Of a stretch of DNA of 64,000 nt, positions 1 to 64,000 are shown one piece after another. Each line of letters opens with the position of its first letter. Position 1 is the first letter of the stretch. The stretch comes from Clostridiaceae bacterium (GTDB taxonomy: Bacteria; Bacillota; Clostridia; Lachnospirales; Lachnospiraceae): assembly GCA_009911065.1 (NCBI GenBank), contig QXWR01000008.1:1-64000 (forward strand), read 5' to 3'. The translations under genes were made by a program, and so were the position numbers. Below the pieces are notes generated by a model that worked only from the letters and a program-made list of their open reading frames with translations, searched no databases and was not told the origin of the DNA.

Positions 1-67
1 TTCCCACCAGAAGTTCTGCGGTCAGTTTGGAGGCAATATCCTTATTTTGATATGCGATTGCTCCCAT
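1..67 (-). CDS. 5' fragment of an unidentified protein (possibly Rpn/PD-(D/E)XK nuclease-like)
   Basis: The frame begins at the ATG at 67..65 and runs off the left edge, giving 22 residues that start MGAIAYQNKDIASKL. Such a start resembles a family of Lachnospiraceae proteins related to Rpn/transposase-type PD-(D/E)XK nucleases, but that is recall from a very short stretch and no catalytic residue is visible. A purine-rich stretch (GAAAGGAAAGAAGCGCAT read on the minus strand) precedes the ATG and can act as ribosome-binding site. It is transcribed leftward, in the same direction as the sugar-uptake genes to its right. Confidence 0.4.
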   Translation of the reverse strand, partial: MGAIAYQNKDIASKLTAELLVG

Positions 68-271
68 ATGCGCTTCTTTCCTTTCATTATAATGTATTTT
101 TTCTATCTATTGCAAGAGCTTAAGACGAAAAATCGTCCTTTTTTCTTCTGGCAAGCCTCCTCTCTGTACGATTTTGATTTTACTTCTGGAAAATTGACTT
201 CATACACAGTCACAAAAATAAGAACTTTAGGAATTTACCAGAGAGAATCTCCGGTAATGATAAACTAAGTA

Positions 272-299
272 TAGTTGACAGCCGGACGACTGTCAACTA
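272..299. terminator. Perfect 10-bp stem-loop in the 68-386 intergenic region
   Basis: TAGTTGACAG (272-281) pairs perfectly with CTGTCAACTA (290-299) around an 8-base loop. It lies about 90 bases beyond the stop of the solute-binding protein gene on the minus strand. The bases after it on either strand are only moderately T-rich, so it is a weak candidate for the operon's terminator. A second imperfect hairpin (TAGAG..CTCTA) overlaps the stop codon near 353-390. The rest of 68-386 is AT-rich with no further feature I can name. Confidence 0.4.
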
Positions 300-386
300 C
301 TTTATACTTTTTTCATTAAGATAAAATCATTATAAAATATAGAAATGATCTTTAGAGCGTGGCGGAAAGCAATTTTCAGACACACT

Positions 387-2063
387 CTAGTCCTTCTCAT
401 ACTCCTCAATCATTTCCTCAATGGGCGGAATCTTCTCCAGCTCATCCATCATTGTATTGTATCCCAGCCGGTCCAACTCGGCCAAATAGCTGTCCCAGGT
501 GCTGTCAACATCAATTTGGCCTAAAATCGCCTGGGTACGGTAATTGGAAACATAGGCATCCAAATCTCCTCTGATCTTCTGGAAAATATCCCCGTATTTC
601 GTCTCGTTGGCCAGATCTTCTTTATAGGGTCTGTGCTGCCATTTCAGCCAGGAACCCCCATCCTTTGCAGACCAGTATTTTCCTCCGGCCCGGAAAAGCT
701 CCTCCTCTCCAATCCACCGGGTCACTTCCTCTGTCTGTCCAAACTGGCTGAAACTCCAGGTTCCCTTATCTCCTGAATTTAGCTGATTGATCTTTATGGG
801 CATTTCTCCGGCTTCGTCCCATTTCCAGTCCACATCCTTCTCTCCAAAGAACAAACTGGCCACAATCTCCTTATCCCCATTCCCCAATATGGAATAGTTA
901 AAAAACTGCAAAATCTTCGCAAGCTTCTCGTCATCCACATCCCGGTTTACAAAAAATCTGCCATAGGCCGGAGTCGGATTGACCGCAGCCCGCACCTCTC
1001 CCCCATCTGGCCGGATGCCTGGAGTTATGAGAATTTTTGCATTGGGATCTCGGTCAAAAAGGGTCAAAGGAGGACGATCCACTGCCCAGCTGTTTAACGC
1101 ATTTACAGAAGTAAGCCAATACCCGGCTGCCCCCGTGTTGATTTTATCCCAGGCCAGGGTCCGGTCCGGACTGATAATCTCAGGGTCAATGAGATTTCTG
1201 GCATACAGATCCTGAAATCCTTTCAAAAATTCTTTGTATTCCTCCATAGCATAACTGTGCTCTGCCCTTCCGTTTACATTGTTAATCTCCTTGGCAAATC
1301 CATAAGCGGAATAAAACTGCCCGATATTCCCCACGCCCCAATCCGGAGCCGCAGCGCCCAATGTATCATTCTTTCCATTCCCGTCTGGATCTTTATTGAC
1401 AAACCCATCCATAATTTCCGCAAACTTACTAAGCTCAATTCCATTGTCCGCCACATAAAGCCGGTCTGACACCTGCTCCACATTAACCCCTAAATCAATG
1501 CCAAGATTTTCAATCCAGTCATACCGATAGCAGTCTCCAGGAAGATAATAATCTACAAACTGAAAGGTCAAACCTGCCAAATATAAAAACTCCTCCTCAT
1601 TTTCCGGATTTAAAATCATTTTGTATATCAGGGGATTTTCATCATAATAGTTCAGAAGCAAAGGACAATATTTTTCCACCATCTCCTTGGGAATGGTCCG
1701 AATCAGCTCCTGAGCCTGCATCCAGCTGAGTGTCTTTTCCTCTGTCCACATACAGTCCGGCATTTCACCAGACGCCAAAAGAAGATCGATTGTATCTGTA
1801 GTTTCCGCCTTCTCCACCGTAAGATTGATGTTTAAGGCGTCCTCAATCATTTTCTCTGCAAAAGAGCCGTCCTCATAATCGGAATAGCACCAGTATCCAG
1901 TGTATGTAATATCATAAACTTTGTCCGGGTCTGGCTCTGCGCCCCTTCCCCCTCCAGAAGAAGTATTTTTCCCTGAACCGGAACACCCGGATATGGCTGC
2001 TGCTGCCAAAGATAAAAGAATACACAAACTCCATAACCGCTTTCTGTCTCTTTTCTTACTCAT
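387..2063 (-). CDS. Extracellular solute-binding lipoprotein of a carbohydrate ABC importer (LplA type)
   Basis: 558 residues. A basic N-terminus and hydrophobic stretch end in a lipobox (I-S-G-C, Cys27), followed by a Ser/Gly-rich linker, so the protein should be lipid-anchored on the outer face of the membrane. Length and the two neighbouring permeases match the large family-1 binding proteins (LplA-like) that feed complex-glycan or oligosaccharide importers in Firmicutes. It is the last gene of the minus-strand operon, 76 bases after the BNR-repeat gene, with the ribosome-binding site AGAGG before the ATG. No ATPase gene is present, so the importer probably borrows a shared MsmK/MsmX-like ATPase, as known for this class. 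The substrate cannot be read from the sequence; the BNR neighbour hints at a host or mucin-type glycan. Confidence 0.85.
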   Translation of the reverse strand: MSKKRDRKRLWSLCILLSLAAAAISGCSGSGKNTSSGGGRGAEPDPDKVYDITYTGYWCYSDYEDGSFAEKMIEDALNINLTVEKAETTDTIDLLLASGEMPDCMWTEEKTLSWMQAQELIRTIPKEMVEKYCPLLLNYYDENPLIYKMILNPENEEEFLYLAGLTFQFVDYYLPGDCYRYDWIENLGIDLGVNVEQVSDRLYVADNGIELSKFAEIMDGFVNKDPDGNGKNDTLGAAAPDWGVGNIGQFYSAYGFAKEINNVNGRAEHSYAMEEYKEFLKGFQDLYARNLIDPEIISPDRTLAWDKINTGAAGYWLTSVNALNSWAVDRPPLTLFDRDPNAKILITPGIRPDGGEVRAAVNPTPAYGRFFVNRDVDDEKLAKILQFFNYSILGNGDKEIVASLFFGEKDVDWKWDEAGEMPIKINQLNSGDKGTWSFSQFGQTEEVTRWIGEEELFRAGGKYWSAKDGGSWLKWQHRPYKEDLANETKYGDIFQKIRGDLDAYVSNYRTQAILGQIDVDSTWDSYLAELDRLGYNTMMDELEKIPPIEEMIEEYEKD

Positions 2064-2139
2064 ATATTCCTCTTTTCCGACGCACCTGCCGCGTCATTTA
2101 GAACCATTAATACCAGTTTCATAAACCGTCTTTTTTCTC

Positions 2140-3330
2140 TCAATTCCCGGTCACAGCATCCTCCAACTGTTCATACGAAATTCTTCGAATCCTTAATTTT
2201 GTCAGACAACTCTTCTCCTTGGGTCCGCCTGCATTATATCCCAAAAGAATACCGTCTTCCAAAAAACACATGGCACAGTAACAGTATCCATGATCTTCTT
2301 CCGTCTCAAATGCCACCTCCCTGGAAAAGGTTTTTCCGTTATCTCTGCTCATTGCAATCACATAAGGAGTACGCCCACCTGTAAAGATCTCCGTCTTTTT
2401 TTCTCTTCCGTTATATTCTGGAACCGGGTTCCACACTGCATAGATAATCCCATCCCAGTTACGTTTCATGCTTAAAGGACTGTTGGGAGACGTAAAGCGG
2501 GAAGGCTGGGCGCTTGTCCAGGTATTTCCGTTATCCATAGAGTACATTTCATACTGACGCCCTAAATCGGTTCTGGCAAATCCCCATAAAATCCCAGGAC
2601 GAATCTCCAGCACCCCAGGTTCCTGAAGTCCGGACTGGCAGTTGGCCAAATGAGGCATACTGCATTTTCCTTCGGAAACCATCCAGCTTCTTCCATCATC
2701 ATCCGAATAGAAAAACATAACTTCTGAACGGCTGTCCATATAAAGATTTCCATCTGGGGTGTTTTCAAACGGCCTGCTTGCCTCTTTTTCCTTATCTCCG
2801 GTTTTTCCGGTTCTGTGAACTGCTGCCGGTATCAGAATCCGGCCGCTTGCCAGCCGAACCACCCGGTCATTGTTCACCACAAAAAATCCTTCCTCGGGCG
2901 TACACAAAACCCGTTCACTCCAGGTCTCTCCTCCATCCCCAGACCGCCGCAAGTACATTTGCATCACCGTATAGGTGGTTCTTACCAGATAAAACAGCCC
3001 TATATCCCCATTTTCCATAGGAATCAGAGAAAGAGACATGATATTTTTTGCCTTCTCCTCTTTACAGGTCATAAGAATCCCTTTCTTCTCAAAGGTTCTT
3101 CCCTGATCCTTTGATATGGCAAAACCAATATCAGAACAAGCCCAATCTTCCCATCCTTCTCCTCCAAACCGGCTGTACACAAACAGAATCCTTTTATCTG
3201 GCAGAGGAAAAAACGCCCCTTCACTGTTCCGGCAGTTTTTTTCTTCCATGTTAGGGGGAAATTCTGCCACAATCGTTCCCAATTCATTTTTTTTCATCTT
3301 TTTACCCTTTTCCCTTTTTATTTTTTTCAT
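2140..3330 (-). CDS. BNR/Asp-box repeat protein, sialidase-like glycoside hydrolase
   Basis: 396 residues with at least five Asp-box motifs (S-x-D-x-G-x-T-[WF]): SKDQGRTF, SGDGGETW, SDDDGRSW, SMDNGNTW and SRDNGKTF, spaced as in a beta-propeller of the sialidase superfamily. There is no signal peptide, so it should act in the cytoplasm on imported sugars. A true exo-sialidase needs an arginine triad, Tyr and Asp, which I cannot assign with confidence, so the activity is open. The ATG at 3330 lies 4 bases after the permease stop and has AAGGA upstream; a second ATG at 3297 (residue 12) is preceded by an equally good AGGG-containing purine run, so the start is ambiguous between 396 and 385 residues. 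It is the third gene of the uptake operon. Confidence 0.75.
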   Translation of the reverse strand: MKKIKREKGKKMKKNELGTIVAEFPPNMEEKNCRNSEGAFFPLPDKRILFVYSRFGGEGWEDWACSDIGFAISKDQGRTFEKKGILMTCKEEKAKNIMSLSLIPMENGDIGLFYLVRTTYTVMQMYLRRSGDGGETWSERVLCTPEEGFFVVNNDRVVRLASGRILIPAAVHRTGKTGDKEKEASRPFENTPDGNLYMDSRSEVMFFYSDDDGRSWMVSEGKCSMPHLANCQSGLQEPGVLEIRPGILWGFARTDLGRQYEMYSMDNGNTWTSAQPSRFTSPNSPLSMKRNWDGIIYAVWNPVPEYNGREKKTEIFTGGRTPYVIAMSRDNGKTFSREVAFETEEDHGYCYCAMCFLEDGILLGYNAGGPKEKSCLTKLRIRRISYEQLEDAVTGN

Positions 3331-3334
3331 CTTT

Positions 3335-4222
3335 TTATCCTTTTACGGCCCCCACCATAATTCCCTTGACAAAATATTTTTGCAAAAACGGATAGATCAG
3401 CACAATGGGCAGTACCACTAAAATGGTGGTCGCAGCCTTAATGGTATCCGGATTGGTATCCACCAAAGCTCCGATGGCTTCCACCCCAGAAGTTGCTGTG
3501 GTTGTGGAGGCAGTCAGACTGTCCAGCATTCTCCGAAGTAAGTACTGCAATGTAGTCAGATTGGCTGTGCGCCGACAGTACATCATATTGTCAAACCAGG
3601 CATTCCACTGGCCAACCATCTGCCACAAAGCAACTGTAGCGATCACAGGCTTGGACAGGGGCATAATAATGGAAGTGAAAATTTTTGTCTGAGAAGCCCC
3701 GTCAATGGAAGCTGCTTCTTCCATTCCCTTGTCAATGGAAAAGAAATAATTTCGTATAATAATCGTGTTGTAAATGGAAAATCCGGATGGCAGCACATAC
3801 ACCAGGAAATTGTTCAGCAGCCCCAGCCTTTTCATATTCAAATAAGCCGGAATCATTCCTGCTGAAAAAAACATAGGTATCAGCAAAATAGCTGTAATGG
3901 TTTTTCGAAACGGCATATCTGTCCTGGTCAAAGAGTAAGCTGCCATACAACACACAATAATATGGATACCCGTCCCCACTGCCGTCCGCAATACGGATAC
4001 AACAAAAGCCATAATAATCTCATTGTCCTGAAAACAATACTTATAAGCATCCAGAGTCCATACCTTTGGCAGCAGATTGATGTGCATATAAGAAATGTCC
4101 TGTGCTCTGGAAAAAGAACGGACCACCACATCCCAAAAGGGAATAAAAACCGTAATACAGAATAAAATCATAAACAAAACATTACAAATGTCAAAAATAT
4201 GGCTCCCCGTGGATTTTTTCAT
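3335..4222 (-). CDS. Carbohydrate ABC transporter permease, MalG/YtcP (LplC) type
   Basis: 295 residues with about six hydrophobic segments. The EAA loop that docks the ATPase is visible (EAASIDGASQTKIFTSIIMP, about residues 188-207). Family knowledge makes it the second membrane subunit of a CUT1-type sugar importer, paired with the LplB-like permease encoded 75 bases upstream. The start is well supported by AAAGGGG seven bases before the ATG. Its stop is 4 bases from the next start, which indicates translational coupling with the BNR gene. Confidence 0.88.
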   Translation of the reverse strand: MKKSTGSHIFDICNVLFMILFCITVFIPFWDVVVRSFSRAQDISYMHINLLPKVWTLDAYKYCFQDNEIIMAFVVSVLRTAVGTGIHIIVCCMAAYSLTRTDMPFRKTITAILLIPMFFSAGMIPAYLNMKRLGLLNNFLVYVLPSGFSIYNTIIIRNYFFSIDKGMEEAASIDGASQTKIFTSIIMPLSKPVIATVALWQMVGQWNAWFDNMMYCRRTANLTTLQYLLRRMLDSLTASTTTATSGVEAIGALVDTNPDTIKAATTILVVLPIVLIYPFLQKYFVKGIMVGAVKG

Positions 4223-4297
4223 AGTTTCCCCTTTCTGTCACATTTGACCTGTTATTTTACCGGACGTCTCCACTTTTCTTCTATACCAGTCTTTTGA

Positions 4298-5236
4298 TCA
4301 GATTACCTTGTATTCCGGATTGGCCTTTCTGGCAAACCAGTTGGCGATTATTACCAAAGCCAGACTCACTACATTTTGAAACAGTCCAATGGCTGTAGAG
4401 AAATCATACCGGCTCTCCACCATACCTTTCCGATATACATAAGTGGAAATTACATCTGCAGTCTGGTAGGTTGCGTCATTGTACAGATTGAATATTGGGT
4501 CAAATCCCACGCTTACCAGGCTTCCAATACTTAAAATCAGCATGGTACACATGGTTGGAAACATAGCTGGCAGGGTAATATACAAAATCCGTTGAAACCG
4601 GTTTGCCCCGTCAATGGAGGCCGCATCGTACATGGTAGTATCAATGCTGGAAATGGTAGCCAAATAAATCACAATGCTGTATCCCGTAGTTTTCCACAAG
4701 TTGGAAATCAAATAAATGGGAACAAACATATCCTTTTGAGCCATAAAATAGAGAGGCTTGTCAAGAACGCCTAGTTGAATCAAAAGTGCATTTATAACTC
4801 CTCCTGTGGGAGACAGAAGTTGATACACAAACGTGCCCACCACAACCCAGGAAAGAAAATGGGGCATGTAGGTGATGGTCTGCACCACCCCTTTCACTTT
4901 TTGGCTGGTAAGCTCATTGACCAGCAAAGTAAAAACAATGGTCACTGGAAATGTAGTCAAAAGAGTGAGAATGCTGATCTTTAAGGTATTTCCCAAAACC
5001 CGGTAAAAGTTTGGGTCAGTAAACAAGTCTTTAAAATGCTGTAAGCCTACCCACTCACTGCCCCCAATTCCCCTTGCCATCTTGTAATCTTTAAATGCAA
5101 TCAAAAGCCCTTCCATTGGCATATAGCAGAACAACACGACAAGAACAATGGACGGAAGCAGAAACAAATAAAAAGGCATGTATTTCTTCAGCTCTTTTTT
5201 CCTGTCTTTGATTCCTACAATGTTTGTTCTTCCCAT
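4298..5236 (-). CDS. Carbohydrate ABC transporter permease, LplB type
   Basis: 312 residues, with a cytoplasmic basic N-terminus followed by about six transmembrane segments. The EAA-type loop reads DAASIDGANRFQRILYITLP, the hallmark of the MalF/LplB subunit that contacts the ATPase. It is the first gene of the minus-strand uptake operon, divergent from the AraC regulator across a 215-base intergenic region. AAGGAAGG upstream of the ATG sets the start. Together with the second permease and the lipoprotein it forms an importer lacking its own ATPase gene. Confidence 0.88.
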   Translation of the reverse strand: MGRTNIVGIKDRKKELKKYMPFYLFLLPSIVLVVLFCYMPMEGLLIAFKDYKMARGIGGSEWVGLQHFKDLFTDPNFYRVLGNTLKISILTLLTTFPVTIVFTLLVNELTSQKVKGVVQTITYMPHFLSWVVVGTFVYQLLSPTGGVINALLIQLGVLDKPLYFMAQKDMFVPIYLISNLWKTTGYSIVIYLATISSIDTTMYDAASIDGANRFQRILYITLPAMFPTMCTMLILSIGSLVSVGFDPIFNLYNDATYQTADVISTYVYRKGMVESRYDFSTAIGLFQNVVSLALVIIANWFARKANPEYKVI

Positions 5237-5277
5237 CCTAACCTTCCTTTCTTTTTACATCCTACAATGGAAACCAA

Positions 5278-5291
5278 TGTCCGGCCAGACA
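5278..5291. promoter_or_regulatory. Palindrome in the divergent araC / permease control region (possible operator)
   Basis: TGTC-C-GGCC-A-GACA is a 14-base dyad 42 bases upstream of the permease start. The 215-base region 5237-5451 also holds two ATTGGA-containing stretches (near 5335 and 5391). A dyad close to the start of the operon divergent from an AraC-type gene could be a regulator site. AraC proteins more often bind direct repeats, so this is weak. Confidence 0.2.
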
Positions 5292-5391
5292 AAACACAAT
5301 ACCAGATATTGCCAAGGAGAAACATTCCGACAATATTGGATTTGTTATACAACATTATAGACATCTTGGGAAAATCCGTCCATAAACTGTA

Positions 5392-5421
5392 TTGGACAAA
5401 CCATGCACAAAATGATACACT
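5392..5421 (+). promoter_or_regulatory. Putative promoter of the araC-family gene
   Basis: TTGGAC (5392-5397) and TACACT (5416-5421) are separated by 18 bases, upstream of a strong ribosome-binding site (TAGGAGGAG) and the ATG at 5452. The -10 match is modest and an overlapping TATATA lies just downstream. Confidence 0.35.
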
Positions 5422-5451
5422 TATATAAAACTACCGATAGGAGGAGACTTT

Positions 5452-6297
5452 ATGTATGTAAATTCCGGATATCTGCACAATTCACTGGTAGACTTTAAAG
5501 ACAAAAGCCGTCCTCTTGTAGTGGGAAGCTGCGGAACCTACAAGCTGTACACCAGACCCACCCTTCCCACCTACCGCCCCAGAGGCCGCATTGATTTTCA
5601 GATCCTTTATATTGCCTCTGGAAAAGCTCACTTCTTCCTGGACGGAAAGGATGTGATTGTAACTGCAGGCCACATGGTTTTGTACCAGCCTAAGGAAATC
5701 CAGCGGTACATCTATTATGGTTCGGACCAGACCGAAGTATTTTGGGTTCATTTTACGGGAAACAATGTAAAAAATATTTTAAAAGGGTATCACATTCCCT
5801 TAACCAGCCATGTATTCTATATAGGGAAATTTCCAAAATACCGCCAGCTGTTCCAGGAGATGATTCAGGAATTACAGCTGTGCAGGCCTCATTATGAAGA
5901 ATTGCTCACGCTTCTTCTTCACCAGCTGTTTATTCTCATCAGCCGACAGTTAAACGAAGGACGAAAAGTCTCAGATCCTGTACAAAATGAAATGGAAACT
6001 GCCATACGCCACTTTAGCGAAAACTATAATACCGACATTGTGATCGAGGATTATGCCGCCAGTATGCACAGAAGCACCGTATGGTTCATCCGGACCTTTA
6101 AACAGTACACAGGAATGAGTCCCATGCAGTATATTATCTCCCTTCGCATTGCCAACGCCCAGCGCCTTTTGGGTACCATGGATTACAATGTAACTGAAAT
6201 CGCCTCCATTGTAGGCTATGATAACCCGTTGTATTTCAGCCGCCTGTTCAAGAAACAAACCGGTCTCTCACCGTCCGAATACAGAAAACATTTGTGA
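5452..6297 (+). CDS. AraC family transcriptional regulator with N-terminal cupin sensor
   Basis: 281 residues. The first 160 or so form a cupin-like ligand-binding half (AraC_binding type), and the last 100 contain the two helix-turn-helix motifs of the AraC/XylS fold, ending in the typical NPLYFSRLFKKQTGLSPSEY signature. The gene is divergent from the sugar importer operon, so it very likely controls it in response to the transported sugar; this is inference from position. TAGGAGGAG lies ahead of the ATG. A strong bidirectional terminator follows at 6305-6350. Confidence 0.88.
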   Translation: MYVNSGYLHNSLVDFKDKSRPLVVGSCGTYKLYTRPTLPTYRPRGRIDFQILYIASGKAHFFLDGKDVIVTAGHMVLYQPKEIQRYIYYGSDQTEVFWVHFTGNNVKNILKGYHIPLTSHVFYIGKFPKYRQLFQEMIQELQLCRPHYEELLTLLLHQLFILISRQLNEGRKVSDPVQNEMETAIRHFSENYNTDIVIEDYAASMHRSTVWFIRTFKQYTGMSPMQYIISLRIANAQRLLGTMDYNVTEIASIVGYDNPLYFSRLFKKQTGLSPSEYRKHL

Positions 6298-6304
6298 TAA
6301 CCAC

Positions 6305-6350
6305 AAAAAAGAGAAACACCACTGGAAAAATTGTGATGTTTCTCTTTTTT
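6305..6350. terminator. Bidirectional rho-independent terminator between araC-type gene and recO
   Basis: The 14-base arms AAAAAAGAGAAACA (6305-6318) and TGTTTCTCTTTTTT (6337-6350) pair perfectly. The A-rich and T-rich ends give a U-tract in both directions. It sits between convergent genes. Confidence 0.8.
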
Positions 6351-6385
6351 TCTCTCCCTATATAACATTTGCCGACCCTCACTCC

Positions 6386-7048
6386 TCAAGAGCCATCTCC
6401 TTTTTGCATTTCCTTCAAAATTTCCAAGGATTTAAAATTCCGGTCAAGAAACCGCCTTTTATTCCACTCCACACACATTTTCAGCTCCTTTTCCACCTCG
6501 CTCTTTAACACAAAGGTATAAAGACTTTCCAGGGGGGAACAAAGAATATACTCCCATGCATAGGCAGCTGACGGACTGACCGGTTTTGGAGGCTTGGGAG
6601 TATATTCTCCCCCTGACGCCATAGCACGCAGCTCAAACACCAGCTGCACCAGAGAATTGGGAAGAGCAGGTTTTAACAGCGCACGGACCGACTGATAGAG
6701 AAGAAACAAAAGCTCTGTCCCTTCCATATTTTCCCTTCCATAATAATCGGCAAATTCCAGAAAATAAGAACTGTAACAGGCAGCCTCCACATCTCCTGCA
6801 ATCTCGGTAAAATAATTTTTCACCTCCCCTGACACCAGACTGTACGCATCTCTGCCCTCATAAAACTGAAATTTTCCAAACACCAAAGGACGGCTGACGG
6901 CCATGAGACTATTTCCCGGTTTTTTCGCCCCTCTTGCAAAAGCCGTAATTTTCCCTCTTTCCCTTGTCAAAATCACCAGCCGCCGGTCATACTCTCCGGA
7001 AGCTGCAGCTTTTAACACCATTCCAGTAAGACCTATTTTCTCCCGCAT
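6386..7048 (-). CDS. recO: DNA repair protein RecO
   Basis: 220 residues, with an N-terminal OB-fold start (GLTGMVLKAAASGEYDRRLV, then ERGKITAFARGAKKPGN) and an all-helical C-terminal half typical of RecO. RecO binds single-stranded DNA and SSB and loads RecA with RecR in recombinational repair. It is slightly shorter than the usual 240-250 residues, and no Cys4 zinc motif is visible in the C-terminal half. AGGAA precedes the ATG. In many Clostridia recO directly follows era; here they are separated by about 5 kb holding the K+ channel, a DNA glycosylase and a flavin reductase. Confidence 0.9.
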   Translation of the reverse strand: MREKIGLTGMVLKAAASGEYDRRLVILTRERGKITAFARGAKKPGNSLMAVSRPLVFGKFQFYEGRDAYSLVSGEVKNYFTEIAGDVEAACYSSYFLEFADYYGRENMEGTELLFLLYQSVRALLKPALPNSLVQLVFELRAMASGGEYTPKPPKPVSPSAAYAWEYILCSPLESLYTFVLKSEVEKELKMCVEWNKRRFLDRNFKSLEILKEMQKGDGS

Positions 7049-7101
7049 GCCTGTTCCTGCCTTTCCTGGGAATTATCGCAAAATAAAGCGAACGATTTTA
7101 T

Positions 7102-8292
7102 TTACAAATCAATCTCCACGCTGTCTCTCACATCCCGCTTGGTATACAGAATCACCATATCCCCCGCCTCCAGCTGCAATGAGCCGTTGGGAATAATGAT
7201 CTGATCTTTTCTGCGCACCATCACAATTAAAGTCTGTCGGGAAATATCCAAATCCCGGATTTTTTTCCCTGTCCAGGGATGGCGTTCCCGTAAAATCAGC
7301 TCCTTAAGCTTAATGCCAATCTCATCTTTAAATCCCTCTGCCCCTAAAATAAGCTTGTCTCCAGCCTCCAGCACAATATCTCCCCGAGGCACAATCGTCT
7401 TGTTTTCCCGGCAGATCACTGCCAGAATCAATCCCGAAGGAAGAGAGATTCTCTCCACTGGGAGACTTTCCCAAGGATGTCCCTTCTGCACCCGCAATGT
7501 GATAAATCGAATGTCCGTTTCGTCTGAATAGGTAGATACTGATTTTAACTTTGTGTACTGCTCCACAAATCCGGCAGAAATAATACCCGTGGGAATGGCA
7601 ACCGTTCCCACTCCCAAAAATGCAATAAAAATACCTACCATTCTTCCTGCAGACGTGATGGGATAAATATCCCCATACCCCACCGTAAGCAAGGTGGACA
7701 TGGCCCACCAGATTCCGGAAAAAGCATTTTGAAATTTGTCCGGCTGAACCTCATGCTCCAGACTGTACATACAAAGGGAGGAGGCTACCATCAGAATCAT
7801 AATAATACAGACCGAAGAAAACATCTGGTCCCGCTTTTCCACCAATACATCGGTAATCACATTAAAAGCATCGTAATAGGTGTTAATCCGAAACAATCGA
7901 AATATTCTTGCCACCCGAAACATTCGAAATGTCACAATTCCCATAGGAAAAAACACGGGCAAAAAATAAGGAAGGAAGCTTAACAAATCAATAACCCCAT
8001 AAAAAGAACGGACAAAAGCCACTTTTGCACCTAAAACACTTTTTTTAGGGTAAAGAAATTCTGCAGTCCATACTCGCAGAGCATATTCGACCCCAAAAAT
8101 AACCATTGTAAGAAAATCAATCTTTGTTAAAATATCCAAATAAGGTTCTGACACATCAAAAGTTTCAAACAAGGTGACAAACAAATTGATAAAAATAACA
8201 ATGGCAATAAAAAAATCAAAAGCAATACTTGCCATATCCTGATCTTTGCCAATCTGTATAATCTCAAATATCCTTCCCTTAAACTTCCTCAT
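7102..8292 (-). CDS. Voltage-gated potassium channel with two C-terminal RCK-C (TrkA_C) domains
   Basis: 396 residues. S1-S4 occupy about residues 20-140; S4 carries regularly spaced arginines (R123 to R135). Pore helix and selectivity filter TVGYGD sit at 203-208, followed by S6. The cytosolic tail (about 255-396) contains two similar modules, each with a D-I-V/L-E-A-G-D type segment (DIVLEAGDKLIL and SLQLEAGDMVIL), as in TrkA_C domains. There is no NAD-binding TrkA_N module between the pore and the tail, unlike most RCK channels. TrkA_C domains bind small ligands such as cyclic di-AMP in some Firmicute K+ proteins, so nucleotide gating is possible (inference). It starts 6 bases after the upstream gene's stop. 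Confidence 0.85.
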   Translation of the reverse strand: MRKFKGRIFEIIQIGKDQDMASIAFDFFIAIVIFINLFVTLFETFDVSEPYLDILTKIDFLTMVIFGVEYALRVWTAEFLYPKKSVLGAKVAFVRSFYGVIDLLSFLPYFLPVFFPMGIVTFRMFRVARIFRLFRINTYYDAFNVITDVLVEKRDQMFSSVCIIMILMVASSLCMYSLEHEVQPDKFQNAFSGIWWAMSTLLTVGYGDIYPITSAGRMVGIFIAFLGVGTVAIPTGIISAGFVEQYTKLKSVSTYSDETDIRFITLRVQKGHPWESLPVERISLPSGLILAVICRENKTIVPRGDIVLEAGDKLILGAEGFKDEIGIKLKELILRERHPWTGKKIRDLDISRQTLIVMVRRKDQIIIPNGSLQLEAGDMVILYTKRDVRDSVEIDL

Positions 8293-8298
8293 CTCTGG

Positions 8299-8655
8299 TT
8301 ATTCCTCTCCAATAATCTGAACAATCATAAGACTGGGAAGACAGACAATCAATTCCCCGTCGCGGGACTGTTTTCCCTGATGGACGCACACCTGATCCGG
8401 ACAGGAAGCCTCTGCGCACCATATCCTTCCTTCCTGAACCACCAGACGATTTTTCCCGCCTCTGGCGCCCAAAATCACCACCTCCTGATCCTTTGACAAA
8501 TCCAGCGTCTTCACCAGTTCTCCGTCTATTGTCACCTCAGCCCTCATAGCAGGAGTTCGATGGGTAAACCAGTACCCTCCTCCCATAACAGCCGCCAAAA
8601 GCAAAAGGATTGCTCCAAGCAGCACATCATTTTTTTTCCTGTTGTTTTGATTCAT
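8299..8655 (-). CDS. NusG domain II-containing membrane-anchored protein
   Basis: 118 residues from the ATG at 8655. A basic N-terminus and a single transmembrane helix (about 12-30) are followed by an extracellular beta-rich domain with conserved Cys pairs (CAEASCPDQVC and the later VCLP), the pattern of NusG_II proteins. These are common small proteins in Clostridia, often beside FMN-binding or Gx transporter genes; their role is not known. I prefer the ATG at 8655, which has GGAG eight bases upstream, over the in-frame ATG at 8673, which has no good site. It is coupled to the K+ channel gene (6-base gap). Confidence 0.75.
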   Translation of the reverse strand: MNQNNRKKNDVLLGAILLLLAAVMGGGYWFTHRTPAMRAEVTIDGELVKTLDLSKDQEVVILGARGGKNRLVVQEGRIWCAEASCPDQVCVHQGKQSRDGELIVCLPSLMIVQIIGEE

Positions 8656-8747
8656 TCTTTTTTCTCCAACCATATTTTCTTTCTTCCATCTGTGCCATCA
8701 TACCATATTTTCTCCCGAAAAGGAAGTTTTTTCGTGCAAACTGACAT

Positions 8748-8776
8748 AAGACAGAAGGGGAAATTTCCTTTATAAT
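8748..8776 (+). promoter_or_regulatory. Putative promoter of the DNA glycosylase gene
   Basis: AAGACA (8748-8753) lies 17 bases before a perfect TATAAT (8771-8776). An 8-base palindrome CGTATACG (8788-8795) lies just downstream in the leader, with AAAGGA and the ATG following. Confidence 0.45.
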
Positions 8777-8809
8777 ACTCGTAAAAACGTATACGAAAGG
8801 ACATACCCT

Positions 8810-9658
8810 ATGATAACAAAGACCATTCCTCATTTTAACATTGCCCAAATCGGCCAGTCCGGACAATGTTTCCGAATGTCTCCCATAAATCCCCAATCCA
8901 ATGACAGCTCCTCCCATTACCAGGTCATTGCCCAAAATCATTATTTGGAAGTCAAACAGGACCTAAAATCCTGCACCTTTTTTTGCGACGAAGAAGAGTT
9001 TGAAACGTTCTGGAAAAATTATTTTCATCTGGACCAGGATTACAATGCCTATATCTGCCAGATTGACCAGGACGATCTCTATCTGATTCAGGCTGCAAAA
9101 ACCGGGTCCGGCATTCGGATACTCCGGCAGGATTTATGGGAAATGATCGTTTCCTTTTTGATTTCCCAACAAAACAACATTGTCCGAATCCGCCGATGCA
9201 TTGAAAATCTCTGCAGTCATTACGGTCCTTTGCTCTCCTCCCCGTCCGGAGTGTCCTATTATGGATTTCCAGAGCCAAAAACCCTTGCTGCTCTTGAGGA
9301 TGATGACCTTATGGCCTGCAATTTGGGATACCGGAGCAAATACGTCATCCGAACTGCCAAATCCATTGCAAATGGTACGGTCAGCTTAAATGCTCTATCC
9401 ACATTTCCCTACGAAAAAGCCCGCCTGGAACTTTTAAAGCTTTATGGCGTGGGAGAAAAAGTGGCGGATTGTATCTGTCTTTTTGCCCTGGGCCATTTAC
9501 AGGCGTTTCCTGTGGACACCCACATCCGCCAGGTTCTGACCCGCTCCTATCCTCAGGGATTCCCCGAACGCTATAAAGCCATTCAGGGCGTGCTGCAGCA
9601 ATACATCTTCTATTATGAGCTGCATGGCGGCAAAGAATGTCCCGCCTGCACAAAGTAA
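8810..9658 (+). CDS. ogg: 8-oxoguanine DNA glycosylase / AP lyase of the Ogg1 type
   Basis: 282 residues. The C-terminal half is a helix-hairpin-helix-GPD glycosylase: LLKLYGVGEKVADCICLFAL carries the Ogg-type catalytic lysine (K217) and QAFPVDTHIRQV the catalytic aspartate (D236). Lysine plus aspartate indicates a bifunctional glycosylase/lyase acting on oxidised purines such as 8-oxoG. The N-terminal half is the beta-rich Ogg_N-like domain. A single CPAC near the C-terminus is not enough for an iron-sulfur cluster of the Nth/MutY type. AAAGGA precedes the ATG, and the next gene has its own promoter, so it is probably monocistronic. Confidence 0.88.
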   Translation: MITKTIPHFNIAQIGQSGQCFRMSPINPQSNDSSSHYQVIAQNHYLEVKQDLKSCTFFCDEEEFETFWKNYFHLDQDYNAYICQIDQDDLYLIQAAKTGSGIRILRQDLWEMIVSFLISQQNNIVRIRRCIENLCSHYGPLLSSPSGVSYYGFPEPKTLAALEDDDLMACNLGYRSKYVIRTAKSIANGTVSLNALSTFPYEKARLELLKLYGVGEKVADCICLFALGHLQAFPVDTHIRQVLTRSYPQGFPERYKAIQGVLQQYIFYYELHGGKECPACTK

Positions 9659-9848
9659 AAAACATCGCCCAGAGCGTGGATTCAAGTTTATCCTGGCATC
9701 GGTATGTTTTAGCGCTTCGTTCCTTTATGTTGCGGATACGTTTTTATGCAACTTCCACAACACACAACCTCTGATTTGATTTTTTTGATCATTTCTTTAT
9801 AGATTTTAACATATTTTTAACAAAATACAGATTCTCTATAGAAGGTTA

Positions 9849-9877
9849 TTGACAAAAAAATCTTCCGCCGATAAAAT
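9849..9877 (+). promoter_or_regulatory. Strong sigma-A type promoter of the flavin reductase gene
   Basis: A perfect TTGACA (9849-9854), a 17-base spacer and TAAAAT (9872-9877) lie 32 bases before the GTG start. The ribosome-binding site AGGGAGG follows. The rest of 9659-9848 is AT-rich; TTGAT...GATCA near 9777-9792 could be an FNR/Crp-like dyad, but it is imperfect. Confidence 0.75.
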
Positions 9878-9908
9878 AGACATATACTATTGACAAGGGA
9901 GGTTTATT

Positions 9909-12113
9909 GTGGAAAACAACGATCAGAAAAAAAAGCTTCTCACAGGACTTGGCATTATGGCGGCTGCTTCCGTAGCCATTATTGCCTGTTCCGGCCCTGC
10001 TTATGACTCAATGAGTAAGATTGGCCGGGTTCAGGGAACCGAAAGCATCTACACCCCTGGCACATATGAAGCGGAAGCTCAGGGCTTTGGCGGTCCGGTA
10101 AAAGCAGTCGTCACTGTAGACGACGCCAACATCACTACACTGGACATTACCGGAGAGAGCGAGACTCCGGAATTTGGCGGCAAGGCCATCTCCTCGCTGA
10201 AAGCAGATATTTTGAAAAATCAGACCATTGAGCTGGATTCCATTTCCGGCGCCACCATCACCAGCGATGCAGTGAAAGAGGCCGTAGGCAAGGCCCTTGC
10301 CAAAGCGCGGGGCGAGGAAGTGACCGAAGAGACCGTTCCTGCTACAGCAGATGCAGGAGAGGGAACCTATGCCCCTGGCACTTACACAGCCCAGGTGCGC
10401 GGTATGAAAGCCATGACCGTTTCCGTCACCTTTGACGAAAACGCCATCACAGACATTCAGGTAGACCATGAGGAGACAGAAGGCATTGGTTCTCCTGTGG
10501 TGGAAAGCATGACCAAAGAAATTCTTGAACTTCAGGGACTGGGACTGGACGCGGTTTCCGGCGCTACCCTTACCTCAAACGCCATGATTGAAGGCGTAGC
10601 AGAATGTGCAAGACAGGCAGGAGCAGACGTAGACGCCCTTATGGCAATTAAACCAGCCCCCAAAGAGAAGGAAGCCGATCAGGAGTTAGAGACCGACGTG
10701 CTGGTTTTAGGCGCAGGCGGCGCTGGCATGGCAGCAGCAGTGACAGCTAACCAGAACGGCAAAGAAGTCATTGTGGTGGAAAAGACCAGCCAGATGGGCG
10801 GCAACACGATCCTGGCAGGCGGCGCTCTCAATGCAGTGGATGACGGAAGCGAAACCGCTCTTTCCAACAATGACAGCGTGGAACACCACTTTAACCAGAC
10901 TTATGAAGGAGGCGACAAACAGGGAGATCCGGAACTGGTACATATTTTAACGGACAATGCCTGGGACGGCGTGGAATGGTTAAAGAGCCTTGGCATGGAA
11001 TTTCAGCCAGGAACCTTTACTGTCACAGGAGGCATGTGGCAGAGAGCTCACAAACCGGTCGAACCAGAGGGCATCGGCTTTTTCAAAACCTATCAGGCAT
11101 ATATGGATGCCCATGAAGGCATTACCATGATGTACAATACCAAGGCAGAAGAACTGATTGTGGAAAACGGCGCTGTTGTCGGAGCGGTATGTACTGGGGA
11201 AACCGGCAACAAAGTTACCGTAAAAGCGAAAAACGGTGTTGTTTTAGCCACTGGCGGCTTTGGACAGAATGTGGAAATGCGTATGGCTGCCAACGAAGAG
11301 ACAAAGCTGTGGCCTTCTCTGGATGAAGCCATCCCCTCTACCAACACCTCAGCCATTACTGGCGACGGAATCCGCATGGCAGAAGCTGTTGGCGCAGATC
11401 TGGTACAAATGGGCAATATTCAGCTTCTTCCCCTGGGCGACCCTAACACAGGTTCTTTAAGCGGCAATATTGAACATGCGGTGGAGTCCCGAATCTTTGT
11501 CAACATAAACGGAGAGCGGTTTGTCAACGAAGGTGGACGTCGAGATGAGATGACTTTGGGATTGTTTGCCCAGCCGGAAACTACCATGTTTATTATCATG
11601 GACAGCGACGGCTATCCGACGGGAGAAGAATTAAACAACTTTGGAGAAACCATCAACAGTCTTGTGGCAGACGGACGTGCCTACAAAGCGGATACCTTAG
11701 AAGAACTGGCCGAACAGATTGGTGTGCCTGCCGAAAATCTGACTGCTGCTGTTGAAGAATACAACCGACATTGTCTGGGAGGCGATCTGGAAGGACAGCC
11801 AGACGAGTTTGGCCGTACTTTGTTTACAGACAGCGGCAAGGAAAACAACGGCATCAACAATCCGCCCTACTATGCTGCAGAGCGGGTTCCCACGGTTCAT
11901 CACACAATGGGCGGCGTGAAGATCAACGGCAATACTCAGGTAATCGACAAAAACGGAGAGGTGATTCCCAATCTGTTTGCAGCAGGAGAAGTTACGGGAG
12001 GCATTCACGGCAGCAACCGTTTAGGCGGCAATGCACTGACTGACACTGTAGTATTTGGGCGGATTGCCGGAGAGCAGGCATCTGCCAGCGAATCTGGAAT
12101 CAAGGGACAATAA
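9909..12113 (+). CDS. Secreted lipoprotein flavin reductase: two FMN-binding domains plus FAD-dependent fumarate/urocanate reductase-like domain
   Basis: 734 residues from a GTG start (AGGGAGG six bases upstream). The hydrophobic N-terminus ends in a lipobox (V-A-I-I-A-C, Cys27), placing it on the cell surface. Two FMN_bind domains follow, each with an ApbE flavinylation motif: SGATIT at 113-118 and SGATLT at 217-222, the final Thr being the expected FMN attachment site. From about 262 on is an FAD_binding_2 reductase domain (GAGGAGMAA at 268-276, GGNALTDTVVFGR near the end). The His-Pro-Thr of fumarate reductases is replaced by QLLPLGDPNTG, so the acceptor is probably another enoate, possibly urocanate-like (inference). 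Family knowledge links such proteins to anaerobic respiration fed by extracellular flavin electron transfer; no apbE or electron-transfer genes are in the window. Confidence 0.85.
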   Translation: MENNDQKKKLLTGLGIMAAASVAIIACSGPAYDSMSKIGRVQGTESIYTPGTYEAEAQGFGGPVKAVVTVDDANITTLDITGESETPEFGGKAISSLKADILKNQTIELDSISGATITSDAVKEAVGKALAKARGEEVTEETVPATADAGEGTYAPGTYTAQVRGMKAMTVSVTFDENAITDIQVDHEETEGIGSPVVESMTKEILELQGLGLDAVSGATLTSNAMIEGVAECARQAGADVDALMAIKPAPKEKEADQELETDVLVLGAGGAGMAAAVTANQNGKEVIVVEKTSQMGGNTILAGGALNAVDDGSETALSNNDSVEHHFNQTYEGGDKQGDPELVHILTDNAWDGVEWLKSLGMEFQPGTFTVTGGMWQRAHKPVEPEGIGFFKTYQAYMDAHEGITMMYNTKAEELIVENGAVVGAVCTGETGNKVTVKAKNGVVLATGGFGQNVEMRMAANEETKLWPSLDEAIPSTNTSAITGDGIRMAEAVGADLVQMGNIQLLPLGDPNTGSLSGNIEHAVESRIFVNINGERFVNEGGRRDEMTLGLFAQPETTMFIIMDSDGYPTGEELNNFGETINSLVADGRAYKADTLEELAEQIGVPAENLTAAVEEYNRHCLGGDLEGQPDEFGRTLFTDSGKENNGINNPPYYAAERVPTVHHTMGGVKINGNTQVIDKNGEVIPNLFAAGEVTGGIHGSNRLGGNALTDTVVFGRIAGEQASASESGIKGQ

Positions 12114-12132
12114 TACGACTGGTGTTCCATAT

Positions 12133-12171
12133 AAAAAAGGAGCGGCAAATAAAAACTGCCGCTCCTTTTTT
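12133..12171. terminator. Bidirectional rho-independent terminator between the reductase gene and era
   Basis: AAAAAAGGAGCGGCA (12133-12147) pairs perfectly with TGCCGCTCCTTTTTT (12157-12171) around a 9-base loop, between convergent genes. Confidence 0.9.
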
Positions 12172-12186
12172 ATACCTTCATCCACA

Positions 12187-13086
12187 TTAGCTGTTTTTTT
12201 GGTAGCCATAATTTTTCATCAGCAGCTCGTTGTCTCTCCATTCTTTCCGAACCTTCACCCAAAGCTGCAGATTCACCTGAGTCTCTACCATATCTTCGAT
12301 CTCTCTTCTGGCTGCCGAACCGATTTTCTTTAGCATACTTCCCCCCTTGCCAATGACAATTCCCTTATGGGAATCCCGCTCACAGACAATGGTTGCCTCA
12401 ATATCCATAATGCCGTTTTTCCGCTCCTGCATCTTCTCCACTGTCACAGCAATTCCATGTGGAATCTCTTCCTCCAAAAGCCGCAGGGCTTTTTCCCTCA
12501 CTAGCTCAGCCACAATCTGGCGCATAGGCTGGTCTGTCACTGTCTCCTCATCATAAAAAGGATGTCCATAGGGCAAATATTGAAAAATCAGCTCAGTCAG
12601 TTGATCTGTATTTTTCTTTTTCAGCGCTGACACTGGAATGATCTCAGCAAAAGGACAAATATCTTTATATGCGTCTATAAAGGTCAATATCTCCTTCCCA
12701 TCCTTTAAAGTGTCAATCTTATTGATCACCAGAATCACTGGCTGTTTTACCCGATTTAACTGCTGTGCAATATGCTGCTCTCCCGCTCCAATATAGGTAG
12801 TCGGCTCTACCAGCCACAAAATCACATCCACCTCGGAAAGGGTATGCTCCGCCACATTGACCATATACTCCCCCAGACGGTTTTTAGCCTTATGAATCCC
12901 TGGCGTATCCAGAAATACAATCTGTCCCCGGTTGTCCGTGTACACCGTCTGAATCCGGTTTCTGGTGGTCTGAGGCTTTGCGGAAGTAATGGCAATCTTC
13001 TGACCAATGAGATGATTCATCAATGTGGACTTCCCCACATTCGGTCTTCCTATTAAAGTTACAAAACCTGCTTTCTTCTGTTCCAT
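12187..13086 (-). CDS. era: GTPase Era, 16S rRNA maturation factor
   Basis: 299 residues from the ATG at 13086. The G1 motif GRPNVGKS lies close to the N-terminus, with DTPG (G3), NKID (G4) and a C-terminal KH domain containing VIGKGGSMLKKIG. Era binds the 3' end of 16S rRNA and couples 30S assembly to growth. The in-frame ATG at 13164 would add 26 residues not found in Era and would overlap the upstream gene, whereas GAGGG lies before the ATG at 13086. It is the last gene of the long operon, 7 bases after the M16C protease stop. Confidence 0.95.
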   Translation of the reverse strand: MEQKKAGFVTLIGRPNVGKSTLMNHLIGQKIAITSAKPQTTRNRIQTVYTDNRGQIVFLDTPGIHKAKNRLGEYMVNVAEHTLSEVDVILWLVEPTTYIGAGEQHIAQQLNRVKQPVILVINKIDTLKDGKEILTFIDAYKDICPFAEIIPVSALKKKNTDQLTELIFQYLPYGHPFYDEETVTDQPMRQIVAELVREKALRLLEEEIPHGIAVTVEKMQERKNGIMDIEATIVCERDSHKGIVIGKGGSMLKKIGSAARREIEDMVETQVNLQLWVKVRKEWRDNELLMKNYGYQKNS

Positions 13087-13093
13087 ATTTCCC

Positions 13094-16048
13094 TCAACTT
13101 TTGTTCCCGGAAAGATTTCCCACCTCTTTAAACACATCCCGGTTCGCCTCAATCTTATCCTCATTTCCCACTACGCAGAAACTTCCTGTGTCCAAAACAG
13201 CCCGAACCCATCCGGCTAATGCCCGAATGTCCTCCTTGGAGGCATGAAGAATCTGGTCCCGCTCTTCCTGAAGCATTTCCTCCGTCACCTGTGATAAATA
13301 GGCAGACAAAGCCCGACTTCCCTTTGCCGCTGGATTCAAAGGCGCATCCAGATTGCTGATGGCGCCGATTACATACTTGGTCATGTCTCGGTCATCCGGG
13401 TCAAACCCTTCCAAATAGTTTACAATTCCCTCGTACACTTGGTCTGTTTCCTTTAAGTTCGGGTCACGGTAAGACACCAAATATCCCTCCCCGGACCGTC
13501 CAAAACCGCTCATGCACCCATAAGCGCCTCCTTTTACCCGAATATTCAGCCACAGATAGTCATAACTTAAAATCACCTGCAAAATTTTAAGCGCTCCCGT
13601 ATAATCATAACCCGCCTTGCGGAAATTGCCGCACCGGGCCACATAATTTACCTGGGAAGAGGTTTTTAACCCTTCATTGCGGTTTTCTGCCACATGGACA
13701 AACGGATATTTTTTGCCGCTTCCTTCCGGAAGGTGGTCTGTCAGCTTCCTCATTCCTTTTGGCAGACATTCATATCCTTTTTCATCTGCTGTATAACTGA
13801 TCAACAGGTTGGAACGGGTAAACAGACGTTTGCTCACCTGTTTTAACTTCTCTATCACCTGTTTCTTTCGGTCGTCGAAATTCCGGCAAATCTCCTCTAA
13901 AAACCAGAAATAACTGGTTCCTCCCACCATCTCGTTGAAATATGCGGTGGGTGAAAAATAGGAACTGGCTCTGGACACTGCTGTACTGTGGCCTGCATTT
14001 TCCAGCTTCATCTTAGCCCTGGAACGAGTCTCCTCCAAAACCTCCCGAAGCCGTTTCTCATTGTCATAAATGGAATGGCCCAAAATCTCTTCCAAAATCT
14101 CAAAACCAAAATCCAGCTTGTCATACAACACCCGCACCGAAGCCATCAAAACCCCAGTAAATTTCTCCGGCTCCTTCAGATTTCCATACGAAGCCACGGA
14201 AAAATCCACGCCTCCGCTGTTTAAATAAATCTCGCTGGTCAAATCGGTATAGGAATAGTGTTTTGTGTCTATGCCCCCTAAAACGGACTTTAAAAGCCCT
14301 ACATAATACAAATCCTCCTGCTCAATCCCATCGGTCCGAAACATCACCTTCAAATATCCGATGCCAGAAGTAAAGAAATTATGGTGCAGAACCTGGACTC
14401 CATTTTCCTGTTTTAAGGTCCAGTGAATCTTCTCCGCCTCTTTTCCAATATCCTCCCTGGTCAAAAGAGGAATCTTTGCCAGATCTTCCAAAGAGGTGGG
14501 AGTGTCCTGATAAATTTCCAGCTCCTTTGTAGCTGTCACCAGATCTTTGATTTCTTTTTCACTTAAAGAAGCCTTATAGCTGGCCAGATGCTTTGCCACC
14601 TTTGCTTCCTGCTCTGCGGTAAGATTCTTTTTAGGGCTTAAAATTACCACGGCCTCAAAGGGATTGTCCAAAAGATAATCCCGGATCAGCTGCTCAAAAT
14701 ATCCCTCGTCCACTGCTTTTTTCAGTGTATCAAAGGTTTTCTGATACTCTAAATGGATCATGGGATCTCCGTCATAGAGCCAGCTGTCCAAACTCTGCAG
14801 TCCCCACATAAGTCCTTTGGGAGTCGAGCCATAATCTGCCTCCCGGTATTTAAACTCATAAAAATTCAGCCCTGCCATCAGGCTTTTTCTATCAATTCCC
14901 TGATCTGCCAGCCTGCGCAGCGTACCTTTTACCACTGCCAGAAACTCTCCCCGCTGCTGCCGGTCTGCATCTTTGGCAATCACCGTAAAATAAGGCTGCA
15001 AAATCCCGCTCTCATAGCCTCCAAGTACATCCTTGCCAATTCCCGCATCAATCAAAGCCTGCTTTAAAGGCGCTCCGGGAGTTCCAAGGAGGGTGTACTC
15101 CAATATTTGAAAGGCCACATAAAGCACAGGGTCCAAATCCGTTCCCACCACTGTGCTCAAAGAAAGGAATGTTTTATTTTCCTCCGGCTCCTCCCCGGTG
15201 ATGGAATAAAAAATTTCCTCCTCTGCTGGTTTCTCAAATGCCTTCTGAAAAGGAATCTTGGAATCCACCTGCCTCTCCTCATAATGGCACAAATATTCCT
15301 CATCCAGCCAGGAAAGTTTTTCGGCCATGTCCATATCTCCGTAGAGATAGATATAACTGTTGCTGGGATGATAATAGGTTTTGTGAAAATCCAGGAACTT
15401 CTCATAGGTCAGCTCCGGAATCGCCGCCGGATCACCGCCAGAATCCCGGCCATAACAGTTATCTGGAAACAGCACGCTCTGAGTATACCGGTCCAGCATT
15501 CCTTCCGGAGCAGAATAAGCTCCCTTCATCTCATTGTACACCACTCCATTGTAAATGACTGGAGACTCCTCATCTTCCAGTTCATAATGCCAGCCCTCCT
15601 GCCGAAAGATTTTCTCTTCCCGGTAAATATTGGGATGAAGCACAGCATCCATGTACACATCCATAAGATTTTGAAAATCTTTCTCATTACAGCTTGCCAC
15701 CGGATACACCGTCTTGTCCGGATAAGTCATAGCATTTAAAAAAGTGTTCAGAGAACCTTTGACCAATTCCACAAAAGGGTCCTTTAAAGGAAATTTCTCT
15801 GATCCACACAACACGCTGTGCTCCAAAATATGGGGCAGTCCTGTATTGTCATCTGGGGGTGTCCGAAAACCAATACAAAATACCTTATTGTCATCCTCAT
15901 TGGAGAGAAGAAACACTTTTGCCTTTGTCTTTTTATGTTCCAGCACAAAGCCGTCTGACTGCATCTCCTCAATTCTTCGGTAGTCTATCACCTGATAAGA
16001 GGAAAGCTTTTTCAGACTTTCCAGCTGACTGCTCTTTTCCTGATTCAT
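13094..16048 (-). CDS. Insulinase-family (M16C) zinc metalloprotease, presequence-protease-like
   Basis: 984 residues, matching the single-chain M16C family with two active-like and inactive-like halves. The inverted zinc motif HILEH gives His73, Glu76 and His77, and the downstream NEMKGAYS supplies the expected third ligand glutamate. No signal peptide is present, so the protein should degrade small peptides in the cytoplasm. It is encoded 64 bases after ydcF and 7 bases before era in the same operon, which is a position it occupies in many Lachnospiraceae (recall). The role is inferred from relatives; physiological substrates are not known. Confidence 0.88.
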   Translation of the reverse strand: MNQEKSSQLESLKKLSSYQVIDYRRIEEMQSDGFVLEHKKTKAKVFLLSNEDDNKVFCIGFRTPPDDNTGLPHILEHSVLCGSEKFPLKDPFVELVKGSLNTFLNAMTYPDKTVYPVASCNEKDFQNLMDVYMDAVLHPNIYREEKIFRQEGWHYELEDEESPVIYNGVVYNEMKGAYSAPEGMLDRYTQSVLFPDNCYGRDSGGDPAAIPELTYEKFLDFHKTYYHPSNSYIYLYGDMDMAEKLSWLDEEYLCHYEERQVDSKIPFQKAFEKPAEEEIFYSITGEEPEENKTFLSLSTVVGTDLDPVLYVAFQILEYTLLGTPGAPLKQALIDAGIGKDVLGGYESGILQPYFTVIAKDADRQQRGEFLAVVKGTLRRLADQGIDRKSLMAGLNFYEFKYREADYGSTPKGLMWGLQSLDSWLYDGDPMIHLEYQKTFDTLKKAVDEGYFEQLIRDYLLDNPFEAVVILSPKKNLTAEQEAKVAKHLASYKASLSEKEIKDLVTATKELEIYQDTPTSLEDLAKIPLLTREDIGKEAEKIHWTLKQENGVQVLHHNFFTSGIGYLKVMFRTDGIEQEDLYYVGLLKSVLGGIDTKHYSYTDLTSEIYLNSGGVDFSVASYGNLKEPEKFTGVLMASVRVLYDKLDFGFEILEEILGHSIYDNEKRLREVLEETRSRAKMKLENAGHSTAVSRASSYFSPTAYFNEMVGGTSYFWFLEEICRNFDDRKKQVIEKLKQVSKRLFTRSNLLISYTADEKGYECLPKGMRKLTDHLPEGSGKKYPFVHVAENRNEGLKTSSQVNYVARCGNFRKAGYDYTGALKILQVILSYDYLWLNIRVKGGAYGCMSGFGRSGEGYLVSYRDPNLKETDQVYEGIVNYLEGFDPDDRDMTKYVIGAISNLDAPLNPAAKGSRALSAYLSQVTEEMLQEERDQILHASKEDIRALAGWVRAVLDTGSFCVVGNEDKIEANRDVFKEVGNLSGNKS

Positions 16049-16112
16049 TTTCGATTCTCCTTTTTGCTCAAATTCTGCTGCCCCTTTGGCATCTCTTTTA
16101 CCGCCTCTTCTT

Positions 16113-16949
16113 CTACAGGTTTCCCGCCAGCCGCTCTTTTAAAACCGCCAGACCATCCCGAAAACAAAAATGTACAAACAAAATCCGGTCGGATGGAGAT
16201 GCAATGCCGCAGATTCCCTCCATACCCTGCTTTTTGGCAATCTGCATGGCCCGGTACAAATGAAAATTGCTGGTGAGAATCCCAACCTGGTACGTGTGCT
16301 GCCGGCTCTGCCCCAGCACAGACGGCAGATAAGCTGGCAGCGCCCGCTCGTCCTGATGGTTTTCTTCCTTTTTTTTCTGCTTTATAGAGTCAATGAGCAA
16401 CCGGCTGTATGCAATATTTTCCATGGTACTAAGAGAACTGGTTTCCAGAACCATCCGCTCCTCCGGCACGCCTTGAAGAAGCAAATACCGCTTCATCATC
16501 ACAGCCTCCGGCTCTCCCTGGCTGTTCGTTCTGCCTCCGGATAAGATTAAAATCGTCTCCGGATTTTGGAAAAGATATTCTGCCGCCTTGTCAAGACGCA
16601 GACGAAGCGTGGTTCCAGGCGCCTCTCCTCTCACCGGAGCGCCCAGGACAATTACATATTCCAGTCCGGATTCCGCCACCTGGGGAACTCTTCCGATGAT
16701 CAGAATCTGCAGGGCCAAAAGAATCACCATTCCAGTGGCGCACAGGGTCACAAGAGAAACCGGCAGGCGCAATGGCAGCTTTCTTGGATGTTTTTGGTAA
16801 TAGTAAACACTCCATCCAGTCACTCCCAGTCCCGCCGCAAAAAAAAGCCAGATCGAAGCATACGCCGTGCCAATCCCTGCATAAACTCCAATGACAATAA
16901 AATAGGCAAGACAGATCACTGCCCCCGCCGCCAGAACCCCGGTCAGCAT
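16113..16949 (-). CDS. YdcF/ElyC/SanA-like (DUF218) membrane protein
   Basis: 278 residues. Three hydrophobic segments (about 3-28, 30-50 and 62-87) precede an extracellular DUF218 domain that starts with YVIVLGAPVRGEAPG and contains ILILSGGRTNSQGE and LTSNFHLYRA, the standard YdcF-type signature. DUF218 proteins are thought to act in cell envelope polysaccharide metabolism; the reaction is unknown. The ATG overlaps the trhP stop by 7 bases, so translation is coupled. Confidence 0.82.
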   Translation of the reverse strand: MLTGVLAAGAVICLAYFIVIGVYAGIGTAYASIWLFFAAGLGVTGWSVYYYQKHPRKLPLRLPVSLVTLCATGMVILLALQILIIGRVPQVAESGLEYVIVLGAPVRGEAPGTTLRLRLDKAAEYLFQNPETILILSGGRTNSQGEPEAVMMKRYLLLQGVPEERMVLETSSLSTMENIAYSRLLIDSIKQKKKEENHQDERALPAYLPSVLGQSRQHTYQVGILTSNFHLYRAMQIAKKQGMEGICGIASPSDRILFVHFCFRDGLAVLKERLAGNL

Positions 16950-18190
16950 CCATCCTGCCCCCTTTCTCTCTCATCCCGCCGTAAAATATCATACGCTTTG
17001 AGAGGGATTCCCAAATCCACCAAAAGAATCTGTCTGGCATGGGGAGCGCTTTCCATAGGAGTTCCCTCCTCATCATAAATCCCCCGGACCTTTACGGTCA
17101 GGTTTCGCCCGTCCGGCTTCATAACTTCAATCTCTTCTCCCACCAGAAACTTGTTTTTCTGTTCGATCCGAATCCGCCCGTCTTCGGTCACCTGTTCCAC
17201 AGTTCCAAGATAGGTATAATTTTTCTCATAAGTGCTTTCCCCGTAAATTTGTGCGTTCTCATCTGGTTTTCCAAAATAAAATCCCGTGGTAAACTGCCGG
17301 TTGGTACACTTTTTAATCTCTTCCTGGTACCATAGAAGATTGGCTTTATAAAGCTCCGGACTTTTCTCATAATCATCCATGGCCTTCCGGTAAGCCCTGG
17401 TCACTACAGCCACATAGAGGGCCGTCTTCATGCGCCCCTCCACCTTAAAACTGTCAATTCCCGCCTCTAAAAGCTCCGGAATATGATCAATCATGCAAAG
17501 ATCTTTGGAATTAAAAATAAATGTTCCCCGCTCATTTTCAAACACCGGCATATACTCTCCCGGTCGGGTCTCCTCCATCAGATGATAGCTCCACCGGCAG
17601 GGATGGGTACACGCCCCCCGGTTGGCATCCCGGCCAGTGAGAAAACTGCTTAACAGACACCGGCCGGAATAGGAAATGCACATGGCTCCATGAACAAAAC
17701 TTTCAATCTCAAGGTCTGGGGGAATATGGTCCCGGATTTCCCGAATTTCTCCCAAGGACAGTTCTCTGGCTGACACTACTCGCTTAACCCCCAGTTCATG
17801 CCAGAACCGGTAAGTGCCGTAATTGGTATTGTTGGCCTGAGTGCTGATGTGAATGTCAATCTTAGGAGTCACCCGCTTGGCAATACAAAAAATTCCTGGA
17901 TCGGAAATAATCAGCGCATCTGGACCATAGGATTTTAACTCTTCAAAATACTCCTCTGCCCCTTTCAGATCCCCGTTATGGGCCAAAATATTGGCCGTCA
18001 CATACACCCGGACTCCATGGGCATGGGCAAAATCAATCCCTTCCTTCATCTCGTCTCCGGTAAAATTTCTGGCTTTGGCCCGGAGTCCAAAAGCCTCCCC
18101 GCCTAAATACACCGCATCTGCGCCGTACATTACAGCCGTCTTTAAAATATCCAGACTTCCTGCTGGAATCAAAAGCTCAGCCTTTTTCAT
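16943..18190 (-). CDS. trhP: Peptidase U32-family tRNA hydroxylation protein (TrhP/YrrO type)
   Basis: 415 residues. The family core is clear: AELLIPAGSLDILKTAVMYGADAVYLGG at the N-terminus, then ESFVHGAMCISYSGRCLLS and NRGACTHPCRW with the conserved cysteines, then FNSKDLCMIDHIPEL and SFKVEGRMK. Although named peptidases, U32 proteins beside a YrrM-type methyltransferase are known to hydroxylate U34 of tRNA from prephenate-dependent chemistry, giving ho5U that TrmR methylates to mo5U. That gene order (mltG, trmR, trhP) matches Bacillus yrrL-yrrM-yrrN-yrrO, which supports the call. The start overlaps the trmR end by 14 bases. Confidence 0.85.
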   Translation of the reverse strand: MKKAELLIPAGSLDILKTAVMYGADAVYLGGEAFGLRAKARNFTGDEMKEGIDFAHAHGVRVYVTANILAHNGDLKGAEEYFEELKSYGPDALIISDPGIFCIAKRVTPKIDIHISTQANNTNYGTYRFWHELGVKRVVSARELSLGEIREIRDHIPPDLEIESFVHGAMCISYSGRCLLSSFLTGRDANRGACTHPCRWSYHLMEETRPGEYMPVFENERGTFIFNSKDLCMIDHIPELLEAGIDSFKVEGRMKTALYVAVVTRAYRKAMDDYEKSPELYKANLLWYQEEIKKCTNRQFTTGFYFGKPDENAQIYGESTYEKNYTYLGTVEQVTEDGRIRIEQKNKFLVGEEIEVMKPDGRNLTVKVRGIYDEEGTPMESAPHARQILLVDLGIPLKAYDILRRDERERGQDGC

Positions 18191-18842
18191 AGCAGCACTC
18201 CTTCCGTTTTACGCTCAGAGCCACCCCATCTCCAATTGGAATAATACTGGTCTCAAGCTCTGTCCTGTGCTTTAACTCATACAGATAATCCCGCATTCGT
18301 CCGTGAATGGTACGGTCTCTGCGCACCACGGCAAACCGGGATTCAAAAATATCTCCCTCCTGAAACACATTATCCGAAAATAACACTGCCCCTGGGTTCA
18401 TCAATTCTAAAATCTGGGGCAGCCAATGAAGATACTGGCCCTTTGCTGCATCCATAAAGACAAAATCATAGGACTCTGACAGATGCTTAAAAATTTCTTC
18501 TGCATCTCCCTCTATCAAAACAATCCGATCCTCAAGACCTGCCTCTTTGAAATGCTTTCTGGCAAGGTCCGCCCGTTTTCCATCCTTTTCAATGGTAGTG
18601 ATCACCCCGTCCTTTGGCATCGCCTGGGCCATCAAAAGGGCAGAATATCCCACAGCTGTCCCTACCTCTAAAATTTTCCTCGGACGGACCGCGGCAATTA
18701 TAGTTTTTAAAAAAGGGGCGGTCTGTGGCAAAATAATTGGCACATGATTCTGTCTGGACTCTCTTCCAATCCTTTCACAAAGCTCTCCGTGTCCTTTCTC
18801 CAAAGAAAGAATAAAATCGGTGATTCTCTCCCTGTCCGCCAA
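18177..18842 (-). CDS. trmR: tRNA 5-hydroxyuridine methyltransferase, class I SAM-dependent (TrmR/YrrM)
   Basis: 221 residues with the SAM-binding motif ILEVGTAVGYSALLMA (about 57-72), the acidic ribose-binding IEKD, and the metal-site signature FMDAAKGQY of the COMT-like O-methyltransferase family. Adjacent to the U32 protein gene, it is best read as TrmR, which methylates ho5U34 of tRNA to mo5U using SAM. Without that neighbour it would only be a generic O-methyltransferase. It starts 4 bases after the mltG-like stop. Confidence 0.85.
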   Translation of the reverse strand: MADRERITDFILSLEKGHGELCERIGRESRQNHVPIILPQTAPFLKTIIAAVRPRKILEVGTAVGYSALLMAQAMPKDGVITTIEKDGKRADLARKHFKEAGLEDRIVLIEGDAEEIFKHLSESYDFVFMDAAKGQYLHWLPQILELMNPGAVLFSDNVFQEGDIFESRFAVVRRDRTIHGRMRDYLYELKHRTELETSIIPIGDGVALSVKRKECCYEKG

Positions 18843-18846
18843 AAAA

Positions 18847-19245
18847 CTATTCCTCCGTCTCTTCTTCTGTCTCTGGCTTCACATTCAGCACTTGTAAAAT
18901 CTCTTTGGATGTCATGGTCGTAGAAAGCTCATACGTCCCCGGATAGGTTTTATAATCATAAAACCACATCTGAATCCTTAAAGCATACTCATTCCGAACC
19001 AGACCAACATCCTTTAAAATCTTCGCCGTCTCTTCCTGACTCTGCCCTTCTGGAATGGTCAGCTGATACAACGTTCCCGGCTCCCGTTCCATAGCTGTGG
19101 CATAAAACACCTCATGTCCAAAGGCATATCCCCTGGTCATTCCCTCCACCAGCAAAAGAATCACCAAAGCATATACAATCAGCTTTCCCGAAATCCCAAT
19201 AATGGTTCCTGTTATCGCATTGATTTCCTTTGTTATCTGGCTCAT
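18847..19245 (-). CDS. Short MltG/YrrL-like membrane protein without the catalytic domain
   Basis: 132 residues: one transmembrane helix (about 20-36) and an extracellular segment whose IPEGQSQEETAKILKDVGLV and YPGTYELSTTMTSKEILQVL match the LysM-like and linker region of endolytic transglycosylase MltG. The YceG catalytic part, including its essential glutamate, is missing; full MltG is about 350 residues. An acidic EETEE tail closes the protein and the gene ends normally, so it looks like a natural short form rather than a broken gene. It holds the mltG place in the conserved mltG-trmR-trhP order, so it may retain glycan binding or divisome contacts without lytic activity (inference). Confidence 0.75.
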   Translation of the reverse strand: MSQITKEINAITGTIIGISGKLIVYALVILLLVEGMTRGYAFGHEVFYATAMEREPGTLYQLTIPEGQSQEETAKILKDVGLVRNEYALRIQMWFYDYKTYPGTYELSTTMTSKEILQVLNVKPETEEETEE

Positions 19246-19299
19246 ATTCCACCGCCGCCTTTCCTAAAGTTCCTCCGTTTTTACGGTTTTCCCTTCCTT

Positions 19300-21132
19300 T
19301 TACTCCACTTCCATAATAATCGGAAGAATCATTGGATTCCGTTTCATCCGCTTCCACAAAAACTCGCTTAAACTGTCCCGGATAATATTTTTCATCTTGC
19401 CCCAGTCCGTCAGCCGGCGGTCCAGACAGCCCATCACTGCCTCATCCACCACACGCTTTGCCTCATCTAAAAGGTCCTCTGACTCCCGCACATACACAAA
19501 CCCTCTGGACACAATATCTGGTCCGGCCAAAAGCTGATTGCTGTATTTCTCCAAAGTCAGCACTACAATGATAATCCCGTTTTGCGCAAGGTTCTGACGG
19601 TCCCGCAACACAATGTTGCCCACATCGCCTACTCCCAGGCCGTCCACCAAAATCCCTCCCGAAGGAACATGTCCTGTCACCCGGCAGGATTCCGGACTGA
19701 TCTCCACCACATCCCCAGAAGACATAAGAAGAATATTTTCCTTTGGAATGCCCATGGACTGGGCGATTCCCCGGTTGGCAACCAGATGACGGTATTCTCC
19801 GTGAACCGGCAGGGCAAACTTCGGATGAAGCAGAGCATACATCAGTTTGATTTCCTCCTGACAGGCATGTCCAGACACATGGGTATCCTGGAAAATCACT
19901 TCTGCTCCCTTTTGGAACAGCTCATTGATCACTTTGGAAACTGCCTTCTCATTCCCTGGAATGGGAGTGGAACTAAAAATCACCACATCATTGGGCTGAA
20001 TGGAAATCTTCCGGTGAAGGTTGGAGGCCATGCGAGACAGGGCTGCCATGGACTCTCCCTGGCTTCCGGTGGTAATTAACACCGTCTGCTCGTCTGTGTA
20101 TCCTTTCAATTCTTCAATATCAATCAGAGTTCCGTCTGGAATGTGGATGTATCCCAGTTCGCTGGCCGTGGTAATCACATTGACCATACTCCGGCCTTCC
20201 ACCACCACTTTTCTTCCATATTTATAAGCAGAGTTGATAATCTGCTGAACCCGGTCCACATTGGAGGCAAAAGTTGCCACAATAATCCGGTTTGCCTTGT
20301 GCTCTGCAAAAATGGCGTCAAAGGTCTTGCCCACCGTTCGCTCCGACGCGGTAAACCCGGTTCGGATGGCATTGGTGGAATCGCTCATTAAAGCCAGCAC
20401 CCCTTTTCGCCCAAGTTCGGCAAACCGCTGTAAATCCGCCGCATCTCCAAAAACCGGCGTATAGTCAATCTTAAAATCCCCTGTGTGGACAATCACCCCT
20501 GCAGGGGTAAAAATCGCCAGAGCCGCCGCGTCTGCAATGCTGTGATTCATCTTGATAAATTCCACCCGAAAACAGCCTAAATTAATGGACTGCCCATGGC
20601 GAACCACCTTTCTTTTCGTGGATTTCATCAGATTATGCTCTTTTAGCTTATTCTCAATCAGACCGATAGTCAGTTTTGTTCCATAAACTGGCACATTGAT
20701 TTTCTGTAAAACATAGGGAAGAGCTCCTATATGGTCCTCATGTCCGTGGGTAATGACAAACCCTTTCACCTTGTCCAGATTCTGCTCCAGATAAGTGGTA
20801 TCCGGAATCACCAGATCGATTCCCAGCATATCGTCTGTGGGAAAAGACAGACCGCAGTCCACCACTATAATATTGTCTTCATATTCAAAGGCCGTGATGT
20901 TCATTCCGATCTGTTCCAGTCCTCCTAAGGGAATGATCTTCACTTTGGGCAGCTCAACGTCTGTCTGTCGTCTTTCGCCTTTTTTCTGTTCTCTGTGTTC
21001 CCTTATGTCCCTCTGTTCTTTATAATCCCGGCTTTCCTTCATCTCTCTTGGATCTCTTTGGCTTTTCCCGTTTTTCTGAATTTTCCCGTTCGAATTCTGA
21101 TTTTTCCCGTCTCTCTGATTATCTGTCCTCAA
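19300..21132 (-). CDS. rnj: Ribonuclease J
   Basis: 610 residues from a TTG start. The metallo-beta-lactamase core (HGHEDHIG, HTGDFKID, then beta-CASP and a C-terminal domain) identifies RNase J, a 5'-3' exo- and endonuclease of mRNA decay. An extra N-terminal stretch of about 60 residues rich in Lys, Arg, Gln, Asn and Glu precedes VKIIPLGGLEQIG. An ATG at 21174 is in frame but lies inside fur and lacks a ribosome-binding site. The TTG at 21132 overlaps the fur stop (TTGA) and has GGAGG seven bases upstream, a classic coupled start. The basic tail may bind RNA (inference). Confidence 0.93.
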   Translation of the reverse strand: MRTDNQRDGKNQNSNGKIQKNGKSQRDPREMKESRDYKEQRDIREHREQKKGERRQTDVELPKVKIIPLGGLEQIGMNITAFEYEDNIIVVDCGLSFPTDDMLGIDLVIPDTTYLEQNLDKVKGFVITHGHEDHIGALPYVLQKINVPVYGTKLTIGLIENKLKEHNLMKSTKRKVVRHGQSINLGCFRVEFIKMNHSIADAAALAIFTPAGVIVHTGDFKIDYTPVFGDAADLQRFAELGRKGVLALMSDSTNAIRTGFTASERTVGKTFDAIFAEHKANRIIVATFASNVDRVQQIINSAYKYGRKVVVEGRSMVNVITTASELGYIHIPDGTLIDIEELKGYTDEQTVLITTGSQGESMAALSRMASNLHRKISIQPNDVVIFSSTPIPGNEKAVSKVINELFQKGAEVIFQDTHVSGHACQEEIKLMYALLHPKFALPVHGEYRHLVANRGIAQSMGIPKENILLMSSGDVVEISPESCRVTGHVPSGGILVDGLGVGDVGNIVLRDRQNLAQNGIIIVVLTLEKYSNQLLAGPDIVSRGFVYVRESEDLLDEAKRVVDEAVMGCLDRRLTDWGKMKNIIRDSLSEFLWKRMKRNPMILPIIMEVE

Positions 21133-21596
21133 TTGAATTCCTCCATGTTTTCCTGTCCTTTCCGTTTGATGCAATCCTTGCAGTACCCGGTCAGCTTCAC
21201 CTCATGGTCTGTCACCACAAATCCCATGGTATCATAAAGAGCCTGTTCCAGGGTCTCTAAGAGATCCCCCTCAAAGGCCAAAACCCGTCCGCACTCCTGA
21301 CAAATGGCATGGTGATGATGATGGCTGTCCGCCTTTGCGCTTCCCAGTTCATAGCGCACAAATCCATCGTCAAAACTTACTTTGTCAATCACATTCAGTT
21401 CCACCAAAACCTGCACGGTACGGTAAATGGTGGCCAGTCCGATCTCCGGATACTGTTCTTTTGCAAGTTCATAAATTTCCTCTGCGGTCAAATGCTCTCC
21501 TGGATGGCCGGCAATGGTTTCCAGCACCAGAAGCCGCTGATTTGTAACCTTCAGCCCTCGTTCCCGCAATACTTCTTTAAAACGTTCCTGTTCCAT
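21129..21596 (-). CDS. fur: Fur/PerR family metal-dependent repressor
   Basis: 155 residues: winged helix at the N-terminus (KVTNQRLLVLETIAG, then GLATIYRTVQVL as recognition region), a histidine cluster SHHHHHAICQECG as regulatory metal site, and a structural zinc site from two CxxC pairs (CQEC and CKDC). It could be an iron (Fur), peroxide (PerR) or zinc (Zur) sensor; the sequence alone does not settle this. It sits between DUF1292 and rnj, and its stop overlaps the RNase J start, so the two are translated together. Confidence 0.9.
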   Translation of the reverse strand: MEQERFKEVLRERGLKVTNQRLLVLETIAGHPGEHLTAEEIYELAKEQYPEIGLATIYRTVQVLVELNVIDKVSFDDGFVRYELGSAKADSHHHHHAICQECGRVLAFEGDLLETLEQALYDTMGFVVTDHEVKLTGYCKDCIKRKGQENMEEFN

Positions 21597-21616
21597 ACCT
21601 CTCCTGCTTTGTGCTT

Positions 21617-21892
21617 TTACTTTTGCAGATCTACGTCCATATCCTCCAAAAGCTCTGCAAAAATCCGGTACAAGTAATCCAGTTCATCTTCGTTTTCCAC
21701 AAACTCGTAAACCGCCTCGCTGTCACCGGAACCTGAAAGATCCTTTAACACGTAACACTCCCCGTCCTCGTCTTCCATGGAATCTGTGACCATCAAATAG
21801 TCCATTCCATTAATCCGGGTCTCCTCCAACACATAAAAATCCACGGTCTCATCCTGGTCTGTCCGCAGTGTAATCTTCTTCTCTTCCTGCAT
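21617..21892 (-). CDS. DUF1292 family protein (YrzB-like)
   Basis: 91 residues, very acidic, with the DUF1292 pattern of a small beta-rich domain (ITLRTDQDETVDFYVLEETR, then DYLMVTDS and CYVLKDL). Function is unknown; the family is widespread in Firmicutes and is normally located between ruvX and a fur-type gene, as here. Its ATG overlaps the ruvX stop by one base (TAATG). Confidence 0.85.
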   Translation of the reverse strand: MQEEKKITLRTDQDETVDFYVLEETRINGMDYLMVTDSMEDEDGECYVLKDLSGSGDSEAVYEFVENEDELDYLYRIFAELLEDMDVDLQK

Positions 21893-22323
21893 TATGTTTC
21901 ATTCTCCCGTGTAAAGTCCAGATAGGAACGCAGAATCAGCACTGCTGCAATCTTATCAATCACCTGCTTCCGATCCTTTCTGGGAACTCCACTTTCTATT
22001 AATATATCATTGGCTTCCATAGTTGTCAGACGTTCATCCCACAGAATCACCGGCAAACCGGTTCTGCGCATTAAAAGCTCCCGGAACTCTTCTGTCTTTT
22101 TTGCACGTTCACCCACAGAATCATCCATATTCAAAGGATAACCCAAAACAATCCGTTCAATCTTATATTGTTCAATCAATTCTTCAATCCGGGCCAACGT
22201 TCTCCGCAGCTTGTTCTCTTCCTTCCGGATAATGGTCTCCAGTCCCAAAGCAACCATGCCTTCTGGGTCGCTCACAGCTGCTCCCACGGTCTTTGACCCA
22301 TAATCCAACCCTAAAATTCTCAC
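21892..22323 (-). CDS. ruvX: Putative pre-16S rRNA nuclease / Holliday junction resolvase RuvX (YqgF)
   Basis: 143 residues from the GTG at 22323, the normal RuvX length. RNase H-like fold with [17 protein letters not shown] (first catalytic Asp), [17 protein letters not shown], and the closing [12 protein letters not shown] with further acidic residues. YqgF is essential in 16S rRNA 5' processing in Enterobacteria and is also proposed as a resolvase. The longer frame from 22368 would add 15 residues not conserved in the family; AAAGGA precedes the GTG. Confidence 0.92.
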
Positions 22324-22622
22324 TTGCAGCCATCCTTTCCTGCGCCCGAAAAGACTGTCACCCGGCAAACCATTTCGGGCTGACAGCCTCCTTTTCTCTA
22401 AAGAATTGTTATCCTCCGTGAACCAGGGGACACTGCCCCAAGCACCTGATTTTAACGGCCGACGGCATTGCCGTCAATCGGCGTACATCCACATCCAGTA
22501 CACCTCTTTTTGCTGCCCTGCCGACGGCACCAGCCCACACTCCCGGCTCCATTTCCCGCAAAATATCTGCCACAGGCCGCGGCGCCAAGCCGATTGCCTA
22601 AAAAAACCTGACATTTCTTCTG
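22324..22622 (-). other. GC-rich spacer between ireB and ruvX with no convincing gene
   Basis: About 300 bases, unlike the tight spacing elsewhere in the operon. The frame directly after the ireB stop stays open for 56 codons (to 22452) and would encode a Cys-rich tail (CRRQGSKKRCTGCGC). Another frame has an ATG ORF of 46 residues (22474-22614) without a good ribosome-binding site. A dyad GGGGACACTGCCCC (22427-22440) is also present. I do not call a gene here. Confidence 0.4.
22344..22388 (-). promoter_or_regulatory. Structured leader just upstream of ruvX (hairpin with competing pairing)
   Basis: On the minus-strand transcript, GGCTGTCA (22388-22381) pairs with TGACAGTC (22360-22353), with an inner CCCG/CGGG extension, followed by TCTTTTC. 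The segment GCCCGAAA (22380-22373) also pairs perfectly with TTTCGGGC (22351-22344). The two pairings share bases and could form alternative structures (terminator versus antiterminator) or an H-type pseudoknot, 20 bases ahead of the GTG. It may be an internal attenuator of the operon. Confidence 0.45.
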
Positions 22623-22892
22623 CTACCGCCGACCCTCCAACTGTGCATCAATATAAACGTACATCAGTTCCTCTAAAATCTCGTCTCTCTCCACCTTCAT
22701 AATAAGGCTTCTGGCACTTTTGTGACTGGTTATATAAGTCGGATCTCCGGAAATCAGATATCCTACGATCTGGTTTACCGGATTATATCCCTTCTCTGTC
22801 AGAGCATTGTATACTTGCTCCAAAACCTGGCTGACATCCATTTTATTCTCCTGTACTGCCTGATAAAACTGTGTGTTATGAATTTCGCCCAT
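22623..22892 (-). CDS. ireB: IreB family regulatory phosphoprotein (YrzL/DUF965)
   Basis: 89 residues, matching the all-helical DUF965/IreB family ([36 protein letters not shown]). In Enterococcus, IreB is phosphorylated by the Ser/Thr kinase IreK and modulates cephalosporin tolerance, so it links to cell wall stress signalling. Start: the in-frame GTG at 22901 sits too close to the AAAGGA, whereas the ATG at 22892 has ideal spacing. It is the first recognisable gene of the long operon; an alaS gene that often precedes it is not here. Confidence 0.9.
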
Positions 22893-22932
22893 GTTTTTCA
22901 CGTCCTTTAACTATTCTCCTCTATTCTATACT

Positions 22933-23051
22933 ACTTTGTACAATTCGGCAAGGAAAATATTTCTTAAAATCCTTAAAACAAATATTCCCACATCACTTTG
23001 TACAATTTATCAGGGAAAATATTTTATAAAATGCTTAAAACAAAATTTCTT
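22933..23051. repeat. Imperfect 62-bp tandem duplication at the 3' end of mtaB
   Basis: A unit starting ACTTTGTACAATT at 22933 recurs at 22995, period 62; over the first 57 positions roughly three quarters match. The second copy includes the last codons and stop of mtaB, and the first lies in the ireB upstream region, as if the gene end and its downstream flank were once duplicated. Confidence 0.7.
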
Positions 23052-24342
23052 CCGTCAGCATTTTCTCCGGCACATGATCCACCAGGGTATTGGGCCGCTG
23101 CCCCTGGGCTTTAACAGCCACCTTTACATATTCCTTTGTGTGACCGGTCAAATAAGACTTGCCCTCTATTTCCATTGTCTCTTCCAAAAGTACCTGCTGC
23201 CTTTTGCCAAGAAAACTCTGCCGGTACTCAAAAGACATTCTGCGTTCAAGAGCCAAAAGCTCCTCACTGCGCTGGGTTTTCACCTCTTCGGGAACCTGAT
23301 CCGGCATTTTTGCCGCACGGGTCCCAGAGCGGGCAGAATACTTAAATACATGCATTTCATAAAAATGAATCTGTTCTAAAAATGTTTTCGTCCTGGAAAA
23401 TTCTTCTTTTGTCTCTCCTGGAAATCCCACAATTACATCTGTGGTAATGGCCGGATTGCCAAACGTTCTCCTTAAAATGGCACATTTCTCCCTATATTCC
23501 TCTACTGTATAATGCCGATTCATCCGTTTTAAGGTCTCATTACACCCACTTTGGAGAGACAGATGAAAATGAGGGCAGATCTTGGGCAGCTTCCCAAGAG
23601 AAGCAGCAAACGCTTCCGACACAATCCCCGGCTCCAAAGAGCCAAGGCGAATGCGGCTGATGCCGTCAATCCCATGAAGACGCTGTATCAGGCTTAAAAG
23701 CGTCTCCTTTTTCTCCTCCCCAAAGTCCGCGCCATAAGAACTTAGATGAATCCCAGTCAGAACAATCTCCTGACACCCAGCTTTTGCCAGACTTCGCACC
23801 TCGTTTTCCGTGTCTTTGACCGTTCGGCTGCGCACCCGTCCGCGGGTATAAGGAATGATACAATAGCTGCAAAACTGGTTGCAGCCATCTTGTACCTTTA
23901 TAAAAGCCCGGGTATGGCTGATGCTTCCAGCCACCTGCAAAGACTCATACTCCTTTTCTTCCCCGATCTGTCCCATAAAAGCCAGCTGTTTGTTCTTTTC
24001 CCTCAAACAGGCTTCCAGCACGTCTAGCAAATCTTTCTTCCGGTTATTTCCCAAGATCACATCCACTGCTGCATCCTTTTTTAATTCCTCTGCCGCTGCC
24101 TGTACATAACATCCCACTGCCACCACCACTGCTTTTGGGTTGTTCTTTCTGGCCCGATGCAGCATCTGCCTTGATTTTCGGTCTGCAATATTGGTCACAG
24201 AACAAGTATTGACAATATACACATCTGCCGCTTCCTTAAAAGGCACAATTTCATACCCTGCCTTCTCCAGCAGCTGCTGCATGGCCTCTGTCTCATAAGC
24301 GTTCACTTTACAGCCTAAATTGTGCAGCGCCGCTTTTTTCAT
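23035..24342 (-). CDS. mtaB: tRNA (t6A37-C2)-methylthiotransferase MtaB
   Basis: 435 residues. UPF0004 N-terminal domain with its three cluster cysteines (LGCKVN, NTCSVTN, VGCYVQ), a radical-SAM domain with VQDGCNQFCSYCIIPYTRGR, and a C-terminal TRAM domain. The ALHNLGCKVNAYETE start and Cys spacing fit MtaB (YqeV) rather than MiaB or RimO. It converts t6A37 to ms2t6A37 in ANN-decoding tRNAs. AGGAGG before the ATG sets the start. It lies upstream of ireB with a 142-base gap holding a tandem repeat. Confidence 0.92.
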   Translation of the reverse strand: MKKAALHNLGCKVNAYETEAMQQLLEKAGYEIVPFKEAADVYIVNTCSVTNIADRKSRQMLHRARKNNPKAVVVAVGCYVQAAAEELKKDAAVDVILGNNRKKDLLDVLEACLREKNKQLAFMGQIGEEKEYESLQVAGSISHTRAFIKVQDGCNQFCSYCIIPYTRGRVRSRTVKDTENEVRSLAKAGCQEIVLTGIHLSSYGADFGEEKKETLLSLIQRLHGIDGISRIRLGSLEPGIVSEAFAASLGKLPKICPHFHLSLQSGCNETLKRMNRHYTVEEYREKCAILRRTFGNPAITTDVIVGFPGETKEEFSRTKTFLEQIHFYEMHVFKYSARSGTRAAKMPDQVPEEVKTQRSEELLALERRMSFEYRQSFLGKRQQVLLEETMEIEGKSYLTGHTKEYVKVAVKAQGQRPNTLVDHVPEKMLTEEILF

Positions 24343-24481
24343 AAAGCTCCTCCTCTCCTTCTTCCTTTTCCTCTATGGGAAATGACATTGCCTCCTAGTG
24401 TTCCATCCGGACAGAAAATTCATTCCCGCCATCTGTGTGCGCAAGCTTCCACAACAAATTATTTTTCCTACAAACTTTCTA

Positions 24482-24510
24482 TTGACTTTTTTGCCATATC
24501 TAGGTAGTAT
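24482..24510 (+). promoter_or_regulatory. Sigma-A type promoter of the HPr-like gene
   Basis: TTGACT (24482-24487), 17-base spacer, TAGTAT (24505-24510), about 70 bases ahead of the ATG with a perfect AAGGAGG. Confidence 0.65.
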
Positions 24511-24582
24511 TGATAAGAGGCAAAGGGAAACCTGTCCCTAACGTCAACATAAACCGAAAGTGAACATTAAGGAGGTTCGTAC

Positions 24583-24816
24583 ATGAAAACAGTTCGCATT
24601 TCATTAAATTCCATTGATAAAGTTAAATCCTTTGTAAACGACCTGACCAAATATGACGTGGATTTTGATCTGGTATCCGGTCGTTATGTGATTGATGCCA
24701 AGTCCATTATGGGAATTTTCAGCCTGGATTTATCCAAGCCCATTGACTTAAACATCCATGCAGAGACAGGGATTGATGAGATTTTAGAAACCCTGTCCCC
24801 CTATATTATCCCGTAA
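24583..24816 (+). CDS. HPr-fold protein lacking the phosphorylatable histidine
   Basis: 77 residues. The second half has the HPr signature AKSIMGIFSLDLSKPIDL with the regulatory-site serine (S41) in place, but the active-site segment normally reading G-I-H-A-R-P is replaced by LNSIDKVKSFVNDL, with no histidine. It therefore cannot accept phosphate from Enzyme I as in sugar PTS. Small PTSH-like proteins of this kind are common in Lachnospiraceae and have no assigned function. It is monocistronic, with its own promoter and terminator and an ideal AAGGAGG. Confidence 0.8.
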   Translation: MKTVRISLNSIDKVKSFVNDLTKYDVDFDLVSGRYVIDAKSIMGIFSLDLSKPIDLNIHAETGIDEILETLSPYIIP

Positions 24817-24860
24817 TTTTCCGGCTCCCGTCCGGGCGTGTCATGTTTGATCATTCAGGG

Positions 24861-24890
24861 AAGACGCCTCCTTTTGGAAGCGTCTTTTTT
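24861..24890. terminator. Rho-independent terminator between the HPr-like gene and thiI
   Basis: AGACGCCTCC (24862-24871) pairs with GGAAGCGTCT (24876-24885, one mismatch), loop TTTT, then a six-T run. It ends the plus-strand HPr-like transcript and lies between convergent genes. Confidence 0.85.
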
Positions 24891-24901
24891 GCCTTAAGAA
24901 A

Positions 24902-26083
24902 TCATCCGCACCAAATGCGCTCCGCGCTCTCAATGGCAGTCTGAACCATCTCCTCGATTCTCTCCTGAAGATTTTCTTCCGATCTGCGGATTCTTTCCAG
25001 ATTGGGCTTAATGACTGGATGCTTTGCCACAAAAATCGTGCAGCAGTCCTCAAAAGGCTGGATGGATGTTTCAAATGTTCCGATTTTCTGTGAAATATCC
25101 ACAATCTCCTGTTTGTCAAATCCAATCAGCGGACGGAAAACCGGCATGGTACACACCTCATTGGTGGACGCTAGAGACGGAACTGTCTGAGACGCCACCT
25201 GACCGATGCTCTCGCCGGTAATTAAAGCCAAAGCATCATTTCTTCTGGCAATCTCCTCTGCAATCCGCATCATGTACCGCCGCATAAGGATCGTTAATTC
25301 CTCGTGAGGGCATTTGTCATAAATGTAAAGCTGAATATCCGTAAAATTCACCACATACAAAGGAATCGGTCCGGAATACCGGGCTACCTGCGTGGCCAGA
25401 TCTACCACTTTCTGTTTTGCCCGCTCACTGGTATAGGGCGGCGCGTGGAAATATACCGCGTCAATCTTCACGCCTCGTTTGGCAATCATATATCCAGCCA
25501 CCGGACTGTCGATTCCTCCGGACAGGAGAAGCATGGCCTTGCCATTGGTTCCTACCGGCATCCCTCCTAGTCCGGGAATCATCAGGGAATACAAGTTGAC
25601 AACCTTGCGCACCTCCACCCGCAGCATTACATCTGGGTGATGGACGTCAACTTTTGTCTCTGGAAATGCCTTTAATATCACCTCTCCCAAATCCCGGTTC
25701 ATCTGTTCCGAATGAATGGGATACTGTTTGTCTGCCCGTCTGGATTCCACTTTAAAGGTAAAGTGCTTATCTGGATAAACTTCCTCTATATACCGGACTG
25801 CCAGATTTTTAATTTCCTCAAAATCTTTATTCTCCATCTGCACTACCGGACAGATCCATGCAATTCCAAACACATGCTGCAAAGCCTCAATGACCTCATC
25901 ATAATCATATTCCCCTGCCGCCTGTACATAGATCCGCCCTGACTCCTTGGCAATCACAAAAGACCCCTCTGTTTTTTTTAGGGCATTTTTTATCTGATGA
26001 GAAAGGGCGTCCTCAAATAAATACCGGTTCTTCCCCTTTGTCCCAATCTCAGCATACTTAATCAAAAACGACTGATATACCAT
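24902..26083 (-). CDS. thiI: tRNA 4-thiouridine synthetase ThiI (without rhodanese domain)
   Basis: 393 residues: N-terminal ferredoxin-like and THUMP domains, then a PP-loop ATPase domain with LLSGGIDSPVAGYMIAKRG (about residues 184-202). ThiI adenylates U8 of tRNA and, with sulfur from a cysteine desulfurase, makes s4U8; it can also feed thiamine synthesis. As in other Gram-positives the C-terminal rhodanese domain of the E. coli enzyme is absent. The gene directly follows its sulfur donor, the desulfurase, in the operon. Confidence 0.93.
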   Translation of the reverse strand: MVYQSFLIKYAEIGTKGKNRYLFEDALSHQIKNALKKTEGSFVIAKESGRIYVQAAGEYDYDEVIEALQHVFGIAWICPVVQMENKDFEEIKNLAVRYIEEVYPDKHFTFKVESRRADKQYPIHSEQMNRDLGEVILKAFPETKVDVHHPDVMLRVEVRKVVNLYSLMIPGLGGMPVGTNGKAMLLLSGGIDSPVAGYMIAKRGVKIDAVYFHAPPYTSERAKQKVVDLATQVARYSGPIPLYVVNFTDIQLYIYDKCPHEELTILMRRYMMRIAEEIARRNDALALITGESIGQVASQTVPSLASTNEVCTMPVFRPLIGFDKQEIVDISQKIGTFETSIQPFEDCCTIFVAKHPVIKPNLERIRRSEENLQERIEEMVQTAIESAERIWCG

Positions 26084-26169
26084 CCCTTATCCTCCAGATC
26101 TTCTTTGTTATGTCTTTTCTTAGAAACCCCATTTTCCTGATAGGATTTACTCCCATACAGGACCTTGTC

Positions 26170-27324
26170 TCACTTTTGCTGGAACTTTCTAAGAAACGGC
26201 AGCAATTCCTTTAAAACATGAATACAATAATCAATCTCTTCTTTTGTATTGAACATTCCAAAACTGAACCGTAAAGTGGAATCCAAAAGTTTCTCCGAAA
26301 TTCCAACTCCTTTTAACGTGCCGCTTACTTGGGGATGATGGGCAGAACAGGCAGAACCTGAAGACACATAGATTCCCTTCTCCTCCAAAGCATGAAGAAG
26401 CACCTCGCTGCGCACTCCCTGAAAGCTTACGCTGACAATCTGAGGCGCACTTTCCCTGCCCCTTAGACTGTTGACCACAACCCCTTCCAGCTCTTCCATC
26501 TGACCAATCATATAATCTTTCAAATCAATCAAATGAGCCACCTTTTCTTCGTGGTTTGTGTACATCTCTCTTGCAGCGACCCCCAATCCAGCCACTCCTG
26601 GAACATTTTCCGTCCCTGACCGCATATGGTTCTGCTGACCGCCTCCGTAGATCATGGGTTTCACCTTCACCCCGTCCCGAATATAGAGAAATCCCACTCC
26701 TTTTGGCCCATGAATTTTATGACCGCTGACGGATAACAGATCAATCCCCTGTTTTTTCGGGCGGATTCTATATTTTCCGTATGCCTGAATGGCATCCACA
26801 TGGAAAAGCGTGGAGGGATTTTTCTCTTTGATCACCTTGGAAATCTCCTCTACTGGCTCCACTGCGCCGATTTCATTGTTCACATACATAACGGAAACCA
26901 AAACCGTATCCTGCCGGATCGCCTCCCGAAGCATGTCCAGCGAAATATGTCCCTTTCGGTCCACTGGCAGAAATGTCACCTCATATCCCAGCTCCTCTAA
27001 CACTTCCAGCGGACGATATACCGACGGATGTTCAATGCTGGTGCTGATTACATGATTTCCGGCCCGCTTATTGGCCAATGCCCCTCCGATCAAAGCCAGA
27101 TTGTTGGACTCAGAACCCCCGGAAGTAAACAAAATTTCCTTTTCCTGGACTTTCAACGTGGCAGCAATCTCTTTTTTCGCCTGCCGGATATACTGCTCCG
27201 CTTCCACCCCTTTTTTGTGCTTGGCAGACGGATTGGCATAATCCTCTGTCATGGTTTTGATTACAATATCTTTCACACAATCCAAAACCTTTGTGGTGGC
27301 AGAATTATCAAAATAGGCTTCCAT
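26170..27324 (-). CDS. Cysteine desulfurase (NifS/IscS-like), sulfur donor for ThiI
   Basis: 384 residues. Class V aminotransferase fold: TSGGSESNNLAL for PLP phosphate, HVDAIQAYGK, the PLP lysine in SVSGHKIHGPKG, and the catalytic cysteine in the flexible loop VSSGSACSAHH. It converts cysteine to alanine and carries persulfide. Adjacency to thiI, 86 bases downstream, matches the NifZ-ThiI pair of Bacillus, where the desulfurase is dedicated to tRNA thiolation. The short loop and absence of SufU or IscU nearby fit that role. Confidence 0.9.
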   Translation of the reverse strand: MEAYFDNSATTKVLDCVKDIVIKTMTEDYANPSAKHKKGVEAEQYIRQAKKEIAATLKVQEKEILFTSGGSESNNLALIGGALANKRAGNHVISTSIEHPSVYRPLEVLEELGYEVTFLPVDRKGHISLDMLREAIRQDTVLVSVMYVNNEIGAVEPVEEISKVIKEKNPSTLFHVDAIQAYGKYRIRPKKQGIDLLSVSGHKIHGPKGVGFLYIRDGVKVKPMIYGGGQQNHMRSGTENVPGVAGLGVAAREMYTNHEEKVAHLIDLKDYMIGQMEELEGVVVNSLRGRESAPQIVSVSFQGVRSEVLLHALEEKGIYVSSGSACSAHHPQVSGTLKGVGISEKLLDSTLRFSFGMFNTKEEIDYCIHVLKELLPFLRKFQQK

Positions 27325-27350
27325 ACAACCTCTCCCTTTCCTGTTTCCCT

Positions 27351-27440
27351 GTGGTTCTTTCTTCTTTCCTCTTACAGTCTCTTTTCCAGGTGTTTGTGGT
27401 TCTTCATTCCTTCCTCTATCCTCCTCTTTTCCAGATGTCA
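27351..27440. repeat. 45-bp tandem duplication between rsmE and the desulfurase gene
   Basis: GTGGTTCTT occurs at 27351 and 27396 and TTTTCCAG at 27382 and 27427, each 45 bases apart, with similar sequence between. On the transcribed strand the unit is purine-rich. The copies fill nearly the whole 122-base gap and do not alter either reading frame. Confidence 0.65.
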
Positions 27441-27446
27441 GACAAA

Positions 27447-28187
27447 TCAGGAATCCTCCAGCAAAAACATCAGCACTGCAAGAGCCGCCATACCTGCTGT
27501 CTCGGTTCTTAAAATCCGTCGTCCCAAAGTGATGGGACAGATCTTGGCGTTCACAGCCTCCTTCACTTCTTCCACATCAAACCCGCCTTCTGGTCCAATC
27601 ATAATCCCGATCTCCATTCCTGGACGAATCCTGGCCAGAGTCCTTCTTGTCTCTTCCATCCCTCTTGTCAGCTCATAGGGAATGAGACCAACCTCCAGCT
27701 TCTGCATCTGGAGACACCCATGGGAAAAGCTTACCACTGGTTCTACTTTGGGCACAATCATCCGTCCCGACTGTTTGGCCGCGCTTTCTGCAATGGCATT
27801 CCACCGCCGCAGTTTCGCCTCTTCTTTTTTTCGGTCTAGCTTCACCACGGACCGGCGTGTTGCCATGGGAACGATTCCATAAACTCCCAGCTCCACCGCC
27901 TTTTGGACAATCCAATCCATTTTATCTCCCTTTGGCAAACCTTGAAACAGCCAAATCCGGGAGGACAGTTCGCTGTCTTCTTTTTCCTCCGACAAAATTC
28001 GGGCATATACCTGGTCCTCTCCGATTTCCTCCACCTCACAGATATAATTCCGGGAAATCCCATCCCGGATTCCAATCTTATCCCCTGGCTTCATCCGAAG
28101 CACATTCCGAATGTGAATGACATCTTGTCCGGTAATCCGGCAGCCCCCTTCCTCCACCTGGTCCGGCGTCACAAAAAAACAATGCAC
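27447..28187 (-). CDS. rsmE: 16S rRNA (uracil1498-N3)-methyltransferase RsmE
   Basis: 246 residues, a PUA-like N-terminal domain and a SPOUT methyltransferase domain. Signature elements: HIRNVLRMKPGD, LPKGDKMDWIVQKAVELGV, MIGPEGGFDVEEV and the knot region LGRRILRTETAGMAAL. It methylates U1498 of 16S rRNA using SAM. It is encoded 37 bases after prmA, the usual neighbour. Confidence 0.93.
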   Translation of the reverse strand: MHCFFVTPDQVEEGGCRITGQDVIHIRNVLRMKPGDKIGIRDGISRNYICEVEEIGEDQVYARILSEEKEDSELSSRIWLFQGLPKGDKMDWIVQKAVELGVYGIVPMATRRSVVKLDRKKEEAKLRRWNAIAESAAKQSGRMIVPKVEPVVSFSHGCLQMQKLEVGLIPYELTRGMEETRRTLARIRPGMEIGIMIGPEGGFDVEEVKEAVNAKICPITLGRRILRTETAGMAALAVLMFLLEDS

Positions 28188-28224
28188 GTTCCTGCTCCTT
28201 TTTCTCTAAAAATGTTATGGCAAA

Positions 28225-29187
28225 TCAGACAGAGCGTTTTCTCGCAGTAATAGACACCCAGTCTCCTTCATATGTAATTTCTTCCAGTTCAAACAAGGGG
28301 TTTGCCTCAATAGCAGCACGCACTTCCTCCTCTTTGGTATTTAAAATACCAGAAGCAATAAAGACGCCTCCCTCTTTCAGATGTTTTCCGATCTCCTGCT
28401 GAAGAAGAAGGATCACTGCCGCCAGAATATTGGCAACTGCAATATCATAGCACCCCTCCCCTGCCTGCTTTTGAATGGACTCCTCATCAATAATGTTTCC
28501 CTGAACCACCTGAAACTGCTCCCTGGAAAATCCGTTGACCTGCAGATTTTCATTTACAGCTGTAATGGCATTTTCATCCAGATCGGTTCCAAACACTCTT
28601 CCAGCTCCCAGCTTTAAAGCTCCAATCCCCAAAATTCCGCTGCCGGTTCCTACATCCAGAACCGAAGCGCCACAAGTCACATGCTTACACAGCTGGCGGA
28701 TACAAAGCTTTGTGGTCTCATGCATTCCTGTGCCAAATGCAGTTCCCGGATCAATCTGAATACACAGCTTGTCTTTGTGCTCTTCTGGCACAGGCTCCCA
28801 GGTAGGCTTTATTAAAATTCCTTCCACCACAAAAGGTTTAAAAAATTGTTTCCAGTTATTGATCCAGTCTTTATCCTCAGTTTCGGAAACCACCATGGTT
28901 CCCTCGCCCACATCCACAAACATACGCAGCTTAAAAAGCTCTTCTTCCACCTGCTGCTGCACTTCTTCAATTTTTGTCGGGTCTTCCAGATAAAAACTAA
29001 CTTTGGCTGTGCCGTCATCTGGAGGAAGTTCTGGCAATATATCAATAAACATTCCTTTTGTATCCGATTCTGACAGGGGAATCCGATCCTCCACCTCAAT
29101 CCCCTGAATGCCAATTTCATCTAACATACTGCTGATTAAATCCACCGCTTCTGTGGTGGTTTCTAACGTAATCTTTGTCCATTTCAT
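28225..29187 (-). CDS. prmA: Ribosomal protein L11 methyltransferase PrmA
   Basis: 320 residues from the ATG at 29187 (AGGAGGAAG upstream). An N-terminal substrate-recognition domain begins MKWTKITLETTTEAVDLI; the SAM domain has SVLDVGTGSGILGIGALKLG and the NPPY-like DIAVANILA. PrmA trimethylates L11. The in-frame ATG at 29268 would add 27 residues without homologous sequence or ribosome-binding site. A 10-base direct repeat (CGACTTTTCA twice) lies in the 163-base gap upstream. Confidence 0.92.
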   Translation of the reverse strand: MKWTKITLETTTEAVDLISSMLDEIGIQGIEVEDRIPLSESDTKGMFIDILPELPPDDGTAKVSFYLEDPTKIEEVQQQVEEELFKLRMFVDVGEGTMVVSETEDKDWINNWKQFFKPFVVEGILIKPTWEPVPEEHKDKLCIQIDPGTAFGTGMHETTKLCIRQLCKHVTCGASVLDVGTGSGILGIGALKLGAGRVFGTDLDENAITAVNENLQVNGFSREQFQVVQGNIIDEESIQKQAGEGCYDIAVANILAAVILLLQQEIGKHLKEGGVFIASGILNTKEEEVRAAIEANPLFELEEITYEGDWVSITARKRSV

Positions 29188-29350
29188 GCAAAAACTTCCT
29201 CCTGTCTTGCCAGCCCAGCCATTTCGCCACTTATGGCAGTCCCATCCTGGTCCTGCCCGACTTTTCACGACTTTTCACGGCGATTTTCCATCCAAACTTC
29301 ACCATCATATCATAGAATCCAGATCATTACAAGATTCACAAATATTTCCT

Positions 29351-30355
29351 TCACGGAAACACCGCTCTGTGGATTCCCTCAGATATGGTAAAACTTAAAT
29401 GGCCAATCAATTCATCAATATTTGGCGGCGTCACATAAAGATTGCCAAATTCCGGTTCCAGCAGCTCCCGAATCAAATCATACTGTTCATCCGGAGTCAT
29501 TTCCTGAATAAAATCCCCCATCCCTTTGGTAGACATATTGGCTGCCAGAGTTTCAATCATGGTATTGACCGTATCATGGACAATGGCTGCAGCTCCCACA
29601 ACCGTAGGCACTCCCACAGCCAGCACTGGCACTCCCAGACTTTCCTTCGTCAGACTGTGACGGTGATTTCCCACCCCGGAACCAGGATGGATTCCCGTGT
29701 CAGTCAGCTGGATGGTCGTTCCCAGTCTGCGAATGCTGCGGGCTGCCAGAGCATCAATCACAATCAAAATCTCTGGCCTGGTCTCCCCAATGACTCCTTT
29801 TAAAATTTCTGCAGTCTCCATTCCGGTTTGAGCCATAACTCCAGGAACAATCCCGCTTAAAACCGGAAGCTTCCGCTCCTTGCAAAATCCGGTTCCATAC
29901 TGCTGCTCCAAATGGCGTGTCACCTGCAAATGTCCCACTGCCTTTGGACCTAAAGCATCTGGTGTCACAGAAGGATTGCCAAGGCCCACTACTAAAATCC
30001 TCCGGTCTTCCAAAGAAGACTTCTCCTGCCCCTCCATACAGCCAATCAGCCTTTGAATTTGCTTTGCCAGCTCTTTTGCCACGTTTTCATGGTAATCTTC
30101 ATCCTTTTGGGCCAGTTGATCTGCCTCCAAGGTCAAATAGGTTCCCTGAGGCTTTCCCATGGCCTTTTCTCCCTGCTCATCTAAAATCTTCACCTCTGTC
30201 AGCTTTACCTGACTGGATTCTTCCTGCCATTCCCGAAGAGAAACCCCCGAAACTTCCCCCCCATCTCCTGGAAAGCTTTCTCTCTCTTCCAATGCCAAAT
30301 CAGTTCTGACCTCAAAATCCGGTTTTTCTTTTTCAATCACATAATTCATCGCCAT
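29351..30355 (-). CDS. gpr: Spore germination protease GPR
   Basis: 334 residues. The family marks are the propeptide region EVRTDLALEERES, the motif VVGLGNPSVTPDALGPKAV, VIDALAARSIRRLGTTIQL and DTGIHPGSGVGNHR. GPR is made in the forespore as a zymogen and degrades small acid-soluble proteins at germination, so the organism should form spores. The ATG at 30355 has AGGAAG upstream; a second ATG two codons later is less well placed. I do not see a convincing sigma-G promoter in the short upstream region. Downstream are prmA and rsmE. Confidence 0.94.
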   Translation of the reverse strand: MAMNYVIEKEKPDFEVRTDLALEERESFPGDGGEVSGVSLREWQEESSQVKLTEVKILDEQGEKAMGKPQGTYLTLEADQLAQKDEDYHENVAKELAKQIQRLIGCMEGQEKSSLEDRRILVVGLGNPSVTPDALGPKAVGHLQVTRHLEQQYGTGFCKERKLPVLSGIVPGVMAQTGMETAEILKGVIGETRPEILIVIDALAARSIRRLGTTIQLTDTGIHPGSGVGNHRHSLTKESLGVPVLAVGVPTVVGAAAIVHDTVNTMIETLAANMSTKGMGDFIQEMTPDEQYDLIRELLEPEFGNLYVTPPNIDELIGHLSFTISEGIHRAVFP

Positions 30356-30519
30356 ATGCTCTTCTTCCTCTCATCCAGATCTTTCCTACTCATTTTCTCG
30401 TCACCGTTCACAGGCTAACCGTGTCATTCTGTTAAGCAACACCAAAAGCAGCAAGAGAAAAATAAATGACCTTGCTCGATAAACAGTAACATTTTCTCCA
30501 AAATCCCCCAAATTATGTA

Positions 30520-30548
30520 TTGACATTTTCCCTCACATTCGCTAGAAT
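30520..30548 (+). promoter_or_regulatory. Strong promoter of rpsT
   Basis: A perfect TTGACA (30520-30525), 17-base spacer and TAGAAT (30543-30548). The transcript would have a leader of about 80 bases that holds a short dyad (AATAT..ATATT) just before the ribosome-binding site. The rest of 30356-30519 shows no feature. Confidence 0.75.
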
Positions 30549-30636
30549 GAAACAGTATGTTTACATTGAACTGTCCGTGTCCAGACTTTGATGCAAACCA
30601 TCGAATATCCATCATTCAATATTGGAGGTGAACAGA

Positions 30637-30900
30637 TTGGCAAATATTAAATCTGCAAAAAAGAGAATTTTAGTTAATGAGACAAAAGCTGCAAGAAACA
30701 AAGCGATTCGCTCTAAAGTGAAGACTGCCTGCAAGAAAGTGGATGCTGCCGTGGCTGCCGGCGACAAGACTGCTGCTGTGGCCTGTCTGAATGCTGCGGT
30801 ATCTGAGATTGATAAGGCATGTACCAAGGGAGTGTATCACAAGAATACTGCTTCCAGAAAAGTATCCCGCCTTTCCAAGGCTGTCAGCGCCATCGCTTAA
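30637..30900 (+). CDS. rpsT: 30S ribosomal protein S20
   Basis: 87 residues from a TTG start: ANIKSAKKRILVNETKAARN, the invariant S20 beginning, and a helical Ala/Lys-rich body. GGAGGTG six bases before the TTG fixes this start; the upstream in-frame ATG at 30622 overlaps that site and would add five unrelated residues. S20 binds 16S rRNA helices 9 and 44. Rare start codons are common in rpsT and are thought to help autoregulation. It converges on holA, its usual neighbour in Firmicutes. Confidence 0.95.
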   Translation: MANIKSAKKRILVNETKAARNKAIRSKVKTACKKVDAAVAAGDKTAAVACLNAAVSEIDKACTKGVYHKNTASRKVSRLSKAVSAIA

Positions 30901-30993
30901 TTTCTAACAGTTCAGATATCTTGTACCTGTGACTGCATTCATGTGTCATCTTCATGGTGCGAACAGGCAAATGAAACAATGGAACGAGTAAAG

Positions 30994-31030
30994 ATTCCTG
31001 TCCGGAAGGTGTGCCGGACAGGAATTTTTT
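30994..31030. terminator. Rho-independent terminator between rpsT and holA
   Basis: ATTCCTGTCCGG (30994-31005) and CCGGACAGGAAT (31014-31025) pair perfectly around an 8-base loop, followed by a T run. It serves rpsT and lies 4 bases from the holA stop, so the convergent transcript may also use it. Confidence 0.9.
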
Positions 31031-31034
31031 GTTT

Positions 31035-32024
31035 TTAAACAGTTGGAACGTTTCCATCCTTCTTTGTCAAAAGCAGCTCTACGGCCAGACGATCTAACAG
31101 CTGTCCGGTTTTCACTGCTTCCTCCAGCTCCACGCACCAATTTACATAGGAAAGAATCTGGTCCCTGGAAAAAGAACGGGCCTGTCCCATAACTTTCCCT
31201 GCCACAAAAGGCTGCATTTTCAGCTTTGAAGCAATCATTCCCCGCTCCATTCCCTGCTCCGCCAGTTCCTTTACCTGGAGAATCAAGTTAAACTGTCTGG
31301 CAATCAAAAATAAAATCCGCATTGGCGGCTCCTTTAAAGCCAGCAAATCCTCATATAAATCCATGGCTTTTTTGGTCTGTCGGTTTACAATCGCCCCAAC
31401 CATATCAAAAATCCGGTTTGTCACCCGAACCGTGCTAATGGCGTCCACATCTGTATTTGTGATTACATCCCGACCCCAGGTAAAGGTGATAAGCTTTTCC
31501 AGCTCCATTCGGATGTTCTCCATATCATCCCCAGCCATGCCTAAAAAGTATTCCATGGTGCTTTTGGTGATCTTCTTACCTTCCTTTGCCAGAATCCCTC
31601 CAGCCCACTTGCCTAACTGAGTTCCATCCTGCCGCCCCATTTCAGCAGCATACCCAAGACTTTTCACCTTCTTATAAAGCTTATTCCTCTTATCCACCTC
31701 AGATTCCACAAAAACAAGACAGGTGGTTTTTGGCATATCTGGAAGATATTTCACCAGAGCCTCAGAAGCGCTTTTGAAAAATCCACTGTCCTCCACCAAA
31801 ATCAATCTCTGCTCGGCAAAAAAAGGCATGGTGTCTGCCAGACGAATCAATTCATCCACATCCAGCCCCTTTCCCTCAAAGCGGGCGTAATTCATCGTAT
31901 CCTCTCCAAGAATTGCCTCCTTGAGACGATTTTTATAGCTGTTTTTCAAAAAAGCCTCCTCCCCAAAGAGAAGATAGATTGGCTTAAACGTGTGTTCTTT
32001 TATATCTTTATTCAAATTCTGCAT
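31035..32024 (-). CDS. holA: DNA polymerase III subunit delta
   Basis: 329 residues. The AAA+-like clamp-loader delta subunit is recognised by FKPIYLLFGEEAFLKNSYKNRL, the MPFFAEQRLILVEDSGFF segment, and the C-terminal QFNLILQVKELAEQG and LLDRLAVELLLTKK. Delta opens the beta clamp during loading. Either the ATG at 32024 (AGGTG upstream) or a GTG two codons earlier at 32030 could be the start. It follows the Bax-inhibitor gene and comEC on the same strand. Confidence 0.92.
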   Translation of the reverse strand: MQNLNKDIKEHTFKPIYLLFGEEAFLKNSYKNRLKEAILGEDTMNYARFEGKGLDVDELIRLADTMPFFAEQRLILVEDSGFFKSASEALVKYLPDMPKTTCLVFVESEVDKRNKLYKKVKSLGYAAEMGRQDGTQLGKWAGGILAKEGKKITKSTMEYFLGMAGDDMENIRMELEKLITFTWGRDVITNTDVDAISTVRVTNRIFDMVGAIVNRQTKKAMDLYEDLLALKEPPMRILFLIARQFNLILQVKELAEQGMERGMIASKLKMQPFVAGKVMGQARSFSRDQILSYVNWCVELEEAVKTGQLLDRLAVELLLTKKDGNVPTV

Positions 32025-32049
32025 TTTCACACCTGTCCTGTTCTGTCAG

Positions 32050-32078
32050 AAAATGCGTTCCTTCCGGAACGCATTCTC
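32050..32078 (-). terminator. Hairpin terminator after the Bax-inhibitor-like gene
   Basis: On the minus strand AATGCGTTCC (32075-32066) pairs with GGAACGCATT (32061-32052) around a four-base loop and is followed by TTCT. The U tract is short, so read-through into holA is likely. Confidence 0.5.
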
Positions 32079-32146
32079 TTCATCCTTTTTCATGAGGCAA
32101 AAATCCACGGTCTCTTTTATCGGTCATGTAACCGATCCAGGATTCC

Positions 32147-32860
32147 TTACTTTCTCCTGCCAAGAACCCGCAGCAAATAGATAAACAGATTGATAAAATC
32201 CAAGTACAGCTGCAGAGCGGCAAAAATTGACGCCTTCTTCGCCATAACCGGGTCCTGACAATAGGCCTGATGATAGGACTTAATCTTCTGAGTGTCATAT
32301 GCAGTAAACAGCAGGAAAATAAAAATACCTACTGTACAAATGGCAATCTCAAACCGCTCCAGATTGAAAAAAATCCCTGCTACCCAAAATAAGAGCAAAA
32401 AGATCAGGCTTCCCACAAGGAAATTCCGCAGTTTGCTCAAATCAGCCCTGGTAACGTATCCCACTGCTGCCATAATTCCGAAGAACACAGCTGTCGCCCC
32501 AAATACAAACACCAAACTTGGCAGTGCATACAACAAAAAGTAAGCGGAAAAAACCACCCCGTTTAATAGAGCATAAGTAAAAAACAAACCTCTGGCAACC
32601 CCCACAGACACTTTGTTGATCTGTGTTGATAAATAAAGCACTACCACCAGCTCTGCAATCCCTAATATCCATATCATTTGGGGAATTGCAAACACATACC
32701 ACACCAGTCCAGTCACATAACCAGTGAGGGCAATGGCAAATGTCAGCAGCAATCCTGCAAACATCCATCCAAACGTCTTGGCCGTATACCGGTCCAAGGG
32801 TTCGTATGCCTGTTCGGTCCCATAAGCGCCATAATACTGTTTCGCATCTTGATAATCCAT
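32147..32860 (-). CDS. Bax inhibitor-1 (YetJ/YbhL) family membrane protein
   Basis: 237 residues with seven hydrophobic segments after a Tyr-rich cytosolic N-terminus. The family end FTAYDTQKIK and the C-terminal AALQLYLDFINLFIYLLRVLG are diagnostic. Relatives such as YetJ are pH-sensitive calcium leak channels. The ATG at 32860 is preceded by AAAGGAG; an in-frame ATG at 32902 has no site. It separates comEC from holA. Confidence 0.9.
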   Translation of the reverse strand: MDYQDAKQYYGAYGTEQAYEPLDRYTAKTFGWMFAGLLLTFAIALTGYVTGLVWYVFAIPQMIWILGIAELVVVLYLSTQINKVSVGVARGLFFTYALLNGVVFSAYFLLYALPSLVFVFGATAVFFGIMAAVGYVTRADLSKLRNFLVGSLIFLLLFWVAGIFFNLERFEIAICTVGIFIFLLFTAYDTQKIKSYHQAYCQDPVMAKKASIFAALQLYLDFINLFIYLLRVLGRRK

Positions 32861-32961
32861 GATACACTCCTTTCCAGCTATTTGCCTGTACGGCAAAAAC
32901 ACATCTGAACAAAAGTAATTTTACCACACTTTCCCCCATTTGAAAATGGATTTAGAAAAAT

Positions 32962-35439
32962 TTAAGGATGGAAATCGGATATCCACTGTTTCCACCAAAT
33001 CCGCTTTCCATCGGTCTCAAGCCAAATGGCTCCGCTTACTGGGGTTTGATAAACCTGAATCTTTTGTCTGTAAAGAAGGTCTAACACCTCCTGCCCCGGA
33101 TGGCCATACCGGTTCTTCTCCCCATAAGAAATCACCGCCCACCTGGGTTTTAACGCCTCAATCCATACTTTACTGGTAGAATATTTGGAACCATGATGAG
33201 CAACCTTCAGCACCTGAATCCCACTTAAATCGGTCTGCTGCCTTAGCAACTGGTTTTCTCCCGACTCACTCATATCACCAGTCAGCAGCATATGAAAATC
33301 CTGATAATCTACTTTTAACACCAGAGAATGTTCATTACGGTCCTTCTCTTTAGCCCCCTCTAGTTTTCCTTTCTCTGGATACAGACACCAAATCTTTACC
33401 TTTCCTGCCTCCAGACGGTCTCCTCCATCCATCCAAGACACCCTGCCTCCCTGACGAAGGGCAAGCTGCTGCAGCTGTTCATATACTTCCTCTCCCTGCC
33501 CTGCCGCCGGCAGAACAAGATGATCAACGAAAAGGTTCCCATTCTCCATCACTTGGGTCAGCCCGTTTATATGATCCTGATCTCCATGACTTACTATGGC
33601 AAAATCCACTGTCTTGATTCCCTTGCTCTTTAAAAAAGGTTCCAACCGGTTTTTTCCCAGCTGCTTCTGATCACTGCTGCCTCCATCCACCAAAATCGTC
33701 GTGTTTTTGGTGCGGATACAGATTCCGTCTCCCTGTCCCACATCCAGAAACGTAACTTCCATTCCGCGGATTGGAAGGGGCATCAAAATCAGCAGACCCA
33801 TTGTGAGAAAAATCAGACCTCTGCGCCATCTTCCCTTCTTCCACACCGTTAAGGAAGCAGCCAGCATTCCCAAATAAACCGCTGTCTGCCAGGGTTTTGG
33901 CTGCCCCACAATCAGACTGCTTCCCGGCAAATGTCCCCACCAGGTACAAAGACAATGGTAAAACCTCAAAACAGCATGTCCGCTGCCTACGGCAAAACGG
34001 CCTGCCGGAACCCATATACTGCCAAGCAAAATCCCTGCTGTTCCAGAAGCCACCACAATCCCCATAAACGGAACTGCTGCCAGATTCAAAAACACCCCAT
34101 AGAGAGGAAACTGAAAAAAGTGATACAGCACAGTCGGCAAAGTCACAAGCTGCATTCCTATGGCAGCGGACAAAGGTATTAAAATTGTTTCCTTTTGTAT
34201 CCAATTCTTCCTTTCACCGGACAATCCTTTTAATTCCAACTGCTTTTCCGACTCCAACAGGATCTCTGACGTCACGCTGATTCCTGCTACCGCCCCAAAA
34301 GAAAGCTGCACTCCTGCCTGATACAAACCGTAAGGGTTTTCCCACAAAATCAGCAGCGCCGCCAGGGCAAGGGCAGAGGAAAGATCATAGGTTCTCCCCA
34401 TATATGCGGCCCAAAATCCACAAAAAGCCATAATAAGAGCACGCATCACAGAAGGAGATGCCCCTGTCATTCTCCCATAGGCCGCCAAAAACAAACCGCC
34501 TAAAATTCCGGCAGTTTTATACCCGGCCCCAAATCTCTTCAGGCTTCCATAGACCACCCCGCTGATCAACGACAGATGAAGACCGCTGATGGCAAGAAGA
34601 TGGGAAATGCCATTTTCCTGATACAGTTCACGGATTTCCTCATCCAAATGGGACTTTTCTCCCAAAAGAGCCGCCCGAAATACCCCTGCATCCCGAGAAT
34701 CTGCCACCTGGTCCAGTATCTCCCCTGCATACAAAGAAAACGAACAGAGCATTTCCAGACATGGATTGTAAGAATCATCCATTGCCTGCCACCCTTCCTC
34801 ATTTCCAAACATCCTGTAATTGATCCCCAAAGAACAGTAATACAAACTTTGATCAAACTCCCCTGGATTTCTGGACTCCAAAAAAGTATCTATGGAACCT
34901 GTAATTTGAATCTGGCTTCCTGCTTTTGGACGGCCCATGTGGCCGGAAGGGTCTTTGAAATACACGCAAATCCGCTTCACCTGTTCTCTTTTGTCCAGCT
35001 CCTCCAACTGGGAGGCAATCGGTGCAAAAACTCCGGGACCTAATATCAAAACCCAGTTTTCTCCCTTTCGCCTTATGCTCTGGACTCTTCCATGGACGGT
35101 CCTTATCTGCCCCTCCAGTTTTAGAGACCGCTCTTTTTGACGCCACTGTACCGCCTGATGTCCACGGCAAAATCCGACACAAAACAACCCAACGGTCAGT
35201 CCGATCTGCCACAGCAGCCGGTTCTTTTTCCACTGGCTGTCAATTTTATGTATCTTTTTGCTCTTTGCCCCCTTTTTTGTCTTCTCCACACATAATTTTT
35301 CCAACAGAATACTTCCCAAACTGATAAAGAAAAATGCCGCTCCCAGGGCAGCAGCCCACTTTACCGCCGCCATGCTAGACATGCCACACGCCTCTCCAAG
35401 TACGAATCCGCCTGTCAACAGGATTAGCGGCCGTTTTAT
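32962..35439 (-). CDS. comEC: ComEC/Rec2 family DNA-uptake channel with C-terminal metallo-beta-lactamase domain
   Basis: About 825 residues: N-terminal transmembrane part and OB domain (DUF4131), the Competence domain (LLGEKSHLDEEIRELYQENGI, ISGLHLSL), and a beta-lactamase-like domain (FLDVGQGDGICIR, SHGDQDHING, HHGSKYSTS). ComEC moves single-stranded DNA through the membrane during transformation. The family N-terminus (KRPLILL-TGGFVLGEA) begins at codon ATA (35439), with GGAGG about eight bases upstream, and no ATG, GTG or TTG is found before the TTG at 35418. Either ATA initiates or a protein shorter by seven residues is made. The frame follows the gerM stop directly. Confidence 0.88.
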   Translation of the reverse strand: MKRPLILLTGGFVLGEACGMSSMAAVKWAAALGAAFFFISLGSILLEKLCVEKTKKGAKSKKIHKIDSQWKKNRLLWQIGLTVGLFCVGFCRGHQAVQWRQKERSLKLEGQIRTVHGRVQSIRRKGENWVLILGPGVFAPIASQLEELDKREQVKRICVYFKDPSGHMGRPKAGSQIQITGSIDTFLESRNPGEFDQSLYYCSLGINYRMFGNEEGWQAMDDSYNPCLEMLCSFSLYAGEILDQVADSRDAGVFRAALLGEKSHLDEEIRELYQENGISHLLAISGLHLSLISGVVYGSLKRFGAGYKTAGILGGLFLAAYGRMTGASPSVMRALIMAFCGFWAAYMGRTYDLSSALALAALLILWENPYGLYQAGVQLSFGAVAGISVTSEILLESEKQLELKGLSGERKNWIQKETILIPLSAAIGMQLVTLPTVLYHFFQFPLYGVFLNLAAVPFMGIVVASGTAGILLGSIWVPAGRFAVGSGHAVLRFYHCLCTWWGHLPGSSLIVGQPKPWQTAVYLGMLAASLTVWKKGRWRRGLIFLTMGLLILMPLPIRGMEVTFLDVGQGDGICIRTKNTTILVDGGSSDQKQLGKNRLEPFLKSKGIKTVDFAIVSHGDQDHINGLTQVMENGNLFVDHLVLPAAGQGEEVYEQLQQLALRQGGRVSWMDGGDRLEAGKVKIWCLYPEKGKLEGAKEKDRNEHSLVLKVDYQDFHMLLTGDMSESGENQLLRQQTDLSGIQVLKVAHHGSKYSTSKVWIEALKPRWAVISYGEKNRYGHPGQEVLDLLYRQKIQVYQTPVSGAIWLETDGKRIWWKQWISDFHP

Positions 35440-35442
35440 GCT

Positions 35443-36405
35443 CTATTCCTCCTCTTCTTCCAGGGGTCTTGTATCCGCCATGGTTCCGTTTTCCCCGATA
35501 TAATCCAGATTTCGCTCAAACATAACATTCAACTCTATAGAATCACGAAATCTCACATTCTGCGCTCCGTTAATACTAATCTGGACCCGGTTTACCGAAG
35601 AAAGCTCAGATAGGGAATTTACGATCGAGTAAATGGGAATATAATCTTTTACCTCCAAAGGATTATTAAGAAACCCTCCGTCAAGGTTTAAGTAACACAC
35701 ATTCTCATTGACTGATACATTTAAAAGCCGGGTGCTGGAATCCAGGGTCGGCTCCAATCCTGGCTGCTCCGGTCCTTCAATCAATTCCTCCAAAATCACT
35801 TTTTCCACCGAAGTATTAATATTATGAACCACATTCCGTTTTTCTGCAAATAGCTTTTCGCCAGCCCCATCTGTAAAGTACAAAGTCAGCTCCGCCCATT
35901 CATAGGCATTCACATCACTGATGCTGTCCACAAAATCCGATGCAGACAAGATTCCCACTGGCATTCCGTTCATGTCCATCAAAGGCTGATCACCGGAATA
36001 GATGGAAATGTAATCAATTCCGGGAATCTGAGTCAGGGTCCGCACCAGAGCAGTCCGGCACAAAATCTCCCGGTAAGATTGCATACTGGTATAGTTGCTG
36101 TCAAAATAAAGATAAAGCACCATATCTTCCTGCTTATATCCCTCATAGGCAACCTTCTCTGACAGGGCCACCTGGGAATCCAAATCTGCCGGTACTTTCA
36201 TAAACCGATTCATCAGTTCCTGAATCAGAAGATCTGTGTCTTCTTCCCGAATCCGGTATTCCCATGGAGCCAGACGGTTCATAGCAGCGTTTAAATAATA
36301 TACCTGGTACAGGGCCTCGCCCTCTTCCAAAGGCGTTTCCTTTCCCCTGCACCCGGCCAGCAGTAAAACTGCCAGGAGCATCAGCCATATTTTCAACCGT
36401 TTCAT
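35443..36405 (-). CDS. GerMN-domain lipoprotein
   Basis: 320 residues. The signal peptide ends in a lipobox (L-A-G-C, Cys19). Two GerMN-like domains follow (about 50-170 and 175-300; the second contains LILEELIEGP-like VILEELIEGPEQPGLEPTL and VCYLNLDGGF). GerM-type proteins act in sporulation and germination on the cell surface. An acidic EEEEE tail ends the protein, whose GAGGAGGAA codons double as ribosome-binding site for comEC. It is downstream of a sensor kinase, 50 bases away. Confidence 0.85.
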   Translation of the reverse strand: MKRLKIWLMLLAVLLLAGCRGKETPLEEGEALYQVYYLNAAMNRLAPWEYRIREEDTDLLIQELMNRFMKVPADLDSQVALSEKVAYEGYKQEDMVLYLYFDSNYTSMQSYREILCRTALVRTLTQIPGIDYISIYSGDQPLMDMNGMPVGILSASDFVDSISDVNAYEWAELTLYFTDGAGEKLFAEKRNVVHNINTSVEKVILEELIEGPEQPGLEPTLDSSTRLLNVSVNENVCYLNLDGGFLNNPLEVKDYIPIYSIVNSLSELSSVNRVQISINGAQNVRFRDSIELNVMFERNLDYIGENGTMADTRPLEEEEE

Positions 36406-36455
36406 CTGTGTATCCTCCGTCCGCCGGTTTTTCCTTATGCCTTCTTACGTTATGC

Positions 36456-37910
36456 TCATGCAATATAATTTAAGGGAATGCGCAAAATAAAAGTGCTTCC
36501 CTCCCCGTCTTTGCTGGTGAGCCGAATGGCCCCCTTGTGCATAAGCACCACCCGGCGGGTGATGGCAAGCCCCAGCCCGCTGCCTCCTGTGGACCGGGAG
36601 CGGGCCTTATCCACCCGGTAAAACCGTTCAAAAATCCGATCCTGTTCTTCCTCCGGAATGCCAATGCCAGAATCTGCCACCTTCACATAAAAAAACTTAT
36701 GATCTGCATCTACAGTCACCCGCACCCATCCTCCCGGAGTATTATATTTAATGGCGTTTTCCACCAGATTGCTGACTGCAAGGGAAAGCTTCATCTCATC
36801 CACATCTGCAGTCACATCCCGGATACTCTCCAGAATCAACTCCACATTTTTCTTGTTGGCAATCGGTCTTAGCCTCTTTAACATTTGCTTTACCAGTATC
36901 ACAATGTCCACCTGTGCAAGATTCAGTTCTGCCTCTGATTTGTCCATCTTTACCATTGCCAGGAGATCATCAATAATTTTGCTTTCCCGGTCAATCTCAT
37001 CGGAAATATCTTCCATAAACTCCCGGTAAAGCTCCACCGGCGCATCTTCCATGCTCATCAGGGAATCTGCCAGCACCCGGATAGAAGTAATGGGCGTTTT
37101 CAACTCATGGGATACATTGGACACAAATTCCTGTCTGGACTGATCGACTTCTTTTAACTTAGACAACGTGCTGTCCACGGCTTTTGACAGATCTCTTGTC
37201 TCCCGGTATCCATTCATGACAATCTCCGTATCCAGCGCTCCTGCTGCCACCTGATTCAACTTTTTCTGAAATTCCCGAAAAGGATTCAAAAGTATGGTAG
37301 CTGCCGCTAAAGCGGCAAGCATTAAAACCAAAGCCACCAAAAGCTGGAAAAAAATCGCCTTATCATTTACTGCATCCATCAGAGACATAATTTCCTCTGT
37401 GGAAGCTGTGATCACTAAAACGCCTTCAATTCCCTTTACGGGCGTATTATCGTAAATTGGAATTGCCTGAGCAAAATAATGTTTCTCTTTGTTATATTTG
37501 CTGCTGCTTTCCCCCTGAAAACATCGAATCACTTCCTCTGCCACCAAAAACCGTTTTTCTGCAATGTGAAAGGTATCCTGGATAATCCGAAAATCACGGT
37601 TTACCACCACAATCCGGCCATTATAGACATCTGCCAAAGCCTGTATCTCACTGTCCATCGTCCCATCCACCAGATCGCCCCGCAAATACCCGGTCCGGGT
37701 CATTTTACTGCTTAATATCTGACATTGATTCTGAACTTCGATCATACGGGAATCGGTCTGACTCTGCCTTAAAGAGCCAAGAAGGACCTGAGTACACAGA
37801 AACATGGGAATAATGCCAAAGACCACCAAAAGCACTGCTACAGGAACCTTTAAACTGACAGCAAATCCAGAACCTTTTGGAATCTGCCATTTTCTTATTT
37901 CATTTTTCAT
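36456..37910 (-). CDS. HAMP-domain sensor histidine kinase without a neighbouring response regulator
   Basis: 484 residues from the ATG at 37910. Transmembrane helices at about 17-42 and 185-208 flank an extracellular sensor of about 140 residues; HAMP, then HisKA with VSNVSHELKTPITS (His268), and an HATPase_c domain with NLVENAIKYN, DSGIGIP and GGSGLGLAI. This is the classic class I kinase (ResE/PhoR/WalK-like). No response regulator gene is adjacent, which is unusual. The ATG at 37910 has AGGGA upstream; the one at 37940 lies within degV. Position next to gerM and degV does not reveal the signal. Confidence 0.88.
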   Translation of the reverse strand: MKNEIRKWQIPKGSGFAVSLKVPVAVLLVVFGIIPMFLCTQVLLGSLRQSQTDSRMIEVQNQCQILSSKMTRTGYLRGDLVDGTMDSEIQALADVYNGRIVVVNRDFRIIQDTFHIAEKRFLVAEEVIRCFQGESSSKYNKEKHYFAQAIPIYDNTPVKGIEGVLVITASTEEIMSLMDAVNDKAIFFQLLVALVLMLAALAAATILLNPFREFQKKLNQVAAGALDTEIVMNGYRETRDLSKAVDSTLSKLKEVDQSRQEFVSNVSHELKTPITSIRVLADSLMSMEDAPVELYREFMEDISDEIDRESKIIDDLLAMVKMDKSEAELNLAQVDIVILVKQMLKRLRPIANKKNVELILESIRDVTADVDEMKLSLAVSNLVENAIKYNTPGGWVRVTVDADHKFFYVKVADSGIGIPEEEQDRIFERFYRVDKARSRSTGGSGLGLAITRRVVLMHKGAIRLTSKDGEGSTFILRIPLNYIA

Positions 37911-37929
37911 TCCATTCCCTGCCGCTTCC

Positions 37930-38799
37930 CTATTTCTCATCCAAACATTTTGTCACTGCCACTGCCAAGGCTCCTGGCCCAATATGACAGGCAACACTTA
38001 AAGAAAGCGGGTTAGAGATAATCTCTCTGGTTTTTGGATAAAGGCTTTTAAGCTCTGACACAAACTCTTTTGCCGCCTCCTCATTCCAGGTATGAGCCAC
38101 GGCAATCCAGGTATGTTCTGCCTCTGGATCTTCAAACCGGGTTTTCAAATCCGCAGCTATAGCAGTCATCATGGTTGCCTTTGCCTGCTTCATGGTCCGT
38201 GCTTTTGAAAAAGCATCCAGTTTGCCTCCCTGAATCTGAAGCACAGGCTTGATTTTTAACAAAGTTCCAAGAGCGGCCGCAGCAGGAGTGATGCGTCCTC
38301 CCTTTTTTAAATATTTCAAAGTATCCACCATAATATAAATACTGGATTCTTTGCTGCTTCTTTCTAATTCCTCCCGTATTTCTTTCGCCCCCATGCCAGA
38401 GTCTGCCATGGCTTTTGCATCCAGAACCGACTGCCTTTGAGTAATGGAAATCCTCTGGTTATCCGCCACCTGCACCTTCCCGTCATAATCCTCTGCCAGC
38501 ATAAGGGCAGTCTGACAGGAACTGCTTAAACTGCTTGACATAGGAATATGGATAATGCTGTCATAGTCTTTTAAAATCTTATCCCACAAGGTCAAAACGG
38601 TCTCTGGAGAAGGCTGAGAAGTGGAAATATCTGCATCTTCCTTTAAGCGTTCATAAAACTCGCCCTGTGTCAGGCTTATATCTTCTTCGTAAGTATTCCC
38701 ATCGATCATAAAAGGCATCGGTATCACAAAAACTCCCAGTTCCTCTGCCTCCTTTTGGGTAATCCCACTGTTGCTGTCTGTCACAACTGCTGTTTTCAT
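37930..38799 (-). CDS. DegV family fatty-acid-binding protein
   Basis: 289 residues, complete two-domain DegV fold: VVTDSNSGITQKEAEELGVFVIPMPF at the N-terminus, TSQPSPE, MSSSLSSSCQTA for carboxylate binding, and VDTLKYLKKGGRI. DegV/FakB proteins hold fatty acids for FakA kinase to phosphorylate before phospholipid synthesis; fakA is not in the window. The ATG overlaps the stop of the ABC gene by four bases (ATGA). Confidence 0.9.
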   Translation of the reverse strand: MKTAVVTDSNSGITQKEAEELGVFVIPMPFMIDGNTYEEDISLTQGEFYERLKEDADISTSQPSPETVLTLWDKILKDYDSIIHIPMSSSLSSSCQTALMLAEDYDGKVQVADNQRISITQRQSVLDAKAMADSGMGAKEIREELERSSKESSIYIMVDTLKYLKKGGRITPAAAALGTLLKIKPVLQIQGGKLDAFSKARTMKQAKATMMTAIAADLKTRFEDPEAEHTWIAVAHTWNEEAAKEFVSELKSLYPKTREIISNPLSLSVACHIGPGALAVAVTKCLDEK

Positions 38800-40559
38800 A
38801 ATCCTGTTTCCTCCATTTCCCTGTCCTGTACAGACTGATAAAGCTGATAATAAATTCCCTTTTTCTCCAAAAGCTCCTTATGGCTTCCCTCCTCGGCAAT
38901 CTTCCCTTCTGACAGCACTAAAATTCGGTCTGCATTCTGGATGGTGGAAAGCCGGTGAGCAATCGTAAGCGTTGTCCTTCCTTCTGACAGCCGGTCCAAA
39001 GACTTCGACACCAAATGTTCACTTTCATTGTCCAGGGCAGATGTGGCTTCGTCTAAAATCAAAATCGCCGGATTTTTAAGAAATACCCGCGCAATGCTGA
39101 TTCGCTGCTTCTGTCCGCCAGACAGTTTCACGCCTCTCTCTCCCACATAAGTATCGTATCCGTTTTTGAGAGCCGAAATAAATTCATCTGCCCCTGCAAG
39201 CTTTGCTGCCTGAATCACTTCCTCTCTGGAAGCTTCCGGCTTTCCGTAAGAAATGTTGTCATAAACCGTACCGGAAAACAAGTATACATCCTGCTGCACA
39301 ATGCCAATGTTCGTTCGAAGGCTTTGGAGGGTAATCTCTTTAATTTCCTTTTTGTCAATAAAAATCCCCCCGCGGGTCGTGTCATAAAATCTGGGAATCA
39401 GATTGCATAGGGTAGTTTTTCCTCCGCCGGAAGGCCCTACCAGAGCAATTTTTTCTCCTGGATGGATGGTCAGATTAATATGTTCCAAAACCGAATTATG
39501 GTCATCTGGATATTCAAAACTGACCTGCTGAAAACAAATCTCTCCCTTTACCTCATCCAAAGGCTTTGCCCCCGGCTCGTCAAGAATCTCCACCTGGGAA
39601 TCCATAATCTCAACAAACCGCTCGATTCCGGTCATGCCCCGCTGAAACTGTTCTGCAAACTCAATAATTCTGCGGATTGTGACAAGAAGGGTGGTCACAT
39701 ACAATGTATATGCCACCAGATCTCCTGGTTCAATCCGTCCCTTCACCATAAAAATTCCCCCGGCCACAATCACAACCACATACATCAGTCCGTCAAACAT
39801 TCGTATGGTGTCCTGAAATGCCGCCATATAAAGATAGCTTTCCCTTTTAATCTTCAGAAATGCCTGATTATCCTGGCGAAATTTCTCAATCTCAATATTC
39901 TGATTGGCAAAAGCTCTCACCACACGGTTTCCCAGCAGATTGTCTTCAATTCTGGCGTTCAACTCTCCAATCTGCTGCCGCTGCTTGCGGAACGCTTTCT
40001 TGACTTTTAAATTAAAATACGTGCAGGACAGCACCATAACCGGAATGAATCCGAAAATAATCACCGTCAGGGCCAGATTGATTCTGGAAAGTACCACAAA
40101 GGAAATAAGCGCCTTTAAAAAAGCAATAAAAAATTCTTCCGGACAATGATGGGCAAACTCTGTCACATCAAATAAGTCACTGGTAATCCGGGACATAATC
40201 TGTCCCACCTTCGTATTGTTAAAATAACTGTCTGAAAGCTTCTGTAAATGTTCAAAAGCATCCTGCCTCATGTCCGTCTCAATACAAGTTCCCATCACAT
40301 GTCCTGTGTATGCCATATAAAACGCCGCAAGTCCATCCACTATACGCAAGGCAAAATAAATCCCGCCGATTTTCAAAATCACTCCCACCGTAAGGGAGGT
40401 AAGCTGTGCAGTCCCTTGATTGGTAATATACCGAAGAACCATGGGAAACACAAGCTCGCACACGGTTGTAAGGGACGCGCAAAAAAGATCAAATGCCATA
40501 ATCTTCCAATATCTTTTGTAATATGGCAAAAAACGCTTTAAAAGCACTGACGTTTTCAT
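38796..40559 (-). CDS. ABC transporter, fused permease and ATPase (MsbA/LmrA type)
   Basis: 587 residues: six-helix type I exporter domain (about 1-320), then the ATPase with Walker A GPSGGGKT (375-382), Q-loop VQQDVYLFSGT, signature LSGGQ (479-483) and Walker B ILILDE (499-504), H-loop IAHRLST. Half-transporter that must dimerise; no partner half gene lies beside it, so a homodimer is likely. Substrate unknown (lipid, peptide or drug). First gene of the run leading to degV. Confidence 0.9.
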   Translation of the reverse strand: MKTSVLLKRFLPYYKRYWKIMAFDLFCASLTTVCELVFPMVLRYITNQGTAQLTSLTVGVILKIGGIYFALRIVDGLAAFYMAYTGHVMGTCIETDMRQDAFEHLQKLSDSYFNNTKVGQIMSRITSDLFDVTEFAHHCPEEFFIAFLKALISFVVLSRINLALTVIIFGFIPVMVLSCTYFNLKVKKAFRKQRQQIGELNARIEDNLLGNRVVRAFANQNIEIEKFRQDNQAFLKIKRESYLYMAAFQDTIRMFDGLMYVVVIVAGGIFMVKGRIEPGDLVAYTLYVTTLLVTIRRIIEFAEQFQRGMTGIERFVEIMDSQVEILDEPGAKPLDEVKGEICFQQVSFEYPDDHNSVLEHINLTIHPGEKIALVGPSGGGKTTLCNLIPRFYDTTRGGIFIDKKEIKEITLQSLRTNIGIVQQDVYLFSGTVYDNISYGKPEASREEVIQAAKLAGADEFISALKNGYDTYVGERGVKLSGGQKQRISIARVFLKNPAILILDEATSALDNESEHLVSKSLDRLSEGRTTLTIAHRLSTIQNADRILVLSEGKIAEEGSHKELLEKKGIYYQLYQSVQDREMEETGL

Positions 40560-40604
40560 AGATTTTTATTCCTTTCCTTCTTCCAAAAAGCTCTTGACCC
40601 CTTT

Positions 40605-41849
40605 TCATGCCATGCAAACCTTCCCAACCAAATCCAGCGCCCAATCTTGTTCCTCCTTGCTGTCATAATGGATGCTGATGATAGTCAACTGGCTTTTGCA
40701 AATCACTTGAGCCGCCATGGAAAATACCATCTTTTCCTTTAACTCTCTTGGATGGTAAACTGCCACCTTGTACTTTACTCCATCTTTTGTAAACTCCAAT
40801 ACCTGTTCTATATTTTTCTTTTCAAAAGACGCTTCATAAAAATCTGCCTGTCCGGACATATGGACTGCACAAATATAATAATCATGATTATTCTGATTTC
40901 TTCCATCGTAGTACCGTTGGCCATTCCCCTGCTGCCGGTTATCATAAAGATAAGTTCCTGGCACTGCAAACCTCATACAGCCAATGGTCCGAAACAGCAG
41001 ACCCTTCCGACAGCCGATCTCAGCTCCCTTCATAAGCTCCGGCGCCTGGTTATGATTCATCGGTTCTTTTCCTGCAAGATTACACAACTTTACATATTCC
41101 TCTTTTGGAAACGGAATGTCTGGCTTCATCTCCAGTGCCTTCTCCAAAAGCCTCAAAATCTCCTCATTGATTGTTCTGTCTTCCTGGCTCCGGTCCGACG
41201 GCATAAAATAACACTCCTGATTCATCCTTGCCAAGCCGCTGTTCCGATAATAGTAAGCATCCTTTTCTTCTTCATTCCAAATAAAAAAATCTTTGGCAAA
41301 AGCCATGCTCATACCCGACCTTACAATTTGCTCAATCTCCCATACAGGAAACGGACGGATGTGAGTCACTACCATTCCCTCTTTTTCTTCTGGAAGATAA
41401 TAATCCGACGGCCAGCAAATCATTTGACGGCCAGATCTGCCTGCAGTCTCCACCGTCTGATTCATCAAATCCGAATACCACTGATAAAAATAGTCCCTTC
41501 GCATTCTGACAAAATCCCGGTCTTCATAGTATCCCGTTCTGTCTTCCACCCAAAGTCCCATATTCCCCCGAACCGCATATAGTTCCAGAAAATAGATCAC
41601 TGCCGCGTGAAAACCAGGACCAGCCACATTGGTCTGACTGCTCCCCTGAATCTGGTGATTCTTCCACTGCATCCACAAATACCCTTCCGGACAGAACTGA
41701 TAGATCACAAAATCCCCTGCTGTTTCACAATAAAAACCTTGTTCTCTTGCCAGTCCCTTGGAAAATTCCTGGATTTTCTCCATATTCCAGCCTTGTCCAG
41801 ACAGCCAGGTTCCCTTAGGTTTTAAAGAAAATGAAATGATTATGCTCAT
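40605..41849 (-). CDS. Unrecognised cytoplasmic protein, 414 residues
   Basis: I do not recognise the family. It has no signal peptide or transmembrane helix, is rich in aromatic residues (many Tyr and Trp), and has no obvious nucleotide or metal motif. The second half includes GCRKGLLFRTIGCMRFAVPGTYLYDN and ends with a compact beta-rich region (ISIHYDSKEEQDWALDLVGKV). AAAGGAA seven bases before the ATG and the absence of overlap with other genes make it a genuine gene. It starts a minus-strand unit next to the ABC exporter (45-base gap) and is divergent from the zinc-ribbon gene. Confidence 0.7.
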   Translation of the reverse strand: MSIIISFSLKPKGTWLSGQGWNMEKIQEFSKGLAREQGFYCETAGDFVIYQFCPEGYLWMQWKNHQIQGSSQTNVAGPGFHAAVIYFLELYAVRGNMGLWVEDRTGYYEDRDFVRMRRDYFYQWYSDLMNQTVETAGRSGRQMICWPSDYYLPEEKEGMVVTHIRPFPVWEIEQIVRSGMSMAFAKDFFIWNEEEKDAYYYRNSGLARMNQECYFMPSDRSQEDRTINEEILRLLEKALEMKPDIPFPKEEYVKLCNLAGKEPMNHNQAPELMKGAEIGCRKGLLFRTIGCMRFAVPGTYLYDNRQQGNGQRYYDGRNQNNHDYYICAVHMSGQADFYEASFEKKNIEQVLEFTKDGVKYKVAVYHPRELKEKMVFSMAAQVICKSQLTIISIHYDSKEEQDWALDLVGKVCMA

Positions 41850-41929
41850 ACAGATTCCTTTCCAAAATACACCTTCCCCTATTCTATCTTATTTCATCCG
41901 GAAATGGAAGTAATATTTTTCAAAAATGC

Positions 41930-41959
41930 TGGACGGATGAAATGACATGAACTATAATG
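41930..41959 (+). promoter_or_regulatory. Putative promoter of the zinc-ribbon gene
   Basis: A perfect TATAAT (41954-41959) with TGGACG 18 bases upstream; the -35 match is weak. AGGGAGG and the ATG follow within 30 bases. Confidence 0.4.
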
Positions 41960-41988
41960 GATAAATCACGAAAAGGGAGGAATCCATA

Positions 41989-42759
41989 ATGCCTTATTGT
42001 CCCAAATGCGACATGGAATTTATCGACGGAATTACCGTTTGCAGTGACTGCGGCAGCCCTTTAATGGAATCTAAGGAAGCTGCCAATGCTATGAAAAGAA
42101 AAGCCTTTGAAGAAGAACTGAAACAAAAAATGGGGGCCTTCCAGGCCCAGTATCTGGCCGAATCCCAAGAGATGACCGATTTGGAAGAGAACCCTGCTTT
42201 GGAAAACGATTCCAAAACAGACTCTTTGAAAAACACCCCTCGTTCCCGGCCATCTTCTGGCCCCTATGTGCGAAAATCGGAAAAATACGATGATTTAAAA
42301 TCCTCTGCCTCTGCTTTTTTCATTGTAGGCAGCACTTTAACCATTTTCGCTGTACTCTGCTGGCTGAATATTTTAAAGCTTCCTTTGGGCCTTATGAGCC
42401 GTATCGCAATTACAGTCCTTGGAATTGCATCCCTCATCATTTCCTTCTGGTCTTCCAAAGATGCAAAAACCATTCGGACACAGATCAAAGAAGAGGAGGA
42501 GCAGACGAAAAGGCTTGTCACCTGGTTTACAGACCATTATGCCGGCAGCCGGCTGGACGAACAGCTGCTTTCTGAGTATGGAGAGCTTTTACCAGAAGAA
42601 CTGAGCCTGAAACGATGGGAGCTGATTCAAGATCTTCTTATTACGAATCAGGATGTGGAAGACCCATCTTATGCAGAACTGCTTTCCGATGAAATATACC
42701 AGAAATTATATCCGGACGAAAAGGAAAATTACAATGGTGAAAAGGAGTATATACGATGA
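41989..42759 (+). CDS. Zinc-ribbon membrane protein of unknown function
   Basis: 256 residues. An N-terminal zinc ribbon is formed by CPKC (4-7) and CSDC (18-21), then a charged linker (about 30-105), two transmembrane helices (about 108-126 and 132-150) forming a hairpin, and an acidic, helical cytoplasmic tail. Such architecture is common for clostridial membrane scaffolds; no enzymatic motif is visible. It overlaps the next gene by four bases (ATGA), so the two are likely to work together. Confidence 0.75.
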   Translation: MPYCPKCDMEFIDGITVCSDCGSPLMESKEAANAMKRKAFEEELKQKMGAFQAQYLAESQEMTDLEENPALENDSKTDSLKNTPRSRPSSGPYVRKSEKYDDLKSSASAFFIVGSTLTIFAVLCWLNILKLPLGLMSRIAITVLGIASLIISFWSSKDAKTIRTQIKEEEEQTKRLVTWFTDHYAGSRLDEQLLSEYGELLPEELSLKRWELIQDLLITNQDVEDPSYAELLSDEIYQKLYPDEKENYNGEKEYIR

Positions 42760-43490
42760 CAGAAATTCCCGGAAAAGAACTGACCTTAATTCTGGTCATG
42801 ATTTTTGCCATGCTAATTCTGATTCCCTATCTTCAGTCTCACACAGACAAAGATATTACAAAAATGCTGTTTGGCATTAGAAGTAAGAAAAAAGACGCCA
42901 ACCCGGAAGTGAAAAAAGCCAGATGGAAGCCCAAAGTTCACAATGGCACGAAAAATGAGCTGACCTCATTTGTAGCACAGCTTCTGCGTTTTTCTTCGAA
43001 AAACGGAATGCGCCTTGTAGCTCCCGGCTCTGTCTCCCACAATGGAGAGACAGCCCGCCTCACTGCCTTGATCGTAGGTCCTGGCGGAATCGTCGGCGCT
43101 TACTGTCTTGGATTTGGAGGCTCTATCACTCCTGGAGATTTAAAAGCGCCTGCCGGAAAAACCGCCCCCTGGCGTCAGAAAATCAACGGAGAAACCAAAA
43201 CTTTTGACAATCCCCTGAAAGTATGCGAAGAACAGCAAAAGCTGGTCCTTGCTGCTATGGAAAAGGCCGGAATCTCTGCGGAACTGACAGTGGTTCCTGT
43301 TTTCACCAATCCTCAAGCCACCCTCTGTTCCACTCCTGCTTTTGTCTACACCCCCAAAAGCTTTGTCCAGTATTTAAAAGAGCATCCTTCGCTGAAAACT
43401 GGTAATCTGGATATTCATCCCACTGCTCTGACTCTTGCAGATCTGGCTGGAATCCGAAATGAGAAAAAAAGCCAGAAAGAAAAGAAATAA
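42756..43490 (+). CDS. Membrane-anchored protein with a possible NERD (nuclease-related) domain
   Basis: 244 residues: one N-terminal transmembrane helix (about 9-26) and a soluble domain (about 60-230). The segment TALIVGPGGIVGAYCLGFGGSI, followed by trp, a short loop and FDNPLKVCEEQQKLVLAAMEKAG, resembles the NERD domain layout (central beta strand, W and N-P-L-x-Q helix). The catalytic acidic and lysine residues of active PD-(D/E)XK enzymes are not clearly present, so it may be inactive. Basic C-terminal tail. Coupled to the upstream zinc-ribbon gene. Confidence 0.6.
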   Translation: MTEIPGKELTLILVMIFAMLILIPYLQSHTDKDITKMLFGIRSKKKDANPEVKKARWKPKVHNGTKNELTSFVAQLLRFSSKNGMRLVAPGSVSHNGETARLTALIVGPGGIVGAYCLGFGGSITPGDLKAPAGKTAPWRQKINGETKTFDNPLKVCEEQQKLVLAAMEKAGISAELTVVPVFTNPQATLCSTPAFVYTPKSFVQYLKEHPSLKTGNLDIHPTALTLADLAGIRNEKKSQKEKK

Positions 43491-43499
43491 TCCAAAATC

Positions 43500-43572
43500 A
43501 TTTTATCCCCAGGCAATGAACCAAACGCCCGTACAAGCACGGCACTTGGCTCATTGCCTGGGGAAATAAAAT
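43500..43572. repeat. Long inverted repeat between the NERD-like gene and gpmI
   Basis: CCCCAGGCAATGA (43507-43519) pairs with TCATTGCCTGGGG (43551-43563); inner CCAA/TTGG and outer ATTTTAT/ATAAAAT extend the stem to about 24 pairs around a loop containing CGCCCGTACAAGCACGG. It lies between convergent genes and can stop transcription, but its size and long loop look more like a dispersed palindromic element. Confidence 0.65.
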
Positions 43573-43578
43573 CAAAAA

Positions 43579-45120
43579 TTAATGTACCAGCAATGACTTT
43601 CCTGTCATCTCCTTCGGCTGTTCCAATCCCATCAGTTCAATCAAGGTAGGAGCAATATCAGCCAGACAGCCGCCTTCCCGAAGCCCCACTCCTGGATCTG
43701 CATTGACCAGAATAAACGGCACTGGGTTGGTGGTATGCGCTGTAAATGGCTCCCCGGTCTCATAATCAATCAGCTGCTCTGCATTTCCGTGATCTGCACA
43801 GATAAACAATACGCCGCCTGCGTTTTTCACCGCCTCAACCGTTCTTCCCACACAGTGGTCTACTGCTTCAATCGCCTGGATTGCCGCTGCCTCCACTCCT
43901 GTATGGCCAACCATATCCGGATTGGCAAAATTAATGATAATCACATCATAATTCCCAGAACCAATGGACTCTACCAGCTTATCGCAGACTCCCGGTGCGC
44001 TCATCTCCGGTTTCAAATCGTAAGTAGCCACTTCCTTGGGAGACGGAATCAGGAAACGGTCTTCACCCTGGTTCGGCTCCTCAACGCCTCCGTTGAAGAA
44101 GAAGGTCACATGAGCATATTTCTCAGTCTCTGCAATTCTTGCCTGCTTTAATCCATGGGCTGCCAAAAACTCTCCAAACGTATTGGTAATGCTCTCTTTC
44201 TCAAAAGCCACCAACTTGTTCCCAATGGTCTCATCGTAATCGGTAAAGCAGACATAAACCGTCTTCACCCGCTCTCCCCGGTCAAATCCGTCAAACACAT
44301 CATCACAGAACACATGAGTCAGCTCTCTGGCACGATCTGGCCGGAAATTATAAAAGATAATGGAATCCTTATCTTTGATGGATGCCACTGGAGTTCCATT
44401 TTCTGTAATCACGGTGGGCATCATAAACTCATCGGTTTTTCCCTCGTCATAGGACGCCTGAATCGCTTTTGTGGCGCTGTCACTTTTTGCACCTTCGCTT
44501 TTGGTCAGCGCATCATAGGCAAGCTTCACCCGATCCCAGTTCTTATCCCGGTCCATAGCATAATAACGGCCTGCCACAGTAGCTACCTTGCCGACTCCAA
44601 GCTCTTTCATCTTTTCTTCCAGAGCAGCCACATAATCTTTTCCGGATGCAGGCGGAGTATCCCTTCCGTCCAGGAAACAATGTACGTATACTTTTGTTAA
44701 ACCGTTTCTTTTTGCCAGCTCCAGGAGTCCGTAAATATGTGTGTTGTGGCTGTGTACGCCGCCGTCCGATACCAGTCCGTACATATGCAGAGCAGAATCG
44801 TGCTTTTTGCAGTTTTCAACCGCTTCCATAAATGCCTTATTCTCAAAAAAATCTCCGTCCTGAATGGATTTGGTAATACGGGTCAATTCCTGATAAACAA
44901 TCCGTCCGGCTCCCATATTCAAATGTCCCACTTCCGAATTTCCCATCTGCCCCTCCGGAAGTCCTACGGCCATGCCGCTTGCCTGTCCTTTTACAAACGG
45001 ACACTGGCTCATCAGCTGATCCATCACTGGGGTTTTCCCCTCACAGACCGCATTTGCCTCACAATTATCATTGAGGCCATACCCATCAAGAATCATCAAT
45101 ACTACTGGTTTCTTACTCAT
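43579..45120 (-). CDS. gpmI: 2,3-bisphosphoglycerate-independent phosphoglycerate mutase
   Basis: 513 residues, the standard iPGM length. The alkaline-phosphatase fold has VVLMILDGYG (Asp12), GNSEVGHLNMGAGR with phosphoserine Ser62, and the metal-binding CADHGNAEQL and TTNPVPF near the end. It interconverts 3- and 2-phosphoglycerate in glycolysis using two Mn ions. The ATG at 45120 has AAAAGGAG upstream; the in-frame ATG at 45180 adds 20 unrelated residues. It lies 83 bases after the GTPase-nuclease gene. Confidence 0.95.
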   Translation of the reverse strand: MSKKPVVLMILDGYGLNDNCEANAVCEGKTPVMDQLMSQCPFVKGQASGMAVGLPEGQMGNSEVGHLNMGAGRIVYQELTRITKSIQDGDFFENKAFMEAVENCKKHDSALHMYGLVSDGGVHSHNTHIYGLLELAKRNGLTKVYVHCFLDGRDTPPASGKDYVAALEEKMKELGVGKVATVAGRYYAMDRDKNWDRVKLAYDALTKSEGAKSDSATKAIQASYDEGKTDEFMMPTVITENGTPVASIKDKDSIIFYNFRPDRARELTHVFCDDVFDGFDRGERVKTVYVCFTDYDETIGNKLVAFEKESITNTFGEFLAAHGLKQARIAETEKYAHVTFFFNGGVEEPNQGEDRFLIPSPKEVATYDLKPEMSAPGVCDKLVESIGSGNYDVIIINFANPDMVGHTGVEAAAIQAIEAVDHCVGRTVEAVKNAGGVLFICADHGNAEQLIDYETGEPFTAHTTNPVPFILVNADPGVGLREGGCLADIAPTLIELMGLEQPKEMTGKSLLVH

Positions 45121-45203
45121 GTGAAATCTCCTTTTATTCTCGTGAAGGCAACAAGCCAAGACACGTCTTTTCGTGTTCATTGTACTTTATTTGGAACAAT
45201 TTT

Positions 45204-47951
45204 TCAAGGTTTTGCCAGATAATTTTGTAACAATTCAAAAGGCAGATTTTTTTTCCCTGTGGGCAGCTTCTCCCGCTCTTCCTGAATCTGTTTTGCTGTG
45301 TATTCCACCTCTTCTTTTAAATCTTTCGCGGACATTCGAATACAGCCAGCTCCTAAAATAATCCGCTGTTCCAGTCCGTCCGAAGTAGCCACCGTAACAC
45401 GTGCCTCTTTCCCCATTTTATAGGCAAACCGTTCGATATACTGGTCTGCCGTCTCTGCCTCTTTCGTATACACCACATGAATGTTGTGATAGTCTTCCGT
45501 ATGTCCTGGATTTCCCACCACTTTATAAGCGTCAAACACAACAATCAGCACACAAGAGCGAAACGCCTGATAATTGCACAAAAGATCCATCAGCTGGTAT
45601 CTGGCTCCGTCTATGGTTTCTTTTGCCAACTCCCTAAGCTCTTCCCAGGCAAAAATAATATTATAGCCGTCTACCACCAGATACTCCTCTTTAAACCGGA
45701 CTGATATGCCGGTCTGTTTACCGTTCTCTCCCCTTTCCATTCCCCCTTTCTTCTCTCGATTCTGTTTTCCCTCAGATCGTTCTTCTGTGGACTTTTCCTG
45801 ATATTTTACCTGCCGGGGTCCGTCATAAACCTGCCTTCTTTTGGGCGCTCCATAAGTACGGGCAAAAATCTCTTCCAGTTCTTTATCCTCTGCCCCGAAA
45901 ACGCCGTTGTTTCTCTGATTTTCTTTTCTAACAGAACCCAATGCTCCCCTTTTCTCTTCCGTTTTTTTTATTTTCTCCCTTTGGTCAAAATCCTCCTTCC
46001 CCTCTCCCCCACTGGCTGCAAATTGTTGGATTGCACAGCTTCCATCTACATGCATATAATCTTTCACCTGATCCCAAGGGACAACAAAACCTGCTCCGTG
46101 GGCGCAGAACACCGAACCAGTAGGATTGTCCAAATCTCCGTCTGGATCATAGCCAGCCTCATTTACGGCTTCTTCCTCATTATGACAAGGTTCATAACCC
46201 TTTAATGCACAAAAAAATCGGCCTCTTCCCCCGGTATAACGAACCACTTCCCTGGAATAATCCTGAATCGCCGCCACCGGAGCGCTTCCGGTAAGAACCA
46301 TGTTTTCTCCGTCTGGAAAGGGCGGTTCAAATTTTCCAAAAAGGCGTTCCAAATCTGCCATGGCTCTTCCCACACACTCGGTCGGCACTTCCAGCCGGAA
46401 GTTATAATAAGGTTCCAGCAGCTTACATCCTGCCTCCCGCAGCCCCTGACGTACAGCCCGGTACGTAGCCTGCCGGAAATCCCCGCCCTCTGTATGTTTC
46501 AAATGCGCCTTCCCTGCTATAAGCGTAATCTTCATATCCGTAATCTCAGCGCCAGTCAAAACACCTCTGTGGGTCTTCTCTTCCAAATGAGTCAAAATTA
46601 GCCTCTGCCAGTTTTTGTCCAACACATCTTCGCTGCAGCAGGTGTCAAACTGAAGTCCGCTTCCCTTTTCTCCCGGCTCCATCCACAAATGTACCTCTGC
46701 ATAGTGGCGCAGCGGCTCAAAATGTCCCACCCCTTCCACAGACCGTTCAATGGTCTCTTTATAAACAATTCTTCCGGCGCCAAATTCCACCTCGGTTCCA
46801 AAACGTTCCCCAATGAGATTTTTTAAAACTTCCAGCTGAACCTCTCCCATAATTTGAGCATGAATTTCCTGTAAAGATTCATTCCACACAATATGAAGCT
46901 GCGGCTCCTCCTCCTCCAGCTGCCTTAAACATCCAAGCATTTTCAGCTTGTCAAAACCTTCAGGAAGCAAAATCCGGTAAGTGAGAACCGGCTCTAAAAT
47001 CGGCATCTCAGATTCATTTTCCCCGCCGATTCCCTGTCCCGGATAAGTTTTTATTGGACCGGCCACTGCACAGACCATCCCGGCTTCGGCCTCTTTTATC
47101 GTCTCAAATTTCTCTCCAGAATACACCCGAATCTGATTGATTTTCTCTTCCTCTTTTCCAGGAAGCAGCTCCCGAACTTTCAAGCTGCCTCCTGTGATCC
47201 GCATATGTGTCAGCCGATTTCCCTGGCTGTCTCTGGAAATCTTAAAAACTTTTGCACCAAATATCTCCTTTGGCTTTGGACATTGAACCCATCTTTCCAG
47301 ATCTGTCAGAAATTCCTCCACGCCCTCTCCCTTGAGCGCAGAACCAAAATAGCAGGGAAATACCTTTCGCTCTCCAATCAGCTTTTGAATGTTTGTCTCC
47401 TCAATCGTTCCCTGCTCCAAATAGGCTTCCAGAAGGGATTCCTCACACATGGCAAGGCTTTCCAAAAGTTCATCTCCCCAAAGGCCAAAATCCATACAAT
47501 TTTCATCCAGCCGATGGCAAAGCTCCTCCATCAACTTCTGTCGGTCCGTTCCGTTTTGGTCCATCTTGTTGACAAAAAGAAAGCAGGGAATCTGGTAGCT
47601 CTTTAGCAGACGCCACAACGTTTGTGTATGACCCTGAACCCCGTCGGCTCCGCTGATGACTAAAACTGCATAATCTAACACCTGCAGCGTTCGCTCCATC
47701 TCTGGGGAAAAGTCCACATGTCCAGGAGTATCTATCCAGGTTATGGAAAAATCCCCCAGACAAAACACTGCCTGTTTGGAAAAAATCGTGATTCCTCTGG
47801 CTCGTTCCATTTCATTGGTGTCAAAATGAGTATCCCCTGTATCTACCCGCCCCATTTTCCGTATTTTCCCTGCCAGATATAAAATCCTCTCTGACAGTGT
47901 TGTCTTGCCTGCATCTACATGAGCCAAAATTCCAATGACTGTTCTCCTCAT
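45204..47951 (-). CDS. Tet(M)-like ribosome-protection GTPase fused to a Rae1/YacP-type NYN nuclease domain
   Basis: 915 residues. Residues 1-640 align in outline with the EF-G-like ribosome protection proteins: G1 AHVDAGKTT (10-18), G2 RGIT, DTPGH (74-78), NKMD (128-131), and a domain IV-V end with AIQDYSREVVRYTGGRG and ALKGYEPCH, matching the Tet(M) layout. A charged, low-complexity linker (about 645-750) leads to a complete NYN domain from 755: VVDGYN (D761), VFDAYK (D807), ETADQYIE (D836), ATSDGLEQ (D858), as in YacP/Rae1, the endonuclease that cuts mRNA in the ribosomal A site. Start: AGAGGAAG just before the ATG, 12 bases after the adhesin stop, so it is co-transcribed with the adhesin. 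Whether it gives tetracycline resistance is not known. Confidence 0.88.
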   Translation of the reverse strand: MRRTVIGILAHVDAGKTTLSERILYLAGKIRKMGRVDTGDTHFDTNEMERARGITIFSKQAVFCLGDFSITWIDTPGHVDFSPEMERTLQVLDYAVLVISGADGVQGHTQTLWRLLKSYQIPCFLFVNKMDQNGTDRQKLMEELCHRLDENCMDFGLWGDELLESLAMCEESLLEAYLEQGTIEETNIQKLIGERKVFPCYFGSALKGEGVEEFLTDLERWVQCPKPKEIFGAKVFKISRDSQGNRLTHMRITGGSLKVRELLPGKEEEKINQIRVYSGEKFETIKEAEAGMVCAVAGPIKTYPGQGIGGENESEMPILEPVLTYRILLPEGFDKLKMLGCLRQLEEEEPQLHIVWNESLQEIHAQIMGEVQLEVLKNLIGERFGTEVEFGAGRIVYKETIERSVEGVGHFEPLRHYAEVHLWMEPGEKGSGLQFDTCCSEDVLDKNWQRLILTHLEEKTHRGVLTGAEITDMKITLIAGKAHLKHTEGGDFRQATYRAVRQGLREAGCKLLEPYYNFRLEVPTECVGRAMADLERLFGKFEPPFPDGENMVLTGSAPVAAIQDYSREVVRYTGGRGRFFCALKGYEPCHNEEEAVNEAGYDPDGDLDNPTGSVFCAHGAGFVVPWDQVKDYMHVDGSCAIQQFAASGGEGKEDFDQREKIKKTEEKRGALGSVRKENQRNNGVFGAEDKELEEIFARTYGAPKRRQVYDGPRQVKYQEKSTEERSEGKQNREKKGGMERGENGKQTGISVRFKEEYLVVDGYNIIFAWEELRELAKETIDGARYQLMDLLCNYQAFRSCVLIVVFDAYKVVGNPGHTEDYHNIHVVYTKEAETADQYIERFAYKMGKEARVTVATSDGLEQRIILGAGCIRMSAKDLKEEVEYTAKQIQEEREKLPTGKKNLPFELLQNYLAKP

Positions 47952-47963
47952 TTTGCTCTTCCT

Positions 47964-50900
47964 CTATCTTTTTCTGAAAAACCTCCGAAAAATTTTTCGG
48001 ACTTTCTCCATTATAGCGAATCTTCTCTCTTTTGTCATAAAAATCCCGAAAAAAGTCAGGCAAATTCCAAAAAATGATAAGAAGAGAAGGATTCGATACC
48101 ACTCTCCATAGGACTTATCCCCAGTTTGAGGCAAATGAGGAACCCGCCTTCTTGGTATGTCCGTTTGTTCAAAGGAGGCTTTTGGCACTTCTGGCCAGTA
48201 GATCGCCGTTATTCTTCCTGGCTCTTTGGGAGTTTCAGGCTCGTGGGGAATCTGTGGGATTTCCGGTTCTTCTGGAGTATTGGGTCTCTTCTTTTTTATG
48301 TTTTTTACAATCAGCTCCAAAGTTTCTGCCTTTTTTGGCATCTGGAATTTTATTCGGTCTGCCTGTTGGTATCCTTCTGGCGCTTTCACCTCACACAGGT
48401 AATAAATTTTTCCTGCTGTCAGTTTTCCTGTGATTTCATGACTTTCCTCCCCGGAAATCCATTGTTCCAAAATCTTCCCTTCTTCATCCTCCACCTGCAA
48501 AACTGCCCCTCTAAGAGGTTTCTTTAAATCTCCATCTATTTTCGAAATCGCTGCCCTTGTGTGATCGTTTTTCATAACAACCAGATCTATAGCTCCGTTT
48601 AAACTGACCGTAAAAGACACTTCCTCTGCCCAGGCATATCCGTCCTTTGGCTGCACCTCCTCCAACTGGTAGGTTTTACCTGCCTCTAAAACTCCCACTA
48701 ATTCATAAGGTTCTTTTCCCGATACCCAGGATGCCACCTCTCTTCCCTTTTCGTCCTTCACCCGCAGACGGTTTCCCGGCAGCTCCGATTCTCCGGTTAT
48801 ATCCTTCTTGCTAAAAACCACACGGGTAGGCAGATCTTCCATAACGATAACCTTCTCCTTGCCGTCGCTGCTGACAATAAAAGGAACATCATCTGCAAAT
48901 CCATACCCTGCAGCCGGCTTCACCTCATGAAGCAGATACGATTCTCCGGCACATAGTTGTCCAAAAATCTCCACAGGTTCTGTTCCAGAACAAAAAATCA
49001 AAGGTTCCCCTCTTACAAAAGGCTCCTGATCCCGGACTGCCTTTACGGGTGTGTGGTCCGGATATAAAATCTGCAAAATGGCTCCGGCCACTGGTTGTTC
49101 CTTTGGATAGAAAGCCCATTTGTTTACCTTGATTTTTGTCTCCTCATCTTTCATAATAACCTGTTTTACAACACCGTTTTCCAACACGGTAAATTTGATT
49201 TCTTCTGCAAAAGCAAAGCCGTTAGCAGGATTCACTTCCTCCAGATAATAACTTTCCCCCGGCGTCAGCACTCCTTCCAGCACATAAGGTTCTTCTCCTG
49301 AAGTCCAGGAAGCAATTTCCCGCTTATCCAGATCTTTCACTCTCATCTGACAGCCGGGAATTTCCTTACTGCCAGTAATCTCTCTTTTTGACAAACTTAC
49401 TTTTGACTTTCGGTCCAATGCTGTAATATGGCGAATGGATGTGCGTTCTCCCAACGTAAAGGCCAAACGGCTGCTTTCCCTCCAAGTTCCATCGGAATAG
49501 CCGGTACGTTCTGTAAGCTGGTAACTTTGACCTTTTTGAAATAACATACCATCATTCAACCCGGTTTTCCGGTTTTCAATCACTTTTTCTGAAAACCCTT
49601 CTCGGACCAAAAAAGAATCGACTTTGCGTCCATCTCCATACTCCAAGACCAGTTCTGCCTTTTCAGCCTCCCTGCCGGAGATTTTACAATGCCCCTGTGT
49701 TTCAAAATGAAGAGCCATTGTCACTTGTCCGGATATTGGACAAGAACCGTCACTATATAAGGTTCGTTCTGTTATGGTGCAGATCTTCCCTTCCTCCAGC
49801 CCGGTTCTTGACTGTAAAAGGTATCCGTCCCGGCTTCCCGCCCAGCTCTCTGCCACCTTCCCGTTGTCATCTGAAAGCTCATATCTTACCTGAACCGGAT
49901 AGCGTCCCTGTATGGTAACTGCTGAAATAAAATCCGGATTTTCTGGCCAAGAAGAATGAACGGTGATTGTGTTAAGACAATTACTGATGTTTACAATTTG
50001 CCGGCCATCCCTGGACAAAGTAAACAGAATCGGCTCCATAATTCCATAACCATCCGGAGCAGAAAGCTCCTTTAAAAGATAACTGTGTCCCCCAATCAGT
50101 CCTTCCAGTTCTTGTTCCTCGTCTTTCTTCGACACCCATACAAACTTTGGAGATTCCTCCTCATAAATCAGCTGTCCATCCTCTCCCCTGCCTTTTATCT
50201 CGTAAACTGCAAATTTAGCGCCAGAAAGAAATCCTTCGCCCAAAATCCCTGCCAGATTATAAAAATCCTTTTTCCCAATAGAGACCCTGGTCGGCTGGTC
50301 CACCACCACAAACTGCTCCTCTGCCATCTCCTCAAACCTATAAGAGACGCCCTCTTTATCTGGTTTAAATTCCCAAGTAAAAATTCTGGTGTTGACTTCA
50401 TATCCGTCAGGAGGCAGGATCTCTCTCATTTTATAGAGATAAGGCTCAATGCTGCCATCCTCTTTGACCTCCCCCACCAAAAGCCCGTCTAACTGAATCA
50501 CTCCCTCTGGATCGGTGATTCTCTTTGTAAACACAGGATCTCTCATTTCCTGTTTTTTATAAGCTGCCACCTCAAACACCGCTCCTTTTAAAAGCTTTCC
50601 GTGGGGACTGTTTTTCTGGACCGTCAGACTGCCTGTCACTGGCACATTCTGCACCCGCACCAAACGGATTTCTTCATTTTGCTCATACTCAATCTTCACT
50701 GGTTTAAAAGTGGTATAGTAATCCGGGCTTTCCAGTTCTGCCAGCCAATAAATTCCGCTTTCTAACTTTCTGACTTCATGGGGCTTTGCATCCCCCACTT
50801 TATAGCCCTGCAAAATCTGTCCTCCTGCAAAATCCTGCTGAGTATACACCCCGTCTTGTCCAGTAAACCAGTCTGCTTTTAAATACCTTTCCTCCTGTAT

Positions 50901-53900
50901 AAACTCACCCTCTGGTCCCGCCTGGTATAATCCCAAATGAGCGCCGGCCAACTCTCCATCTTGGCTCACTGCAGTTTTGGAAATATATAGCTTTCCTTCT
51001 GTATTTTCTATGGAATGTCTTTGTACATTTGACGTATCCATCACCTGAATGACCCGGTCCTCCCCTTTGGCATATCCCATCGGAGCTTCTGTCTCTACCA
51101 GCACATAAGACATTCCCACAGGCAGATAATCCATCCGGCGCACTCCGTCCAAAGTAAAATAAGAACAGGCATAGGGATTGACCCACGGCAATGTGCGGTA
51201 ATCAAACTGATAGGAAAAGGAGTTGTTTCCATATACAATCACCCGAATTTTCACTCCGTCTTCCATGGAAAAAATCATATCTGCCACTGTGGGATGAAGA
51301 GACTTCTGGCCTCCGCTTATGGAAGCGTCAATGGAGCCAGAAGATTCATAACGGGCAGTATGCTGCCGGTCTTTTTCCATCCAAGATACCATGGTTCCCT
51401 TTTCGGTTCCAAACTCCCGGTACATCGCCTCAAAAGCAGGCATAAATCCAGAATATTCCTCTAAGTCACTGCTTATCCATTCATCGGTTCTTTTCTGGAG
51501 ATGATACATAGGCTTTCCCTCGTGAAACCGGACATTTCCCTCCGAATCCACCATGGCTTCATATAAAGCAAATTTTGCTCCTGCCAGAGGTTTTTTCTTT
51601 GTTCCTTCCATGGCATACTTTTCCATCTCCACTTTTGTATGATCGTTGTACATGGAGATAATCTGCACATTGGGCTGATTGGTAATTTCCACTTCCACAG
51701 GTTCACTGACTGCAAATCCTTCTGGCGCCGTTAATTCTTCCAAAATATAAGTCCCTTCTGGTATCCCCTCCACATAGATGGGCGTTGTGCCAGTAGTCCA
51801 TCTGGCAATCTTCTTTATGGTATCTTTTGCCTGACTGTCTGTTGATTCATACACAAAAGGCTGATCACTTATTTTTTCCAAATAATAACCTTTTTCTGCT
51901 GTGGGTGTATAAACCTTCTTTGCTTCAAACAACGCCAGTTCTGCCCCTGGAACCATTTGATAACTATAGCTGCCGTCTGGTTCCGTCATTTTTCCCTTTT
52001 GTCCCACAGACCCATCTGGATTGATCTTCCATAGTTGCATCCTTCTGCTTCCTGTCCCGTCGATCTTGGCAATCTCGATTTTTATCGTTTTATCTACCAT
52101 GGAACCATAATGCATCTGCGGCGTCTCCTGTATCAAAATCCCGGACGGAAATCCTTTCAAATACCCCTTTGGACTTACAAGCTCTTCCATAATATAATTC
52201 CCAGCTGGAACCCGCTTTAATATATCCGGCTGTCCGGCGGTTTTTTCTGTATGAAACGGATCGTTCGGACTGGAATCGGAAGTCATCCAGGTATTTTCAA
52301 GAATATACCCTTCTCCCTGCCGATGGTACAGTTTTTTCTGACGCTGTATTTCCACCTGTTCCTGTCCGTCATAAAGCTGATTGGGGGAATTGATATGGTA
52401 AGCATTGTTGTTGTATTTCATCAGATCATCCGAATCTTTATATCGGACAAAATCATTGTTCCGGTCATAAAGCCGAATACCTTTCCGGTAAGTTTCCTTA
52501 CTTTTTTGGTAATATTCTGGAAGGCCATAAGGGTTATACACTGGGTTTAATTCCCCTGAAAAACTGCCGTTATTTTTGTCTAAAAACATTTCTCCATTGA
52601 GATTTTTTCCAGACTGGGTTTGGCGGATTGTTTTTTCTATGTGGCTTTGTTCCCTTTCGTCTGGATGCCAGGTTCCGGTAATGGAACCAGACTCGGTATG
52701 TTGATAGGACGGAAGATCCTTTTCATCCAAATCCTTTCCTGAATGGTTAATCACATCAAGAACCCCTTGTTCTTCGTATCCTTCCTGATTTTCCCCCACA
52801 GTTGCCGGCCGCCATGTGGTGATTTTATCTCTGGCAATCATATTTCCATAAAGATCTTTATATTGCTTTACCGGCCATACCATCACTTTTCCTGTTGAAT
52901 CTCCTGGCACAGGCACATAGGCCATTCCAGTATCTGGATTTACCAGACTGTCCCGATTGCCGTCCCGGTCCAAATGATACACCAAAGTATCTTTAGAAAC
53001 CTTTAATCTTTTATCTTTGGAAGAATACTGAAGCTTCGTAAAATCACCCCCTGCAAACTCCAGATAGGCAGTTCCTCCTTTAAAAGCAAACAGCGATTCC
53101 TCTGTGTCGGACCGATGAAAATTGGCCTTATCGGACTGAACCATGGCAATCGGCACTTTTTTGTGATCTCTTCCATAGCCATAGAGAATCTCACGTCCAT
53201 CCATTCGATCAAGAGACGTTACCTCCAGACTGTCCAGATCATAATACAAAATATCGGTATCCGGCCGCTGTCTGGTAACAGCTGACCACACATCTTTCTC
53301 ATTTTCCAATACTGTTTTTTCCCCTCCATATCCCTCCTTTACATACATTCGAATTATGTTGTTTGTTCCATTTCGTTCCATGACAAGTCCCTCAAAGGCA
53401 TGATCCCCAATATCTCCAGAAGGGTTCAAAACCAGGGCGTCTACCAAAGTCATCTGTCCGCCCGCCACATAGGGATTCCGGTCTGTGGCCGTTTCCAGAC
53501 TTCTGGTCACATACCCATATCCGGCAAAAACCGATCCCTCAAAAGCAATCTCCACGGATTCTCCTGCTGCCTTTCTTGCAGCCAGATATTCCAGGGTTCC
53601 TTTTTTCCAGGCATACCCCAAATACTGCCCGTGTTCATAAGCGTAAACATAATCTGGATGATTGCCGATTTCTGCAAGTTTCCCATCCACCCGCCCACTT
53701 ACTCTGTATGTGACCGTCTTATTGGGAGTTGTGTTGGCAGTCTTCTCACTTGCCTCCTTCCATTTTTCCACTTTCAGTTTTATAGGGGTATTTTCCACAT
53801 TTACCCGCGCTACATGAGTTAAATCCCAGGATGAACTTTTGCCTTCCTCCAAAAAAGCTTCCTCATATAAAGCTGCCATCACCCGGTTATCTTTCTTCCC

Positions 53901-56246
53901 CTCCTTGTAGTAAGTTACCTTATCTGAGTAAATCTCAAGAGCCATAGGTTTGCTCCGCACATACCCAGCCGGAGCCTTTTCCTCACAGATCACATAACTC
54001 CCTGCTCCAAGAGGCTTTGGTGTTTCCAAATATCCAACGGTCTGAAGCTGCCATGATAAATCTTTATTCGTTTCTTCATCCTTCATTTTTCCATCCAGTA
54101 TCGTAGAATAAGAATAAAACACGCCGGTTTGATTCCCCTGTTGGTCTTCCAGCACAATTCTTTCCTCTTCTTTACAGACTGGCGTTCCTGACGCCACCAC
54201 CCCGGTGTACAGCGCTCCCGGCCCGTATTCTTTTCCTAACAGTCTGTGAAAAAAAGAGGTTTTACGAGGCACAGGCTGAAGATCCACCGCTCCCATGGAT
54301 TCCAGAAAGCCTTTGGTTCCAGTGATTCTGGTATTCTTTTTATAAAAACATACCTGCCCGTTTCCATCCAAGGAATCTTCTCTTTCTGCGGCATAAATTG
54401 CGAACAGCGCTCCGTCATGGAGAATATTTTCATGGGTCTCACTGTCCAGTTTTTCCAGTCTAAGCCTTGCCCCATAAAACTGGTTTGTAAATACAGCATT
54501 TGCAAATCCGCCAAATTCCCTTTCTTCACTTCCGGTTTTCAAAAAATCCTCTTCTTGTGATTTCCCTCCTTTTCCAACTGTAGTCACACTCCACGGAACC
54601 AACATAGGCGCATACCTTCCATCATAAGCTGTCTCCACGCCATGGACAGATAAAATCTTATGGTCTGCCTTTTTCTGTTCCGAAAGAGAACTGTATCGAT
54701 AAATTTGTCCAATCCCGTTTCCCCCTGACTGCCCTTCCGTCAAATAATAATCTACGGTTTCTGTCATTCGGTTGTCATTTTCATTGTAAGCATTCTGATA
54801 AGGTTTATAAGGGTTTTGGGTCAGGGCAAAATAATCCCCTTTTCCTGGTGTTTTGGGAACACCGTTTGAGACCGCCCCTATATCCATTCCATATTTATAG
54901 ATTTCAAAATCCCCCTCATAATTGTGGGCATAGATTACATGATCTTCCGGATTGAAACGAATGTGATATTTTCGCTCCATCTCAGCCTGGGACAAAGAGG
55001 AATTGTAATAATATTTTTCTTCCAGATCTGTCTGAATGGATGGCAAAATCACTTCCTTTGGCAAATCGGTTTTATAGTGTTTATTCTTAAAATCCAGCAG
55101 ATTTTTCTCGTATTCAAAACCTGCATATTGAGGCTGCTGTTCCGTTACCACATAAGTGCCATAAGGCAGGTATAGGGATGTGTTGCAATATCCGCTTTTG
55201 CGGACGCCTCCTTCCTGTATCTCGTCAAAAAGCTGGTCTGCTGACAAGGTGGAAGTATCCTGGTCCATGCCTCCTCCCGTTTCCCAATCCCAATGAATCT
55301 GGTAAATTTCATCCAAATCATAGGCGAAAAAAGGAGTCAAATAATTCTCTGCCTTTTTGATTGCCTCCCTTAATGCCCGGTCCAGAATTTCATCTGGATA
55401 ATCCACCTTTTTTTCTGCTGCTTCCATTTCTCCATCGTTTCCATTTACTGGAACTAACCGCTTTTTTACCTCTTCTTCCAGGTACCAGTCTATGGCAAAC
55501 TGCCGTACCTGATCGGATACTCTGGCATTTTCCAACGTCTCCTCCCTGCGGTTTGACTGGTTTCCTATTGGCTGCCAGCTGGTATAGGAAGGAGCCGCAT
55601 CTTCCCACTTATCATGGTTTGCCACTGCTATGGCATCAAAAAACTTTGTATAATTATAGACTTTCCCCGTTGGAAGCGTCTCTATAGTCTCTAAAACTGC
55701 TGTATACCCTTTGTTTGGTTCTTCATGAATCACTCCGTTGGTGCTGCCATACAAAATCTCATTGGCTATGATGCCATCACGGGAATCCTGGCAAAGCGGT
55801 TCCGTCTGGTGAAGTACTTTTGTGTAAATTTTAGGCACTTCCTTTGGATAGATGCGTTTGGCCTCCAAAACCTCCCTTTGTCCCATATCCTGCCCATTTC
55901 GGTCCTGCCAGACCACCTGTCCGTCCTCCCATCGGTAAAGGCGGGTTAAATTGGATTTTAAATAGACTTTAAATCGAAAATTATCCATTTTCCCCGCTCC
56001 TTCCCCCTTTTGTCCGTCTTCTGTATATCCCCCAAACAGCCTTGTAAACCAGTCTTTATGAACCTTTCCATAAGAGTCAAGATCATAAGAAATTTTGTCA
56101 ATTTCTTTGCAGACCTGAATCTTCTGCACAATCCCTCTCTGGTATACTTCCACTGGAATTTCTCTGGTACCTCCATCCTCATACACCATGTTCTGCCCAG
56201 GATACGGCAAAATCACCGGTTTTACATAAGTTTCGGTCAAATTCAT
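47964..56246 (-). CDS. Giant LPXTG-anchored SpaA/Cna-B repeat surface protein, 5' end probably cut off by the prophage
   Basis: 2,760 residues from the first ATG. At least eleven Cna-B/SpaA type units are seen by their closing pattern Y-x-L-x-E-x-x-x-P-x-G-[YF] (for example VICEEKAPAGY, ILEELTAPEGF, LLKELSAPDGY, LEEVQPKDGY), with openings such as KLDSETHENILHDGALFAIY; these domains usually form Lys-Asn isopeptide bonds. A Pro/Glu-rich wall-spanning stretch precedes LPQTG (2705-2709), a hydrophobic helix and a basic tail. No signal peptide, and no ribosome-binding site, precedes the ATG at 56246; instead the frame stays open for 41 codons upstream through NLVYSHG-like signal-peptide end sequence into the integrase terminator. 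The native start is probably on the far side of the prophage. No sortase gene is nearby. Confidence 0.85.
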   Translation of the reverse strand: MNLTETYVKPVILPYPGQNMVYEDGGTREIPVEVYQRGIVQKIQVCKEIDKISYDLDSYGKVHKDWFTRLFGGYTEDGQKGEGAGKMDNFRFKVYLKSNLTRLYRWEDGQVVWQDRNGQDMGQREVLEAKRIYPKEVPKIYTKVLHQTEPLCQDSRDGIIANEILYGSTNGVIHEEPNKGYTAVLETIETLPTGKVYNYTKFFDAIAVANHDKWEDAAPSYTSWQPIGNQSNRREETLENARVSDQVRQFAIDWYLEEEVKKRLVPVNGNDGEMEAAEKKVDYPDEILDRALREAIKKAENYLTPFFAYDLDEIYQIHWDWETGGGMDQDTSTLSADQLFDEIQEGGVRKSGYCNTSLYLPYGTYVVTEQQPQYAGFEYEKNLLDFKNKHYKTDLPKEVILPSIQTDLEEKYYYNSSLSQAEMERKYHIRFNPEDHVIYAHNYEGDFEIYKYGMDIGAVSNGVPKTPGKGDYFALTQNPYKPYQNAYNENDNRMTETVDYYLTEGQSGGNGIGQIYRYSSLSEQKKADHKILSVHGVETAYDGRYAPMLVPWSVTTVGKGGKSQEEDFLKTGSEEREFGGFANAVFTNQFYGARLRLEKLDSETHENILHDGALFAIYAAEREDSLDGNGQVCFYKKNTRITGTKGFLESMGAVDLQPVPRKTSFFHRLLGKEYGPGALYTGVVASGTPVCKEEERIVLEDQQGNQTGVFYSYSTILDGKMKDEETNKDLSWQLQTVGYLETPKPLGAGSYVICEEKAPAGYVRSKPMALEIYSDKVTYYKEGKKDNRVMAALYEEAFLEEGKSSSWDLTHVARVNVENTPIKLKVEKWKEASEKTANTTPNKTVTYRVSGRVDGKLAEIGNHPDYVYAYEHGQYLGYAWKKGTLEYLAARKAAGESVEIAFEGSVFAGYGYVTRSLETATDRNPYVAGGQMTLVDALVLNPSGDIGDHAFEGLVMERNGTNNIIRMYVKEGYGGEKTVLENEKDVWSAVTRQRPDTDILYYDLDSLEVTSLDRMDGREILYGYGRDHKKVPIAMVQSDKANFHRSDTEESLFAFKGGTAYLEFAGGDFTKLQYSSKDKRLKVSKDTLVYHLDRDGNRDSLVNPDTGMAYVPVPGDSTGKVMVWPVKQYKDLYGNMIARDKITTWRPATVGENQEGYEEQGVLDVINHSGKDLDEKDLPSYQHTESGSITGTWHPDEREQSHIEKTIRQTQSGKNLNGEMFLDKNNGSFSGELNPVYNPYGLPEYYQKSKETYRKGIRLYDRNNDFVRYKDSDDLMKYNNNAYHINSPNQLYDGQEQVEIQRQKKLYHRQGEGYILENTWMTSDSSPNDPFHTEKTAGQPDILKRVPAGNYIMEELVSPKGYLKGFPSGILIQETPQMHYGSMVDKTIKIEIAKIDGTGSRRMQLWKINPDGSVGQKGKMTEPDGSYSYQMVPGAELALFEAKKVYTPTAEKGYYLEKISDQPFVYESTDSQAKDTIKKIARWTTGTTPIYVEGIPEGTYILEELTAPEGFAVSEPVEVEITNQPNVQIISMYNDHTKVEMEKYAMEGTKKKPLAGAKFALYEAMVDSEGNVRFHEGKPMYHLQKRTDEWISSDLEEYSGFMPAFEAMYREFGTEKGTMVSWMEKDRQHTARYESSGSIDASISGGQKSLHPTVADMIFSMEDGVKIRVIVYGNNSFSYQFDYRTLPWVNPYACSYFTLDGVRRMDYLPVGMSYVLVETEAPMGYAKGEDRVIQVMDTSNVQRHSIENTEGKLYISKTAVSQDGELAGAHLGLYQAGPEGEFIQEERYLKADWFTGQDGVYTQQDFAGGQILQGYKVGDAKPHEVRKLESGIYWLAELESPDYYTTFKPVKIEYEQNEEIRLVRVQNVPVTGSLTVQKNSPHGKLLKGAVFEVAAYKKQEMRDPVFTKRITDPEGVIQLDGLLVGEVKEDGSIEPYLYKMREILPPDGYEVNTRIFTWEFKPDKEGVSYRFEEMAEEQFVVVDQPTRVSIGKKDFYNLAGILGEGFLSGAKFAVYEIKGRGEDGQLIYEEESPKFVWVSKKDEEQELEGLIGGHSYLLKELSAPDGYGIMEPILFTLSRDGRQIVNISNCLNTITVHSSWPENPDFISAVTIQGRYPVQVRYELSDDNGKVAESWAGSRDGYLLQSRTGLEEGKICTITERTLYSDGSCPISGQVTMALHFETQGHCKISGREAEKAELVLEYGDGRKVDSFLVREGFSEKVIENRKTGLNDGMLFQKGQSYQLTERTGYSDGTWRESSRLAFTLGERTSIRHITALDRKSKVSLSKREITGSKEIPGCQMRVKDLDKREIASWTSGEEPYVLEGVLTPGESYYLEEVNPANGFAFAEEIKFTVLENGVVKQVIMKDEETKIKVNKWAFYPKEQPVAGAILQILYPDHTPVKAVRDQEPFVRGEPLIFCSGTEPVEIFGQLCAGESYLLHEVKPAAGYGFADDVPFIVSSDGKEKVIVMEDLPTRVVFSKKDITGESELPGNRLRVKDEKGREVASWVSGKEPYELVGVLEAGKTYQLEEVQPKDGYAWAEEVSFTVSLNGAIDLVVMKNDHTRAAISKIDGDLKKPLRGAVLQVEDEEGKILEQWISGEESHEITGKLTAGKIYYLCEVKAPEGYQQADRIKFQMPKKAETLELIVKNIKKKRPNTPEEPEIPQIPHEPETPKEPGRITAIYWPEVPKASFEQTDIPRRRVPHLPQTGDKSYGEWYRILLFLSFFGICLTFFGIFMTKERRFAIMEKVRKIFRRFFRKR

Positions 56247-56338
56247 AGCTGGCGTTGCTGTGACGGAAATCCGTCCATGTGAGTAAACAAGATTAGAAAA
56301 GCCCGTAAAATAGGCGTTTCCCGGAAAAGGGGACAGGA
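56247..56338. other. Prophage-host junction (attachment site region)
   Basis: Between the adhesin's first ATG and the integrase terminator. Read on the minus strand it is in frame with the adhesin and codes GNAYFTGFSNLVYSHG then RISVTATPA, which looks like the end of a signal peptide and early mature protein. Large serine integrases usually sit next to their att site, so the crossover is expected here. I cannot place the core dinucleotide without the other end. Confidence 0.55.
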
Positions 56339-56368
56339 TAAAAAAGAACAGGCCGCCAGCTGGCGGCC
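56339..56368 (-). terminator. Terminator of the integrase gene
   Basis: The perfect palindrome GGCCGCCAGCTGGCGGCC (56351-56368), followed on the minus strand by TGTTCTTTTTTA, lies 4 bases after the integrase stop. It should block read-through from the prophage into the adhesin gene. Confidence 0.85.
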
Positions 56369-56372
56369 TTTA

Positions 56373-58061
56373 TCATTCACTATATAAAAATTCATGTTCT
56401 AAACCACTAGCGAACCGGAGCCGGGCGATCCGGCCGTCCTGGATAAATATTTCACTTGCAATCTGATCCACAAAATCCTTCAGGATCCCCGCGTCCAGGT
56501 CAACGGCTATTTGTCCATAATCAATATGGTTTTGGGAATTGATGTGCTGGGCCACAAGGAAAGCCGAAGCCTTTTTAATGAAAGACAGATCAGCAGCGCC
56601 GGAGCCGTCGCCATTCTTCAGGGCAGAAATGCGCTTTTCTATGTCGCGTATTCTGGCGGTCAAGTCGCGTTTCTTTTCTGAATATTCTTCCTTCGTGAGC
56701 GCGTCTGGATCGTACATGTACAATTCTGTCAATCTGGAAATAGCGTTCTTTTGTTTATCCCGTTCCCGCTTTAATATGACAAGCTGATCTTCCGAAGTGC
56801 CATCCTGGGCGCCAGATTCCCCTATATCCGGCACATATGCGCCCTTGCCTATATTTCTATCCCGCAGCATGGAAAACGTGATTTCTAGGCTTTCCGGCGC
56901 TATTCTCACATTCCGGAATTCAGGCCCGGCCAGAAGTGCGGATTCCAGCTTTTCCAGGGAATCAATGTTTTTGTGGTTCTTTTGTACCCTGGCAAGGTTG
57001 GCGGCATAATTGAACACGAACGGCCCCAAAGATAGATCGCTGATCATCCGCTTATTTTCACAATCCATTTGACGCGCCCGGCGCCCGCAGCGATAAACAG
57101 ACGGCCGAAGCCCGTTTTCCCGTTGCTTATCTTTTGCGGCGTTCATATTGCCGCCACACATATTACAGCTGACTTTTCCGCCGAAGATGTGAATGTGTCG
57201 CGTCTGCCTGATTTCGGACACGTCGCGGCTACTGGCGTTTTTGTCCATGATTTCATTACAGCGGATAAACTGATCCTTTTCAATGATTGCCTGATGATTG
57301 TTTTCTTTTACGATCCATTCAGATTTTGGCTTTTCCGCCCCGTGGAATTCACAGCGATTATATGTGTATGTTCCGATGTACAATTCATTTCGGAGTGTGC
57401 GCCGGATGTATTCAGGCAGCCATTCCGTGTGATATTTCGGTTTTACGCCGTTTTGCTGAAGGAACCTGGCAACCTTCCGGCATGAATGAAATTTTTCGTA
57501 CAAGTCAAAAATCATTTTTACCCTGTCTTTTTCTTCCGGTTCCGGAATCAGTATTTGCTTTTCAGGATCCGTTTTATATCCCAAAGGCGGCAGCCCGCCA
57601 TTCCACAAGCCATTTTCCGCGCGGTCAAGCATGATCCCGGTTACACGTTCGGAAGTCATGTTTCTTTCTAATTCTGCAAAAATCAGAATGATTTTCAGCA
57701 TAGCTTCCCCGATCGCGGTTGATGTGTCAAATTGTTCATTCATGGATATAAAAGTCACATGATGATCTTTCAATTCTTTGTACATTGTCGAAAAATCCAG
57801 AAGGTTCCTGGAAATACGGTCAACCTTCCACACAATCAAGTGTGAAAAGTTTCCCGCCCTGATATGTTCCATCATTTCTTGAAAACGCGGGCGATCGGTA
57901 TTTTTTGCTGAATATCCATCATCTTCAAATATTTCGTATTTATCTATTTCCAGCAGCTTACAATATTCTTTTAGCTTTTTCCGCTGAAACGGTAAACTAT
58001 CTTTATCAATCTGGTATCTGGTAGAAACGCGGACATATAGCGCCGCCTTTTGTCTTTTCAT
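56373..58061 (-). CDS. Large serine recombinase (phage integrase)
   Basis: 562 residues from the ATG at 58061. The resolvase domain carries ALYVRVST with catalytic Ser13 and the arginine patch VDRISRN; then the Recombinase domain (LPPLGYKTDP, IRRTLRNELYIG), a zinc ribbon CNMCGGNM with later CGRRARQMDC, and a coiled-coil (about 420-490) that controls directionality. Large serine integrases recombine attP and attB. The longer frame to 58133 runs through a terminator hairpin and lacks a ribosome-binding site, while AAGGGAAGG precedes the ATG at 58061. The gene ends 4 bases from its terminator and next to the truncated adhesin. Confidence 0.95.
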   Translation of the reverse strand: MKRQKAALYVRVSTRYQIDKDSLPFQRKKLKEYCKLLEIDKYEIFEDDGYSAKNTDRPRFQEMMEHIRAGNFSHLIVWKVDRISRNLLDFSTMYKELKDHHVTFISMNEQFDTSTAIGEAMLKIILIFAELERNMTSERVTGIMLDRAENGLWNGGLPPLGYKTDPEKQILIPEPEEKDRVKMIFDLYEKFHSCRKVARFLQQNGVKPKYHTEWLPEYIRRTLRNELYIGTYTYNRCEFHGAEKPKSEWIVKENNHQAIIEKDQFIRCNEIMDKNASSRDVSEIRQTRHIHIFGGKVSCNMCGGNMNAAKDKQRENGLRPSVYRCGRRARQMDCENKRMISDLSLGPFVFNYAANLARVQKNHKNIDSLEKLESALLAGPEFRNVRIAPESLEITFSMLRDRNIGKGAYVPDIGESGAQDGTSEDQLVILKRERDKQKNAISRLTELYMYDPDALTKEEYSEKKRDLTARIRDIEKRISALKNGDGSGAADLSFIKKASAFLVAQHINSQNHIDYGQIAVDLDAGILKDFVDQIASEIFIQDGRIARLRFASGLEHEFLYSE

Positions 58062-58097
58062 ATTGCCTTCCCTTCTCCACGAACCGAAAAAAGGCGC

Positions 58098-58130
58098 AAA
58101 AAAGAAAGCCGTTGATTTCAGGCGGCTTTC
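58098..58130 (-). terminator. Terminator between the lysogeny module and the integrase gene
   Basis: GAAAGCCG and CGGCTTTC (arms 58123-58130 and 58104-58111) pair perfectly and are followed by six T on the minus strand. It ends 36 bases before the integrase ATG, so it can act either on the upstream genes or as a leader attenuator. It is flanked by the inverted repeat GAACCGAAAAA (58081-58091) / TTTTTCGGTTC (58175-58185). Confidence 0.75.
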
Positions 58131-58246
58131 CATGCTATAATATATATGCTTATTTCCAGCTGGGAAGCCGCTTGTTTTTCGGTTCCTGGTTCTAAAGTCG
58201 GCCGGTGATTGCCGTCACTGGCTGACTGTTATAAAATTTTGTTTTG

Positions 58247-58468
58247 TCATATCGCTTCGCCCTTTTCGGGCTTTAATAAAACCACGTCATACAAAGAAAT
58301 ATTCATATCCAGTCTTTCTTTATTATCCCATCTGACATATGCGAAACCGTCGCCATAAAGCCCCTTTTCAACGGTTCCATCTTTGTGTAGAAGTTTCATT
58401 CCGGATGAATAGTATTTCCGGACGCGCTGCCCTTTTCGAAGCCTGTTAAAATCCGTACATTCGATCAT
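58247..58468 (-). CDS. Small prophage protein of unknown function
   Basis: 73 residues, no recognised family. Basic N-terminal half (RLRKGQRVRKYYSS) and a beta-rich centre (GLYGDGFAYVRWDNKERLDM) suggest a small nucleic-acid- or RNA-binding beta fold, but this is a guess. The ATG overlaps the stop of the SWIM gene by four bases. It is the last gene before the terminator at 58098-58130. Confidence 0.65.
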   Translation of the reverse strand: MIECTDFNRLRKGQRVRKYYSSGMKLLHKDGTVEKGLYGDGFAYVRWDNKERLDMNISLYDVVLLKPEKGEAI

Positions 58469-58845
58469 GCTTCCCCTTCCGGCGCTGCCTGGATCAATCC
58501 CTTATTCAGCGCGATTTTATAAATGTGCTTACACGGTTTATGTGTTGCTTTAAATTCCGGACACTGGCAGATCCCCAAAGCGACGAAATAAAAATCAGGA
58601 TCCGAAGCTGCCTTCATCCGGCAGATTTTCCTGCCATTCTTTCCGACGGCTTCAACCTGAAAATTTTCCGCTTGTGCTTGCCGGAGCCGCTTTCTTTGTT
58701 CCGGTTCCTGGTGGACGCTTTCCGGCCATCGGTAAAACGGTTTATTTTCCGCTTCCGCTTTCTTTTGCCATTTCAAGTATATTCTGATCTTATTCGCCCA
58801 TATCAGCAGAAAAATGATCAAAGCTGCAATCAATATTTTAAACAT
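58465..58845 (-). CDS. Membrane-anchored SWIM zinc-finger protein
   Basis: 126 residues. N-terminal transmembrane helix (about 3-20), a Lys/Glu-rich helix, then a SWIM-type zinc site CQCPEF...CKHIYK (C-x-C-x8-C-x-H). SWIM fingers mediate DNA or protein contact. Membrane anchoring of such a finger is unusual. It lies 14 bases after the upstream gene's stop in the leftward lysogeny module and overlaps the next gene. Confidence 0.7.
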   Translation of the reverse strand: MFKILIAALIIFLLIWANKIRIYLKWQKKAEAENKPFYRWPESVHQEPEQRKRLRQAQAENFQVEAVGKNGRKICRMKAASDPDFYFVALGICQCPEFKATHKPCKHIYKIALNKGLIQAAPEGEA

Positions 58846-58859
58846 AGATCACCTTACCT

Positions 58860-59450
58860 TTATTCCTCTGATTTTTCAATATCCCCGTTATCCACATATA
58901 CAATATAACTTTTTAACGGTGTACCAGAATACAAAAGTTTTGCGTCGTGTTCTTCTCCATCTACATAACTATATTCAGTCACAAATAACATTCCGGCAGT
59001 ACAGTTGATCCTTGCCGTTGTATTACTGGAAAGATTCACAATTCCGTGTATTTCGGTATCGTCTTTAAAATAATTATTATAGTATGAATAAATATAGTCC
59101 TGAATATCTATATCTTCCGACATTACAGAAAGTCGCCATTTTCCGGTTACATCGTCAATAACGCTTTCATAATACACCAGGCGCAAATCGGATATATCTT
59201 TTTCACTTATTCCTATGATTTCATCCCCGGAACGATGTTCAATTTCCTTCGCGGATTCTGATTCCGGTTCCGGATCGTTTGCTGGTTCCGTCGTTTCTAT
59301 TTCGGCCGCCGGTTCCGTTGATACAGTTTCCGCTTCTTTTGTGGTTCCGCCCGTGTCTTTCTTTCCTGACGGAAGCAAGCTGATGATTGCAGCTGCAATA
59401 ATGATTAAACACACTACAACAAAGATTGTTTTCATTTTCTGACTTCTCAT
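58860..59450 (-). CDS. Membrane-anchored exported protein of the prophage, function unknown
   Basis: 196 residues. A single N-terminal hydrophobic helix (about 7-26), a Glu/Thr/Pro-rich linker (about 35-75), and an outer domain of about 115 residues (ISDLRLVYYESVIDDVTGKW ...). No lipobox. The position in the lysogeny module and exported domain recall superinfection-exclusion or cell-surface alteration proteins of temperate phages, but that is only an idea from position. AAGGAAGGG before the ATG at 59450. Confidence 0.7.
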   Translation of the reverse strand: MRSQKMKTIFVVVCLIIIAAAIISLLPSGKKDTGGTTKEAETVSTEPAAEIETTEPANDPEPESESAKEIEHRSGDEIIGISEKDISDLRLVYYESVIDDVTGKWRLSVMSEDIDIQDYIYSYYNNYFKDDTEIHGIVNLSSNTTARINCTAGMLFVTEYSYVDGEEHDAKLLYSGTPLKSYIVYVDNGDIEKSEE

Positions 59451-59483
59451 AATTTACCCTTCCTTTTCGGTTTGCCGCCGTCG

Positions 59484-59622
59484 TTCAAATTATAATATAC
59501 CTTGCCCGGCTTCACATAAAGAAAGGTAAAAATACAATGATAAAAAAATTTATCCATTATCCAGAAAAGACAATATTTGCAATTTACTATGTAAAACACA
59601 AGGTAATGTATTATAATTTGAA
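59484..59622. repeat. Inverted repeat with TATAAT boxes upstream of the lysogeny module
   Basis: TTCAAATTATAATATACCTTG (59484-59504, shown in two runs of 14 and 7 matching bases) recurs inverted at 59599-59622 with a three-base insertion. Each arm carries a TATAAT pointing outward; the left one lies about 40 bases ahead of the start at 59450 and may be its promoter. The region 59505-59598 between the arms shows no gene. Confidence 0.5.
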
Positions 59623-59679
59623 TTTCAGCGGCGCAACAAAGATATACATAATGATGTAACTTTTAACTTGCCGGGTGTT

Positions 59680-60222
59680 CTATCCGGCGTCGGATTCTTC
59701 AACGCCAGGATCCACGGGCGGAAATTTCTTTTCCAATTCTTCCGGCGTTTTCGGTATTCCCTGATGTTCGCGCATTTCCCGGAATACCTGGACGGCCAGA
59801 TCTTCCGAAAATCCAGAATAGGCGCCTTCGGGAAATGCGGGAGCGTTCGGATCCGAACTTTCCATGATCGCCTTCGATACATCCACAAAGAAATCAATCA
59901 ATTCATTTCTTTTTTCAGGATGAAGATTCACAAACTTTTCAACAACTATATATGCAGCGTTTGAAAGCTTGTATTCACGAGCCAGGCGATCCAATACATC
60001 CGTTGGCGCTGGGTTGAACATTTCGCCTTCGCCAGTCCGGAGCCATTCTTCATTTACATTAAATTCCTTACATATCAGCGCTATAACTGAAGCTGAAGGA
60101 TTCCGGTTGTTTGTTTCATACCGTGTAATGGTATTTTGCATTGAGCCGATCCGGTTTGCGAATTCTGTTTGTGTCATGTTGAGATCCCTTCTTACTTTCT
60201 TTATTCGATCCCCTATATTCAC
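59680..60222 (-). CDS. XRE-family phage repressor (CI-like)
   Basis: 180 residues from a GTG start at 60222 (GAGGTG six bases upstream). The N-terminal helix-turn-helix reads IKKVRRDLNMTQTEFANRIG then NTITRYETNNRNPSASVIALI. The C-terminal part is helical and acidic, without the Ser-Lys peptidase of LexA/CI proteins, so induction would need an anti-repressor or protease rather than self-cleavage (inference). The longer frame to 60276 reads through its own promoter. A divergent operator region lies upstream. Confidence 0.88.
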   Translation of the reverse strand: MNIGDRIKKVRRDLNMTQTEFANRIGSMQNTITRYETNNRNPSASVIALICKEFNVNEEWLRTGEGEMFNPAPTDVLDRLAREYKLSNAAYIVVEKFVNLHPEKRNELIDFFVDVSKAIMESSDPNAPAFPEGAYSGFSEDLAVQVFREMREHQGIPKTPEELEKKFPPVDPGVEESDAG

Positions 60223-60247
60223 GGTGTTCACCTCACTTTCTGGATTA

Positions 60248-60349
60248 AGAATATCACGAAAATATACCATTGTCAATAAAATATTCCATAGGCAACAAAA
60301 AAACTATTGACAATATGCGTTTGGCAATATATAATCATACCATAGGCAA
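60248..60349. promoter_or_regulatory. Divergent promoters and operators of the lysis-lysogeny switch
   Basis: Rightward promoter: TTGACA (60307-60312), 17-base spacer, TATAAT (60330-60335). Leftward promoter: -35 at 60276-60271 (TTGACA) and -10 at 60253-60248 (TATTCT) with 17-base spacer. Three similar sites in one orientation, CCATTGTCAA (60267-60276), CCATAGGCAA (60286-60295) and CCATAGGCAA (60340-60349), are placed over the left -35, between the promoters, and just after the right -10, as expected for repressor operators. Confidence 0.8.
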
Positions 60350-60379
60350 CAACAAAAACGCCAGAAAGGAAGTGATTGA

Positions 60380-60562
60380 ATGGGTAAGGAAAATAAAAAC
60401 GGCTATACGCCGGAACAAATTTCCGACGCTGAAAAATTATGTCAACTGATTAATAGCATACCTGAAGGAAAACGAAGCGTTTTCAGCGTTGTTATGCTGG
60501 CATACATGAACGGCATGGAAGCCGGTATGGTGTACGCACAGGACGCCAGGGCGGTGACATAA
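60380..60562 (+). CDS. Small early prophage protein, unknown
   Basis: 60 residues, first gene rightward from the switch. Helical (YTPEQISDAEKLCQLINSIP) with a hydrophobic second half (SVVMLAYMNGMEAGM). No recognised family; position suggests an early regulatory role, for example antagonising the repressor. A GGAAG-containing site precedes the ATG. Confidence 0.65.
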   Translation: MGKENKNGYTPEQISDAEKLCQLINSIPEGKRSVFSVVMLAYMNGMEAGMVYAQDARAVT

Positions 60563-60563
60563 A

Positions 60564-60621
60564 GGCCCACAACGGGCCATTGACCATATAGCCAGGGCCG
60601 ACGGCAATCGGCGGCTATATG
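60564..60621 (+). other. Two stem-loops in the early transcript
   Basis: GGCCC..GGGCC (60564-60578) is followed by CATATAGCC (60585-60593) pairing with GGCTATATG (60613-60621), extended inward by GCCGA/TCGGC with a three-base bulge and loop CGGCAA. No T run follows, so these are more likely RNA structures (processing, stability or translation control) than a terminator. The rest of 60622-60707 holds no gene. Confidence 0.5.
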
Positions 60622-60707
60622 CTGGAAATAAGCGCACATTGACAACAGAATATAGAACAGAAACAAAATATCCTGGCTCGAACCAATAGAAAGGGGTGAT
60701 AGAGGAA

Positions 60708-61691
60708 GTGGATCTTGAAAAAATATCCATAGAACGGATCCGTATGGCTTCAGAAATGAGTTTGCGTCATTATGAGAAGCCGATCGTATGTACTTATTCA
60801 GGCGGGAAGGATTCTGATGTAATGTTGGAATTATTCAAGCGAAGCGGCGTTCCTTTTGAGGTTCATAACAGCCATACGACAGTTGACGCGCCGCAGACGG
60901 TTTATCATATTCGGGAAAAATTCAAGGAATTAGAAAATCTGGGGATTAAATGCGAAATTGAAAAGCCGCTTATCAATAAATCAGATCCGAAAAAGCGGCG
61001 GTTTACCATGTGGAGCCTGATTGTAAAAAAGAAAATGCCGCCGACGCGCCTTGCAAGATATTGTTGTGCGATTCTGAAAGAAACGTCTTGCCGGAATCGT
61101 ATGATCGCAACTGGCGTTCGCTGGGATGAAAGCCACGCCAGGAGCCAGCGATCGGAATTTGAAGTATTAGGCAAAACAAAAAAGGATAGAATCGGGCTGA
61201 ATGATACCGACATAACGGGCCAGGAGCAAAAGCCGGAATATGAACAGCTTTCCCTTCCGGGAATTGAAAACCAGGGGGAAATAATGCTGATGAATGACAA
61301 CGGGAAAAAGCGGAAATTCATTGAACGGTGCGAACTGAAAGCAAAAACCGTATGCAATCCAATTATTGAATGGAAAGACAACGACATATGGCAATTTATA
61401 CAATCTGAAAAAATAAAGGTGAATCCGCTTTATGAAATGGGATTTTGTCGCGTCGGGTGTATTGGCTGCCCTATGGCAGATAAAGCAAGATATTTTGAAT
61501 TTCAGCTATTCCCCAAATACAGGCAAGCATATATTCACGCCTTCGAAAAAATGTTAGAAGCCTTAAATGCGGACGGAACCAGCAGAAAACCACGATGGAA
61601 AACCGGCGAAGATGTTTTCGCCTGGTGGATGGAAGAACAGACTATTCCTGGACAAATGGGTTTTGATGATTACGAGGATCTTTTCTTATGA
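60708..61691 (+). CDS. Phage PAPS-reductase/DndC-like PP-loop protein
   Basis: 327 residues. PP-loop ATPase motif YSGGKDSDVMLELF near the N-terminus; YCC and later GFCRVGCIGCP give the four cysteines arranged as in 4Fe-4S adenylyl-sulfate reductases. A long basic insertion is seen between them. Proteins of this kind occur in many phages next to DNA methylases and are proposed to take part in DNA modification or sulfur transfer; the reaction is not established. I take the GTG at 60708, which has AAGGGGTGA eight bases upstream; the GTG at 60696 is too close to it. It overlaps the methylase gene by four bases. Confidence 0.82.
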   Translation: MDLEKISIERIRMASEMSLRHYEKPIVCTYSGGKDSDVMLELFKRSGVPFEVHNSHTTVDAPQTVYHIREKFKELENLGIKCEIEKPLINKSDPKKRRFTMWSLIVKKKMPPTRLARYCCAILKETSCRNRMIATGVRWDESHARSQRSEFEVLGKTKKDRIGLNDTDITGQEQKPEYEQLSLPGIENQGEIMLMNDNGKKRKFIERCELKAKTVCNPIIEWKDNDIWQFIQSEKIKVNPLYEMGFCRVGCIGCPMADKARYFEFQLFPKYRQAYIHAFEKMLEALNADGTSRKPRWKTGEDVFAWWMEEQTIPGQMGFDDYEDLFL

Positions 61692-62425
61692 AATATGTCG
61701 GAAGCAAGGCCAGAATCAGCAGACACATTCTTCCTATCATCCAGGGAGCTATTGACAGAAACGGTATTGAAACCTATGTTGAGCCGTTTGTTGGCGGCGG
61801 GAATCTGATTGACAAAGTGCATTGTCAAAACCGGATCGGCTATGACAATAACGAATATTTGATCGGATTCTGGCAAGCCCTACAAACTGGATGGAATCCC
61901 GGAACGGTTCCAATGTCCAAAGAACTGTATACACAGATAAAGGACTATAAAGAACTATTCCGGCCGGAAGTGGTGGCGCTTGCGGGATTTTGCGCCACAT
62001 ATAACGCAAAATGGTTCGGGGGATATGCCGGAACCGTAAAGACTAAAACCGGCGAAATTCGGAATTATTACGATGAAGCCGTTAGAAATGTCTTAAAACA
62101 GATCCCCGCCCTGGCGGATGTGGTTTTTCAGGCGAAAAGCTATGACGAAATCAATCTTTCCGGCTGCCTGGTTTATTGCGATCCGCCATATGAGGGAACT
62201 ACAAAGTATATAGGCAGCTTTAATCATTCCCGCTATTGGGAATGGGTGCGGAAAATGAGCGAAAACAATATTGTTATTTGCAGCGAATACGCCGCGCCTG
62301 ATGATTTTATCTGCATATGGGAAATGGAACGGACAACGACACTTGACAAGGCCAGCCGCATAAAAGCGATAGAACGGTTATTTGTCCGGCGCGGTTCGGG
62401 GGGGGGGTATTTGCAATTTACATAA
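61688..62425 (+). CDS. DNA adenine methyltransferase (D12 class / Dam-like)
   Basis: 245 residues. The SAM site is VEPFVGGGNLIDKV, the catalytic motif CDPPYEGTTKYIG (DPPY), and the opening MKYVGSKARI matches the D12 class. It should methylate the N6 of adenine in a short target; the target cannot be read. A run of ten G (62398-62407) lies 18 bases before the stop, inside the last codons (Gly-Gly-Gly). A one-base change would shift the frame and replace only the last few residues or extend the protein. Confidence 0.88.
   Translation: MKYVGSKARISRHILPIIQGAIDRNGIETYVEPFVGGGNLIDKVHCQNRIGYDNNEYLIGFWQALQTGWNPGTVPMSKELYTQIKDYKELFRPEVVALAGFCATYNAKWFGGYAGTVKTKTGEIRNYYDEAVRNVLKQIPALADVVFQAKSYDEINLSGCLVYCDPPYEGTTKYIGSFNHSRYWEWVRKMSENNIVICSEYAAPDDFICIWEMERTTTLDKASRIKAIERLFVRRGSGGGYLQFT
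62398..62407 (+). repeat. G10 homopolymer in the methyltransferase gene
   Basis: Ten consecutive G between TTC and TATTTGC close to the 3' end of the adenine methyltransferase gene. Such runs can slip during replication and switch reading frames. Confidence 0.9.
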
Positions 62426-62476
62426 TACGGATAAGGCCCCGTTATGGCCTTGAATATAGAGGAAGGAGAAAAGCAA

Positions 62477-62872
62477 ATGTTACATGTTGATCTGTCACAG
62501 CTTGCGGGCGGAACGCTTCAGGAAAAATTTGATCGTGAGATTACGCGGGTTATTGAAAACATGCAAGATCCGAACACGCCATTCGGAGAAAAGCGGAAAA
62601 TCACAATCAATATTTCCTTCGTCCAGAACGAAATGCGCGACGACGCAAAGATCGAAATTTCTTTAAATTCCAAACTTGCCGGGGTTATATCCGCGAAAAC
62701 TAATTTCGCTATGGGTAAAAACCTGGAAAACGGTGAAGTTGTGGTGAATGAGTACGGGAAACAGATTCCCGGCCAGATGTCATTTTCCGACATAGGCCAG
62801 AAAGAGGAAACAACAGGCGCCAAAGTGACGCCGATCCAGCAGCCGCGGAAACTTGGCGTAAATCAAGGATAA
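62477..62872 (+). CDS. Phage protein of the replication-terminator-protein-like family
   Basis: 131 residues from the ATG at 62477 (AAGGAG upstream). Pattern LSQLAGGTLQEKFDREITRVIENMQDPNT then KRKITINISFVQNEMRDDAKIEI and a C-terminal GKQIPGQMSF is typical of a phage protein that databases call replication terminator protein; this is a naming by similarity, and the actual role is unknown. The upstream ATG at 62444 has no ribosome-binding site. Confidence 0.65.
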   Translation: MLHVDLSQLAGGTLQEKFDREITRVIENMQDPNTPFGEKRKITINISFVQNEMRDDAKIEISLNSKLAGVISAKTNFAMGKNLENGEVVVNEYGKQIPGQMSFSDIGQKEETTGAKVTPIQQPRKLGVNQG

Positions 62873-62887
62873 AGAGAGGAAAAGAGC

Positions 62888-63625
62888 ATGATCAAAGAAG
62901 CATTACAGTACATCATAGGGCTTCAGCAGCCCCGTGTTGAGGAAATCAAAGGTAAACATTATTACTTCTACAACGGATCGCCTATGTTATTAGGCGAATG
63001 TCGCACTTGTGACGCGCTGGAAATTTCAACGCTTACTTCGCTTGTGGAGTACATCAAAGGACGCCTGGCGGATGATTTCGCCGCGGCTGGGGCGGTTCCT
63101 AAAATGATTGTACATGTAAAATCTGAAACCGAAGTCCGGCTTGTATCTGCCTTTAATGGAGATATGGACAGATGGGAGATCGCGACGGCGAAGGCCAGGG
63201 TTCCGGAAATCCAGCTGAATAGATTCATGGATCAGGAAAACTTTATCATTCAAATGCAGTCAATGTTTATCGAAACACCGGACAAAGCGATCGTTATGCA
63301 AGTGGCCGGAAATGTGGAGGATAAAACCGTCGCAAATTACGGCGACGATGGAGTGACACAAAAAGCCACAATCAAAAGCGGGCTTTCCGGAATGGAAGAT
63401 GTTCTTGTACCTAATCCCGTAAAATTGCGGCCGTTCCGGACATTCCATGAAATTGATCAGCCGGAAATTGCTTTTGTATTCCGCATGAGGAACGGATCAA
63501 ACGGCGTTTCTTGTGCATTGTTTGAAGCGGACGGCGGCGCGTGGAAATTTGACGCGGTTCACAGTATCGCGGAATATCTCAAAAATGAGTTGAAAGGCGT
63601 GGAGAATGTCGCCATTTTATCATAG
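62888..63625 (+). CDS. Prophage early protein, function unknown
   Basis: 245 residues with no recognised motif; globular, mixed alpha/beta, rather acidic. It follows the replication-terminator-like gene by 15 bases with AGAGGAAAAGAGC as ribosome-binding site, as usual for the early region of clostridial phages. Confidence 0.7.
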   Translation: MIKEALQYIIGLQQPRVEEIKGKHYYFYNGSPMLLGECRTCDALEISTLTSLVEYIKGRLADDFAAAGAVPKMIVHVKSETEVRLVSAFNGDMDRWEIATAKARVPEIQLNRFMDQENFIIQMQSMFIETPDKAIVMQVAGNVEDKTVANYGDDGVTQKATIKSGLSGMEDVLVPNPVKLRPFRTFHEIDQPEIAFVFRMRNGSNGVSCALFEADGGAWKFDAVHSIAEYLKNELKGVENVAILS

Positions 63626-63688
63626 CGATATTTTCCAGGCACAAACGAACAAAAGCCGCGAAATGGCTTTCTAATAACATGAAAGGGC

Positions 63689-64000
63689 GTGATCAATACG
63701 GCAAAAAATACTTTTTCGATTTATGACACAACAATTTCTTTTGTAAACAATACAGAAAATGCGCCGGATAGATACTGGAACAAGTACAAATACCGGCACT
63801 ATGGATATTTTTATCAGCTGATCAATATGCTGGGCGCCGAAGGCTTTAATGTCTGCATGGATCCGGATGTTGACAAAATTATAAGGCGCGATCACTGGAT
63901 AGGAAAGCGCGGGGATCTGGAATTTCATGCTGAAAAATATCCTGGCGGCTTCAAAATCGAATTCTTTCAAAATGTGGTACATGAAAATTCACACGGCGGG
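63689..64000 (+). CDS. Prophage protein, unknown, cut by the right edge
   Basis: The frame from a GTG at 63689 is open to the end of the window (104 codons). It contains NKYKYRHYGYFYQLINMLG and GKRGDLEFHAEKYPGGFKIE, and I recognise no family. The start is uncertain: AAAGGGCGTGA is too close to the GTG and no ATG in frame lies nearby before position 63820. Confidence 0.6.
   Translation, partial: MINTAKNTFSIYDTTISFVNNTENAPDRYWNKYKYRHYGYFYQLINMLGAEGFNVCMDPDVDKIIRRDHWIGKRGDLEFHAEKYPGGFKIEFFQNVVHENSHGG

Follow-up and report, generated by a model that had tools for sequence, protein, structure and literature searches.

A core-like clostridial protein combines an EF-G-like GTPase with a Rae1/YacP-type NYN nuclease domain

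The window, a 64,000-nucleotide stretch of DNA, encodes a 915-residue protein in which an EF-G-like translational GTPase and a Rae1/YacP-type NYN nuclease domain share a single chain. The fusion is a core-like gene, an observation that is new here within the literature searches made. We put at roughly 55% the probability that it serves Clostridia as a core-like factor for translation quality control, a "GTPase-delivered Rae1" that would act at the A site when ribosomes are stalled or idle. The observations behind this reading are the domain content, the conserved catalytic residues, the replacement of YacP, the joint occurrence of both parts in the window's family, and the lack of Tet hallmarks. 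Because most sampled genera of the family carry the fusion instead of the free enzyme, it is probably a housekeeping factor rather than a drug-resistance factor.

Domain architecture and conserved residues

The features of the gene are as follows.

45204..47951, minus strand: whole open reading frame of the GTPase-NYN fusion, 915 aa, with an ATG start and a frame running from 47951 to 45204
47286..47942, minus strand: G domain, residues 4 to 222, with G1 AHVDAGKT, G2 RGIT, G3 DTPGH and G4 NKMD (PF00009, 2.1e-51)
46176..47255, minus strand: EF-G-like domains II to V, residues 233 to 592 (PF22042, PF14492, PF03764 and PF00679, each above cut-off)
46476..46499, minus strand: domain IV loop III, KHTEGGDF, residues 485 to 492, from alignments (SPVSTPADF in the genome's two Tet proteins)
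46041..46199, minus strand: C-terminal tail with C589 and C616, residues 585 to 637, from alignments
45681..46040, minus strand: hypervariable charged linker, residues about 638 to 757 (pLDDT below 50 over most of 644 to 753)
45852..45887, minus strand: conserved linker motif ELxxIFxRTYG, residues 689 to 700, from alignments and a regular expression
45246..45680, minus strand: YacP/Rae1 NYN nuclease domain, residues 758 to 902, with D761, D807, D836 and D858 (PF05991, 8.4e-50)

The original prediction gave no strand for this reading frame, which lies on the minus strand. Its proposal that a Tet-type GTPase and an intact Rae1-type NYN domain occur in one 915-residue chain was borne out by Pfam, with all domains over their cut-offs: GTP_EFTU at residues 4 to 222 (2.1e-51), EFG domains II, III, IV and V at 233 to 299, 320 to 391, 393 to 507 and 510 to 592, and NYN_YacP at 758 to 902 (8.4e-50; 169.4 bits against a cut-off of 24.6). 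With its G motifs and domains I to V, the protein is an EF-G-like translational GTPase by the usual features of that group, and its NYN domain combines the Rae1/YacP profile match with the catalytic acidic residues. The Bacillus subtilis YacP structures 5mq8 and 5mq9 match this domain at an E-value of about 8e-26. These E-values, and the fact that the fusion is conserved in many families of the class, exclude a chance match.

We aligned the fusions in two sets, the first (n = 60) made up of 59 fetched fusions and the window's protein, and the second (n = 62) of the window's protein (P0001) and 61 of 80 loci, with 19 loci left out, one of these for an internal stop. All G motifs were found, as predicted, and they vary little or not at all. 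The four acidic positions D761, D807, D836 and D858 are where they had been placed, and the loss of these residues in orthologues, which had been named as a check, was seen in none of the fusions (invariant in 60/60 and 62/62). The tail carrying C589 and C616 is common to unfused orthologues of the GTPase and was not found in Tet-type paralogues. A zinc site built from C589, H590, C616 and H618 is a weak reading because the histidines are imperfectly conserved (H590 in 45/60 and 48/62, H618 in 45/60 and 60/62), while the cysteines are near-invariant.

The linker is charged and mostly modeled at low confidence (pLDDT below 50 for most of residues 644 to 753), in line with the charged linker first described, but that description overlooked the conserved motif at residues 689 to 700. 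Within the motif, E691, I695 and T699 are found in 60/60, 59/60 and 57/60 fusions of the first set and in 58/62, 60/62 and 54/62 of the second. A regular expression for the motif matched 55 of 59 fusions and none of the unfused proteins (0 of 21 GTPase and 0 of 19 NYN). A helix is predicted for the segment, with low confidence (mean pLDDT of about 55).

Distribution and origin of the fusion

Among 200 genomes of the window's family, 168 carry the fusion (164 as a single open frame of 600 aa or longer and 4 interrupted), 11 have an unfused NYN, and 21 have no NYN. That the NYN domain sits in such a frame in 164 of the 200 genomes excludes an assembly join error. The fusion is usually present once per genome, and in most sampled genera of the family it stands in place of a free-standing YacP. 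It is missing from the 21 family genomes without NYN and from 2 of 24 genomes of the genus and is therefore not essential everywhere. Small second fragments (in G030, G061, G145, G215 and G241) were not counted as genes, nor was a candidate case of a fusion plus a stand-alone gene (G453), in which the second match fell below cut-off. The fusion also occurs in two unannotated "Bacteriophage sp." records, MT835514 and MT835563. Phage carriage was not accepted for MT835514, which looks like a bacterial contig (AddB-, UvrD-, MraW- and tRNA-synthetase-type genes; five ORFs scanned); in MT835563, one of four scanned ORFs matched, a peptidoglycan-binding protein.

In both trees the fusions form a single clade with unfused family members adjoining, a topology that fits one fusion event followed by spread. 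A separate matching GTPase is present in 9 of the 11 family genomes with an unfused NYN (G082 with a broken copy, G033 with an adjacent split), and a separate GTPase orthologue in 0 of the 21 without NYN (Fisher p = 2e-6 across these 32 unfused genomes, a value not corrected for phylogeny). This co-occurrence holds within the family and breaks down class-wide: among 147 genomes of the class, the GTPase orthologue is absent from 42 of 46 with an unfused NYN, and NYN is absent from 4 of 8 with an unfused GTPase.

The fusion could be a matter of genetic convenience, with a housekeeping GTPase and a Rae1 nuclease acting independently and the shared chain merely fixing their stoichiometry. The hypervariable, mostly disordered linker fits such an arrangement, as does the separation of the parts in many class genomes, often one without the other. 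We nevertheless consider it unlikely, given that the fusion has been kept in many families of the class, the fetched loci showing one adjacent split (L159), that its linker bears a conserved fusion-specific motif, and that the parts co-occur where genomes of the window's family have them unfused.

Genomic context

Another check named in advance, for a separate yacP in carriers, found such genes mostly absent in the 200-genome family survey, and the window's genome has no second PF05991 match, its only YacP domain being that of the fusion. Unfused YacP is often in an operon with mrnC and rlmB, and the stand-alone NYN gene directly follows rlmB at 8 of the 11 family loci that were fetched. No NYN was found in the 0.65 to 0.78 kb after cysS-mrnC-rlmB in the window's genome or in 18 of 18 congeners examined, 16 of which have a fusion frame and two of which, G679 and G686, lack any match to PF05991. 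The window's 915-aa fusion thus departs from the stand-alone gene of ~170 aa beside rlmB that is typical of most unfused relatives fetched.

The usual operon bears on a doubtful alternative, that of a ribosome-assembly or rRNA/tRNA maturation factor whose GTPase recognizes an immature subunit and whose NYN domain trims rRNA. In the cited parts of PMC8266666 and PMC6613710, mrnC serves 23S maturation and rlmB 23S methylation, and an older proposal cited in Atkinson 2015 (PMC4342817) assigns YacP itself to rRNA/tRNA maturation. Against this, Rae1 is described as a ribosomal A-site endonuclease (PMC6613710, PMC12320835, PMC8266666), and reports cited in PMC6613710 and PMC12320835 place its action on mRNA in the A site; moreover, the fusion lies outside the operon and is without a conserved partner at 59 loci. 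No neighbor is conserved across those loci, and the commonest neighbor family, which reads like an ABC ATPase, occurs at 9 of 59.

A ribosome-directed RNase could conceivably shut down translation on infection, as an anti-phage or self-limiting nuclease would. PADLOC returned no match for a defense role, and this result, together with the core-like distribution and the lack of conserved neighbors, makes such a role very improbable.

Relation to Tet ribosome-protection proteins

The original prediction emphasized Tet(M) and drug-stalled ribosomes, and neither emphasis held up: the GTPase part shares 32% identity with both Tet proteins encoded in the same genome, fails the curated Tet cut-offs, has a different loop III, and shows the distribution of a core gene, not that of a resistance gene. 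Against the NCBIfam cut-offs of 775 bits (tet_protect, NF012153) and 1100 bits (tet_protect_M_W, NF033148), the window's protein scores 426 and 296 bits, whereas the genome's own two Tet proteins exceed them. The tet_protect model gave 860 and 839 bits for positive controls (L003 and L004), 425.9 and 398.7 for two other fusions, and 441.6 and 378.1 for two unfused orthologues. At loop III the window's protein has AHLKHTEGGDFR in place of the YYSPVSTPADFR of the genome's two Tet proteins. H486, T487, D491 and F492 of this loop are each found in 60/60 fusions of the first set and in 61, 62, 61 and 61 of 62 in the second. We propose that the GTPase part represents an EF-G-like subfamily that neighbors the Tet ribosome-protection proteins.

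A true ribosome-protection protein, removing tetracycline or another A-site drug while the NYN domain destroys mRNA or adds a second resistance activity, has several points in its favor. TetO and TetM are the nearest solved relatives by sequence (Foldseek had EF-G/EF-2-type structures among its best 50 and did not separate Tet from EF-G), and loop III is about as long as that of Tet(M) in most fusions shown. A triple loop III substitution leaves Tet(M) active (PMC4750697, in the part cited), so the loop III difference is not decisive against tetracycline protection, and the domain IV tip could still dislodge drug. Among the matches listed from plasmid records, one of two fusions (H2, not H1) and 31 of 33 GTPase-only orthologues from Ligilactobacillus salivarius are annotated as TetM/TetW/TetO/TetS family. 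The scores below cut-offs that the genome's Tet proteins pass, the near-invariant tip that differs from theirs, and the presence in 168 of 200 family genomes, usually as one copy and unlike an accessory resistance gene, argue the other way, and we regard this explanation as unlikely. It is close to what the cited part of Atkinson 2015 suggests.

Proposed mechanism and significance

For the preferred reading, a translation quality-control factor, the N-terminal GTPase would bind ribosomes with an empty or blocked A site, with stalled or idle ribosomes as the likely signal. GTP hydrolysis would allow the GTPase body to depart, and the NYN domain, on its linker of about 120 residues, would enter the A site and cut the mRNA. 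The truncated mRNA left by the cut would go to trans-translation or a different rescue pathway, and message decay would begin; the linker motif may also have a part. A bolder and distinctly tentative version is a "clear-and-cut" rescue machine, in which the GTPase senses and clears the A site, the tethered NYN domain cuts the exposed codon, and the linker motif is a latch or ribosome-docking peptide. If true, such a machine would be an mRNA endonuclease directed to ribosomes and driven by GTP, one that has taken the place of free Rae1 across much of Clostridia, and the unfused relatives would represent a two-component system that existed before it.

We know of no settled account of how A-site mRNA cleavage reaches the right ribosomes. 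The replacement of free Rae1 by the fusion in most sampled family genera points to a factor with which Rae1 works and makes it testable whether the GTPase directs the cut; where a genome has both, the unfused GTPase is a candidate partner for free YacP. Public records label some fusion-type proteins as tetracycline-resistance factors, and surveys of the resistome may therefore be scoring a housekeeping gene as a resistance gene.

Comparison with known systems

The original prediction knew of no described activity for such a fusion. We likewise found no reported activity in the open-access literature, but the fusion itself has been in print since 2015: the cited part of Atkinson 2015 (PMC4342817) gives a Tet plus YacP-like NYN architecture in ten Clostridiales species, describes no activity assay, places the fusions in the Tet group, and suggests that RNase activity could give them a role in resistance. 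Beyond that report, nothing on the fusion was found in the open-access literature; Condon 2018, on Rae1 distribution, may already note fusions. The window's protein belongs to the kind of fusion described in Atkinson 2015, with the same architecture in the same bacterial group. In contrast to the grouping with Tet there, we find a separate, core-like clade that stands in for YacP and has a fusion-specific linker motif.

Like the fusion, Tet(M) and Tet(O) are EF-G-like five-domain GTPases and are its best sequence matches among solved structures; the fusion differs in its domain IV loop III, its extra C-terminal tail and its NYN domain, in addition to the low identity and scores given above. 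TetB(P), a clostridial Tet-like GTPase as is the fusion's GTPase part, is 33% identical over an alignment that covers query residues 1 to 603 only, leaving the end of the tail and the NYN domain unmatched. Rae1/YacP of B. subtilis (5mq8, 5mq9) has an NYN domain with all four acidic positions, as in the fusion. It is, however, a free protein, a 181-residue chain in the PDB entries, encoded beside yacO/rlmB according to the cited part of PMC6613710, whereas in the fusion the same domain lies C-terminal to a GTPase and is encoded outside such an operon.

Domain content and genomic surroundings of the fusion

The fusion protein (P0001) comprises a GTP-binding domain, EF-G domains II to V and a C-terminal YacP-like NYN nuclease domain, all scoring above curated Pfam cut-offs. 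The residue numbers given in the original prediction for the four acidic positions of the nuclease proved correct when checked on the open reading frame (ORF).

Features around the fusion
45204-47951, minus strand: GTPase-NYN fusion ORF, 915 codons, ATG start
47964-56246, minus strand: 2760-aa ORF, upstream of the fusion and ending 12 bases before it
56373-58133, minus strand: large serine recombinase (Resolvase, Recombinase, Zn-ribbon), adjoining the 2760-aa ORF
Starting 23 bases downstream of the fusion, minus strand: 2,3-BPG-independent phosphoglycerate mutase ORF

The 2760-aa ORF ends in LPQTG, a hydrophobic stretch and a basic tail, and as read from the sequence it looks like a wall-anchored surface protein; the serine recombinase is perhaps part of a mobile element. 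No neighbor conservation was found across 59 fusion loci: the commonest neighbor family, which reads like an ABC ATPase, is present in 9 of the 59, and a same-strand ORF lies 60 bases or less upstream of the fusion in only 16.

The nuclease domain is conserved among fusions

The NYN domain of the fusion matches the solved Bacillus subtilis YacP chains (E of ~8e-26). Residues D761, D807, D836 and D858 are invariant in a first alignment of 60 fusions, a non-random set consisting of the window's protein and 59 others picked for spread over families, all with intact frames. The same four residues are each present in 62/62 proteins of a second set, made up of P0001 and 61 of 80 loci from named records that were found by GTPase-motif patterns and then ranked by similarity. 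Named carriers include Anaerovorax odorimutans, Intestinimonas butyriciproducens, Fusibacter sp. 3D3 and Ruminococcus flavefaciens. When 59 fused and 16 stand-alone NYN domains were compared, the catalytic core was identical in kind, but some positions fixed in the stand-alone domains were looser in the fused ones, such as K830 (47/59 fused versus 16/16 stand-alone) and R872 (33/59 versus 15/16). One could speculate that this looseness reflects recruitment by the GTPase; the fused sample is, however, the larger of the two.

The fusion is widespread in the family and has replaced stand-alone yacP

A PF05991 profile search of 200 genomes from 199 genera of the window's family gave a match in 179 and none in 21. 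The match lay in a single frame of at least 600 aa in 164 genomes, in a short unfused frame in 11, and in frames of 256 to 516 aa in 4 (G078, G081, G190 and G192), which resemble fusions broken off at a contig end or by a frame break. With P0001 as the query (E up to 1e-85), a GTPase match was found in 177/200 genomes; the match in G054 is Tet-like, at 34 to 36%. The long frame of G149 (locus L312) misses this threshold; it proved to be a divergent fusion, 28% (GTPase) and 32% (NYN) identical to P0001, and possibly a separate lineage. Calling fusions by frame length and GTPase match, we counted 168 of the 200 genomes as fused, 9 with both parts apart (among them an adjacent split in G033 and a broken GTPase in G082), 2 with an NYN and no orthologous GTPase (G005 and G054) and 21 with neither; a GTPase without any NYN occurred in 0/200. 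For the 32 unfused genomes (9, 2, 0 and 21), Fisher's test gave a P value of 2e-6, uncorrected for shared ancestry, and among the 21 genomes with neither part there may be lineages in which both were lost jointly. In the window's genus, 22/24 genomes carry the fusion frame and 2/24 have no PF05991 match.

The fusion is the single PF05991 match in the window's genome, which is 100% complete with 6.23% contamination. Eleven family loci carrying a stand-alone NYN were examined, from 10 of the 11 unfused genomes of the survey and from G278 of the order sample. In eight of these (L181 and L183 to L189), the NYN gene lies directly 3' of rlmB. None of the cysS-mrnC-rlmB operon genes was seen at the other three loci (L180, L182 and L190, from G048, G182 and G278), which share a different neighbor family. 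The cysS, mrnC and rlmB genes stand together in the window's genome (L290), where the 0.8 kb after rlmB holds another open frame and no NYN. The NYN is likewise absent after rlmB in 18/18 congeners (L282 to L287, L289, L291 to L297 and L299 to L302; flanks of 0.65 to 0.78 kb), of which 16 carry the fusion frame and two (G679 and G686) lack any PF05991 match.

Outside the family, the two parts can occur separately

Order and class samples of 147 genomes each, a few overlapping with the family set, were searched similarly. In the order sample, 50 genomes had a long frame and 80 only a short NYN; 2 were intermediate and 15 gave no match. The corresponding class counts were 53, 46, 1 and 47. Across both, a long frame and a full stand-alone NYN copy occurred together only in G301 and G317. 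Both genomes (loci L191 and L192) belong to another family and have, besides the long-frame NYN, a stand-alone copy that is divergent and lies close to rlmB and sigH.

Presence of one unfused part does not predict the other in the class sample. Among eight genomes with an unfused orthologous GTPase, four have a short NYN and four have none, and 42 of the 46 short-NYN genomes have no orthologous GTPase; Tet-like matches among those 42 occur in G378, G435 and G462 (34 to 37%) and in G363 (31%). Either part can thus exist without the other. Since the genomes of L160, L161, L162 and L167 (G361, G389, G403 and G364) carry the unfused GTPase with no PF05991 match, the GTPase may serve some function independently of the nuclease. 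At an E of 1e-85, 13/199 genomes of a phylum sample had a GTPase match, which lay in a long frame in 12.

GTPase-only orthologues of 51 to 52% identity were also seen on plasmids of Ligilactobacillus salivarius (L319, NZ_CP020859.1, and 32 further records); among the best 40 of 1264 matching records, 31 of these 33 are annotated as TetM/TetW/TetO/TetS-family resistance proteins. The L319 gene has transposase genes on both flanks, and its product scores 378 of the required 775 bits on the curated tet_protect profile. A record filed as "Bacteriophage sp." (L318, MT835514.1) contains AddB-, UvrD-, MraW- and tRNA-synthetase-type genes and is probably a bacterial contig.

A linker motif is specific to fused proteins

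In the predicted model (mean pLDDT of 83.1, pTM of 0.65), linker residues 644 to 753 have pLDDT values below 50 except near a short helix at 689 to 700 (mean of ~55). The linker is hypervariable in the alignment except for a motif at the same residues, with E691, I695 and T699 conserved in 60/60, 59/60 and 57/60 fusions of the first alignment and in 58/62, 60/62 and 54/62 of the second set. A regular expression for the motif matched 55/59 fusions, 0/21 unfused GTPase proteins (17 orthologues, 3 Tet-like proteins and the GTPase half of the split locus L159) and 0/19 unfused NYN proteins; a variant read from the sequence is retained in the L159 half. This pattern implies selection for the peptide in fused proteins, where it could act as a latch or as a ribosome docking site.

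Trees suggest a single fusion event

Quick trees were built without bootstraps, and values below 95 are not strong SH-aLRT support. The GTPase tree (56 rows: the window, 30/59 fusions, 21 unfused proteins including L159 and three Tet-like ones, 2 Tet proteins and 2 EF-G) places every fusion and L159 in one clade (99), adjoined by L169 (92) and then by the remaining unfused orthologues, with the Tet proteins outside (100). In the NYN tree (63 rows: 30 fused, 12 unfused of the window's family including L159, and 21 others), the fusions and L159 form one clade (90) beside the family's 11 stand-alone NYN domains (joint clade, 93). Fusions of other families (f2, f17, f25, f42, f65 and f74) nest within those of the window's family. 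Most simply, this would mean one fusion of two genes, then horizontal spread and at least one later split.

Proposed action on the ribosome

On the small subunit, the tetracycline site falls within the A site. Domain IV of Tet-type GTPases is reported to reach the tetracycline site (PMC4342817, PMC4750697), and mRNA cleavage within the A site is the activity described for the endonuclease Rae1 (PMC6613710, PMC12320835, PMC8266666). Because the GTPase and NYN domains would hardly fit the A site at once, we propose that they act sequentially: the GTPase would bind a ribosome whose A site is vacant or blocked, hydrolyze GTP and withdraw, and the NYN domain, on its long tether, would move into the vacated place and cut the codon. 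Beyond the domain content, with its intact active-site residues, we infer this whole mechanism. Both the joining of the GTPase to YacP and the joint retention of the two in family members where they are unfused argue for action on the same ribosomes.

The architecture itself was described, for ten Clostridiales species, by Atkinson 2015 (PMC4342817). In the open-access papers searched, we found nothing on the function of the fusion; Condon 2018, on Rae1 distribution, may have noted it. The present analysis adds that the fusion is distributed like a core gene, that it has replaced stand-alone YacP, and that its parts co-occur within the family, an association that fails class-wide; it further contributes the two trees, the distinction from Tet proteins and the linker motif specific to fusions.

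Comparison with Tet proteins and EF-G

By sequence, the closest solved relatives of the fusion GTPase are TetO and TetM, and its genome encodes two Tet(M)/Tet(W)-class proteins, both above curated cut-offs.

Tet proteins of the window's genome (G000)
Contig C265, 4685-6517: Tet protein L003
Contig C217, 7356-9188: Tet protein L004

The fusion is 32% identical to these proteins, which score 860 and 839 bits on the NCBI curated Tet profile, versus 426 for the fusion (cut-off of 775). A tail past domain V with two conserved cysteines (C589 in 60/60 and C616 in 59/60 of the first alignment; 62/62 and 61/62 in the second set) is common to the fusion and its unfused orthologues and is missing from the Tet-type paralogues. 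Tet proteins are reported to displace tetracycline with the tip of domain IV. In the fusion and unfused orthologues this tip is a near-invariant K-H-T-x-G-G-D-F, whereas it reads SPVSTPADF in the two Tet proteins of this genome and VDSSEMAF in EF-G. On these features the GTPase is a subfamily of its own, and the low Tet score, different tip and extra tail weaken the claim that it is a Tet protein. Action of the fusion on a drug would still be compatible with these differences, which do not prove inability, because a Tet(M) variant triply substituted in loop III is reported to be active (PMC4750697).
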